A program made the translations under genes and the position numbers. The notes beneath the pieces are model-generated. The model ran no database searches and had not been told where the DNA came from. It saw only the letters and a list, made by a program, of their open reading frames with translations. A DNA stretch of 64,000 bases, from contig NC_060114.1 of assembly GCF_021155765.1 (NCBI RefSeq), positions 18,148,501 to 18,212,500 of the forward strand. Direction: 5' to 3'. Below are positions 1 through 64,000 of this stretch, piece after piece. This DNA comes from Diprion similis (Eukaryota; Arthropoda; Insecta; Hymenoptera; Diprionidae). Position 1 is the first letter of the stretch; each line of letters begins with the position of its first letter.

Positions 1-672
1 TGCACAAAATTATTATACGTATGCATACCGATTGGAGTATGACGTAGAGGTAAGCGCAATTGAAAGCATACCCATAGTCATATTAACCAAACGGTACACT
101 AATCAAGACTAATCGTCAAGTACTAAACCATAAATTAGTTTCGAAAAACCACATCGTACGGTGGTAAATTTTTGGAACCACGGTGTCTCTTTCGTGGAAT
201 TCCGCACGTGCAGACAGTGGCGATGCAGTCTTCATACTTCAGCTGAACGCCACTTTCATCTTTCTGTCACTCTGGAGAGGTTCAAGCAGATTGAAGTTTC
301 TCACTTGTCTTGACTTCTGTCCGCTTTTACTTCTGTCCATTCCTATGCCAGTCAAATTTGCACTGTTTTGCGTTGACTTCAGGTCTCAGAAAGTTTTTAA
401 GATTCTGGAGAATACTCTTAAGGCAATGGGGAGAAAAATGGCAGTAATAATGACAACAAAAAAAATAATTAATCGCAAAGCCAATCTGAAGGTGGCTTAA
501 CGCGAATATTCGCCCTGTTTCTGTAGCGGTGTTGAAAGCTCATCCTTAACCCCCGCAGAGGGCAGAATGACGGTTATAAACAGGGCGGGACCGTCACACG
601 GATCTCAGACCGGAAGAAGGGTTCTTCACTTGAGTTTCGATGAAGAGACGAATGCAAAAGGCAGCACAACAC

Positions 673-700
673 GACCTAACCTGACCTAACCTTACCTAAC
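673..700 (+). repeat. Short CCTAA-type (telomere-like) repeat
   Basis: The stretch contains three degenerate copies built on the pentamer CCTAA (cctaacc, tgacctaacc, ttacctaac). CCTAA/TTAGG is the canonical insect telomere unit, so this resembles an interstitial telomere-like motif. It is only about four units long and could equally be a simple repeat common in this genome. Confidence 0.5.
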
Positions 701-2587
701 ATCAGAGTTCATGGAAGATCTCGTGGGATGAGATAACCGCGGTTCGCGGTAATAGGTTTTTAACCTTTTATCTGCCGAGAGACAGGAAGCTTTGCTAATA
801 TTACGCATGGATTACGCGATAATAAGTAGAGAGCAAAAGCAATTTTCGAGAACTTGAGGGTTTACCCACTGCTACACCGCCACCTCATTTTCTCCGTACC
901 AATTGGAACGAGTTTCGAGGTCCATATAATCGAAAGCGTTGCCTGCGATATGACACCTGTCGAATGATTGTAATGTGCAATGGTGGTTACAAGTCGTAAC
1001 AGGTGGCCGAGTAAACGCGCAATACTCGCACGGCCTTTTCCCGCGTCTAATTAGCGATAGCGGGATTACATTTTCCAGGAAAAACTCCCGGCTCACGCGT
1101 TCCAGTTCCATTCCTTCGTCTCTCCGCTTCTCCACCGACCTGCAGCGCTTCTTCGTCCTGCAGGGTGGCGACAGGCGCTACATAAGCTTTTATATCATTT
1201 TCCACCTTTCTTGAATGTTTTCAATCATTAAAACGCACAGGGTTCCTCAATCTTAAAAAACTTCCGGTAAATGTGGCACGAATTTATTGAAACTTACGGA
1301 ACGGTAGGAACGTTCGTCTCCGCAAAAGAAGGGGGGGGGTGTGTGTGAGTAGATCCATTCCGCCCTGGAGCGACTGTCTCCTTCCCGCCTCGCTTCGACT
1401 CTTTATGTGCACCTCTTTGCCTCTATATAAGGTGTGTCAAGTTGTCTTTGACAAAGGCCTCCTTGCCGTATATGGAGGGCAGGTTCTCGATCGCTCCAGC
1501 TACTGCACCATCGACCGGTCGCACCTGGTGCACCAGAAGCCATCCGCAGCGCTACCGTACCGCGCTATTCAATTATTTCCTTTGGCTCAGATTTATAATG
1601 ATTAGACACATGGGTGCGACCATTACAGACTAGATGTTAAGAAATATATATGTATAATGCGTAAGACGTCCACGTCATTGTGGTTAAAGCGACTGCCGCT
1701 TTCGCGGTGAGACTCGAAGGAGATAAAAATCTTTCTTATGCTCAAATCACTTCAATGAATGTTGCGCCTCGGTCCGAAGAGAATAGTTTTCCATCGAAAA
1801 GGACAGCGTACATCATACGACTGCCTGCGAACGCGATAATGACAGACGTGTTAACGGTTTATAATTACTTTACAACTCCGTATAAAACTGCTGTTCGATA
1901 GAGCGTAGGATAGATACGACTCATTGATAGCCCGAGGGCCACTCGACGGCAGCCAAGAGTCGCGTGCGAGTCGATGAACATGGCTCGGAGCTTTCTTTCA
2001 TGGTGAAATTAATCAAATCTCAGTACCCAATTATTTATAGGCGTAAAATTGTACGCACGCGAGATGTTTCTTGTTTCGGACAGTCTTCAATTATCAAGCC
2101 TCTCGCAAAAATAGGGTTAAACAATGGATTACTTTCAAACTTGATAGAAAAAAACAACACAAAACGATCATCCAACGAGAAGAAATCAAACATACTGCAC
2201 AGTGTAAAACTAAGTGAAAACCGTTTAGTAGGATAGGGGGGTAAGGTATACTTGTGAAATTTACCTACCGAAACGATCGCCTTCGATCTTATACACAATA
2301 CATATGTATGTATGTATGTATATCTCTTTTTTTACTTGCCGCACGTGTGTAGTCAGGGAATAATGTATTTCGGTTTGATTCACTAAAGTTTTTGATTATA
2401 CAAATATACAAAACACACATGCACAATTGCACATATCACAAGAGAAGTGCCTCTACAAGTTTATACATGTATATATGTGTATATATATATATACACATAC
2501 ACACAAATATATATAAATAAATATCGACGGGTAATAAGGATAGAAGAACAAAAAAATAAATAAAATAAAATGGAAAAGAATTTTGGA

Positions 2588-2590
<3 letters not shown>

Positions 2591-2615
<25 letters not shown>
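2591..2615 (+). repeat. Poly-A tract
   Basis: Uninterrupted run of 25 A in the SRF downstream flank. It sits in AT-rich simple sequence, with no target duplication or retroposon body seen. Confidence 0.9.
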
Positions 2616-2618
<3 letters not shown>

Positions 2619-3075
2619 TGCAAAAACAGAATAAAATATTAAAAATAAAAAATCGTAATAATATTATTAATAATAATAATAACCATAATAATAATATCGT
2701 AATCGTAATAAAGAATTAAATTAATGGAAACATAAAAACTAATTACTAATAATACACATGCCACTCTACAACAACACATTACAACAAACATCAACGATAC
2801 TATTTACTCAATTTATTGCAATTGAATCCTGGCGGGGCTCACGGGTCTTGTCTTTTCTTTATTTTCCGACAAATGTAAGTACTATAATTCTCTGATTCGA
2901 TTTAGTAATAATTTAATTGAATGTTACTGGATATAATTATCGAAGTTGCCGATCGACGCTCTGTTCGTATTGAAAAAAAAAATTTTCTCAACAAAGAGAA
3001 CGCCGACGAGCACGTAAGGCTTGATTTTTTTACTTGTTTCTCTTCAAGAGTTTTTCCTTTTCACGTTGCTTCTGG

Positions 3076-3078
<3 letters not shown>

Positions 3079-3115
<37 letters not shown>
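3079..3115 (+). repeat. (AT)n microsatellite
   Basis: About 18 perfect AT dinucleotides in AT-rich non-coding DNA downstream of SRF. Confidence 0.95.
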
Positions 3116-3116
<1 letters not shown>

Positions 3117-3722
3117 CTCGATATTTTTAACAAATTCATCTAAAAATTATTTAACAGCACCGGATTGACTGTTTGCCGATTGACGATTGTCATCTTGCTA
3201 TGACACGATTCTATGAACAAATACTTGCGGAAGTATCTACTGTCTTTTGATTATTTTTGTATTTATATTTATAATTTTCTTTTCATACTTCTTTTCCAAT
3301 TCTCACTCGTTTTCTTCAGATTTTCTGAATATAAAATATACTTCACGGTATATAATCGTTGAATCGTCATATTTCAACGATATACTTGTCACACATGATT
3401 TTTTAAAATTATATTTAAAACGATTAAAGCAGTATATCCACCGATTCTCGACAGTGTAGTTGTGATAAAATATATATACAACTTTGTTCAATAAATATAC
3501 TATAAATTATTATTATTACTTGCTTTTTTGTTCACTTTTCCTTCATTTTTTTTTTTTTTTTTTTTTTATCCTTTAAATGCAAAAACGTTCCTTCACTATG
3601 TCAAGTTTCGCGTAAGTCCAACGAGTCGCACGTATATGTAAATATATATTCATTTATATAGATATCTCCTTTTCGTTAAACGAAATCAAGCCTGTCTAAT
3701 TCGTATAAACGTTTGCTTCAAG

Positions 3723-3749
<27 letters not shown>
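3723..3749 (+). repeat. Poly-A tract
   Basis: Run of 27 A in intergenic sequence. A poly-T run of 22 lies about 160 bases to the left (3546-3567), so the two could pair as an imperfect long hairpin, but the sequence between them shows no element structure. Confidence 0.9.
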
Positions 3750-3754
<5 letters not shown>

Positions 3755-5062
3755 ATTAAATACAATTGAAAATAAGAGAGAATAAAAAAAAAATAAAAAA
3801 CAACTTAACGCTCGCGAGACGAGGGTCTTTGGACAGATAATTGAATAGCTAAGATATAGGTACCCGTTCAAGCAACGCAACCAAAACAGAACAGCAATCC
3901 CGAGCGTGCATTGCAGATCCCGATATCCCCTAGAGATTTTTCTTATTCCCAAGCTCGTCGACGGTATAATAATTAATATGAAATTCATTCATAGAAGTAA
4001 AATTATACAAAATAACCTACGCAAAACAACGTAAGCCAAGTTTTTAAGTAGAAGAAAAATAAAATCAAATCAAACAATTATACGAGACGAAATTGTGTAC
4101 GCGGGCTTTGGGGATAAACGTTCGTCGGGACAAACGCCAACTGGATATTTCTGGCCATGTCATATCGGTAAGTAAGAAAACCTTCGCTGTACGTGATTAT
4201 TGTAAAATATCATTGAAATACTTGTATAAAAGTGGATGCATTTAATCGTTGTTAAAATGATCCAAGTTTTGCTTGGAAATTGTTTTGACACGATCAAGTA
4301 TTTTTGCAACTCATGCTTGAGGAAAAAAAATTGTGTAATTTTCAACAAAGTAATTCTTGCTGTGCTAACCACGCGAGCTCAGCTGATACAATAAACAACG
4401 AGTATAAATTTGACTTTAAGATCTGGGGAGCTTTAAGTACGCGTACGTATTACAGGTTTGACGCTCGGAATTTTGGTGAAACATTTTGACACGAGGCGAC
4501 TCAAGATGACATCATAAAAACATGACATTACACGATCTAATAATTAGCACCCTTGCACAATTCGTGTATTATAATTGGACCTGGACGGTACCTGACTTTG
4601 AAGAATACTGGAAAAGACTAGAATTAATTAAAGATAAATAGTTTTTTTTATATATTTTCTAAAACGTAGTAGTCTGGATCGTAATGAAAAACACAAGTAA
4701 AAGAAGTGGGAAGAAGAAGAAAGAAAGAAAAAAAAAAAAAAAAAACAATTCAACTCGACTAATTAATTTTCCATTTTACACCCAAGCCAAGCAAAGAAAG
4801 TTTGTATAATACACACGAAAGATTTCATACGTATCGAATGATCAGCTAACTACGAAGCCTGAACAAGTCAAATATAAAAATCTTTCAACCGACTAGACTG
4901 AAATTAGCATGATATGGCTGAGTGTGGAGTGAACGAAGAGGCGAGTTTTGAAATGCGTATCATACCTCCTCCGTGAGTCTAGATCAAATTTTTGAGCTTC
5001 CAGAGTTTTCGGGTGAGGCCCGAAATTTTGAATAACCAGAAGGCGTTTGTCTGTTCTCTCAA

Positions 5063-7087
5063 CTACCGCTGCGGATGAGAATGCGACATGTGCGGATGGT
5101 AGGTTGCGTGGGGTGGCAGGGGGGACGGACAGGACTGTTGGTATGGGCCAGCAGCAAGCATAGGTCCAGGACTAGAGCACGGTACAAGATGGGAGGGTGA
5201 ATTTTGCGGGTGGTGGGTAGCTAAGAGGTGATGTTGATGGGGCGCGGGCGCATGCGGTGGTGCGGCGTAGCCAGGGTGCGGTTGGAGAGCCCCGCCATGC
5301 GGCGGGCCGTACACCAGTTGCCTTACTTTCTGCTCCTCATCAGCAATGTTGTAGGTCAGTTCAGTCTCCTCGAAGCCGGTAGCAGACATCCGCTGGTCCC
5401 CGGTCGATCCGGATGATGGAGGGTCCGGGCTATTCAGGCACGTCTGAATCAGAGCTTTACCAGCCTCGCTAGTTATCATCGGCTGCAACTTTCTCGTCGC
5501 AAATGTATAGACATGACCCGTCTCGCTGGCCACTAGTAACATCACCTGAGTTCCCGTCAGAGTCGATAGTTCATACGCCTGGAAATATTTATCGCTAGGT
5601 TAGTCCATGTTCTTCGTTTTTTCCTTAAATTACTGTCGATTGTGCATAAAGTTATATAATTATTGTACGTTCGGATACATTTTACTTTACATCTGTCCAT
5701 TTTTAGATATTTCATATTCAGTTTTGTATGCACGCATGAATTTTCTACAGAGAATTAACTGTTTCATGTAGTGGTAGATAAAAATCATGATGCAATGGGT
5801 AGTAGGAGGATTGAAAAAAAAGCGTAGTTATCGTACCTCCAAAAGTCTAATGATGAATCTCAGGTTTTTATATCCTTTGCTTATATCTTCCACGATAAAC
5901 CGTACACGTTTAAAACTTTTAGATACTACAAAACCATGTTTATAGGAGTAATGGAGACTAAAACTAAGAGTAATGGAAACTAAGGCTAAAAGAATTTTGA
6001 AGAGTTTGTTTATTCCTCTGAGTTGAGATGACGAAAGTGGAGAGGGTTCGCTGAATTATCAAGTGCTCGACTCAAGGACTCATTTCCCTGGCCTGTGTCA
6101 TCGGTCTATTCAGCCATTGGATTAGTATGGGCAGGGGAAATTCGTTCTCCTCTCTCTCTCTCTCTCTTCTCTTATTAGTAAGGTGTTATCGGTGAACGAC
6201 AAGCAAGTCGACTTGAGACTTTCGTTGGAATTTTAATGGAAAAGGTGATCAGACATCGGTTTCTCATTATTAGGATAATTAGTGCGTCTCTCTTTGGCCT
6301 GATGGTAATCGTAATATATAGTGTTGTTAGTGGTAGCGGTAGTTGCTCCGAAGATGAGTCGAAGGTGTCAGTAGGAAAGGCGGAGAGGATGATATCTGGA
6401 TCATTGAAAGATGGTTCGACGACGAGGAGCGTGCGAACAAGCAAGGTAAATACGAACCTTTTTCATAATTCCAGTTTTTCGTTTCGAGAAAGTGGTATAA
6501 CGGCGCAACTTATTGTCGATATATTCCATCTTAATTTTGACACGCCCCTTGGTTTTCTTCCCGTTAGACGGGGGAGATTTTTTCGGTTGGCTAAGCGACG
6601 CAAAAGTGTCGTCCAAATTGTCCGGGACACAGTCACCACCACTAACGTTGATCACGTTGATACCACCGCCTCCGCCTCCCCCAGGACCGCCCTGAGACGT
6701 CGTCATCGAGCGACCCGTCACGATCGAGTCCTGATGATCGTAGCACATGTCAGACGAGGTTCTCTTGTGCGCCGAGCGAGGCATGCTGCACGCTGACGCG
6801 CCTCCTGACAGCATGCCGCCTCCCCCTCCTCCGCCGCCGCCGCCGCCGCCACCGCCACGGCCCCCGCCTCCACCGCCGCCCCCTCCGCCTCCGTGGGAGT
6901 TGAGCGAAGCGAGTGAGGCTGACATGCCGCGGCTGCCTTGCTGTGGCTGCGATTGCGGCGGATGCGCGGTGTGCGTTGCGTAAAGTTCGTTGCCGGTGTC
7001 GCCGCTCAACATCCCCATGCTGTACCCGAGGTTTGCAAATCTCTGGGAATCCCGAGCGCCTCCACCGCTTCCTGTAGGATTATCCAT
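5063..7087 (-). CDS. bs: Serum response factor (MADS-box transcription factor, blistered)
   Basis: Nuclear MADS-box factor that dimerises on CArG boxes; in Drosophila the orthologue blistered acts in tracheal and wing intervein cells. Exon 1 is 7087-6458 (210 codons, start ATG in a Gly/Ser-rich N-terminus) and exon 2 is 5578-5063; both phases are 0. The predicted protein is 381 residues. The MADS box spans residues 181-240 (GRVKIKMEYI... FSKRKTGIMKK, then AYELSTLTGTQV), followed by the SRF-specific dimer extension LQPMITSE... to about 270. The donor after GIMKK reads AAG|GTTCGT and the acceptor TTTCCAG|GCG. Residues 66-91 are almost pure glycine, and the C-terminus is His/Pro-rich. The vertebrate-type C-terminal activation domain is not recognisable. 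A weak donor-like GTAGTT overlaps the stop codon, so a longer alternative isoform is possible. The intron (5579-6457) holds a CT microsatellite only. Confidence 0.93.
6149..6167 (+). repeat. (CT)n microsatellite in SRF intron
   Basis: Alternating CT run inside the single SRF coding intron. Read on the gene's strand it is GAGA repeats, which GAGA factor could bind; that role is inference. Confidence 0.7.
6815..6892 (-). repeat. Poly-glycine coding repeat in SRF
   Basis: GGN repeat encoding 25 glycines with one arginine at residue 77 (residues 66-91 of SRF). Mixed GGC/GGA/GGT/GGG codons suggest age or selection on the peptide rather than recent single-codon slippage. Confidence 0.9.
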
Positions 7088-7689
7088 AACTAATGAGGCT
7101 CATCAATGCGTCGAAGCGTTTTCCTCTCGTTCCTCTTTACTTGGCTGTTTCTCGAGAGCTTGTATTTTATTCGGTACTATTTTCTTGCTTTTGTTTGTTC
7201 GTTATTTGGTTTCAATTCTCCGGCCCTTCAAGCGAGCTGATTGGCTCTCTAGAGCGCGTGCGCTACTGATGGCGCGACGTTCAACTGTGAAAACTTTGAC
7301 AAGAATCGGCGACGCCGCACCACCACTTTACTACCACCACCCCACTGCCTGCCTCAGCTGCTTTTGCCACTTCCCGTATGTGATTTTCTTTTATTTTTCT
7401 TATTCCTTGTGATGTTTTTCCGACCGTTTCTGATTTGTCCTCTTCTGCTGCTTCTTCCTCTTCTTCTTCTTCTTCCTCCTCCTCCTCTTCGCCGTCACCG
7501 TCGTCGCCGCTGTTGTTGTCGTCGACGTAGCACGTGGAACGATTCATGTAGCAGGGGACCGCGTGACCGCGCGCGCTACGATCGCCCGCAACTTTTATTG
7601 ACACACGACGCGTTCCTGCGCACGTGTCTGGGTTTTTCACACGTGTATATGTGTCAACTAATGTAGCGTTGTGTTATCAAGAGCCAGTC

Positions 7690-7749
7690 TACGTAACGTA
7701 ACGCAACGCAGCGTGACGCGGGACGCAACGTAACGCAGCGTAACGAACC
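7690..7749 (+). repeat. Degenerate CAACG/TAACG tandem repeat
   Basis: The unit (g)taacgcaacgcagcg appears twice with smaller YAACG copies between. It lies in the CpG-rich SRF upstream region. No function is known to me. Confidence 0.55.
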
Positions 7750-8088
7750 GAGCGAGTCGCCCGTCTCGCAGTGACTGCGAGCGCGCAGCGGTCTCGTTCG
7801 TAACCTGACCTACGTGAGCGCGCGTGTCTCGACCGCGGCACGCAGTTTTCCCCCCCCACCTGCCGCTGGGCCGAACTCGCGCCGTCGCGAAGTAGTACCC
7901 GGTACCTGGACCGAGCTAACCAGCCGGAATTTCGCGACGAATTTACACTTGTAATTTAACCGAGGTACTCGGAATCACCAATACCGGGAAATTTTTCACC
8001 CTACCTATGTTCCGCCGCCAAAAATCGCAGTCGCGTCAAGACCGACGCGGAGCAATACACAGCGAGCTGGAGAGGGTGTCCCCTGCTG

Positions 8089-8139
8089 CCATATTTAGAA
8101 GTCGACGTTACCATATTAGGTAAAGTTCGCCTAATATGG
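8089..8139. promoter_or_regulatory. CArG-box cluster (SRF binding sites) upstream of SRF
   Basis: Two perfect CC(A/T)6GG boxes lie at 8111-8120 (CCATATTAGG) and 8130-8139 (CCTAATATGG). They are exact reverse complements of each other and sit in an 11-base perfect inverted repeat (8110-8120 / 8130-8140) with a 9-base spacer. A near-consensus box, CCATATTTAG, is at 8089-8098. An Ets-type GGAA core occurs on the minus strand at 8156-8159. They are about 1 kb upstream of the SRF start codon, so autoregulation by SRF is the obvious inference; vertebrate SRF promoters are known to carry paired CArG boxes. Confidence 0.8.
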
Positions 8140-8200
8140 TGAACGGAGGTGGTCCTTCCTTACTTTTCGAATAGACACTGCGCGGCATCTATATACTTTG

Positions 8201-10649
8201 CATACTATCGGCCCAGCTGACGGCTCGCGACGTCGTTTACCCCCCGTTTAGGGTCGCGCGTGTTTTGTACACTCGGTTTGCACATTATCGTATCGCTTCG
8301 TGCTCATGGTATGGCATATAATTATGTATTGAAGTTAACAGATATTTTTCATTTTTTTTTTTTTTTTTCATGTATAATACAGGAACTGGACAGGACTGCG
8401 AGATCGGTTAATTATTATCGTTACTATTTTTAATAGATGAAGACAATTGAGTTATCAGCATCAAATTGTCAGAGAAATCGCAATTTTAATCGATTGTCAA
8501 GAAATAAAAATCGGTGCTTAAATCTCGTTGTTACGAACGAATGGTACCATTTTTTCACGACGATCGAAACTTGTTCTATTATTTATAGTACATACAATTA
8601 TAATACGTAGCATGCGCGGGTCGGCGGTGTAACGTATACCTCCTCCTGCCTTTGGCTTTCTTGGCTGCAGCGTTCCCGTCCTACGGAAAGAAACGGGTTC
8701 GTGGGGCGAGGCATGGCGGGGTATTCCCCCTCGAAGGCAGTTTTTATTTAGAAAGCTCGCCCGATCGGTCTTTCAAACGAAAGCATGAAAAGGATTAATT
8801 GAGGGATGAAATTACCGAGCCCGATGACAGTCACACGCGAGACTATTAAAAAACGTATATTCGAATCTATCCCGAAAGCTAGGAATAATAACTGTATGAC
8901 TTTAAATGTGTTCGCGATTTCATATTATGATCCGCCGACTATCCATAGCTGTAACCACACTTTATCAACACGGCACTTTTTTTAATGACGTAACTTATTT
9001 TCAGACTTCCGCGGTCACTCCAAGAGCGCAGAATCAAAATAATAAACCGAAAGCTCGGTAATGTGACGCAGCTAGGAAATCGGAGCATACGTAAGAGGCG
9101 TTTGCTAAAATTGGTTCATCCTTTGAATTTAGGTCTTGAGTTAACCACATGCAGCAGCACCTGCTGGCGGGAAATCTCTTACCGTCTGATGGTTACCGAT
9201 CGAGAAAAGCTACCGACAATGGAGACGTTATCGATCGACAACTAGCTGCAATTACCCATTCTAAGCTGAAATATAATTCGATGAACAAATTCAAATGAGG
9301 GATAACAAATTGATAGTGGCTGCAAGGAGGCCAATCACTTACTTTCAATATCTCAGTTGAAAAGCGGAAAAAATACGTGATAACGATTTTTCATACACAG
9401 CGTAGCATCTACGAATAAGGAGAACTTTTTGACAAACTCACGGTATTAATGGTGCGGCAAAATAACTTTTGAAATCTTATCAGCCCACTATTTTCACAAA
9501 AATGACTGATTCGTCTTACCGTATTCCCGGTTATTACTTTGTCCTGATGGTAGGTAATCGAAGGTCGACCAAGGTGTCCATTCTGGGGTTCAACAAGTTT
9601 CCAGTAAGTCCGGAGAGAGAGCGACACTTTGTCAAATCTTGATCGTACAACGTTCGATTAGTCGATGGAAGCTCGAGGTGGATTTGAATTGAATTATGTG
9701 AAATGATGTGCGAACGAACAATTATTGACCATTGGACGATCGTGTTACGAGACTTATTGAATATTTTTATTATCTTCAACTCGTTTAATTACAGTAGAGT
9801 AAAAAACGTTTTGTTTTCATTTACAATATCCTATTATTATAAAACACGTATATAAACATAGATTGAGTACATTATATGATAATATGTCTATTCTAGATTT
9901 TAAAAAATGTCTCGTTACATGTATAATATAACGTGTGTGCGCTCGCTCTTACGACTCCCTTAACTTTTGAACCTCTAATTTAAAGCTTTATTTGGCACGT
10001 TTATTAGAATGTCATTCGGTACGGAAGCATTCGATTTTATTTAGTTATTCATTGATTTTGTTCTGTTTATCTCTTTATTTATTTATCTGTTTGTTTTTTA
10101 CTTATTATTTATTCATATTCTCGTCATTCCCCACGACGACGAGTATTTTTTTTTTCTTCTTCTTCTTTTTCGTCGTTTTAGTTTTTTTCGTTTTTTTTCG
10201 CAATTTTCTGATTTTTCTTCACCTTCTCACAATAATATTTCGATAAAACATTCGTTATTTATTATTATAAATATACTCGTTCGATTCTATAGCTCGTATA
10301 GCAGCGCCCGCGCCCGCGCCGGTTCATTTATTTATTTTTTCATTGTATTATACTTGTACGTTTCGACGAGATTATCTTATTACCCGTTGCAAGGTGCCAA
10401 CCGTTTCGTCGGTATGTGTATACATGAGATATACTGCATATGTATTTTATGTACGCGAAAGTGTATGTGTGTGTGTCTGTGTATATATATATATATATAT
10501 ATATTATTCACGCGGACGATGATCGGGCGACATTCCAACGGTGGTTGTAATGGTAATATAACTATCAAACTGCACAACGACTACTATACTCGACAACTGA
10601 TTACTCGTTTTATGTAACTCGCGTGTTATCATCACGCGTCGATAATCAT
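8201..10649. other. Spacer between SRF promoter and muscarinic receptor 3' end
   Basis: No coding sequence recognised. The right part (about 10250-10649) is probably the 3' UTR of the minus-strand receptor gene: AATAAA on the minus strand is seen at 10327-10336 and 10258-10263. There is a (TA)n run at about 10483-10504 and pyrimidine-rich simple sequence at 10140-10200. Confidence 0.5.
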
Positions 10650-13600
10650 TCAATTATAATATCCTCGGTTCACCGCCGTTCTGTCTCTACTATGCCATTT
10701 ACATGTGAGTATTCTTACATACGTTCTACGAAACGACGCGTTGCACAACGCGTAACACACAGGATTAATCGTACTATTAATGTAACAAAGATAATAGAAA
10801 AAGTCCCACAGTTCTTGAGGAATGCAGCCAACGCACGCGGTCAACGGTTTCAACAATACAAGTATATTGTACGGTGTCCAGGTTATTATGAACGCAAGTA
10901 GTATCGCCGAAAGCGTTTTCGCCGCCTTTGTGTCTGCCTTCTTCTCCTGCGGCTTCTTCTTCTTCTTATTCGGCGTCTTGTTGAGCAAACCCCTACCACC
11001 AACACCACTACTACCACTACCACCACTACCACCACCACCACCACCACCACTTCCACCACCCCCCGTTACCTGCTTCGGTACTATCTTGTCGTTCAACGGT
11101 GGCGTCCTCATTTCAGATATGTGCGAAGGTCGTCTCAGTGCCGGTGCTGCGGGTCCTGTGAAACCGTGACATTCGCCGTGACCACGCAGCGAGTACTTGT
11201 AGTTTTCATCAAAGTTCTCCACCGCGTGATTTATCCGTAGACCCACCATGTCGTCTGAGTACATTTTAATGCTAGGAACATCGCTACCATAGGCTTGGCC
11301 GTTTCCATCTGCGGTAGGTAGTCTTATTAGTATCGTGTACACCTGAAATGTTTTTTCACATTTTATTACATCCAAATTTATCATGGCATAGGAGGTATAT
11401 CAGACTGTTGACGTGGATCGCCTGTCTATACCTCTGGACTAGAGAAAGTGCTAATTGAGTGCATTACGACGATGAAAATGAAACAAAAATAAACCGTTTA
11501 TTTCTGTATAGAATCTGAAAATCCGGAGTCAAGTTTTTCCACATGGATTAGAAATTTTCAGGACTGGAACAATGGACGCCGAATGTCGGTGGTTTTATAT
11601 TTCCGTTCACCGTGAACTAGGACTCGGCATCTGCGCTTCCACAGCATTGGAAAGCAACAAACACTACTACTCAAACGACACCACACAAGTAGGGAAAGAC
11701 ACCTGAAATCAAAGGTTTGGGTGTGGTCTTGTTTGAGCAAGACCACGCCCATAAGCCAATAGAAAATCCGGCCTCCCTCTGTATCTCTCCCACTTGAAAA
11801 CCAACGGACACAAGAGTCACGCGATTAGAGGAGATAGCAGTTTCCGATATCACGGCAATCACTTAGCGGCAGTCATTGTCTCCTTGCCACAGGGAGCCAA
11901 GCCACAGAATTGCCTAGGGACCCGCTGCAGGTCAGCTAGTATCTAAACTAACGATAAAAGCTTTACGTTCTATCTCCCGCTGTTTCCGGTATAACTTATG
12001 TCTTCCTTTCCATTTTCATCGCTACCGCGAAACTCCATAATTCCCTATCTTGTACCGGATGTAGTTGAAGCTTACAAACGAAGAAAACTAACCCTAAAGC
12101 AAAGGATGTTGTCTCTATGTCAAGGTGTTAATTAATCGCGCTGTGTGGGCGTGGCTGGAACATCAGAAGCCACGCCCAATTTTTTTATTTTAAACGATTC
12201 ACCCTGTACAGTGTTTACGCGTCTAAAATGCAACGATTCCCCAAGTGGAAGGACTCGAAAATTCTTCAAATCGTAGCCGACGTGCAGTTATTACTTGGGC
12301 GTTCAAGGTTTGGAGGGATGTTCAAGACACTGTTTAGAAATTCAAACAATCGATCAACTTTTTCAATAAACTTTAAGAGACCTAGTAGTTCGGTAATTAC
12401 TGCACAGTGATATGAAATAGCAGACCTACCGAATCATTGGAAGTACTCTTGGTGGTGAGCCGACCTTTTTCCGTTACCCCACCGTAGCTCGGGCATATCG
12501 TGCAGGCCGGGGAATTATTGCGACCGATTGAAATTCCGGTGGATTGAATGACGCTCAGAGAAGGACATCGAGACATGTTGCTCGGAAGAGGCGTCTCCGC
12601 CGATATAGGGGTCAGGGTTTCATCCCAGCCAACTCCCGTCCTGCTGCTTTCCGGACCCCCGACTTCGTCATCGTCGTCGTCGTCTTCGCGTCCGCTGTGC
12701 CACCACGCGATGCACCAAGACTTGAGCCAGATCCAAGAAAATGGCCGATGTTTCTGTGATTCGTTATACGTTTATTAAAACCCTTCAGTCGCAGCCCTCG
12801 ACTGGAACGTTATTATACAATGAACAGCAGCTGTACTGAACTGCTGTAAGTACACACTTACGATTTTATATTCGGAATAACGACCATCGATACAAGACGA
12901 CGTAATGTACGTTGTATTGATTTCGTCGGCCCCGACGCTGGACTCGCTTCGTTGCCGTTTCCATTCGTCCAAGTCCAAAGCCTCGTCGCTAAACGTGCGG
13001 GACAAACAAGGGGGGAGGGGGGAAACGTTTGAATAAATTTCTTTTCACCTTATAGACACCCTGACGAGAGAATTTATGATTTTTTCACTGCCTGTATACT
13101 CCAAACTTTTTATTATGAAGCGGTGTAGATACCCACGGATGAGACGTTATAACACTCTACTCAAGTACAGAGAGAATGGGCATAAAAGCTGAGGCAGCAG
13201 TGAAAAGACCTTCCATCGACGAGTTATAAACTCCACTACACGTGCAGTGACTATTCATGAAACAGCCTTGTTCGTTGATTCGATTCGTTCGCACCCAGAT
13301 AACGTTTCTCCGACTCTACAATACAGCCTCTGACATGCAACGTGTTCAATCGAGCAATCGATAATTTTCACAACTCTTTTCCAACATGCGTATGAAACAG
13401 TAATGGGCTTACATTAAACTTCACGTACTGTCGACGCATGCATGACGTTGAGCAACCATTCCCAAGTGGTACACTTCGTACGAATTCAATGTTTAAGGTC
13501 TTTACCTTGCTGCTACATTTTTCTACACTCCCTACAATAGCGTAAGGTGTGGAGTAGAATTGCATCAATCGGTTGTTGCCATCCCTACACACTAGCGTAG

Positions 13601-14608
13601 ATAGTATAAAAAAGTGTAGCAGCAGTGATCAGACCTGAAAAAATTTTGTTATCTGGGTCCACTTCTACATGAGCACATATAACATTTAACGCACAACGTG
13701 TAATAATGATATGATCGCAGTATACCTATGCATGTACCTCGAGTTGCTGCGTTTGCTAGCGTCCTTCTTTCCGGCTTGCAAATTTGGCAGATCCTTTTTA
13801 CGCTTTTCAGTTTCCCTCCATATTCTCCAATAAAGGAAACACATTACGCTAACAGGTACATAAAACGCTGCGATTGCCGTGCCAAAAGTAATGTAGTGAT
13901 TCGTTTCGATGAACTGTATGTAGCAGGCATTGTCGGGCACTGTACGTTCGCCCTCGATATAGGGCCAAGCGTAAATCCACGGTGGCCAAAGCAGTATGGA
14001 TATTCCCCAAGCGCAAGCTGAAAATATTTACGAAGTAATGTGAACCAGGCCATTCCAATGCTGATGTACATTCATAATAAACTGTGCGAACTTGACGTCT
14101 CGTCGATTGACTCACCAATCATTATACCAGCTCTGAAGGTGGTTCGCTTTGCCCTGTACGTGAGGGGCCTGGTGACCGAGAAGTACCTGTCGAAGCTGAT
14201 GATGAGGAGGTTGAGAACCGAAGCGTTGCTCGCCAGGTAGTCTAGTGCGAGCCATGTGTCGCAAATATGGGGTCCCAGGGGCCAGTAACCGAGGAGGGTG
14301 GAGACTGTGAAAAGGGGCATGGATATGAGGCCGATTGCGAGATCGGCGACGGCCAGGCTGAAGAGGAAGTAGTTCGATATCGTCTGAAGCCGTTTGTCTA
14401 TCTTGAACGATATCATGACCATGCTATTGCCGATTACGGTGGCCAGGCTGAGGCACACAGCGACTATGGTGATGAGGACGATCTCGAAGACGGTGTACCG
14501 CGTCGTTAACCCAACGTTTGGATCGACACCCTCCAATGCGGTCTCGAACGTCGAATTAAGGCTCTCGTTGCTGTGACGGTGGAGGCTCTCCGTTGTTGTT
14601 ACGTTCAT
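10650..14608 (-). CDS. mAChR-A: Muscarinic acetylcholine receptor, A-type (class A GPCR)
   Basis: Plasma-membrane GPCR for acetylcholine, Gq-coupled in insects. Five coding exons: 14608-14116, 14017-13738, 12988-12862, 12753-12430, 11342-10650, in consistent phase, giving 638 residues. TM1 is about 40-63 and TM2 about 76-98. The ligand aspartate is D123 ([10 protein letters not shown]), and DRY is 140-142. The ECL2/TM5 exon carries [11 protein letters not shown] and [13 protein letters not shown], then a conserved [17 protein letters not shown]. The long third loop spans exons 2-5 and has a Gly/Ser run. TM6 is [13 protein letters not shown]7 is [16 protein letters not shown], and the tail ends VNRGYYN. 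N-glycosylation sites are at N2, N14 and N18. The start is the first ATG after an in-frame TAG near 14685. Exon 4 may instead start at 12720 (alternative AG). The 5' UTR probably has upstream exons. Confidence 0.93.
11718..11751. repeat. Hairpin (14-bp stem) in receptor intron 4
   Basis: The arms GGGTGTGGTCTTG (11719-11731) and CAAGACCACGCCC (11738-11750) pair with one T-G wobble, plus a flanking T-A pair, around a 6-base loop. The outer arm shares GGGYGTGG with the hairpin at 12146-12178, suggesting the two bound or belong to one mobile element. Confidence 0.7.
12146..12178. repeat. Hairpin (11-bp perfect stem) in receptor intron 4
   Basis: TGGGCGTGGCT (12146-12156) pairs perfectly with AGCCACGCCCA (12168-12178) across an 11-base loop. 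It lies about 400 bases from the related hairpin at 11718-11751. A CACCCTGTA motif follows at about 12199. Confidence 0.7.
12430..12753 (-). CDS. mAChR-A: Third-loop exon of the muscarinic receptor (exon 4)
   Basis: This exon has no start codon of its own near its 5' end and is easy to miss. Translation gives [15 protein letters not shown], an acidic run of aspartates, then [21 protein letters not shown] and a tail ending STSNDS. The [12 protein letters not shown] block is a hallmark of insect A-type muscarinic receptor third loops. The donor is TCG|GTAGGT at 12430/12429. The acceptor is TCACAG|AAA at 12754/12753, chosen because it keeps the residues before WCIAWW; a more pyrimidine-rich acceptor at 12721/12720 would shorten the exon by 11 codons in frame. 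The length of 324 is a multiple of three and joins flanking exons in phase 0. Confidence 0.85.
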
Positions 14609-16593
14609 GTCGTCGGAACGTACGTTTTTCCTCTCCGCGACTCTCCTCTCGCTTCCGTGCACTCGAAATATCGTCAACTACATCCCATGCCAATTCCAGA
14701 TACAAGCAAGATCAATACGAGGAAATCTGGAATGAACAGGGTAAACGGCACTAAATGCTTGGGCACCCAAAATTAAGACTCTGGAGTGTGATGAGGCTTT
14801 TCGATTTCCTTCCGAAAGCCAACTCCGAATGTTCAGCTTCTTTTCAACGAGCCCCTGATAGTATAGCAATAATTAATTAGCGCACGATGTTGGCTTACTC
14901 AGCGACGGTGGATCCCCGTTCCTGAGGGACATGTCGTGCTATCACAATCGGTTCCTGTCAAATGGCACGCGTATCTCCCTCCTTGTGGATCCATGGCAAC
15001 GAGCGGCGTCGCGCTCCAGCTATTTCGCTGTCGAGACGGTGATCCCCCCGTTAATATGGCACTGATAACCGCATTGGAACCTGGAAAACGACACGTTTGA
15101 CGTTTTTGGAAACTGCGAAAATTCTACAATTTCATATTCAATTTTATTCGTGGTTTCGTCCTCAATAATATTTTAACTGAAAATAAAATAAGGGAATATG
15201 TATACATAATTCATATGTATAAAAAATGGCAGAGCTATTAATAATGAAACGAAGATGACAATAAAAGTAATTATGATCAAAACCCATCTCTGGATAATAA
15301 ATAAAACAATGTGATCTTGCAACTTATGATGACAGAAAGAGAACAGATATACAAAGAAGTTCTTCGATATATTCGAGAGGGATGGTAGTTCTCAATGAGC
15401 TTTGACGCAGAGTCAATTACACTGGAGCAGATCATCGGTTGACTATTCGTTAATGCGTCTTTTCAAAGATAATGGTCAACAAAGGAATGTCTAATCGTAT
15501 TGAAAATGGATGCTGGACTTATTTCATGACGAAAACGAGAATCAAACGTAAATGCAAGAAGCTCTGTCCTCGTTTAAATCAATGTGATTTGCCCGTTTCG
15601 GATTTTTATATCTTTCTCTGTAAAACTTATGTAAGGAAACAAAATAATGAAAAAAATTACCAACATATACGTGTGTATTCAAAGTGAAAACCAAAGTTTC
15701 TCCTTGTTGCCTGCACTGAAAAAAAATTGCACTTTTAAAGTTAATAGAAAATTGTATTAAAGTGAGTATCGTTATAATAAAGTTATAATAAGTGTGATTA
15801 TAGTTGTCAATACTAAATTTTTTGGTAATTGCAATATCGAACCAGTGTAGTTTAGTTTACTATATTTTTTCAGTTAAACAAGGTCCTAACATCAATTGAC
15901 TATTGGACAACCATCGAATTATCGAGTAATAGTTAAATAAGATGTAGTTATACGTATGAACATAATAAAATATAATCGTAACACATACTAAGTTGTTTTG
16001 GTTACAGCTGCAAAACCAATTTTCATTTTGTATTATACTCTTTTATTGTATATTTTGAAATATATGTCAAGAACTTTATTATAGTGACCACGGCTAGATT
16101 TTTTTCTCTTGATTTGGCCTAATAGCCTTCATCTAATCTGCCTCGCATAACGACACGGTGATAATGATTCGGCCAGGTAATGCGTTTCACGCGGGGTGGG
16201 GAAAAATAGTTGACATTTTCAAAATTGCTCATATCACCCTGAAGTAAATGCTGCACCGATAGGGTGGCGGTAGAAATGTAGAAATAACAGAAGACGTAAC
16301 GTAAGGCTTGACGAGTGCGCGTTTTCTTAAAATTGGACATTGCAAGCCTCTACTTTCTAATCTTTCTTATAAACTTTTCTGTCTGTGTTCTGGAAATGAA
16401 ATTTTTATTTTTTCGAGAAAGTTTGCTTTTTATTTCAACGTGCTGCTGCTACCTGCTGTTAATACATATACTATCGAGCAAAAACTTCAAGAGTTATTTA
16501 TCAACGTAAAAGGAGACAAAAACAAACTTTATAAGTAATAACCGAAGATTTTAGTTTTTATTCGATATACACAACCAAAATTTACTCATTTAA
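14609..16593. other. Upstream region of muscarinic receptor, no further gene seen
   Basis: Contains the receptor's immediate 5' UTR. A good minus-strand donor (GA|GTAAGCC, about 14895-14905) may end a non-coding upstream exon. The rest is AT-rich spacer with no coding sequence recognised. Confidence 0.4.
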
Positions 16594-17491
16594 GGGCGGG
16601 GTATCGTTAATTCAGCGTAAAAAAGGCGCATTTTCCAAAAAAATTTCTAGCGCTGCAGGTAATATTAGTTTTTTTTTTAAACCAAACTTAGTATTATAAA
16701 CCAACATCTGAAAAATATCACGAAAATTTTTCTTTCAACAATATTGAAAACTAAGTTGAAGGCAGGAAATTTTCGGAGTTGCCTTCAAAAAAATTTATTT
16801 AGCGGTGACGGCTGTACCTTATCACTGGATCATCCGAGATCAAAAAATCAAAATTCTTTCATTAATTCATCAGTTTCTCGAGGCAACGCTGTCAAGTTTT
16901 TTTTCAGACATTTTACAATTTTTTGGAGCATATTGAAGTAAAAAATCCGATTTTCGCAAAAAAAATCGGCTAATTTGTTTTTATAAAAAATAATAATGAT
17001 CATAGAAAAAAAAATCGACAGCGTTACTTGGTCATTTGTGTTTAGAAAGAGTGTACAAAATTCAAAAAAGATCGGTGCACTAGATTTTGAGTTACAGCCA
17101 TCGCCGAATTTCCGAACATGAAGTGTGGAAAAAACGTTTTAAAGTTGTGTACACTCGAATAATTTAAGCGCGCGTTTTGTCTATGCTCACACAAAATCAT
17201 TGATGCCAGCTTCGTACATTAAACAAATCTCAAAAATGCCTAAAGCATAATTTTGCTGTTATCTGCGTTTTATCCTGGCGTCTTATTTACTCTCGTACGG
17301 AGCTTTGTGATCAAAACTAAGCGAGAGGCGGGGTCCCTTAAACTTCTATAACTCTGTTAATTTTGCTCCGATCTTCACGAAATTTTGACACAGTATTCTT
17401 GAGATCTCGTCCAGTCATAAAAACAAATTTAATAAAATGCAAAAAAAAAAAAAAAAAAAAAAAAGAAAAATTTTAAAACCATACCCCCTCC
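16594..17491. mobile_element. TTAA-flanked non-autonomous DNA transposon (MITE-like, piggyBac-type target site)
   Basis: An 898-base segment is bounded on both sides by TTAA (16590-16593 and 17492-17495). The left end reads GGGCGGGGTATCGTT. The right end, reverse-complemented, reads GGAGGGGGTATGGTT, so 12 of the first 15 bases match as terminal inverted repeats. TTAA target duplication is the signature of piggyBac-like transposition, although piggyBac termini usually begin CCY, so the superfamily is uncertain. No transposase frame is present inside; the interior is AT-rich and carries an oligo-A run (about 17440-17463). It is a non-autonomous or decayed copy. Confidence 0.65.
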
Positions 17492-17495
17492 TTAA

Positions 17496-19107
17496 ATATA
17501 AGCTGAGAAAAAAAACTACATTTTTTTTTTCGTTAACCTGTCTAATAGAAGAAACGCGATACACTCACAACGAATCAAAACCAGCGAAATACGCGCTCCG
17601 GGGTGGAAACTCTGTCTTTAGGACGGTTCCGGTTCCTCCGGAACGAGACTTCGCCACCCGCGGAAACTTGCAGCAAAGCTATGCGAGTGTAGGTATAACA
17701 GGGGCGAAGAAGGCACGCGCGCGCAACGCGAGCGACACTCTCGATTAAAACGTTCCGTGGCCCGAGCTCGCCTCGCCCGAATAATAATAGCCAGTTAGCA
17801 AATGTTATACAGGATTTGATTAAATTTTTTTTTTTTTTTCTTTTTTCTTCACATGCAATTACTTACCGCGCCGTTATTTGTACGCGCACAAAAATTGCCA
17901 TCGGTTTTCCAATATTTGGCTTGTATATATAGGTAATTTTACTATCGCTTTGCGCTTTGATTTATCTTCGACGATTCATCATCGCTCTCAGCTCGCTCTT
18001 CTCGATCTGTTTGCGGAAGCTAAAGTTTTTAGCTTTCAACTGTACACTCAGTCTTCAATTGAAAAATCAATTATCTCATTCGTCACTCTTTGGTCCGCAT
18101 GAAACCAATACCTTTTCTCAAATTCTTCACTCACGGTAATACGCGATCGTGACAGCTGTTACCGCTGATATATATCTACTCAAGGGTGAAACCGAAAATG
18201 CAATATGTTTACATCACTTATTTATTTCCAAGTGAGCAAGTTGAGCGAAGTGCTACTTCCAAGTGTACGTTAAAGACCACTGCACGTCCCACGGTTTAGG
18301 GTGTTACCAGCGTGATTGTTACCACCATCAGTATAAGGTGAGGGCGGTAGCTCGTCATCTCTTTCTCTCAATGGCTTGACGAATAGTTCTTTGGCACCGA
18401 GGATACAATTGCCGGCTGACTTGTTTACGCGGCAGCTTGCCTATTACATTAATCATTGAGAAAAATACGACGGAAATGTGGGTCCACAGAAGGGTAGGTA
18501 TGGGTATGTTTAAGGCGGTTTTGGGTGTAGCGCAATCGCTCTGCACAGTGGACTTTCCCGGTTTATCCGAGGTCCCTGTACCTACCACACTCGTCACAAA
18601 ATAATCGAATTTCATGAACGGATATACGCTTAGATTCACATCAAATCGCACTAGACGGAGACACTTCGTCTTACATGTCCATAATCACTGGACTAAAAGT
18701 CTGAAATATATTTCATGCATCAAAGTCCAACCAACTTTGCTACGACCAATTCGTTACGAATAAAAACGCCGTCGCGATGTATCCTGGTAAAATTTTGAGC
18801 CCCCAAAACGTCGCAGACAAACCCTTTGTTCACCTAAGAAATTCAATATCCCTGATACTCAATGGAGAAGAAATTTAAATCCCAATATCGAACCGACCAT
18901 TTGAACAAAAATTACTGCCGATACAGGGTGCACATTGAACAGTTACCTATAAGTCGTACACTTGAACCAAAGGATCCTCTACAATTGTACCGATGGATGA
19001 GTGAGTGAGCTTGGGATCAGAGGAAAGTTGGGACTGGAAAGAAAGAAGGAAAGTAAGATGAAAGAAAATGTACCAAAGTGCCAAGGGTTGTGAATATAAA
19101 TAATAAT

Positions 19108-19141
<34 letters not shown>

Positions 19142-19232
19142 AACACATCGAACTTATCATGATCTCTCTACGAAACAAAGAGCTGATGAGAAACCTCCGT
19201 GTAAAACCTGAATGAGCGAATGAAATACTCAC
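17496..19232. other. Spacer with no recognised gene
   Basis: Poly-T at about 17827-17840 and poly-A at 19111-19139 are the main simple sequences. A minus-strand open frame at 18355-18600 has a hydrophobic stretch but no family I know and no strong splice context. TACAGGGTG, a motif often found at insect transposon ends, occurs at about 18923. Confidence 0.4.
19111..19139 (+). repeat. Poly-A tract
   Basis: Run of 29 A in non-coding DNA just downstream (gene-strand sense) of the candidate far 5' exon at 19233-19560. Confidence 0.9.
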
Positions 19233-19560
19233 GCGTTAACGTCCATCCGCCGTCCTCGGGCTTCTGCATCACCGATGGACCAGCCGATGGAGGCTCAGGT
19301 TGACGGTGAGCATTTCCCGGTGTTGAACTTCGGTCTGTAGTTGGCCTTTTGGCTTTCGTACGCGAGTCGCACACCCCACGCCGCGATACCCTTGAGTCTC
19401 TCCTGCCTCTTGCCTCCTACTTCTCTCGCACTCGGCACTTCGGGTGGCCGGTATAACTGAGCCCCGCCGACTCGCACGGAACACGATATGGACCCACGGC
19501 ACAGGGCGTGGGCAAGTGTACATTGATTTTCAAGGCGCGCGCATCCCGCCCGCGCGATCT
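19233..19560 (-). other. Candidate non-coding first exon (minus strand), possibly of the muscarinic receptor
   Basis: A GC-rich island ends in a strong donor, AACGC|GTGAGTATT (19233/19232). Behind it on the minus strand lies a CT-rich (GAGA on the gene strand) promoter-like stretch at about 19755-19805. The next gene in this orientation is the muscarinic receptor, whose 5' UTR is otherwise unexplained. The frame contains ATGs, but none leads into a recognisable protein, so I treat it as untranslated. The 5' boundary is a guess. Confidence 0.35.
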
Positions 19561-19754
19561 GCTCCTGTTCATTCACAGATAAGTGAACGCATTCATCTTT
19601 CGAATTAGCCGCTACCTCTTCCCGGAGGCAGAGACTCCCTTATCCCCCCACCTGGGTCCCTAGCCCCGAAAGTCGCGGTCTCAGTCTCCCTGTCCTTTCT
19701 TCATCTGCATGCTTCACGATGCTTAAGACACGACGGATCCACCGGTCCCCGTTT

Positions 19755-19805
19755 TACTCTCTCTGTCTCTTTGTCTCTCTATGTCTCACTCTCTCTCTCT
19801 CTCTC
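19755..19805 (-). promoter_or_regulatory. GAGA-repeat stretch, possible promoter element
   Basis: CT-rich run on the plus strand reading as GAGA repeats on the minus strand, about 200 bases upstream of the candidate exon at 19233-19560. GAGA factor sites are common in insect promoters; the role here is inferred from position only. Confidence 0.4.
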
Positions 19806-21517
19806 CAATATCTCAATGCATGATGGATGGACTCCGATTATTAGATAAGAGTCGCTAGATACCATCGACGACGGGGTGATTCTTAATACTTGGGAATTGA
19901 GCTTCTCAGTTTACAGTATTTATGCGGTTACTTGCGATATGATAGATGAAAGTGAAATGCCTGGACCTAGGAAATCGAAGACCATGGTCATTTTGACTGG
20001 TATATTGCAATATTCGAGTTTCTTTGAAAATCGAGGATCAGTGAAACAGCTTGTATGGATCTGAGTTTTAAACTTTCTTGGATTGTTCCATCCGTGCTTC
20101 GTTTTAACCGACGCTGTTGGATCATCGACGATCTTCACTATGGGACGTTGAAAAAAATACGAATAACTATCGAACATAAATGATTCTACTATTGTTTTAC
20201 CTTCATTGTACCAGTAAAAGCGTACGAAAGAATAATCCGAGAATTGGAGTCTTCCGAAAACGTAACGAAGTCAAAGTTGACCAACCCTCACTCAACCCCA
20301 CGATTTACAGTAACATCTGGTGACAGTGTGATCTTTATAACTCCACTAGAGAATCTAATCATTGTTAACTCTAGACTAATTTTTACAATTGGAATTTTAA
20401 AAGGGTCAATAAAACTGGAAATGTGTCTTGTAGTAGAAATAGAAAACACTCAATACAGGAGTCAAAAATCTTAGTATTTGTAGGGCAGTATCTTCGAATT
20501 TTTGGAGACCAATTACCCTTAATACATTCTCAATGGCCGGTTCATTGCCTCAGCTCTAATTTCATACTGTCAGCAATGTGCAGCTATTATGGAGTACGAA
20601 GTCCACGATTTAGTATCAGTCTTGACTTATGATTACCTGCTCGACGGAATGACCGTTGATAAAATTTTTAGGTCCAGTAATAAGGTGGCAAAACCTTCTG
20701 AACCGCATGTGGCGCCATTTCAAAGAATATCTGAGAACTGTGTCGTACCGGTCAATAATATGTTTGTATTTTATAAAATAAGTTTCATGAGATTAAGCGA
20801 AACATTTCCAAATGTCCGCAGCTGACAATCGAAATCAACATTCGATTATCAGCCATTATTATACCAGAGGAGAAGAACTGAAGCGGTCATTCTCGTCAAC
20901 TTTTTGCGCCGAAGAATGCTGCGAGTAGCTGAGTGGAGCAATATAAGGTCTCCAAGTTTTGTATGACTGGGATTTGCAGCCGATGTAAACGGGGAAGAGG
21001 AAATGAACTGTCGAATTGCTTGCGCTTATACGTGATCACGTGTCGATGGTTTTCTAGCGCAGACGGATTCAGCATCAAGTGTCGAAAGTAATCTATTATA
21101 ACAGTTTATCTGATGTTCCAGAAAGTTCATCAACAGATCGGACCAATAAACTTCTTGCACTACATTTTTGAATCGCCCCAATTCTTATTTTACAAAAGTA
21201 ATGATAGTCATCAAAAGTGGAACTAATTGTCATTTATTTGTCACTTGCACATTTTTACAGTGGCTACAATATATTTGGGACTGTTCTTTGCCCAATCACA
21301 TCAAGTACGGATTCTTTCGTGCCGTTTGCGAATGACGGTCAAACGCGATGATCTTTGACTGTTTTACAATAAATTTTTACCTATACTTGTCAGAAATTTT
21401 TTCTCCTTTTCTTGATTTTGCATTCCTGTAGTGTATAAATTCAGATCCATATGCGCACACGTTAAAGATTTAGTATTGCGGTTATTTCGTTTTTCAGTAC
21501 CAAACTCCCTATAACCG
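19806..21517. other. Spacer downstream of ALAS
   Basis: No coding sequence recognised. Sequence just left of 21518 is probably the 3' UTR of ALAS; a minus-strand AATAAA lies at about 21233. The open frames here are short and unrelated to families I know. Confidence 0.45.
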
Positions 21518-23120
21518 TCATTGAACAGAAATCACTTTGGTCAATCCTAAATCCCTCCAAACGTCGACAATATCGCGAACGAGATTGTTCATCATAAATT
21601 TCGTGTGGAACGGCGTTGGTGCCAGTCGCAGTTTTTCCTCGCCCTTAGCAACCGTTGGATAATTAATTGCCTGAACGTAATGCCCCTTTTCCCGCAGTAA
21701 AGTGTCTGCTAATCGAGCTGACATTTCCGGATCACCGATCTGAAACAGGAAGAAATTTTTTCGACATCGAAACGCGAGATATTAAGTCTAAGAAAATGAG
21801 AGCCGGCAACATTGAATCCGAGTCAAGCCTACCAACCTTTATCGGTATAATATGCGATGGCGATCGTTCGACCGGAAGCCGAGCATCGGTCAGCGCTGAT
21901 TTCAAGTAGGCAACGTTCTCCTGTTGAGATTTCCTCAGCCTTCTACCCTCGTCCGAAGCCAATATATCAACGGCCGTTAACGCGCCGTACAAAACGGTGG
22001 GTGGCAACGATGTTGTGAAAATGAATCCGGCCGCGTAGCTCCGGACAAAGTCGACCATGGTCTTCCTGCCGACGATGTACCCGCCCATGTTACCGAACGC
22101 CTTTCCCAGCGTTCCGGAAATCACGTCCATCTTGTGCAAGACGCCGTCGCGTTCCCCGACACCGCCGCCTTTATTTCCGTACAATCCGACCGCGTGGACC
22201 TCGTCGACGAAGGTCATGGCGCCGTGATGATGGGCCACATCGCACAACTCTTCCAGAGGACAAATGTCCCCGGTCATAGAGTGGACGGTTTCGAAGGCGA
22301 CTATCTTGGGGATGGACTTGTCCACCCTGGAAAGCAGCGCGTCAAGATCCTCGGGGTCGTTGTGCTTGAATATGTGCTTCGGAACGGCGCTGTTCCTGAT
22401 GCCCTGAATCATCGACGCGTGATTACCGGCGTCCGAGAATATCTCGCAGCCAGGCATCGTCTTTGCGAGCGTGAACAAGGTCGAGTCGTTGGCGACGTAG
22501 CAGGAAGTGAAGAGCAAACCGGCCTCCTTTTCGTGCAGACGGGCCAAACGCGCCTCGAGCAATTCGTGGCCGACCGAATTACCGGATATGTTTCGCGTCC
22601 CGCCTGCACCAGCGCCGAACTTTTTCAGCGCCTGTTTTACCGACCGCAGTACTTCCGGGTGACGCGACATACCCAAGTAGTCGTTCGAGCACCAAACCGT
22701 TATCGGTTTCTCACCCCAGGAGTATTCCGTCGCTGACGGAAACTCCGTCACTGATCGATTAACCTTTTTGAATATCCTGTACGAGTGGTCCAGCTTCTTG
22801 CGCATTATTTGCTTGTGAAAGAATTCCTCGTACGGAAATTCTGACGGTTCTAGTTCGGCCGGAGGAGGAGACCTTGCGACTTTGTCTTTGGCCGTAACCG
22901 ACGCAGCATCGGCTTCATTTTTTTGGCACACCTCGAGACTCGGAGAATATGGACAGCGGTCTTCTTCCGTGACTGGTTCTTGCTGGAGCCAGGGCTTCGC
23001 CGATAACGAGCCAAACATTCGGGACATGACTGGGCAGTGTTGTCGGTAATTCGACATCAGCGAAGAGCCGTAATTTCGAACGTATTTGCTCGGAAGGTTC
23101 GATAGAAATGGGCAGTGCAT
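21518..23120 (-). CDS. Alas: 5-aminolevulinate synthase, mitochondrial
   Basis: Mitochondrial PLP enzyme condensing glycine and succinyl-CoA to 5-aminolevulinate, the first step of heme synthesis. Coding exons are 23120-21837 and 21739-21518 (phase 0, donor AAG|GTTGG, acceptor TTTCAG|ATC), giving 501 residues. Translation starts at [10 protein letters not shown]; the upstream in-frame ATG lies before the splice acceptor (TTTTAG|GTCC, exon start 23134) and is not used. Three CP heme-regulatory motifs sit in the N-terminal third: HCPFL (C3), HCPVM (C29) and RCPYS (C56). The catalytic core shows [19 protein letters not shown], and the PLP lysine K340 in [14 protein letters not shown]. The second exon carries [10 protein letters not shown] and LRLAPTP. 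Length is typical for insect ALAS. Confidence 0.97.
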
Positions 23121-23270
23121 GCTTTCGACTGGACCTAAAAGCGAAATCAAAATATAGGGTGTTAAATTCAATCGGAATACGGGATCAATGTTGAAGATGT
23201 TTTTCAAACTTATTGGTGAAACGCTTTGAGCAACGGATCGATGTTAGTTTATACCGTGCTGTAGAATTAC

Positions 23271-23319
23271 CTTTCACGGTGTTTGTCAGATAAGAACTGG
23301 CTTGGAAAAGACGAACCCG
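23271..23319 (-). other. Alas: Probable 5' exon of ALAS
   Basis: A 49-base segment bounded on the minus strand by a good acceptor (TTTAATTTCAG|CGGG) and donor (GAAAG|GTAATT), lying 136 bases before the coding exon. It is most likely untranslated leader. The frame is open through it into the coding exon, so an N-terminal extension cannot be excluded, but no ATG in it supports that. Confidence 0.5.
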
Positions 23320-26300
23320 CTGAAATTAAACGAAAAGATTAATTCCTGTTCACCTTACTTTCTTCGATTTCGAAATATAAAAAATTCTCAGGATACACGA
23401 CCGGACTAATAAATATCTGTCTGACCGTCGCACCAACAAATCTTTCCTTGTGTAGAAATAGTTTTTAAGTTTTTATACCTCAAGTAACGCGAGCCGAATT
23501 TTAAAGTAGATCCACACCTGCATTACGGAACGTAGTTATTCCTCGCATTTCGTGATGGTTTAAAAATCGACTGAAATGAACTGACAACACCGCGATTGTT
23601 GACGTTAATTGTTTGTCAGTGAATTTTTCCATTGATTTAATTATCATATTCTTACGTCCTGGTCGGGCAACATATGATATAATGGTATAAATTTTGCTTA
23701 CGGTAGATGTGCAAAGACTTATATGCCGGAAGCAATGCACTGCAAGTCAGTGTGATTAATTAGCAAATAATGGAGGCGAATGCGTGGTTTAGAAAAATTT
23801 TCATTATTCATCAATTGAAAAGAGAGTAGTCACTGCTTGTGAGTCCCGTGATGATTTTTAAAAATTAATCCTGCGCGTGGACAACTGTAATAGTCATTAT
23901 CTTCTAAACTCCAGCTGATTGGCGTACAATTTTACTTATAATCGTTCACAAGATTAATTATCAGCAACTCACTCCACAGCTGTTCATCGCCTTATACATG
24001 AAAATGCAAATTTCGATAAGAAGTAATTGAACTAATTTGGCGTGCATAGCTGATAGTTTGTACGATATAATGGTTAGTTTATATTTTCTTCCTACACTAA
24101 TTCTGTCGGTAATTTGCTACTGCCTTTAATAAATATTTAAACTAGTCATTTTCCTTACTAACTTTAAAGTTAATGTTTAGTTCAGAGTCTCATTTTCAGA
24201 CCAATTACTAATAAGGTGTATAGGTACAACGGTTATTGTTGATCACGTGCTTTTTGAATGTACAAACGTCCGATAAGAAATGATTTGGGGATGTGGGAAA
24301 GATGAGTTGACGAAACATTGAGATGTAAAAACGATGAAGCTTTGTTTAAAAATATAGATTAGATTATCACTGAAATCATGGTGCCTCCGTAATGAGTTCT
24401 CTGTGATAAAGTTTCTTCGTCACCGATGCACACCACTTAAAATGAATTTACTGGAATTTCACTTACGGGACCAACTCCCATAACTGCCGAAGAAACCGGA
24501 GACATTTCAGCCTTAACACAAGATATTATTTCCGGGAAAGATGACTTTGGAAAGATAAGGAAAGTTTCGTTCAAGAAATGAACAATAAATAAGTAGATGA
24601 ATAAATAAATAAATAAATAAATCAACTATGACTTTTCCAACGCCTGACAGTCCTGAACGGTGTTCAATAACTGACCGTATGAGAACTACTCGTAGTCCGT
24701 TCGAATGCTCGGAGCAAAGTGTCGTAAGTTCTGCTATGTCATGCTGGGGTTTTGATTGGCTGTCAGTGAAGGCAGGCCTTTATAATAACTAACCGTCTCT
24801 TGCATTACGTAACGTTCAGCTAACATATATCTACAACTAGGTAAAAGGAATCTTGCATCAGCTGATTGCATTTGTTCCATGCTGGAATAATAGATAAAGT
24901 TCTATGCCATAGGTGGTTACTATTCTATGCAAATGTAGAAGTCAAGCGATTCACATCATTTTATGTCATTCCATTTTGAATTCAACGGAAGGTCGTTGAT
25001 GATATCATAAAATAGTAAAACCTTTTTCCCATATTCAATTTTTCTGTTTACCCTGCCGACATCAATTGAACAAGTATAAAGTCATAATGATGTTAGCATT
25101 TAAACATACAATTAGAGAAGATAAACTGAGTGGTGAATTGAAAATAATCTCTAAATAAGCACTTCAAGTAATTAGCCGCATGGATCAACTTCACATAGAG
25201 AGATAAGTACAGTTTTCAATAGAAACTGTATTGGATAAATAGTATCGTTTTATCAGTATCTATCGTGTTAATTTCTGTAAAAGCTCTGCTTAACTTTGAT
25301 CCGGTACAAATCTAAGAATTAAAGTATTCCGCAAAATTTCTTTTATACAACTTTCATAGCACATACGATGCAATCCGACCTTGTGCCCGCCTTAAGTTAT
25401 ACGGATAGAAGCTATTATACAAATTGAAATGAATTGCGTTTGGTTATGCGATGAATAGATATAGTTGATGAATAAAATGAAATAAATTACAAATGAATAA
25501 TAAATCATTACTCCCGTGATAAAATTTGCATTGATATTATATAATTCTTGTCTCGTCATTGGTCATCTCATTACTGTGATCATTTGATGATAATCTACAC
25601 CCATTTATCGGCACATATATGCATTTTAATGACTGGTTGTTATTTCAGGTCAGATCCTTCGAAAAGTACAGTTAAACATGAGTGAAAGGTTCGGCAATGG
25701 AAAGTTCACAATCGCGACGATTTATCAGTGAGGATGACGTACTTTTTGCTATCCATAATTCGCTTGTTTCCAGATGAAAGCTACGAAATATCGTATAGAA
25801 GTTGGTTCGAGATCAATTTTAATCTCCTTTATTCGATGTGGTTTTAAAACTCTATAATCTCTACTTACCGAGCGGATCTCTACTGCCCTCGTATGGCAGA
25901 AGTTGTACGTCAGTACGTTATCGGCAGAAGGTTTAACGAGACAAAAAAATTTCACAAGTTTGCCATGTATGCTAATTTAAGTAAAATAAACTCGTTCCTA
26001 AAACACATTTGTGAAGAGATTGAAGATATAGAGGGTTTTCGGGTAAATCTATATTCAAAAAATCAGTCACAAAAAAAGGCAATGTGCTCCTGAGTCTCCA
26101 TCGAGTACTGCATAACTGCAAATGCGGTTGCCTATTCGCAGGCAGAACATCGCTGCTTTGCCAATACCATCATCTTTGGAACATACGTGTAACATTGCTC
26201 GTAAAAATCACTTTTCGTATCTAAAATCTATCTAATTGTATCATCTGGTATAGTATCACGAATTGATAGCAAGTCAAAGATTGAAATATACTAAATAGAC

Positions 26301-29300
26301 AAAAAGTACGCCTTAATTGGCATCGCGTGTGGCTCGAGGTAAGTGTGGTTGCGTACATGTCAGGCGCAAACTAGAAAATTAAGCCATGAATTTATGGCCG
26401 GTGTTTGTTTTCTTGAATTGTGTTGCTCATCGCAAGAGCGGCGTTTTACTTACTATGATAACTTACGGTTAATAGACGCATTCTTGCTGGCGATGCAATT
26501 ATTCTACTCTGCATTAGCGATTTTTTTATTTCAGCTGGGCAACAAATAACTGAACCTATTCATGACAATTCGATTGTGAATTTGATTATCATCTTTCAAC
26601 TACCTTTTTACCGAATCTAAAGTGTTTTACCTCAAATAATCAGGGTATTCCTCTTTTCATAATTCGAAATTTCTAGGATTTAAACCCTTCAAGGTTAACA
26701 ACGCCCACGTGAAGGTCATAGCCCTCAATCACTGGCTGGCTTATACTCAATATGAACGGATTCACACGGCGCTTTTTTTTATTCGTCAATGGTTTACACA
26801 TTTTTTTGCAGTGATGATGCAGCCCGCACCATGCTGTACTGATACCAAAAAACATCATAAATTTAGCGTAAATTTTAAATCAACACAGCACGATGCGTGG
26901 ACTGTCTCACGACAGCCTAGTGAAAACCACGAATACCATACGCCTGCGCCTCCTGGTTTCTCCTTGAAGCGCCCTCTGTAACCCCCATTCCATCCCTTGT
27001 GTCAAAATGAGGAGGGAATCACTTACACTTGCAGTGTGCAGTTCCCTCTGGCGAGCAGTTGACACAAGTCTGAGGTACGACGAGCAGGGTGAACCCTACC
27101 AATTGTTACAAGAAGAGTTTGTCATCAGACAAACAGACACATAGTCAGTCCTTCATTCAGTCACCGAGTTAACACTTGTCAAAAGGGACGAAAAATAGTT
27201 GAGAATTTAGATCACGGTCACGATTTGTGATATATCTTCAATCTCCCGTGATTATTCCTCTTCTTCCTTTATCTCTCTTTTGTTGCATCATCAATTAATT
27301 ATCTTTCTACTTCTGTCGCCCTACTGTAAAAATATACAAAAAGAAAAGAATAAAATAACAACACCAGTGGTTCCGTTTTGCACTCTGCATACGCGAAATT
27401 GAACACTGTGAAACACAGCTTGTTTTTGTTGCGGTGGACTGCAGTTATATCTACTGACGTCACTGCCTGGTACCAGGTGAGTGTGTGAAACTACTTCCTC
27501 CCTATTCTAACGTCCCGTCATTTACTTCCCTCTGCATTTCCGCCCTCTACTTCCTCGTCCCGTTTTGCTTCAATCATCTGTTCGGTTCATCCCTTGTCTC
27601 GTCGAGTCAAGGTCGTTACGGCTGCCCACCTCGTCGATCGATAGATGCTTTACTCATCGCAACTTTTCTTCCGAGTGAACATGTCTAGTGTGTCAGCCTA
27701 GATATTAGCACACAGTACGACAATCATTTGGCAGGACGGAATCCTTGTTCGAGATTGACGATTGATGAATTTTATTCGTGTCGCAGCCACATCTATATTA
27801 TGATGTGGGGAAAAGAATGCGTTGTTGGTATCGTAGCGAGGCCTAAAAAACAAATGGATCATTTTAGACCTTCTTTCTACTGATAAAGACACGCCTCATT
27901 TACTACAAAATCCAAAACATCCGCATTCTACGCATGTTTGAGAGTCCAAAGGCGTGTTCTATTGACATCTCATACATCATACATATACTGGTCAAACAAA
28001 ACAGATTTATTTACTATTCTTTTTACGCCACAATTGAACAGAAGAGCCAGTAAACCTGCTTACTTGGTTCGATCACCCATTACGATTCCGAAATAATATA
28101 CAAAATAAATAAACAACACTTCTTATCACATGTTTATGGAAATAGATAAGATAAATTGAAGTATGTTGATGGGAAACTCTTATGCGCGTCTATACATTGC
28201 TTGATGACCATCTATTACGGCAACCTTCAGAGTGTGTAGTTACGAGAGCGTAAAATTGACGCAAGACGCAATAGATAAGAAAGACGGTGTACGTGTTGCT
28301 GGTTTTTGTCGTTTGTTTTCATCGCATCGGAACAGCGCTGCGCTCGCGTTTAATAATTTGATTTCACACCCACAACCTGACTCACGATACGTATGTCATC
28401 CTTGATATCCGTAAACAATGCATCAACCAAGGTCGTTAACTTTTTCGACGCACATCTCTAGTGAAAATCTCATCAATATTATTCAACCCGCGGCTACACT
28501 CGTTAGAACCAACAGTCGTTCAAGGTTACGTAATCATCACTGCATATGGTCAATTGAACCAAGTCAAGCTAGTACGTTTATTAGATACCAGCTAGGACCT
28601 ATGAACTGCAGGCCTTTTTGTTTATCGTTTCCTTTTTTCAATCATTCTCGGTTCATTTGCTGGTGAAATATTTTCTCAATTGCGCCAAGAAGTTATCTCC
28701 TTTGAGAAAGTAAAAAAGTATCTTTTCGGATGACTTTGTCTTTCAGCATGTATGTAAACATACGATTAGGTATACGGTGTTGTTGCCATGGTGCGTTTGT
28801 GGGTATTACGTCACGCGCTCCACAGTTACATCGGTTCAGGTCTTTGAAGGCGGTATAAAACAAACCGTGAACATAATTCACGTGCGCATACAATGAAGGT
28901 ACCCACATATGTTTTTTTACGTGACATAGTTTCGACGTTTTTTTTCTTCTAGTGCCACAGATGTTCGAACCTGTGGACATTTCTCGTAGTATTGCTCTCG
29001 TGACGTCATCTGATTCATCCGGCCTCACCGTGACCTTAGACATCGTTTGGCCTGAACAGTTATTCACTTTATAATGTTCAATTTTTGAAGCTTTGAATTC
29101 GAGTGATCACCCTCCCTGATGCCACATGGTACCATCAGCGTGTGTGGTGTAAAATACTACCACAATCGGTCGAGTCGTTATCTCAATTACGACTAATCAA
29201 TGTATTAAAACGTCGTAGATGCTCAAACCCGTAATACTATTTATAACTTTGACCAATAATGTGTAAAAGTGTTTATTCACATAGACTACTTTGAAGACCG

Positions 29301-32300
29301 ACATCCGTTATTTTGTTCGTATTTATCTACTGTTTACAAAATTGCTGACGCCGAATTTCATCGTTTTTCATGTTGATAACCCAGACCATCTGACGTGAGT
29401 TGAAACATGTACGCAGCACTGATAAAGGAACGATAGATTAGAAATTTTAGTTGTTTACTCCACTTTTTTGTTATATTATACTAGATCAATCTTAGAAATG
29501 AGTGATACTCCCAGAAACTAAACATATTACGTTAATTGACATTTAAAAACCCTGCCTCTCAGCATCGGGTGATCGACTTCAAGAGCAGCTGCGGATGGCC
29601 GATTCAGCGGATCTTTTTTTCGAGCGCGCGAATTGAGAGTCACTTGAGTTTTTTTCAGAAACGGTTATCAGCACTTGCTGGAGGTAGCAAACAGGCTTAT
29701 CGTTAAATTTTAAATATGATCTGACATTGTTATAATTATAGTATCAAACAACAACCCAGTTGCGCGTGTAAACGGTAGATTTGTGAAGAAATTCGTCGTG
29801 GCATTTCGGTGTAATTTATACTTCAAATACTTTTTTACTATCTAAGAATTACTTTAATCCAATTTTGTAGCTACTGTCGTTAGAAATTTTATCGAGGACT
29901 TACCTAGAGACCTTTTTCATCAATCATGCATAAACCCACTGAGCGTAAATACTGTTAATCCCGCTGTGGCAGCCAAATCGTCGCAAACAGGACTACTGTA
30001 TCTGACGGATATCGAAGACCAGTATTATTCTTTCCTGCAAATCGCTACTTACCTGTATCGGGAACGTGCTTCAAATAATATGACAAAAAAATTTTGCGCG
30101 TTTATTGATAACTGTGCCAGGGTCGATCAGCCGATAAACACGTTTCTTAATTAGATGATCTGATTTCAAGATCGGATTGAAAAATAAAATTAGCGATTTG
30201 TAGGCTCAAGTAGTTTTATACGTTTATTGTCAGAAAATCTGATCGACCAAAATCAAAAAAGAAGATTGCAAGAAGTCTCTTCATATCTGCAATGGATCAT
30301 ATAACCCAGATTTACGACCATGCTTAGCACACCATTTGGGAACTGAGGATTCGCACTGAATGAATAATAATGATTTTCCGATATCAATCAGTTCCAGTCA
30401 TTCTAATTGATTCATAATGATAGACTGTAGACGTGAGCCTCCTTCGCTTTAATGGGCCGTCCATTTTTCTCACGAGAATCTACTATATGAATCGATACGA
30501 TTACTACTTTCGAAAAGTATAGTAGCAATAGAATCATTTTCTAGTCACTCTATACACAGCAACGACTGCTATGATGAGTCCCCGTAACGGTAAATCAACG
30601 GCATACGGATAGTTGTAGCAATGAGCAGTAAAGTAATCACTCACAATCAGTTTACTACATTATCTTTGTAGACTCGTGATGATGATTCAAGGCAAACTTG
30701 ACTAGTCTGTGTATTTAGCATGCAGGTGACGTCCGTACAAAATTCATAAACGGGTTCATCCTAAAATTTACTCAATGCCACGGGCTTAAACATACGCTAA
30801 ATGGTTGATGAAAAACAATTAAATTGGTGCCAGCTGGGAACCGACTTTTTTTACTCAGCCATAAGTGTAACCAGACAAAACCTTTGGAAATTCGAATTGG
30901 GTGTATTTTGTACGCTGGAAGTTGAAACGTGAACAAGTCATTAATTTCAGCTTTCTTTGTCATTTGTCTTGTCTCGTTTTATCTTTACTTTGGACTCTCA
31001 ATTTTCTCTGCCATCTTTTTAATGGTTTGTTAATTTTTCTTCCTCCCTCATTTCATTAATCACGCTTTTCCTTTCTTTCTTTCTTTCTTCCGTTATGTTT
31101 ATCGTACTTTTGGCAGCGAAAAGTTAAGCGCCAGCTGCGATCTAAATATCGCAATGAAAACTGTATATCAAGTACAAGTACCGTGCGGATTCGCGATACA
31201 CACTCAGGCTCTCTGTAATCTAAAATCTATGTAAAATCTGGGTCTGAGCTCGTTTCCTCTGTTCGTTCGCGGTAGGCGATAGCGACGGAGCATGTACCAT
31301 GTAGCGAGCGAGGTGACCGACTCACAGACACGTGCAGGTTCGGTGCTGTTCACGTGATCGTGGCATGCCTTGATCATCGACCGTTTCCCCTGCTCGGCTG
31401 TCGCCGACGATGGCTGGCGTTGTGCGGCGCAGAGACGTTGTTGCACCAAAAACGAGCAAAGAGCAACCAACACCTCGCCGTTTGAAACGCATATAGTAGA
31501 ATGTTTTCTTACGCCTGACGTTTCCTTCACTCTTTGTGAAATTTTTTTCTCCTTTAGTTTGGTCTTTGTTCCAGATTCTTCTCTTTTATACACACGTGAT
31601 CGCAGTGTCGCTTCTTCTTTTCACAATACGATGATGATTATATTATATGATCATAAGTCACCTTCATTTGTTACTACAAACTCACTTTTCGATATATTTA
31701 TACCTTAACGATTGTAGGTTATGCTTGTAATTCTGAAATCGTATACACGAACGAACGGAATTCTTCTCGACAAATTCTTTCTCGCATTATAGGTATCGTT
31801 TCTCTCCCATTATTATCTGGCAATTGTTCATTTTTTGCACAATTCAATTCAAGGTATACGTGTGTACCGTGATCAGTCATCGCATTGAGCAGACTTGGTT
31901 GTTTCACTTTCCAACGCCATGATATCGCGTATTTGTGAAATCTGATGATGAATGAATAAATAAATGAATGAGCAAATGATAATACGATTACTTTAATCGC
32001 TAGTCAAAGTGTCGAAAAAGCACTTACGCCTTTCGTTGACACTAAAACACAGTAATACAGACATCCTTTTTAATATTAATGTTCAAAATTTGCATGCAAA
32101 GGCCCCTATAGAAATGAAGGTTTCAATATACTTCATAAAATATTTTCCAAACTTCGACATTTCCATATAACCCAGTCCTATAAAGTTGTCGTCCTTCGCT
32201 AATTTGTTGAAACTTTTAAACGTTGATTCAGACATTAGACTTTGCACCATAACACCTACTACCTGCAGCTTTACACATGTGCCAATGGACAGAGTGAATC

Positions 32301-35300
32301 AACAAATAAGAAACATTCGCGGAATCTATAATTGTATCAATGACATTGCATTAAAAATAAATGCCGTTGATTAAAACATCATGCTGTCAGTCGAGTCACC
32401 CTGTATATAGATGAAATAAGACGCGTGGGAAGTCTTCACTATCATATGGCGAGAGTGAAGGAGAAACTTAGGAGATATAGACACGGAGAACAGAGAAAAG
32501 AAACTTCGTTAGATATGGTACAGAAATTTGTTGTCAATTCTAAAATCTTTCAGTCGTTACAGATAACCCTACGACCAATTTTTGCGATATCAATTTACGC
32601 TGCGCGATGATTATCTACAGATGATTGCCTTGCAGTTTACGTCACTGCAGTTTCCTTCTTATATCATACAGGTATACCTACTCTTGTCATAGGTGCAGAC
32701 AGTTGAATTATGCTGGATAAATGACGCACGAAGAAATCAAATTATAAATCTAAATATAGATATATAAATAACAATCGCGGTATCGGTTAATCGTGCGTTG
32801 CAGTTAACAATGTAATGTATTACAGGGAATTCAGATGTTCGAATATTTTAGACGTGATAATGAATACAATATCTTGTTGGAGCGCTTCGGGGTAAATTAG
32901 TTTCAAAACTTTCATTAGTCACTTGAAACTAATTTCCATGCGATTCCGCACGTACGTTTATACAAATCAATTCTTCTACTCTACCTATTAAACGGATTGG
33001 TTTAATTTTGGCTCATACGCTGCGACTAAATGTGGACATGGATAAGGTAATTTAACAAGGATTTCTATGTTAGTAATGGTCAGTTTTCCATTCTCTCGGA
33101 TCGTTAGCAATAATCAGTCCATTGTGAAATATAGGTATAATTACTTTTACATTAACCGAATAATTAGGAACACGCGATTTCGTTTCCTCTACTCTCCGAC
33201 TGTTTTCTTTGTGGAACGTGATTCTTATTTTGTGATTTTATTTTACTATACTTTGAAATCTGGGAAAAAGATTTCTTTCTAGAATATTTGAACGAAAGAA
33301 GTGAGCGAGGTCGCAGTTTGGTGTATATAAACACATAATTCACGCGCGACTAAGGATTTTCCTGCAAACACAGTCATCAGCGTGAAAAGAAGGACACAAC
33401 GTGCCTGCCTTTTAATTATAGCTTTGCGTGAATGTGTACATTTGGCGAGCCACGAATAATATGTGTACATAACACAGATACCTCGTACTTTAATTTGGGC
33501 GAAAAATTATCTGGTTACAAGTAATAACATATAAAGCAAATGGTTGTTACGAGAAACGAACCTTGTTTTTAACGACTATTAATACGTTTGTGTATCACAA
33601 CTAACGTCTGGATATTTCGTGGAAAGATACAACCATGCGGATAAACATCCGACGGGATTTTATTCTTGGATCTAATATTACACGAACGGAAACGAATCTG
33701 AATATACATTGAATTTCAGATTATTCGGCGAAGTTTAACTGACCGAAATTTCTGTTGAAATCAAAAATTGAATTGTAATACCGAAAATAATATGGAAACA
33801 GCCAAGGGAAACTACACGTGTGTATTTACTTCACTTTGAGTCAAGGAAGTACATATGTACATCATTTGAGCTGCGTAATTCTGGGTTTTTTCTTTGATCC
33901 ATACTTTTTCAAAGAATAATCGTATAATTCAAAGTGCTCAACTTGACGTATACACATTATACTGCCGTTTTTATGACACGGTTCAATTTTGTGTCATACT
34001 TTCGAGTTCTTTCTGCATTCTGTAAATTGCCGAGTATAACATTGTTTTCTAACCAAAGAGAGAAGAAAATAATAAAGGAGGAGAAAAATACACGAAGCCT
34101 GTTGTAAATATTAGCAAAACCTTAAATTTTTAACCGACGAACGTAAGACGGTGAATGCTTAAAAAATAATTTTTTTCGTCCAGCTTCGTATAGAGTTATT
34201 TTTCCTAACGTAAGTCATTTTTCGACGCAAAAACAGTTGCGTGTGTATTCAATTATGTGTCACGCACTTTATTGCATACACCGCCTGCCTGGCAGATGTA
34301 GGTGTGTATTAGAATTACAATACAAACAATGATACACTTGACACGTTGCGATGTTTTGCAAATTTCGCCTTGGCCTTTACCACCGCGTTATACCCACGTG
34401 CTGATTGTGTGCTTAAGTGAAAAAATTCGTAAACAAGATTCCGTAAATAGATTTGAAGAAAAAAAAAACTGTGATGAAAAAGAGATCCTAATCACGATAA
34501 AATCGATACAATGAAAGGAAGAAAAAAATACATAACAAATATCGAAAAAACCGAGTTAACCGTTTGTTGCTGGCGATAAATATTTTCGTTTAGAATACCT
34601 TGACACATGTGTACAGGATGAACATCCGTGAGATAAATCGCAGCTACGGGTATTTGTTTAACAATGCTGAACCAGTTCTCAACGACTATCAACCGAGGGG
34701 GGCGTGATTCTCACAAGTTTTCATCCAATCTAACGTTAAAAATATATAACGAGCAGCTTGATGTATAATTATAATATACGCATGCATGTAGGTATGTATA
34801 TAGGTGAGCACAGCTGTTTATTAGAGTAAACACGATTGTTAACGCGAATTCATCATTCTCGTCAGGAGAACGCGATAACGATTCTGACGTGAAGAAAATA
34901 AGATGATAAAAATTTAATTTTTTTTTTTTTCTCAAACTTATCAACGATTGAAATATGTTTTTACATTCATCCGAGATCTCTACCTGCCTTCGCTGTTACC
35001 ATTCAATTTCTATAACATGTTTATAACAATTTATAGTTACGCAACTTCCTTTCGCCGTTAGTTTCCCGATATTCTATACATGCACTGGATTGTCGCAAGG
35101 CTTCCATCTCTAACTATAATTTGCCTTATATCCGTCTATATATCAGTTTTCCATACCGTTGCGATACCGTGATTGCATTCATAAGTAGTATACTATGTAC
35201 GTATACTCGACGAGAGAATGGCTAACACCCTCCGAATAAAATAAATGATTCTCAATCGTAACCCGCATCACCGGATAATTCACATCCGGTATAACAGCAT

Positions 35301-36696
35301 ATCTGCAATTACCTTAGCACTGAAATTGAATCGAATTGCAAATGATTGATCATCGGTACGTGGATATAAAAAAACGTGGATATACCCTTATTCGAGTCTG
35401 TTGACATGCAATGAGCACGGGGAAAGCCCGATGATCGCGCGTTACTCATATGTACATTTCAAGACTGCATGCGGGTGTCGACCTGACTAGATATACCTAC
35501 ACAAACACCCTATCGATATTTTTAGAATTATTTGTAGCACGCGTCCGATCTAGGTGTAGGTACTACACGTCCTTCCCAGACAGCGTGGCGCTAGCTAAAA
35601 CTCGATCGGCCTTTCCGTTGAATCCATTCTTTGGTGTACGTGTAATGACAGAACACTTCTACACCTTGAGTTGTCGGGGTAGAGTGTATCTTGGTATAGG
35701 TGAAATACTCTCAGCATTGGCACGCATCCCGCTCGTGGACGCTGGCCTTTCTAATTCCGAAACACCGATCCCACGTCTCAAGGAATCTGGGAGAGAAAAA
35801 CTTCATCAAGATCACTCCAGAGTTATGTCACGCAGATACGAAAGATGGAGATTTCAAATGAAAAATGAGGGGAAATGATAAGTGGGGTAAAATGGCAAGG
35901 AAAAGAAAGATAAGTACATAAAGGACGTTTTGTACCAAGGAGTAGGGAGGTAACCTAGAGGGACGTTGTGTCACCATTGTTGCGAGCGATAGCAAATTCT
36001 ACCGCATTCAAGCATACGCGCGGGTACAGCCTACAGAACTTTGTTTACTATGTATTTCGTGTGCCGTTATAGCTATTTTATAGAACTATTTGGCTATGCT
36101 CGAGATTAAGGCGAATGAACTTTGCTATAGGTTAGATGTAATGTGTGCCCAAAGGTGCAGGATTACCGCAGAGGATCAGCTACACAATGGCCATACCCTT
36201 CTAGGTACATTCGTGTATTCATTGACATATGAATAACCGAATACGATGTACGCAGGGATCAAAAACTGACCTAAAATACTCCCGAAGAACATTTTGGACA
36301 TTTTTCCAACAATTCATCACCCGGATATGTAGTAAACTGAACATTATCGTTGTTACGTCTATGAACGCAATATGAGGAAATAGGTAGGAACGGATGATGT
36401 TTTCAATATCGAGGTGTGAAAACGACCTAATTACTTTATTCTAACTCGATCCCACGACTCACCGCATAAATGAATTCGGCACCAACAGGACTTACGCAGC
36501 GTAAGCCAGCTGTTGGCTGCTTATGAAAAGAAAAAGAAACGAAGTCACAAACACAGGCGCACGGGTTTGGAAGTATCGAGATATACGGAGGCACGTCGCT
36601 CGTATGAACACTAACCGAGCACGTGGCCTGCGAGTGTTCCATCCACCACTCGTTTCTCTACGGATTGAGTTGGGCGTTGCGTCGTTTGTTGGGGGG
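23320..36696. other. About 13 kb with no recognised gene
   Basis: The left end probably contains the ALAS promoter. The rest is AT-rich and non-coding by inspection. An (AAAT)n microsatellite is at 24600-24622. A GC-richer patch lies at about 31230-31480. A perfect CRE palindrome TGACGTCA occurs at 27455-27462 just before a donor-like CCAG|GTGAGTG, and another at 29001-29008. The longest ATG-initiated open frame is 35450-35878 (142 codons) with no family I recognise. I found no tRNA by B-box search. Confidence 0.45.
24600..24622 (+). repeat. (AAAT)n microsatellite
   Basis: About six tetranucleotide repeats in intergenic DNA upstream of ALAS. Confidence 0.8.
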
Positions 36697-36733
36697 TATA
36701 AAAAGGAACGGAGAACGGCGCGAGCATTCAGAT
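36697..36733 (+). promoter_or_regulatory. TATA box and initiator of the MDR gene
   Basis: TATAAAAA starts at 36697. An initiator-like TTCAGAT (36727-36733) puts the likely start A at 36730, about 33 bases downstream of the TATA box, which is the expected spacing. A leader of about 310 bases then leads to the ATG at 37044. Confidence 0.7.
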
Positions 36734-37043
36734 ATTCCATGTAACGTACCGCGAGAGGTGTGATACGCTTCGTGTAAAGTGATCCAAGTTTTCACGAATT
36801 TTCCGCAAGACTACAAATAATTCTTGCTCTTTCAAATCTGTGAGAAACCACGCACCGCACATCGCATAATATTTCTCGTTTTTCAAACGGTTGTTATTAC
36901 CGTGTAACACGGAAGGGACGCCGTCCTTTTCGCTGTCTATCGTATAGTTTTATTGTCTATACGCTGCCGCGTTTATCGTCTATTGTCGGCTAAATCGAGG
37001 ACTGAAGAGTGGCTTTTGTTTTTCTTCATCTTCTTCTACGAAA

Positions 37044-39252
37044 ATGCCTGTCGAACTTGTTCCCGTTACTCCATTGGCTCACTGCGCCGCCCGCGAACCT
37101 CTTAGGTATGTTTTCGTATTTCGAATTATCCTCCACTTCATTTTAAACACATCGCAAGTTTGAGAAATTGCAAAAGTGTTCATCATTTTCTTCGGAATTC
37201 TTAGTATTTTTAGCTTTACGTATCATCAGTCTAATCCACTAAAGTATAAGGACGCTACTCTCTAGCTGTTTATGCCTCGGGTTTCGAAACGTTCGAATCG
37301 TGGTTGAGTAGCGTCACCGAATAGTTTTCGAATGTTTGAATTATGGAACGTCATTATATAGCTTTCTCCGGCGACTGTAATCTCCATGAATCGTTAATTT
37401 ATACTTCCTCCAAAAAATAATACTTGCCGCACCGTCACTCGCAACTAATAATGAAACGAGTGACGTATGAGAGAGAAATTAACGGAAACCTCTCCAAATA
37501 ATCGAGTTTCGAACAAAGTCCGCAAATATTCCAAAATATTTTTTACCACGTTCGATCATTTAAATTTGATATTTTATGCGTTTTAGATTTTGTTATTTTC
37601 TTTACGAATTGATTCCTCAAACGGTATATTCATGTGAGATTTCTCCAAAACCTTGCTATAAAAAGAAAAACAGTAAAATCTAACAATGGCCTTAATTCTG
37701 AATCAACATTATCTCCTTTTTTTTAACAGGGAACCGCAACCTCGCAAGATGAATAAACTGTGCCGCCAAGTTTCAATTGAAAGTCCTGGACTAGCAGGTC
37801 GAGACTGCGTCTTCAGCTTTGACATCCCAGTCCCAGATGTTCCTGCGAATGGTGCTAGAATTCGGGTGGTTTGCGCAGGCGCATGTTACCGGCCTCGTCG
37901 TTCTCCAAGCCAGACAAGTCTGACGTCGGTATCGAGTACTGGAAGCCTGCTATCGCAGGATGTTTCACAGGAGGGTGACTTACCAGTGAGTCTTCCGCAC
38001 TACGGAGTCAGAGACGCAGCTCTTTTCCCTGGTTATGAAGTCGCTGGAACCATAGAGTCCCTGGGTAGCGAAATAAAGGAAAACTGCGGCTACGCAGTTG
38101 GAGACAGAGTTGTTCTTTACCCGTACGACGGAGTTCCCAACGGCTATGCAGAGTATATGGTCGTCCACGACTTGAAGTATCTCATCAAAATACCTGACAG
38201 CATGGAACTCAGTGTTGCTGCTATGCTGCCCACCGGTGCTCTTCTGGCGATGAACACTGTTTTCGCCGCTCACGAACATGTCCAAGCTCTGCTCGCCGAG
38301 AGGGGTGACAACAGCGTCTGCAAGATCCTCATAGTTGGAACTGGTGGACTCGCCCTTTGGGCAATGAGAATCGCAGCTTATCACTTCAGCAATATGAAGA
38401 ACAGAGTTACCATCACCATCGCCTCTCTTAAGGATGACGGACTCATGATGGCTAAGGAATTCAAACGGTTGGTTTAACCACTAATTTTTTAAACTCATTG
38501 AATGTATTACCTTATCTTTATCATGATGTTCAGGTTATTATCAGCTCAAATTTCACTACCGTTTTAGATGTTATCGCTCAGTTTTATCATGACTGATTTT
38601 AACGAACCTTCGCAATCGTGATGAAATTTTATTACATTTTCGAGTGGCTTGAAGGATTTTTTAATCACCTTTTGCTTAAAATTTCACGGAACAATTTATT
38701 CTTGGATTTTTAGAACAGATATCACTGCTGAAATGAACAGATTCAATCTTGCTACTTGAAATGAAAACATGTACACTAAATACAAGCTCTGAATGACGCT
38801 TGACTAACCGTTATCTTATTTTTATCAACCGCAGTGTGAACGTTGTTCAATGGAACGAAGATTTGTACGAGAAACAGTTGATAGAACGGACAATGGATGC
38901 GTGTCAGGGTCTTGTCGACGTTGTAATAGACTTTGGAACAACATCACGAAGCCTTCACCGCAGTCTGCAATGTCTTGGGAAGGGTGGCGTAGTCTTCGTC
39001 ATTCGAGAAGTGGCTGATCGTCTTTTGCCCAAGTTCAGCAGACGTGCAGAGGAACGACAGCAAAGCATCAAGCCAGTTGATCCCGGTTCCTTGCAACAGC
39101 TGGAAGAACTTGTACAGTTGGTAGCTTCGGGAGAAATCGAACCTCCTCCACACACGGTTTACCCTGCTGAAGAAGCCCTTGATGTTGTACAGAAGCTGTG
39201 TCATTCCGAGATACAGGGAAGGGCGATTCTCCGTTTTTATCCGACAGATTAA
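37044..39252 (+). CDS. MDR-family (alcohol dehydrogenase/quinone oxidoreductase-like) protein lacking zinc ligands
   Basis: Medium-chain dehydrogenase/reductase fold, 405 residues. Exons: 37044-37105, 37730-38467, 38835-39252 (junctions CTTAG|GTATG, TTTAACAG|GGA, AAACG|GTTGG, CCGCAG|TGTG), phases consistent. The GroES-like domain runs about 45-180, interrupted by a Ser/Thr-rich insert at 76-105. The Rossmann domain begins about 218 with VGTGGLA (223-229). In zinc ADHs the ligand motif is GHE; here it is PGYEVAG (Tyr 123), and the usual CxxC structural zinc lobe is absent. The protein is therefore unlikely to be a zinc alcohol dehydrogenase; an NADPH-dependent reductase or a non-catalytic role is possible. 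Substrate unknown. The second exon contains ATG in MNKLCRQ, which could be an alternative start, but the TATA promoter supports the upstream one. Confidence 0.85.
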
Positions 39253-41645
39253 GGGGATGTCGATGATACGCCCTGGAGAGAAATCTTCATGATTTGTTTA
39301 ACCGATCAAGTCTCTCACGTTTAAATGAGGAGAAATTTTAAATCGTTCCTATGCGGCTAGTTTGGAGAAAAATGTTTTGTCGTTGCGTTATGAAGAAACG
39401 CATTTATTTGCTTTACGCAATTCATTTCATCACCATTTTTTTATTTTTTTTTATTTTTTAGAAAACTGTACAGTTTTCCTCGAGCATCTAGTAATTGACA
39501 TTAAGCAATTATAGCCATGAATAATTTATCTCGTTTCATTTTAGATCGCAGTATTTTTATAATTCTGTTCAATTCAGATATTCTAAGTATGCTCTTTACG
39601 GTCATGATATTTATGGCTTATCATGCGCGATAGATTTATTTTTTTGTACCTTGAATAAGACTGTTTTATTAATTTAAGATTACTTATTTTTTTTTTTTTG
39701 TCAATTTATAATTGTATTTTTAAGAAATCCTGACGACTTAGTATTTAAGGAAATGTATTAGTATTTACTGTCTGTGTTACTGTAACAATTTAAGTAAATA
39801 TTATATGCCGATAAGTGATAGTATGATATAGTAAATGTTTTTTTTTAAATAACTTATGATCTTATTGCTTCATTTCACCATTATTTCAACTCCTCCACTT
39901 CACTGTCATTTAATCAATCATGCATCCTTGTGCCAAGTACAGCACAGTAAGAACATTCTACAGTCTCAATTCTTGAAAAACAAGTTTTTCTTACCCTCAA
40001 ATCAAGAGGGCGCAGCGATATTTATTTGAAAGTATAATTTTTATTCACATGGTAATTCATTTAAATTCGTTTATCTTAAAATTTGTAGAATAACACATCA
40101 ACTGAATTGTATGTGCGTGTGTATACAATATATATACATAACACACACACATATATTATATATATATATATACATATATATATGTATAGCATAATAAGGT
40201 GTATACAATAAATCCAAATGTATACATTCGTCATTTGCGTTAAACGCACAAGAATAATTCTCACAATTCAATCATGGATCGAATGTAATAACGATAATAA
40301 AATAGTTTGTTACATTGAGGTCTTAAAATCTGGAGTAATGTGTAAATGGCACGAGTCAAAATATACAACTAATAATCTACAATGTATTACTGTTTATCTT
40401 ATTATTAATTATAAATGTATAGTTTATCGAATTATTGTTGGCTGATATATACATATAATATGTATAAACATATAAATATTTATATATTAATACAGAGTGA
40501 TCCGAATAATTCAAGGACCATCCTCTGATTTATGCACTTCGGTATATGTATAGTCTGTGTAGATTTTGCAAAATAAACTGCAATACAGAATATCTATGAC
40601 GTTCAAATGGATTACTGTACTCCCTAATTTTATTATAAACCTGCATCGTTCCTGTAAACTGTTCAGCTTGCGCATAATATTTACATTCTGTAATCTCTGT
40701 ACGTCATACGAAGCTGTTTCCTGGGCAAATTTTTATTATCTATTTTCAAAGATAAAGATAATGTTGCTTACAAATTAAGTTTCTTCAAATAAAACATAAG
40801 ATAGCATTATCATTTCTACCAATATAATATCTTTCGTTATTTTAATCTTTTTTTTACCACGCTTAAGACAAGATTTGTGGTTTCTTTCAATGAAAATAAT
40901 ATTCTCTTTTCTCTTTCCAAAGGCCATCAATTGTCTTTCGATAAAAGTATGAAACAAAAAAACAATATACTGATTAATCTTTCTCATATAATACTTATTG
41001 AACCGTAGAGCAACAACTTTGCATCCGATAAAAGTGTTAGGCATTATGTAATACAAATAGCTTTCAGTTCAAAGGATCATCGATCATATCATTAGAACCC
41101 TGTACGTATTGTTCTACGTATTATTGTACAATCTTAATCACTGAGTTCATTAAGTAACTCCAGATTGGCAGGAAAAAGAAAAATCTTTCATAGAATATGA
41201 TTGATAGTGAGGTAAATCCCTACATAAGTATAAAGTTCACAATGCCAACATCAGGTAAAAATTTGAAACTCAATTAGCGTAATGTTAAATTCTTCAAACA
41301 TCTGCAAAAGTGATAACTTAACCAACTATTAATGTACTATACGGTAGTATTTGACTAGGCATTGAGAAGCCGATATAAAGATCATGAAAGTGAAAAACTA
41401 TAGGTAAACTATTATACAAACATAACAGGTTCATTTGTAGATATAAAATTTCTTAAGCACATTTAAAGAAAACTGCAATAGTCGCAGTCTTTTATTGCTG
41501 TTTTTTATGAGGCAACGATAATCGGCGTGCTTGTAAACATATATTATTTATAATATATAAATGTGTGTAAATAAATTGTTGTTTCTTCTCATAGCAGTGA
41601 AATTTTTTCTATTTATTACCTCGTTTTTCCCACGAGCATTATCAA
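39253..41645. other. Spacer between convergent MDR and DNMBP-like genes
   Basis: The two flanking genes converge here, so it should hold both 3' UTRs. It is very AT-rich, with a CA/TA-rich patch at about 40115-40185. A minus-strand AATAAA at 41612-41617 lies about 30 bases after the DNMBP-like stop codon. No gene recognised. Confidence 0.55.
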
Positions 41646-44600
41646 TCATGCCAATGCCTCAGGGGGGCCGAGATAATTCTTAGGAACATAACCAGAAGCT
41701 CCAGAGCGATCTTGAACCAACCACCACTCATCGTTTTTCTTTTCATCACAAGGCCGCAAGAGTCTTAACGCCTGGCCCTTTTTTATAGGTAAAGTGCCCT
41801 GCATTGCGCCGTCAAAATTGTAGAGCGCGTAATAAAACTGCAAAATGATAAAGAAACTTGGAATTACTCTCTCAAGTATAGACACCCAATATTGGTAATG
41901 AAAATCTGGCGCTGTGACATCTGGTGGCAAAAATATGTATGGAATAAAGAAAAAGTCTCACAGCTTCCACAATATTCTCTGTACTCTTCTCTTTACATAA
42001 TTAATTCAAAACCATCCCAATTTTCGGCGCCATATTAATTAGCCACAGCCTCACATTCATTCCCAATACATAATTCAGCTCTGTCTGACACAACGGTATA
42101 CGTACAACGTCATTTAGGTTTTGGTAATGTTGCGGGACACTGGTACTGCCAGTTGTAGTATCGTTTTGAGAATCGTCAACAGCGTCATCCAGGTTTTGAT
42201 AAAATTGCGACTGTATTTCCGCTATCGAAGAAGTTTTACTTTCTTTCTCTGGCGAGTCCATGCAGATGAGGTCCGGTGACTCTGTGCGAATGACTTCCGA
42301 CGAGTCCAAGGATATGGAGTCCGCTATTGTGTCTGGACTCATTGATGCTCTATTTCCATTCATACTGTTGACGCATGACATGCGGTGCAGCACCTCTAAG
42401 TTTTGGCTCGGTAGAAAACCTTTGAGTGCTCCGTTGTCGACAAACCATCTTGTCGAATCTCCCATTGGATCCTGGTTCTTAATTACAGCCACTATGGTGC
42501 CTCGTTTCGCTCCCATGTCCAAGGAAGACGTGCTTACCACGTTTTCTTTGACTACGTACAGTCTGTCCGTAGGATATTTGCTTCGTAAGAGATTTCTTTG
42601 CCTCTCGCTTTGTTCGTTCCATGCCACCTGGCTCTCCTCTATCCGGGGATTTGAGCCGGCAAAACCGAACCGAGTTATTTGATTCCAGAGTAAATTGTGA
42701 CTGACTAAAAATGACTCGAGAATATCCTGAGCCGTTATTTGAGTTGCCGTCTGTAATTTAAAAAATTAAAGAAAAAAATATTCATCAAACTCAGGGAAGT
42801 TTTCACATTTCTAAACATTTTAACTCACCTCTGATAACGCTAAATATCGTTTGGTAACTTGTCCACTAAGGAGTTTTCTGGAGTTGGTAAAGGCACCGAA
42901 ACAACTGACCAGTATTTTAGTTGATACCTTGATCAAGGTCGGAAGTTCCTCTAGCAATTGTTCGTTGAGTGCCTCGTAGTTGCTTTTTGCGCGAAGTAGT
43001 TCGTCCTGAAACTGCAATAAGTCTGTACAGAAATGTTATTATCAATTTGTTACTGATTGTGAGAAAATATATCAGGGAATAATTACAATCTTGTTATCTC
43101 TATTCTTTTCGTTCTTGGAAACTGCGACATCATAATCCAGAAGTTTGTCGTATCTTTTTTCAATAAGTAACGCTGGGCCTTGGAGTAAGTTGATCAAGTG
43201 GTTGAGAGGAGTCGAGACTCTTCTTTCCAGGCAAGATTTCAGCTCTTGTAAATAGGTCGACCATATAATAGAGCGAGTTTCGTTAAATTTCCTGACCTCA
43301 TTGTTAGACGTTCCTTGGTAATACTGATTTATCAAATCCGATATCAATTGACCGCTGACTGCTTCTTCGCCTAAGTAAACAATGCACTGCTCAACATCCC
43401 TGGCCAATTGCCAGGTTGATTTTTCAAGGGATTTAAACTGTCTTTCGTACTCATCAAAGTCAGTATCAAGTGCTATGTTCGTCAAGCCCAACGATGCAGA
43501 AAGCTTTGCACTGAGTCTGGTCGACTTCTTCGCCACGGAGTGCATGTTCAATTTAGCCATTTTACGCATCAACGTATTCTCACCCTCGAAATACTTTGTC
43601 ACCAAGTCTTTGCGACGTTTATACTCGTTTATGTAGCTCGCAACGTTTGTCATGGCTCGCCAAGCTTCTTCTATTTCCGGTTTATCAGGATGATCGTCTT
43701 CTGTGCACTGATAAAGTTAGTATTTATTGAAAACAACTACAGGATTGAATTGAATTTATTAAATTATAATTTAATTATCGATAGTCATCATTTAATTTCC
43801 AACTTAAAGCAAATCCTCTACGTTCTGTAAGGTTTGATTCATCTTTTTCGCCATACGTTTTGGAAAAAAATTACTTCTTAGCACTCTAATAAAAAGTACA
43901 GGCCGAGACTCGTATGGATAAGGCTTTTTGACTCGTGTCGTAAATTTCGCGTCTCGTCCAAAAGCCTTATTCCTACTGGTTACGAAATGTACTATTAGAT
44001 TTCTTCTCTAATGGTATTGTGACTGAAATGTATAAGCAAATATTACTACCAGCTTCTTACCTTCACAAGTTCGTACAACATCAACGGATATTTTAATATT
44101 CTTTGTACAGGTTTTATCAGAATTGAACTCATGTCGAAGCAGGCTATCTGATGGCGCAATGTTTCGATACCCTTTTCAAACATCACCATAATTTCAGAGT
44201 TGTTCTCGTACTGTATTGAAAGAGAATTTGAATTACGCCCACGTGAAATTCATCACTTATCTTAGATTTGAAGAGTTTTGAAAACGTTAATTAATTCCAT
44301 CCTTTTATTCGTCAAGCACGAATCTACACTTAGAAGTAAAAATCAAGTTGTAAACATACTTTTTTCAATAGAGCCAACGCAGCCTCGTGATTGCTGCAGT
44401 ATTTGACGTAGACGACCTGCAGTTTATCAGACATTTTTGAAAAGCAGGGTCCAATGGTCTGGTATTCCTCGTCGCAGCCTTTCATAGCCGACAGCATCTT
44501 GTCCAATAGATCCTCGGCGATTTTAATCACATCCAGCATGTTTCCGAACAAAGTGGTAACATCTATACCCCGGGATTCGAGTATGCTTGGATTATACAGA

Positions 44601-47206
44601 TTAAACGTTTCGTAAGTCAACTTCAAATCTCTAACATACTCCTTCTCCGTTATCACCAGCTCGGTTATAACATTTTGTCGATGATCGGCTCTCTTCTGTT
44701 TGGCTTTAATTCTGCTCTCAGCTTCCGACTCCTCTACGTCCTCGACAGTTTCCTCTTGAGTTTCGACAGTCATAGTTTGTCGCTGTAGTGGGACTCGGCC
44801 CGGCGCTGGAGCCGGTGGTGCAGGTCTGTGAGGAAAGGAGAGCCTCTTGCTATCGAAACGATCTTCAAATTTCAATTCTTCTACCGCCTCCTCATTTCTC
44901 AGCACAACAAACTCGTCCGCAGAGTTTTCTTGCTCACTTTGAGAGTCGAAATTGGCGTTCAAATAGCTCCTCGGGCAAAGACCTACAACTCCATCCTCAT
45001 TTTTAACGCTGACCCAATCACAGTTTGCCATTTCTACGACCGTAACAAAATCACCTTCGTTAACACTCAAATCGCCGTCCATCTGGGCCTCGAATTTGTA
45101 TTCTACTTTAACAACGACTCCGGGTACCAGCGAATCTCCTGCTTTAGAAGCCGCCTCCAACTCCACTGCTGCTTCTTCATCTTCCGCAGATTTCGATGGC
45201 GATGGTTCTACACTGTTCGGACAGTCCACGATTATGTTAACGTAGGAGACAGGGAAGATGCCTTTCACATTGTCTATCGATCCCTCTGCCCATTCTGAAT
45301 CCTTATGCTTTATTAAGCGCACAACTTCTCCGGCTGTGAAGCTCAGTTCGTTGGGAAACTGAGCGTTAAATGGATATAGCGTTATCGCATACGGATCAAC
45401 GCCGAAAGGATTGAGATTGTTGTCGACAGGAACGTCATAGTCATCAATTTTCCCTTTCACCTTGTCATCGCTGTTTTTATCCTCAGCGGCGAACTCCGGA
45501 AATAGCTCGTAATAGCAAGGCGCAGGTTCTTCGTCGTAGTGCATGGCTGAGTCTTTGCCAAATTTTTTTTGAAGGAGAGGATCGAGTCTTGCGGCTGTCA
45601 TCGATTCCTGATCATCGATCGACTCGTCGCTCAGACCTTCTAGAAACTCGACAAATCCTTGAGGAAAAATACCGGTCCTACCATCTTCGGTTTCACCGCG
45701 ACACCATCCGTCCTCCAAGATTTCCGTTACTGTTACTATAGTGCCTTTAGTTAGATCCAACTCTTCGTCTAGCTGAGCTTCTAGATTTGCCGTTACTTTA
45801 GCCTTTCGTCGTGATATTTGTCTTCTCACTCCTTTCTGAAATTTGAAATGTTGATCTTGACACTTAACTATCAAAACGATTGTAGAGTACTTCAATGTTC
45901 TTCCTTTGGTGATATCTCTCAACTACACATCTTGTCGTATCCTCAATTACTCGATAAGATATCTCGAGAAAAAATTCACAGCATTAGATATTCTCCGCCA
46001 ATGATCGTTATCCACTCTAAGTAAATGCAATAAAAAAAATCTCTCATGGACAGATAACAACGCACTGAATTCTGTCGTGACGTAAAGTTAAGAATATTCT
46101 TTTAACACGGAGAAATTGTAACAGTCGTGTAGAGTTCCCTCAAGCATACAGTCAGTGAACTGCTTTGACTGTCTTTATGTGGCTTCTTTGAATATCTATT
46201 ACTACGGCTAATGTTCATCTATCTACTATCTACAATCTATCTATCTATCTATCCATCTATTTATCGACTAGAATCGTCCACTTGAAAATGATAAAAGTTC
46301 GGAATCTTAATCTCAATGTGTCAGTCAGTCTTTGGTCAAGCTGACCATCAAAGTTGGTGAGATTTTTCAAGTGGAGTTTCCTCAATACACTGGAATCTGA
46401 AGTTAAAAAAACTATAGATTTTACATGAGTGTAGCAACATTTTTGCATGATACATACGAACTGAATGAATATGAATTAAAAAAAACCTGTACAACTGATT
46501 CCAGATGATAATAAAATAACAGAAATAATGTAATACAACGGAGTTCTTGTTTGTGTATTAAAGTAAAAAAAAAAGGATAAAATTATCTACACAGATTATT
46601 ACACAAGTAAGAAAACAGTAACAACTATAGATTTCGAACCATGTATAAATCAAAAAGGAGATAAATTACCTTCTTGATTGTAAATTGGAATCAAAGTCTG
46701 ACAACAACGAGCTGTAGTGTTAACTTCGTACAAATGAGATCCTCTGTGAATTTATTTTTGCAACTCACCGAGGCTACACATTATATCCGCATGTATGAAT
46801 TTGGTACCTTAATCAGAGCGGTATCCAATTTCCAAGTATGAGTGGCAGGAAAAATTCCACTGTGTGAATCGGTGTATCCGGATATCCAGCCTTGTTCCGC
46901 TTCGTTCACCCCAACAATTATTTCCCCTGTTAAAGAGATGATGCATAAATATGGATCAGGATTCATCGTAAACCATTATTTTAATTAAATCAACTGTAGC
47001 GATAATGACTATTATTACCTTTTGAAAACGAAAGATCGCCAGGCTGTTCTCCTCGGAAGGCAGCGATGGATATGTACAAATTTTCGTTATCCTTGATATC
47101 CGGTATGTCAACTTTGTGCAAATAATTTGTTGGGAATTTCCCAGTGTTGTTGTGCGACTGACCGTAGCACCAAATCTTATCAACGACTGAAAGAACCTGT
47201 GCGATA

Positions 47207-47239
<33 letters not shown>

Positions 47240-47394
47240 TGCGGGTAAGAAACGTCAGGTTTTCTACATCGCTATCTTAACTTTAGTCGACTAATCCGTC
47301 TTACCAATAGATAATCTCCCTTCAACAAACTGAGTTCCCCGTCAACCGTCGTTAAAAAGTCTTGCAGAACCTTAGTCAATGTTCCTGGCTCCAT
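41646..47394 (-). CDS. DNMBP: Dynamin-binding-protein (Tuba)-like Rho GEF: SH3x5-DH-BAR-SH3x2
   Basis: Cytoplasmic scaffold and Cdc42-type GEF linking dynamin and actin regulators; animal Tuba family. Nine coding exons: 47394-47305, 47196-47019, 46926-46808, 45835-44360, 44210-44061, 43707-43087, 43011-42829, 42750-42106, 41837-41646, all in phase, 1217 residues. SH3-1 is about 6-64, SH3-2 71-126, SH3-3 141-193, SH3-4 278-331, SH3-5 370-425. A proline-rich stretch lies at about 466-478. The DH domain starts about 514 (ITELVITEKEYVRDL) and contains IKPVQRILKYPLMLYELVK. The BAR domain is about 700-935 (NEYKRRKDLVTKY, RYDKLLDYD, SNYEALNEQLLEELP). SH3-6 is 1001-1060 and SH3-7 1155-1213. An NPF endocytic motif lies about residue 271. 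The first SH3s lack the classic ALYDY, as in vertebrate Tuba. Intron 3 (45836-46807) is about 1 kb. Confidence 0.93.
46235..46260 (+). repeat. (ATCT)n microsatellite in DNMBP-like intron 3
   Basis: GATA-type tetranucleotide run with one interruption, in the intron between SH3-2 and SH3-3 coding exons. Confidence 0.8.
47208..47237 (-). repeat. Poly-T run serving as polypyrimidine tract of a splice acceptor
   Basis: Thirty T on the gene strand (A on the plus strand), ending ten bases before the acceptor of DNMBP-like exon 2 (CACAG|GTT, exon start 47196). An unusually long homopolymer for this role. Confidence 0.8.
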
Positions 47395-50300
47395 TTTAAA
47401 AATTTTATTTTATCTTCTTTCATACGTTTAGCACAATATGTATGTACGTAATTTTTTTCACTACACTATTGTTTACTTTACAAATATTTTATTCCTCCTC
47501 CTACGATCGGGTTACATCATATTGATCGATAGTTACATCATATACAGAGAGAAATAAAAACTTAATTAAGAAAAAAAAATAATAATAATAAAAAAATAAA
47601 AATAAACTCCTTGAATTATTTTACATAAATTAGACGGAGGTCCACGATTTTTATGATCAAAGGTCCATGCTTCCAGATCATATTTACATGAACTTGAAAC
47701 GTTTTCATTCGTCCTATTTACTTGTCAAAACAAGGTTTCGACTAATAGCAACTCGAGTTCTGACAGGTCAGTTGCGTTCTTCGATTCAACATTGTGTACA
47801 CTGACAGGTTGCATGCATTTCGTCTTGTTTTAATCACGTTGGCAAGAAAGAGATACGAATATTGTATGTTCACATACATTACACGTAGAAGGCACGTAGC
47901 TATCAGTGAAAAGCTACACATTGGAATGCTTCTGGACCTTCTGGACAAATCGACGAGTCTTCGTATGTCAACTGAATAAATCGCCCTCTGGCATGAAATA
48001 GATTTTTAGAACTAATTTTCGATGCTAAAGTAGTGGATAAACGACAAGCACACAGCAGGTATTTTCACATGATTTAGTACTGTAGCTAGAGAAACATAAA
48101 AGAGGTGACTTGGAGACTCATTTGATAGCGTCGTCTGGGATGAAATGGGTTCTTAAAACTAGTTTCCTGCATATCTCAGACGGTAAGTGCGGATCGGTTA
48201 CCGACCGAGGCTTTGTCGTGCGCAGCGTCACGAAAGCATTGGGTAATAGAGAGCAAGCTGCCAAGCTTACCAAAGTGAAGTGTCACTGTGGTGGTCGAGG
48301 TAAAACAAATCACTGAAGTTTACAATTGATATTGCTGCATCATGAATAAATAATTAAGAAACTCAGTATGTTCGCAATTAAATAACTGCAAAACATTATT
48401 TATCAGCTGCTAATGCATGTCCATAGCACAGCAGAAACTGGATTTGCGCAACGGAAAACGCTGGGTTTGGTAGGGTGGGGTAAAAAACCGGAATTGCTGA
48501 TTCATAGAAGAACCAAAATATCGAATTTTCATAGACGCGACGATTTTATTCGTAGAAGTTAAAAATGTGGAAAGTTCAAGTACGGAAAATTGAAAACATA
48601 GTAAGTCGAAATACAGAAAGAGAAAGTATAGAAATGTCAAAACATTGAAGAGCAAAATCGAGAATCTGTATACGATTCTACATTATCGAGAGGCATTTTG
48701 TCGATTCTACAGTCTGGCATTCTATATTCTGACCTTTCTAATCTTTTACTTCTTCATACTTCGACTTTAAGAACTTTTAAATTCTTTATTAAGTTTTCGC
48801 TTTTTAAAAAGTTCGATGTTTTGGCCCTTCGATTTTTTGACCTTTCTAAGTATGTTGTTACCGGCGCCCGTCGTTTATAATAATAAGCCGATGCGATATT
48901 GAGGTTAAGGCTACGACCATGGTGACGTAGTAATTAATCCTTCAATGAAGTGATACTGTAAAAAAAATGTCAAAACATTGTTTTCAAGCATAAAATTGAT
49001 TTCTTAGACCATATTAGTTTACGAATAGAAAATAATTAAGAAAGATTGAAAATTTCCTTATATCTTACATTTAAAATTTCAATTGCCCCCCAACACGTGT
49101 CAATATTATCCGAATTTTTTTTTCTATAATATGAATATATTTTTGGGGTGCAGTCGCGAAAATTCGAACACGAACAAAATAACGGACACTCTAATATATA
49201 CTTATCTATACAATAGTTATAGCTTTTTGTCTTGGTTGAAATTACGCAAATTATAACGATAAATATATGCAGAAAACACAATAATCTTCTTTAGATTTCT
49301 TTGGTTTCCTTCTGTATTTTTACTTTGCGTTTTTGACAATTGCTTTACACTTTTTTTAAATCACCATTACAATTTTTAATTTTTTTCTGTAATATTTTCC
49401 AGCGCTAAATGAATTATAAAGGTACCGTCCGCACAACAGCGCAATAACCGTTCTTATAATTAGAAGCGCCGAGCTGACTTGCGACTTGAATATCATTATA
49501 TCTTCGGGGCATCAACTCCACGCGGAGTAAATACCTACATCATCTCCTGGTCGATGATACAGGATGGATTAGCTGGTTACTTCATTTTTTATACATCGTA
49601 ATTATTAAAAAAAATCGATTGCAGTCAAACATCTCAATATACCTATAATGCGCATATATATTGTTTTCTCGTCTCACTCTCTCGTGAAAAATGGAAAATT
49701 TTTGACTGTTTTGTCTATAATAATTTCTCTCTCAACAGCAATAATGTACGTAAAAATACATGATTGTCGTGTAGAATACAATGATTTGACAATTCTAGTT
49801 TACATTAATAATAATAATAATAATAATAATCAATACACAACAAACAAAGTAATTAAATAAGCGTAGAACACAATATACGTATGTTATATTGGAATCTTTG
49901 TTTACGAAACTTCAAAATTTCGGGTAACGATTAGTATCAAGCAGAATCTCTGTAAGAAAAACCGTTGTTGTGAGTACTATTTTTTTATAGCGATAATAAT
50001 AATAATACTTTGTAGAAATGTGTGCTTTGCATGAGCACATATTTTGTTTGTTAATTTGTAAAAAATGATACACTAGACATTAAACAGAGACATTATATAA
50101 ATATGTCTAATGATATTACGAGGATATATCTTTTCATTCCGGGGAGATAATAAAAAAATTACAGTTTGAACCTTAACCTCACAGTCATATGCGAGACAGT
50201 ATTTGACCACGCATAGTGTGTATATGTCAGTATAAGAGAATGTAGCAATGGATTCGTGTTCACTATGAGTTGGCTCGCAGTACAGTTCTGATGGCACAGT

Positions 50301-51232
50301 GGTGGAGTTCTTTGGTTCGTATACTTATGTTCTAAGTTCAAACTTGTCGTTATGTACGCTAATCGCAGTAATTAATTGGGCCTATAACAAGGTTTGTTTA
50401 TTGCATTTACTCGTAATGATGGGAAATTTTTTTGATATTGTATAGTTTCATTCAAAATCTTCTTAAATTTCAGGAGCAAATATTCATTTATCTTTCACTT
50501 ATTATATCAAATTGGTACTTCGTATGTAAGACAATGATAATAATTCAAACTTTAATCACATAAATTGATATCGCATTGCATGGTTCATGGAAGTAGGAAA
50601 AAAACCGATTGTGTATATATATGTTTACGTGTGTATGGTGTGCCAAACTGCTGTCACACCAATCTTGAGAGCTGTTTTACAATAAGAGGAAGGGATCAAG
50701 GTCCCCACGTTTTCTAATATACGTGAATACGCGTCGAGAGTCTGCCGAATACTTTTTCATTCTACAACTTTCATGATTGATCGAATCCACGATGTTACGT
50801 ACGTTATTATTATTTCCCGTCTTCGCGATATAATAAGTCGATTGCGAACGTGTATTAACTTGTACGCAGCACCCTCGTAATCTTTTATTTATCTTATGGA
50901 TGAAATTTTTTTTACTTCTACGGAATTATAAATCACATCCTGTTATTCTTGAAAGATGGATTGCTTCACAGAAAGATTCTGTCCTCGTAGTTGTTGAAAG
51001 TATACGTGCAGGTAGTCGGTCATCATTGGCGTGATACAAGGAACGCCGTTTTCCTCCCTCAAGTATCCATAATTCGTAGAATGAATCCGATGCCGAGTAT
51101 AATATTTCTGCACCTATAATAACATGTTTCGCTTACGTCCAACTATTTTCTACAGAACTGTTTAAAATCAGAATACCGCACGAGAAATATGATTTACAAG
51201 CATAACGGTCCTTTTTATTTTTATGATTCCAG
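47395..51232. other. Spacer between divergent DNMBP-like and plexin-B genes
   Basis: The genes diverge from here, so it should contain both promoters and first untranslated exons. No coding gene recognised. A plus-strand acceptor (TTATGATTCCAG|AAACC, 51231/51232) marks the start of the plexin 5' UTR exon. A small region at about 48100-48310 has two donor-like sites (ACGGTAAGTG, GAGGTAAAA) and could be a non-coding exon. AAT/ATT trinucleotide runs occur at 49807-49831. Confidence 0.5.
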
Positions 51233-51477
51233 AAACCAACGTCGTCATCATCGGTGCGATAAAAACCGCGTCAAGACCTAAAAATCGTGAATCAACGGTA
51301 AACAAGAAGCGTGAAGACCCGAAGAGGCGAAGAAAAACAAGGAAAAGTCTTAAGCGCGAGGCGAAAGTGACAAGAAGAAGGAGCGAGAGATCCCTGCGCG
51401 AGTTGGGCGTCTTGCATAAAAGTTAGTGGTGGCGTCTCTGGGACGTCACTGCACAAGACTACCCTCAGTGTGCGAGA
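51233..51477 (+). other. PlexB: 5' UTR exon segment of plexin B
   Basis: Begins after a good acceptor (TTTTTATTTTTATGATTCCAG) and runs without interruption into the ATG at 51478. It contains basic-looking open sequence but no upstream ATG in frame with the plexin start that would extend the signal peptide. Confidence 0.6.
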
Positions 51478-53821
51478 ATGTTACCACGAGGAGTGAGGGC
51501 GTTACTCGCCCTGCTGGTACTCTCGGCGTCGACGAGGGCGTCGAGGAGCACGCCCGCGGACATAGTGCACACGTTCGCCGACCCTGAAGTCGAGCGTCTG
51601 AACCACCTGGTGGTGGACAAGAACACGGGGCGAGTGTTCGTGGGTGGTGTGAACCGTCTGTACCAGCTGTCGCCGGACCTGGACCTGGTGGTGAAGGAGG
51701 TTACGGGACCGAAGAACGACTCGAACGACTGTTCGATGATCGACTGTCCGGCCGGCGTGGTCAAGAAGTTGACCGACAACGTGAACAAGGCTCTGGTCAT
51801 CGACTACACGACCACGAGACTGATATCGTGCGGCAGTCTGTTCCAGGGGATGTGCACGGTCCGGAATCTCCACAACATATCGGACGTTGCTCAGGAGGTG
51901 CGGGAGGCCGTCGTCGCCAACAACGCGACCGCATCGACGGTAGCCTTCATCGCACCGGGTCCTCCGAACCCGCCGGTCTCCCAGGTCATGTACGTCGGCG
52001 TGACCTACACCGCGAATTCGCCTTACAGGTCCGAAGTCCCAGCGGTTAGCTCGAGATCACTGGATAAAGAGCGGATGCTCGTGATCGCCGAGACGGCGGT
52101 GACGACCGGGACGAGAATGTTCGTCAACTCTTTGGCCAGAGAACGGTTCCCCATAAACTACGTACACGGTTTCAGCAGCGAGGGTTTCAGCTACTTCCTC
52201 ACCACTCAGCCGAAGAGCACCGCCACTGGAAGCGAGTTCATTTCCAAGCTGGTGCGCGTCTGTCACGACGATCAGAACTACTACTCGTACACCGAGATAC
52301 CGATCGACTGCACGAACGAGCTGAGGAAGTACAACCTCGTCCAGGCGGCTTACGCCGGCAAGGCTGGGTCCGACCTTGCCGGACACCTCGGCATCACCGC
52401 CCAGGACGACGTACTCTTCGCCGTTTTCTCCGAGAGCAACGCCACCACCAACAGGCCGTCGTCCAAGTCCGCGCTCTGCGTCTACTCCCTAAAAGCCATC
52501 AGGAGAAAGTTCATGTCGAATATTCAACACTGCTTCGCCGGGCAGGGGCAGCGGGGATTGGACTTTATATCGCCAAGTCATCAGTGCGTTCCTACGGTGA
52601 GTCTTTGCTTTGTTCGTTTATTTTAAGTTGGTGACGTTTTTTTTGCCGCAGAATCGGGTTTCCAAATTTCGACACACGTATTTTGTTTCATTGTCTCACC
52701 ATGTTCTGATGTACAATCAAAAATTGGTAAAAATCGATGACCTGATCGTTTGATGTATCAATTTTTCCTGAGCTCTCCAATGAGATAAACAATAATTTAT
52801 GCAAAAGTTTGATGCTGGTGCGTCATTTTAATATACGCTTACTACAAACATTCATAATATCAGGTGCATGATTTCGTGGAGGATTCATTCACAAACGAAA
52901 CGAGATATTATTATTATTAATTGAATTTGGATAAACTATGCAATCTTGGTATTGGTACACGATGCTTTATACCAAGCGTAACTCTTTTCAGATTACACAA
53001 ATAACTGAACCATTTTGTTAAAAAATTCACAGGTTTCAATTAATTTTTTCCTACATAAAGAGGATACTTTTTTGACAAAAATCATTCATCAGATCACAAC
53101 TCAGTAATTGTTCTAAGTCTGTTTCTAAACAATTTTGTATTGACACTGTTTCTTGGATTGGAGTGTGGACAACCGGTACCGATCCTCTAATTCTCGGCAA
53201 ACGATATGCATATTATACTATTGATCATATAGGTATGTAGTGCCTGGCTACAAACTTGATTGAAAACTGGTCCGAAGCTTCTGATTGTTATCTGCGGGGT
53301 AATTGATCGCATTGCATACCTATAATACATAACAATGTGTGTCGTACGTACCGGGATTTTTGGTAACGATCCAATTAATCAAATTCAAAACTGTATAAGT
53401 TTTCTATTCCGGTTTCAACGGTTTCATTGTAGAGTTATTTTTCATACTGCAGAGCACGTTATGGTCAGTGAATGAAAATTAAATGTCGTTCTCGCATTTT
53501 TTATGTTACAGAAGGTGCAGACTATGCCCGAAGATTTTTGCGGTCTTGATTCCAACACGCCTCTCGGAGGCCAGGATCCTATCGCTGCTTTGCCGGTCCT
53601 GACTTTCGATGAGCATCTAACTGCCGTTGCAGCAACATCGACTGGTGATTACACCGTCGTCTTTGTCGGCACGAGCGATGGCCATCTCAAGAAAGTGAGT
53701 TGTCTTTAGTTCTTTTCCAGTTTCGTTTCCCCCCTTCCTCTTTTCCTTAACATTTCATTTCTCTTTTTTCATATTGAATGAATTCATCATCATTCACCAT
53801 GGTATAACATATACATGTATA

Positions 53822-53876
<55 letters not shown>

Positions 53877-56800
53877 ACATGGAGACGGCAGTAGTTGATG
53901 GACAGAAGGTGTGTATCACCTGTTTAATGGAGATAATAGTGGACAGCGTTGCATTGCAATATACATGTAACGTAGGTACTCTTTCTCTCTACCAGTCGGC
54001 TAATTTATAGCAGTGGTATAGTTCATTTCTTTCTCCATTTAGATAGGTACACTTTGAAAATAAGTTGAGTGTAGGCGTGTACGTTCATACTATATATACT
54101 GTATACCCATATTGCAAGAAGGTACACGCCACGTCTGCAAGAGTAGGACATTCGTGGGTGGTTCTGACCAATGCGGTCAAGCACTTACCGTGTGTCTAGA
54201 GCAATAAAACTTTTTATACACCCTTCTTCGGTGCCCTTATTCTGCCCACCAACCCACCTCCGAAAACCTACTTTGCTCCGGAGTTGTCAATCAATATGAA
54301 ACACGCGTAAGTCTGGGTTAATTGTAAATCTCGGTCTGTGATCGATACTGCTTCCAATTCCGCTTCTCCGCTACACTTCTCATTACTTCCTTCCTTTCAT
54401 CCTTTCTCCGAGACGTCGTACCTGAATCAAAAAGACACGAAAGACGAGTTGACATCAATTTTTAAAAATTCAGTCAGTACTGTCATTAATTCCTTGTATT
54501 TTGGTTTTAGGTCGTCGTTGAGAGTGCGACCTCGGCTCAGAAGTATGGTGACCTTGAGGTGGATCCGAAATCTCCTGTGAATTCGGACCTACATTTTGAC
54601 TCGCAGCTTATGCATCTCTACGTGATGACGCAGCGCAAGGTGTCCAAAGTCAAAGTTCAGGAATGTTCGGTGTACAAGACGTGCTGGGACTGCTTGGAGG
54701 CCAAGGATCCTTACTGCGGCTGGTGCTCGCTGGAGAACAAGTGCAACCTGAGAAGCGACTGTCAGGATGCAGCCACCGACCCCTTGTACTGGATTTCGTA
54801 CAAGAGCGGTAGGTGCACGACCATAGCAAGCGTCACTCCGAATCAGTTGCAAAGAACGACTGCCAGGACCCTGGATCTGGTGATAGAGAACCTTCCGACA
54901 CTCCCGGGACAGTTTCTCTGCGCGTTCTCGGCCCTCGACAAAACCCTCATAACAAATGCTACCCGAAAATCGCACGGCGTTAATTGCACTACTCCAAGGA
55001 CCGATCTGCTGCCGTTGATACCTCAAGCCGAGCACCACTTTACGGCTAGATTGTCCGTCCGAAGGACCAGCGGACCCGACCTCGTTGCCACAAATTTTAC
55101 CTTCTTTGACTGCAACACGTACAGCTCTTGTACCCAGTGCGTTTCATCGAGCTTCCCCTGCGACTGGTGCATCGATGGTCACAGATGCACTCACGACACT
55201 GCCGAGAATTGTCGCAATGACATTTTGGTCACCGGAGTCAGCGTGAGTAAAGCTTTTTGCCGAGGAACAGTTTTAACCAGATTGTTTCCCCTTCGTTTAA
55301 CCTGCGTTATATTGATCCGTTGTGTATTACTAATTTTCAGAGAATCGGCCCGAGTTATCGAAGTGGACCAGGTTTTTGTCCTGCTATTAACCCCACGGAT
55401 TCTAAAGAAATACTCATCCCGTCTGGAATAACGAAAGGTATCCATGTCAAAGTGCATATCATTGGGGTAAGCGCAGAATTTGATCATAAGCCTAAAAATT
55501 TTCGACCGTGTTCAAAATAGACGCTTTTGTATGTTATAATATGTAATTCAAGTATTCTTCTGCTTATCTCTTCAACAGCAATTCATCGTGCAAACGAGGT
55601 TCGTCTGTGAGTTCAACATCGAAGGACGTGTAACGAGCGTTATCGCACAACTCTTAGCAGACACGATATACTGCGACTGGACAAAATTCTCGTACACGTC
55701 AAGTGCGCCGAATATCACGGTACCTTTCGCGGTAATATGGGGGGGTTCGAAGCCTCTGGATAATCCCAGCAACATTCATGTTGTCATATACCGTTGCAAG
55801 GATATGGCTGACAACTGTGGCATGTGTCTGACTCTCCCCGAAAAGTACGGATGCGGGTGGTGTCAAAGCTCTGATAAGTGCGAGGTGAAAGAGCAGTGCA
55901 ACGATCGAGGTTCCGGCGTTTGGTTAAACAGAAATGAAACCTGCCCAAACCCAGAGATTCTATCGTTCGAGCCGCAGCTTGGGCCATGGGAAGGAGGTAC
56001 GAATGTAACGATACGAGGAATAAACTTGGGGAAAACATTTGCCGATATATACGCTGGAGTAAAGATTGCCGGACTTCCGTGTGAGCCTTACCCTGAACTC
56101 TACGTCAGGACAAAACAGATCGTATGCAGAGTCGACGGGCCTGGTACTCCTCAGGAGCGAAAGGGACCCGTGATAGTCAAGATAGAGGATTTTCGCGGCT
56201 ACTCGGCCGTTAACTTCGAATTCGTCGACCCTGTTATCGAGTCCATATCGCCTAAGTATGGCCCTCGGAGTGGTGGGACCGTCATCAGGATAACAGGACG
56301 TTACATGAACGCCGGAAGCAGGATACTCGCTTTCATAGACAAGCTACCGTGCTCCATAATAAGCGCCAAGGCTAACGAGACCCTCTGCGTGACCAGCGCT
56401 AGCGCTAGCGCTAGCAACACCACCCGCAGTGGTGTGCTAAGGATGCAGTTTGACAGCGGAGTTAGACAGTACAACGGCGTTTTCGAATACGTCGACGATC
56501 CCATGATAGAATCCGCCGACAGCGGCGTTGCGGGCCTGATCAAAATACCGAAGGGAATTCCCGCCGGTGGTATAAAGATATCGGTAATCGGGATGAATCT
56601 TGGATATGTAAAAAATCCTCAGATGTACGTCTACTACCACGACAAAATGTTCGTTTCTGAGTGCATTGCGGTCAACCATACAAACATGATTTGCAATTCA
56701 CCCGTCGTCGATATATCCGAAGACACTCACCTGGACGCTGAACATCCACTGATGCTCGACTACGGATTCCTCATGAACAATGGCACGGGCGTACAGAAGC

Positions 56801-57227
56801 TTTCCGCTCATGGGTTTGTGATACATTTCGTTTACATGCGCTGTTATCACATCCCGGTAACTTATCTTACCCTTTGTTTCTAACCAGTATATTTATTATT
56901 TACAGACATGAAAACTTCGTGCTTTTCCCCAATCCGGTGTACGAAGTTTTCGAGGAGGAAGTGAAGTACGAAAAATGCGAATACCTCGTTATAAACGGTG
57001 AGCACTTGAACCGTGCGTGTCAAGAGTCGGACGTAACTGTCCAAATCGGTGACTCTTTCTGCAACGTGACGTCACTATCGAGACGACAGCTGACATGTCG
57101 CCTCTCTCCACTTCAGCCTCTACTCTTTAATAATACGGGTCTTGCCAACAAGCAGGAACTTCCAGAGGTGATTGTAGTCGTCGGAGATGGGCTGAAGTAC
57201 AAAATTGGGAAGCTGAGCAGAACTTAA
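51478..57227 (+). CDS. PlexB: Plexin B ectodomain (no transmembrane or cytoplasmic region seen)
   Basis: Plexins are semaphorin receptors for axon guidance. Six coding exons: 51478-52596, 53512-53694, 54511-55242, 55341-55466, 55579-56813, 56906-57227, all in phase, 1238 residues. A signal peptide is at 1-22, cleaved near STRAS. The Sema domain spans about 30-475 (GRVFVGGVNRLYQL; FVGTSDGHLKK). PSI-1 is 485-518 (DPYCGWCSLENKC), PSI-2 632-668 (PCDWCIDGHRC), PSI-3 792-828 (CGWCQSSDKC). IPT repeats begin about 844, 938, 1027 and 1133. The gene then stops after VVVGDGLKYKIGKLSRT. Full plexins run to about 2000 residues with a TM helix and split Ras-GAP; none of that lies in the next several kb. 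The exon 5 donor (CATGG|GTTTG) is weak but restores phase. AATAAA follows at 57734 and 57829. It is a secreted form, a partial duplicate, or an isoform whose further exons lie outside. Confidence 0.9.
53828..53870 (+). repeat. (TA)n microsatellite in plexin B intron 2
   Basis: About 21 perfect TA dinucleotides followed by CACACA, in the intron 53695-54510. Confidence 0.95.
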
Positions 57228-58805
57228 GTAAAGTTCGAAATGGAAGAAATCGTTTATTTCAAGATTGGCAGTTTCAGATTAAAGTAGATTAACCGTTGAA
57301 AGTAGAGTTAGGATAATGTGGCATTGAAATGATTCTCATCGATGGATAACGCTCGCGACATTTTTATGTGTTTTGTACATTTCCTACCATCGACATTTTC
57401 TGACAATGAAGCTAAAGTTGTTCAAAACGAGACAAGAAACTCACCAAAATAACTCCGTTTTTATTTCGAGCCACACATCCACGATTCTTCTGGTAATTGC
57501 CGAATATAAGTTTTCAGGTAAGCACTTCAAATCACGTTAAACAGCTTAAATCTGACGAACTGAATTCCGAACTGCCAAAGCGTGTGATTCTCTACCCGTT
57601 GCTCATCTTCTAATGACGCCTCACAGTGCTGATGACGAGAAAATCGGAGAAGCCGCGTAGTAACGGCGCAGTTTGAAGTTTGCATCAGACATAACGTATA
57701 ATAAATTTGAATTCTCTGACAAAGTTCCGGTTGAATAAAATACATATGCGCGTAGACTATATGCGTACAAATAAATGAAAGTAAGACACAAAAATCGCAG
57801 ACCTTATGTTGTACAAACATAGGATTGAAATAAATAATATAATTTTACGAATAGTGCGTTTATATATCACTATGTTTGTCCAGATTGAAGATTTACCGCA
57901 TTACGGAGTCTCAGACTCCACCAACAAGGACTGATTGAAATATATCGGATTCTTTTTCGATGCGATTGGTTGGAAATGGTTAACCCTTTGATAGACATTT
58001 ATGTATGTATTTTGTACTTGTTGTGAGTAGACGATAGATAATGTTTTGCTATAAATTTTAAGCTTAAAAATTGGGTTGATTATTTATCTGAGCAAACATC
58101 TTATTTGTTAATATATATGATTTGTTCAGTTTCGGCTACTACAGTGGTACTTTGTCATGGTAAATGTGCTCTGCATTACCTACTGCTTTCGCTTACCGAC
58201 ATATACATACTATCCAGACACATCAGTCAGTTCCAAAAATCTTTTGTGTACTGACATCGGTATGTTTGTTTACTAGGGACCATGTACCGTGACTCGCCGA
58301 TATCACTGCATGTTTGGACTCTGTAATACCGACAGCCGCATGAGCTTCAAGTGCATGAGGGTTGGTTTAAGATTTTTCTTATTTTTTTTTTATACGTCGT
58401 GTTTTCTTACTCAAACCCTGAAAAAATGCACACGTGTTTATCAACATTTCCTATGGCCTTGGGACTCTGTTGCACCCTGTTCTCGCTATTGGAATTGTTG
58501 TTCAACTCCGTCGCCCTCCCCCTCCAGAATATCGATACATACCGGCAACTGATGACGGAATTCGACGCTTTTAACACTGCCAATACTACACTCGGATGTT
58601 TACTGACTTAACATCGATCACAAGCACTTGCAATAACAGTGATTTTTTATTTTTCCGACCAAATCTTTCCCCTTACTCCCTAATCTCTGCTGGTATTCTT
58701 CACACGTGTTACGTAAGCCTTTCTAGAGTTCATCCTAACCTATGATTTCACTGTGTACACAAATGCAATGAGTTAAAAGTCTAGATAATATACTATGCAC
58801 AGGAT
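57228..58805. other. Plexin 3' UTR and upstream region of the TMEM141-like gene
   Basis: The left part carries plexin polyadenylation signals (AATAAA at 57734-57739 and 57829-57834). No plexin transmembrane or GAP exon is visible. The right part should hold the promoter and untranslated exon of the TMEM141-like transcript, with an acceptor (TATGCACAG|GAT) just before its ATG. A hydrophobic open frame at 58351-58611 has no homology I know and is not supported. Confidence 0.55.
57734..57834 (+). terminator. Polyadenylation signals of plexin B transcript
   Basis: AATAAA at 57734-57739 and again at 57829-57834, about 510-610 bases after the plexin stop codon. They support transcription ending here, before the next gene. 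Confidence 0.5.
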
Positions 58806-59175
58806 ATGAACGCCGACGGTAATTCCGTAGCTATTGGTTTGGTGGAATATCCGGCATATGGATCCTATGCGGAGTGCATGACGAGGGCTTTTTTTGCTGG
58901 TTTATCGACATTCACTATAGGTGAGAACACAAGACCCCCAATTGGCAATGTTACACATATACATTCATATGTGATACTGTTTACTAATCTCTTGACTTTC
59001 AGTATTTTCCGGGACTTTTTTCGGACAGCGACTTTTGAAGAAGAACACCGTGTTCTCTTCCAAAAAAAGAACCATCCTTGCTTCTACTTTAGTCGCATCT
59101 GTAGCCTCCTACTACGTTGCCTCAAAGCGTGTAACTCTTTGCAGAAAATCTTGGACTAAAAATGGCAAAGATTAA
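58806..59175 (+). CDS. TMEM141: TMEM141-like small membrane protein
   Basis: Small two-helix membrane protein of unknown biochemical role; the TMEM141 family is conserved in animals. Two coding exons, 58806-58920 and 59003-59175 (donor ACTATAG|GTGAGA, acceptor CTTTCAG|TATT), 95 residues. The family signature is visible as YPAYGSYAECMTRAFFAGLSTFTIG, comparable with the vertebrate HPG-GEYAACQSHAF-GVFTF segment. TM helices are about 29-48 and 62-80, the second being ILASTLVASVASYYVASKRV. The basic C-terminus ends KSWTKNGKD. The acceptor just upstream of the ATG implies a spliced 5' UTR. The stop codon is 31 bases from the ATG of the GTPase gene on the same strand. Confidence 0.8.
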
Positions 59176-59206
59176 TTTGTTCCTCGAAGCAAGGTTGTGA
59201 GCAGAT

Positions 59207-60801
59207 ATGTTTAGCCTCAGAAAGTTGACGCGACTCGCGTCGGGATTTGTTAAGCACTCTCTACCCACTAAGGGAAAGACTTTTGGTGCACCGTTCACGG
59301 TGATCAATCGTCATGCTCATGAGTTGACAGAAATAGAAAAAGACGAATTGGAAGATGAGGAATACGATGAGCTGTCCTCACGATTTCTGGGAATATGTCC
59401 TGGTGGACATGGAGCACTCGTCTTGCAGCCGTACATAAAATGGGGATCAGAAAAACGGAGAAATACGACGCCAGAGTTGCAGCTTGAAGAGGCTGTGACG
59501 CTTCTTAAAACACTGCAAAACTGGAGAGTAGTTGATAAAATGTGCGTTTCGCTGATGCACTTGAAGAAAAAGGAACTACTTGGGAAGGGAAACCTTCAGA
59601 CTTTGAAGACTAAAGTGAGAAGTAACTCGGAAATTACCGCAGTATTCATCAGTACAAATTTGCTCCAGCAAGTGCAAATACAAGAGCTGAGAAATATCCT
59701 CGGCGTTCCAGTTTACGATCGATATTCGATCGTTGTACAGATATTCAGGGCTCATGCCAAAAGTCAAGAGGCAAAACTGCAGGTTGCGATAGCAGAGATT
59801 CCCTACATGTGGATGAAGTTGAATGTCATGAAGGAAACCCGGGAAGAACAAGTGGGCACGTTTGAATCACATCGAAAGCTTCTTCAGGCCCGTGAAACTA
59901 AGCTGAAAAATGCCCTTCTGAAACTTAAGGCACAGAGGCATTTACTAAGGAGTAAACGACTGCAAAATAGAGTTCCCACTATCGCTGTTGTCGGCTACAC
60001 AAACGCAGGGAAAACTTCTTTGATCAAAGCTCTCACTGGAGACTTAAGTCTGCACCCTAGGAATTACCTATTTGCTACTCTTGATGTCACCATTCATCAA
60101 GGCATTCTACCCTCAAGACTGAAAGTATTGTTCGTTGATACTATTGGCTTTATTCAAGATGTGCCTGCCACTCTTATTGAGCCTTTTGTAGCAACTTTAG
60201 AAGACGCCATGAACGCTGTAATTGGCTTTTGATTACTCTCATTTTGTTCTTTTGTCTTCAGTCAGTCATGCTCTTTTAACAGATGATGGATGTTTTGTTA
60301 CCAGGACATTATCTTGAATGTGCATGATGCAAGTCATCCGGATAGGCAGGCCCAGATGGAGCACATGGAAGCAACGTTAAAAGGCTTGATTAAAGATCAG
60401 GTGGTAATAAATGTTGCAAATAAAATTGACCGGGTATCAGAAGACGCGCCTCGACTGAATATGCTTGGTGTATCGGCAACCAAGCTCATAGGTAAGTTGT
60501 TTACAAAGTTTCAGAAAGCAGAGTTGCACAAACAGAGTTGTATTGAACATCGCCTTTGGAATCCTCAGGTATAGACGGTTTACGGGACGAACTCGATAAG
60601 ACTATACTAGGGGCAACAGGACGTTCCGTAGTCCGCGTTAGAGTGGAATCTGGAAGCAGAGCATCTGCTTGGCTCTACAAAGAAACTACAGTGACAAATG
60701 TAGAAGCTGATCCAGAAAACGCCCAGTACTTGTTCATGGATGTGATCACTACAGAGTTACAGCTAAAAATGTTTCGAGTATTTTTAAGAAAATACGAATA
60801 A
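59207..60801 (+). CDS. GTPBP6: HflX-family GTPase, GTPBP6-like (putative mitochondrial)
   Basis: HflX-type GTPases bind ribosomes; animal GTPBP6 acts in mitochondrial ribosome assembly and recycling. Exons: 59207-60217, 60305-60491, 60569-60801 (donors AACGCT|GTAATT and ATAG|GTAAGT; acceptors TACCAG|GAC and CCTCAG|GTA), 476 residues. The basic N-terminus, MFSLRKLTRLASGFVKHSL, fits a mitochondrial targeting peptide. The HflX N-terminal domain is about 90-210 (VPVYDRYSIVVQIFRAHAKSQEAKLQV), followed by a coiled coil at about 210-250. In the G domain, G1 is GYTNAGKTS at 263-271, G2 in YLFATLDVT, G3 DTIGF at 311-315 and G4 NKID at 376-379. G5 may be VSATKLIGIDGL. It starts 31 bases after the TMEM141-like stop; the next upstream promoter signal is unclear. 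Confidence 0.95.
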
Positions 60802-60857
60802 AGTACCGCGGTTAAATTTCTACCACTGTGATCAGGATGCATTTTGTCATAGGTTTT

Positions 60858-60863
60858 AATAAA
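60858..60863 (+). terminator. Polyadenylation signal of GTPBP6-like gene
   Basis: AATAAA 57 bases after the stop codon, in the right place to end the GTPBP6 (or TMEM141-GTPBP6) transcript. Confidence 0.7.
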
Positions 60864-61680
60864 CATAGTTTCTCAATGAAATTTTTTTAGCCTAGAGTAT
60901 TTTGAAGGTATTCTTTGTTGCTTCAAAAACTTCGAAAGTGGCGGTACTTTGTTATCGACGGAGCAACGAAATCTCTTACAAGGTACTGTGGCAAAGGACC
61001 GCGAACAACGCCAAGGACCACTGTTATCAATACGACTAGTACAGACTTCCGGGTCAATCAGGGTGACGTTAACGAGATGGATAGTATCTACGCAAAGTAT
61101 TCGACCACTGGCGCCCTCTGAGTAATCCTACTCCACGGTGCAATTGCTAATATACCGGGTGACTCTAAATTCTCAAAGTAAATGCGATCTCCCACCTCTG
61201 ACTAAACTCCGAAGTGATACTGCAGACCGATCAAGTTTTATGGCTGGAGAACATGCAGTACGTGAAACAAAATACGAATTTTAATTTCAGTTCATCAGGA
61301 CTCTCTTATCACCTTGAAAATTGGAAACAATTCATGGAATTCAAGCATCTGTCTGCAACGATAAGAGTCTCTTTTCCGAAGGGGCTTGCGAGGACCTTTG
61401 CGGAGATAAATTTGGATTGGTTAACTTAACGGGCAAGCAGGATCGCTCGGTAATAAGATAAAAAAAAATCATCGTCCAGCGTGAGAGTCAAATTTTTAAA
61501 TTTTTTCTTCTGCGAAGTAATGAGCTGCTGCTCGAGGACACCTGGTACGTACCGGGCATCGAGCATATTGCACGAAACGGATAGTAGCAATTTCCGGGTC
61601 GCCGCGCTAACGTTATTGAAACGGTTAGTAGTTACCGACGGAGCCGAACCCCGAAACATCCCCCGCGTGATGGGGTGAGA
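60864..61680. other. Spacer with no recognised gene
   Basis: Short open frames at 60915-61121 and 61214-61429 show no known family. I see no clear promoter. A pyrimidine-AG site (TTTCTTGTTTCAG|GTAG) at about 61687-61699 could be an acceptor into the leader region to the right. Confidence 0.4.
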
Positions 61681-62446
61681 CCGGTTTTCTTGTTTCAGGT
61701 AGTAAGAGCGGCCGGGTCGTCGGGCGAGCGGACGGAGTTTTCTCAGACGGATAGTACGCGTAGGTGGGAGTAGCGGCAGTAGCTGTAGGGGACTGGGGAG
61801 CGAAGCGAGTCGCGCAAGTGCGTCCGTCCGCGTCGGTACCGAAAAATTAGTAGCGAGAGAAAATCCGGGCGAAAGGTAACCTGGACAGTAGAACGTAACA
61901 TAAAGAATCGTATCTAGAGGAACGCGAGGTTAGTCGGAAGTAAAAAAGGATATAAAATTGGAGGTGACAAATTCCTGGTGGATAAGTGTAAGACAGATGA
62001 ACGTGAGCGGATGATATCCGCGCGAAAGGAAGATATAAAACAAAAGAAGGAAAGGAACAGGGCACGCACAGTGGAGGGATATCGACGACACAAGGCGGCG
62101 ACGTGAACAAATCGCACTTCTATAGAAGAGGTTTCATCCATCTCTAATATCTCTGTCTCTATATATTTTGTGTATGTACGTATACCTGTGTGTATATATA
62201 GGTATATATTTACGCGAGAGGATCGACCAACTGTCACATTGGTCGCCATTTTATTAATCTGGTAGCGCCGACCACCGCTCTTCGAGCTGCTGCTGCTGTT
62301 GATGCAGCGCGTGTCTTCTTCTCTTATGCTTCCTTCCTGATGTCGAATAGGAGAAGACAGCAGCAGGGCGCGACCGAAAAACTGGCCGACGGTGGTGTGC
62401 GGTGAAAATAATAAATAAACCCGTGTATCCTCCGCGAGAAGGAGAG

Positions 62447-62484
62447 CCAACCAACCAACCAACCAACCAACCAGCCAGCCAGCC
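62447..62484 (+). repeat. (CCAA)n-(CCAG)n tetranucleotide repeat
   Basis: About seven CCAA units followed by three CCAG units in the GC-rich leader region. Confidence 0.9.
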
Positions 62485-63410
62485 TGTCGGGGTGTAAAGG
62501 TGGTGCTGCGCATACCGCTGACAACGACGAGTACGGACAATGAGGAGAATATAACCAACAGTAGTTGATGAATAAAGACGGCGAGTCGTGTTGCGCCCGT
62601 GGCGTCGTTGAGTAGAGAGAAAAGTAGAGAAGAGAAGATCGAGGAGGAGGAGACGGCACAGTGCATATAGGCTTCGAGTGTTTTCTTTTGTGAGTGTGAT
62701 ATTCTACGTGTGTTTGTTACGTGTGGTATGTGTGTGTTTTGTGCATACGCGTTTGTTGTTTCGCCTTCTACGTATAATTATACACTACTTGTGCGTTCAC
62801 TCGTACAGTTCCTGCATGTATGCACACCTCTCGCTCTCTCGACCTGGATTAGTAACTGATCTCCCGTAGTAGTAAGGATAAGGAACCGGAGGCGGCGAAG
62901 CCTTGAGTCAGTGAGCAAACCGAGCAGTGAGTGAGTCGATCGTCATTCTCGTCTAGCGTGTCTACCATCCTATACCACCCCCCGTGCCGTTAGAGAGTGT
63001 ATTTCTCACGAGGTTTCTTTTAGTTCATGGTCCTCGCTTGTGCCATAGAGGATACACACGCGCACAGACACACGCCAAGATGTGCATGCCTGTAGGACAA
63101 AAGATAATCTGCAACTAGTGTTCCTCCATCTTGTAAACAAGTGAAGTGAGGAAGAAAATAAAAGACAAGCTGGAACCGCGCGCAGTTCGAATAACCACGA
63201 GAAGTGATAACATGCGATAGGAGGAATATTTGACTCGTCCGTGATATCCATCCTCCTCCTAATCGCGGTTGTGGTCACAATACCGTTTGTAAACGACGAG
63301 GTGCATCGTCGTCGAGGAATTCTCTCAAAGAAGCGAGGAAAGAAGAAATTGAGGAGAGGGAATTTTTGGGTGGGTGTACACCTGGGGGATCGGGGGCGGC
63401 CACCACCGCC

Positions 63411-63548
63411 ATGCCTTGCGATAGTTTAGACAACAATCAACATCCGTGCAGGAACAACGTCGGGGGTTTCGATAAGATTATTTCGCAGGCCAGCGAACGG
63501 TGTACAAGGTGGTACGAGACGAGATACGAATTGCTCTGTGCCTGATCT
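63411..63548 (+). CDS. Small ORF with strong Kozak context (possible uORF)
   Basis: The start sits in CCACCACCGCCATGC, an almost ideal initiation context, and opens a frame of about 45 codons: MPCDSLDNNQHPCRNNVGGF, continuing with KIISQASERC and ending ELLCA before TGA. Four cysteines are present. Within a long leader it would act as an upstream ORF that represses or regulates the main ORF; alternatively it is a short peptide gene. No homologue known to me. Confidence 0.35.
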
Positions 63549-64000
63549 AGAACGTAGGAGAAATCCGTATCGCTGTTAACGCCGGCTTAGCGTCGAGGCG
63601 AGAGGAAGGAAGTAGTAGGTATTTAATAGATGAGAAGAAAGTGACGAGGAGAAAAGGAAAAGGAGAATAAAGAAAACACGAACAATTTAAATACTTAAGG
63701 GTAGTAGTTAGATAGGACACTGCGAAAAAGAATTCTGGGAGTTTACCACAAGTATATTATACAATTAAAATAATTGATAATTCAAAGAAAAGATAAAAAA
63801 AAAAAAAAAAAACAACAACAACAAATGAAGAAGTGTATAAAGTATTATACTGTAATAGTTACCTAGATAGACACGAAAGGGGAAACAAATGTGAACGTAA
63901 AAACGAGGAATTTATATATCTGCAAAGAGAGGATCTAGAAAGAAAAAAGAGAAGAAGAAAAAAAAAAGGAACAAGAATAATCACGAACCAGCGGAACTCC

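Follow-up and report, generated by a model that had tools for sequence, protein, structure and literature searches.

Why should a plexin gene with an intact extracellular half end before its membrane helix? The question is raised by a gene in the window (the whole stretch of DNA analyzed here, 64,000 nucleotides from Diprion similis), which the first-pass annotation had taken for a Plexin B gene with six coding exons in phase, offering a secreted decoy, a partial copy of a complete gene at another locus, a giant intron or a broken assembly as explanations. The six exons are borne out: the gene, here called copy 1 (copy 2 being the full-length Plexin A described below), is read on the forward strand from 51478 to 57227 as a single, uninterrupted frame of 1238 codons with five GT-AG introns and a TAA at 57225-57227. 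Four exon models keep the frame (1235-1238 aa), 1-3 residues apart at two splice sites; the model analyzed is that of 1238 aa, with GTGAGT as the donor of exon 3. The exons, with their divergence from copy 2, are the following.

51478..52596, + strand: exon 1, 373 codons; N-terminus resembling a signal peptide, then the larger part of Sema; one synonymous difference, residues all the same
53512..53694, + strand: exon 2; Sema domain; dS 0.325, dN 0.053
54511..55242, + strand: exon 3; end of Sema, PSI1, IPT1, PSI2; dS 0.031, dN 0.007
55341..55466, + strand: exon 4; start of IPT2; dS 0.107, dN 0.089
55579..56813, + strand: exon 5; IPT2, PSI3, IPT3-5; dS 0.197, dN 0.047
56906..57227, + strand: exon 6, terminal; IPT6 and the stop TAA at 57225-57227; dS 0.506, dN 0.118

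Class and domain content of the truncated gene

The class originally assigned was wrong. In a comparison with solved structures, copy 1 scores highest against Drosophila Plexin A, with 1022 bits across residues 39-693, compared with 212-220 bits for human Plexin-B1, and on these scores Plexin B is rejected in favor of Plexin A. The alignments with human PlexA2, PlexA4 and PlexA1 score 571-634 bits, starting at residues 32-41 of the 1238 and reaching 1197-1198, while the PlexB of the same genome is 31-44% identical in five pieces. Pfam finds the Sema domain and the three PSI repeats that had been read from the sequence at first pass (Sema, PSI three times, PSI_PlexinA-B, TIG_plexin, TIG_2 and TIG three times), and exon 6 by itself scores as TIG; because of these TIG matches, and partly because of the near end-to-end alignment with the human PlexA ectodomains, six IPT repeats are counted instead of the four reported earlier. 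By its sequence, copy 1 thus looks like an essentially complete plexin-A ectodomain, with Sema, three PSI and six IPT repeats in plexin order.

What Plexin A carries beyond the ectodomain is missing. The hydropathy profile shows a hydrophobic N-terminus, where the highest 19-residue value of copy 1 is found (1.33, at residue 1); no 19-residue window exceeds this value, so the single transmembrane (TM) helix of a Plexin A is absent, the helix of copy 2 reaching 2.69. The cytoplasmic RasGAP domain (PF08337) is likewise absent from copy 1, its matches in the genome lying at PlexB (one) and copy 2 (three). In IPT6, residue 1156 (exon 6, 56906-57227) is Cys in copy 1 and Ser in copy 2, the cysteine totals being 48 and 47, respectively; the extra cysteine could form a bond inside IPT6 or join one secreted molecule to another.

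The full-length paralog and the breakpoint

A genome-wide search for the plexin GAP domain, as recommended at first pass, was made over the 269,008,206 bases and 60 contigs of the assembly and returned four PF08337 matches at two loci, both on contig C10: 21260940-21262703 on the minus strand, the PlexB locus, which is 3 Mb from copy 1, and 18275549-18277595 on the plus strand, which belongs to a full-length PlexA, copy 2. The copy 1 protein has at least 16 matching stretches in its own genome, all in copy 1, copy 2 or PlexB (21.26 Mb).

C10:18232939, 18261643, 18272531, 18273361, 18273599 and 18274975, + strand: starts of the copy 2 exons, from the genome search with the copy 1 protein
C10:18275549-18277595, + strand: RasGAP exons of copy 2 (PF08337)

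Copy 2 lies on the same strand as copy 1, its exon 1 starting 27 kb and its RasGAP exons ~70 kb past the copy 1 stop; its exon 6 encodes without interruption the helix GVSAAIVILLFIFTAFLVA and the beginning of RasGAP. Homology between the copies, as detected by blastn, covers the exons and some of the intron sequence and begins in the 5′ flank at 49260, which is 2.2 kb before the ATG, and this establishes that copy 1 duplicates part of a full-length gene. In copy 2, the first two introns measure ~27.6 and ~10.7 kb (C10:18234058-18261642 and 18261826-18272530), as against 0.9 and 0.8 kb in copy 1, and therefore any enhancers within these long introns would be missing from copy 1. Inspection by eye of the starts of ORFs of at least 110 aa made no extra genes evident in the large copy 2 introns or in the DNA that separates copy 2 from the GTPase gene listed below. 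With exon 3 as query, no relatives were found in collections of genome contigs and viral contigs, as is expected for an insect gene.

The 3′ end of the duplication and the sequence beyond it contain the following features.

57218..57227, + strand: duplication breakpoint, inside the juxtamembrane/TM exon; blastn homology stops at 57218
57700..57834, + strand: four AATAAA signals (57700, 57734, 57770, 57829) downstream of the copy 1 stop
58785-59159, + strand: ORF of TMEM141 (Pfam E 4e-07 over 29 profile positions)
59201-60232, + strand: ORF of a GTPase gene (GTP-bdg_N, GTP-bdg_M, MMR_HSR1), named GTPBP6 at first pass

As homology stops at 57218 within exon 6, the breakpoint falls inside a coding exon. 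The last common residues are KIGKLS; copy 1 then adds a new R-T and the stop, a codon not present in copy 2, which continues with YASPTGINGS (in full YASPTGINGSLSRPAMY) and then the helix. The stop does precede the position of the helix, as had been noted; the distance of a few residues does not hold for copy 2, where 17 residues separate the last common Ser from the hydropathy-defined helix, while copy 1 has its two new ones. The AATAAA signals and the two neighboring genes described at first pass are found where expected, both genes being on the same strand and situated between copy 1 and copy 2.

A hydropathy scan of 57228-58810 for a TM exon hidden between the stop and TMEM141 met just short stop-to-stop ORFs with peaks of at most 1.93, among which such an exon could still lie. 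An ORF of 94 aa (58327-58611, + strand), not evidently coding, contains the hydrophobic stretch of 1.93. A donor-like GTAAAG is located at 57228, directly after TAA, and splicing there would retain the stop. A search that skips very common words found no second copy in the genome of the DNA beyond the breakpoint, except for a dispersed repeat in 57938-58191; contigs C2, C3, C6 and C8 carry this repeat at eight further places, with 68-80% identity.

Mosaic divergence and constraint

The similarity of the two copies is very uneven along the gene.

49260..50363, + strand: common 5′ flank (promoter side); four blastn pieces match C10:18227353-18228531 at 68-74% identity
50640..52610, + strand: putative gene-conversion tract, upstream non-coding sequence and exon 1; 1965 of 1972 columns identical to copy 2

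Over the tract of ~2 kb the identity is 99.6%, and stretches of 602 and 809 bases show no difference at all; outside it, 55 of 100 bases are identical in 50500-50599 and 60 of 100 from 52700. Since identity is far lower on both sides, the tract points to a recent gene conversion. In bins of 100 bases the copies are 97-100% identical in exon 3, 82-100% in exon 5, which contains short identical runs, and 82-87% in exon 6 (84% over the exon's DNA). Exon 5 also holds the sole coding length difference between the copies, 12 bp in frame within 56330-56430 (a SASASA stretch). The pieces of flank and intron 1 are 68-74% identical, corresponding to Jukes-Cantor distances of 0.32-0.42. Synonymous differences amount to 1 at 273 sites in exon 1 and to 89 at 421 sites in exons 2, 4, 5 and 6 (Fisher p 4e-20), the latter exons being converted less than exon 1, not free of conversion. 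The mosaic is most simply read as an old duplication followed by later gene conversion. A distance of 0.35 between the copies, at a mutation rate close to 3.5e-9 per site and generation as in Hymenoptera, would correspond, as a rough estimate, to about 50 million generations.

Selection was assessed by pairwise Nei-Gojobori comparison of copy 1 with copy 2 and bootstrapping over codons. For exons 2, 4, 5 and 6 combined, dS is 0.249 and dN 0.062, giving a dN/dS of 0.249 (0.169-0.337), and late exon 5 together with exon 6 gives 0.259 (0.173-0.386); the upper bounds are 0.43 for exon 2, 0.84 for exon 3, 0.39 for exon 5, 0.41 for exon 6 and 0.53 for late exon 5. Exon 4, a single small exon, has a dN/dS of 0.83 (0.16-3.8), compatible with neutrality. 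If copy 1 evolved neutrally, copy 2 under constraint and both branches were equal, a mean dN/dS near or above 0.5 would be expected. Neutral evolution of 620 codons was also simulated from the copy 1 sequence (2000 runs, assuming no repair by conversion), and 0.15% of the runs stayed without stops at a branch length of 0.125 (half of dS), 0.3% at 0.10 and 5.6% at 0.05.

The proteins differ at 79 residues, two of which are the new R-T end. Using the genome's own PlexB, 26 of the 79 can be polarized, copy 1 being ancestral at 11 and copy 2 at 15; among the rest, PlexB matches neither copy at 42, is unaligned at 10 and inconsistently aligned at one. Drosophila PlexA adds three sites, with copy 2 ancestral at all of them, which brings the changes polarized by either protein to 29, the derived state being that of copy 1 at 18 of them against 11 for copy 2 (p 0.26). 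Drosophila PlexA can be aligned with a part that holds 11 differences; 5 of these are polarized, and because all five are derived in copy 1, constraint on it may be relaxed. Copy 1 may thus evolve somewhat faster, yet it does not behave like a free pseudogene: its frame is open, its introns are GT-AG and its dN/dS is 0.25.

These data bear on the possibility that copy 1 is a neutral or decaying partial duplicate of no function, its open frame owed to luck and to repair by gene conversion. The five derived sites and the ratio of exon 4 would fit such a relic, and gene conversion from the intact copy 2 can itself hold the frames of copy 1 open, the near-identical tracts making such repair feasible. 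However, the dN/dS of 0.25 (upper bound 0.34; 0.26 with an upper bound of 0.39 for late exon 5 and exon 6), together with open and spliceable exons 2, 4, 5 and 6, argues against a neutral pseudogene, simulated neutral change seldom leaves 620 codons open, the splice sites are intact and the lone length difference keeps the frame. A functionless relic is therefore considered unlikely, and that selection kept the frame of copy 1 open over a long divergence is supported, though not proven.

It has also to be considered that copy 1 might be an alternative 5′ half of one PlexA locus, its exons 1-5 being spliced over ~69 kb to exon 6 of copy 2, which would yield the full receptor from a second promoter and the short form as a by-product. 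The junction of exon 5 with copy 2 exon 6 is in phase and open through the TM helix to residue 1440, and the copies share a strand; against this, TMEM141, the GTPase gene and four AATAAA signals intervene, and copy 1 has an open exon 6 of its own with an AG acceptor, which leaves this arrangement quite improbable. The related proposal of a giant intron was right in that TM and GAP exons do follow on this strand, at a distance of ~70 kb; they belong, however, to a second gene with six ectodomain exons of its own, and as the sole explanation a giant intron is disfavored. An assembly artifact (haplotype duplication or misjoin), the last of the original explanations, might be suspected from the almost identical 2-kb tract but is very hard to credit, given a contig of 22.6 Mb, a 3′ flank of copy 1 for which no second copy was found except for the short dispersed repeat, and sequences that appear too divergent for haplotypes of one locus, namely the 5′ flank (68-74%), exon 6 (84%) and portions of the first two introns.

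A putative secreted decoy and its precedents

The reading preferred here is that copy 1 is a maintained, secreted paralog of the PlexA ectodomain, and as its role we consider that of a decoy for PlexA ligands the probable one. As the sequences show, Plexin A was duplicated nearby, from the 5′ flank to a point inside the juxtamembrane/TM exon, and copy 1 has retained the promoter side, the signal-peptide-like N-terminus and the whole ectodomain, ending in two novel residues and a stop. As the N-terminus is hydrophobic and a membrane helix is missing, the product is predicted to be exported and released. Its Sema domain, of which the part encoded by exon 1 is identical in amino acids to that of the receptor (most simply through the recent gene conversion), should bind the ligands of PlexA, by the Drosophila rule class 1 semaphorins and perhaps Sema5c. 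Without a RasGAP domain the usual route of signaling is closed to it, and the protein might be a secreted decoy that sequesters these ligands, or might itself engage transmembrane Sema1a and so elicit reverse signaling. Matches to the Sema profile (PF01403) number 12 in the genome, half of them (6 of 12) outside plexins, at four places on contigs C10, C12 and C14.

Drosophila PlexA and human plexin-A1, -A2 and -A4, the top sequence matches, have a plexin-A ectodomain like that of copy 1 and carry a TM helix and RasGAP, before both of which copy 1 stops. Released ectodomains that are potential decoys occur as a naturally spliced secreted form of plexin-B1 and as soluble receptors such as sVEGFR1; these arise by splicing of one gene, whereas copy 1 is a dedicated paralog. 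Binding by a soluble ectodomain has a precedent in Drosophila PlexA (residues 28-730), for which PMC6695400 gives an apparent Kd of 141 nM with Fc-dimerized Sema1a and of 586 nM with Sema1b. The sponge A. queenslandica is described as having a truncated intracellular domain in four of its six plexins (Sci Rep 2019;9:1970, PMC6374515); like copy 1 they are missing part of the signaling half, but there the intracellular part is truncated, whereas in copy 1, a nearby partial duplicate in an insect, TM helix and cytoplasmic part are both gone. An engineered decoy, B1SP (plexin-B1 Sema/PSI-Fc), blocks semaphorin signaling, its authors preferring binding to plexin/neuropilin over sequestration of the ligand as the explanation (PMC5801490); as is predicted for copy 1 it is a soluble piece of a plexin ectodomain, but it is artificial, fused to Fc and of class B. 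Among the open-access papers listed by literature searches, none reports an insect gene of this kind.

Taken together, copy 1 appears to be a dedicated, predicted-secreted plexin-A ectodomain paralog that arose by a real partial duplication, and given constraint and conversion a function is likely. More tentatively, and with somewhat less than even confidence, the genome might encode a PlexA decoy that has been kept for tens of millions of generations, its ligand-binding Sema domain kept matched to that of the receptor by repeated conversion while the IPT stalk diverges. With a soluble plexin-A ectodomain encoded by a gene of its own, an insect would have a heritable, independently regulated antagonist of PlexA semaphorin signaling, which could also serve as a soluble ligand for reverse signaling by transmembrane Sema1a. 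If the tentative reading is true, a receptor for guidance cues and a soluble antagonist of it would be evolving in concert within about 70 kb, and the conversion mosaic would illustrate the way in which a decoy keeps pace with the receptor it mimics.
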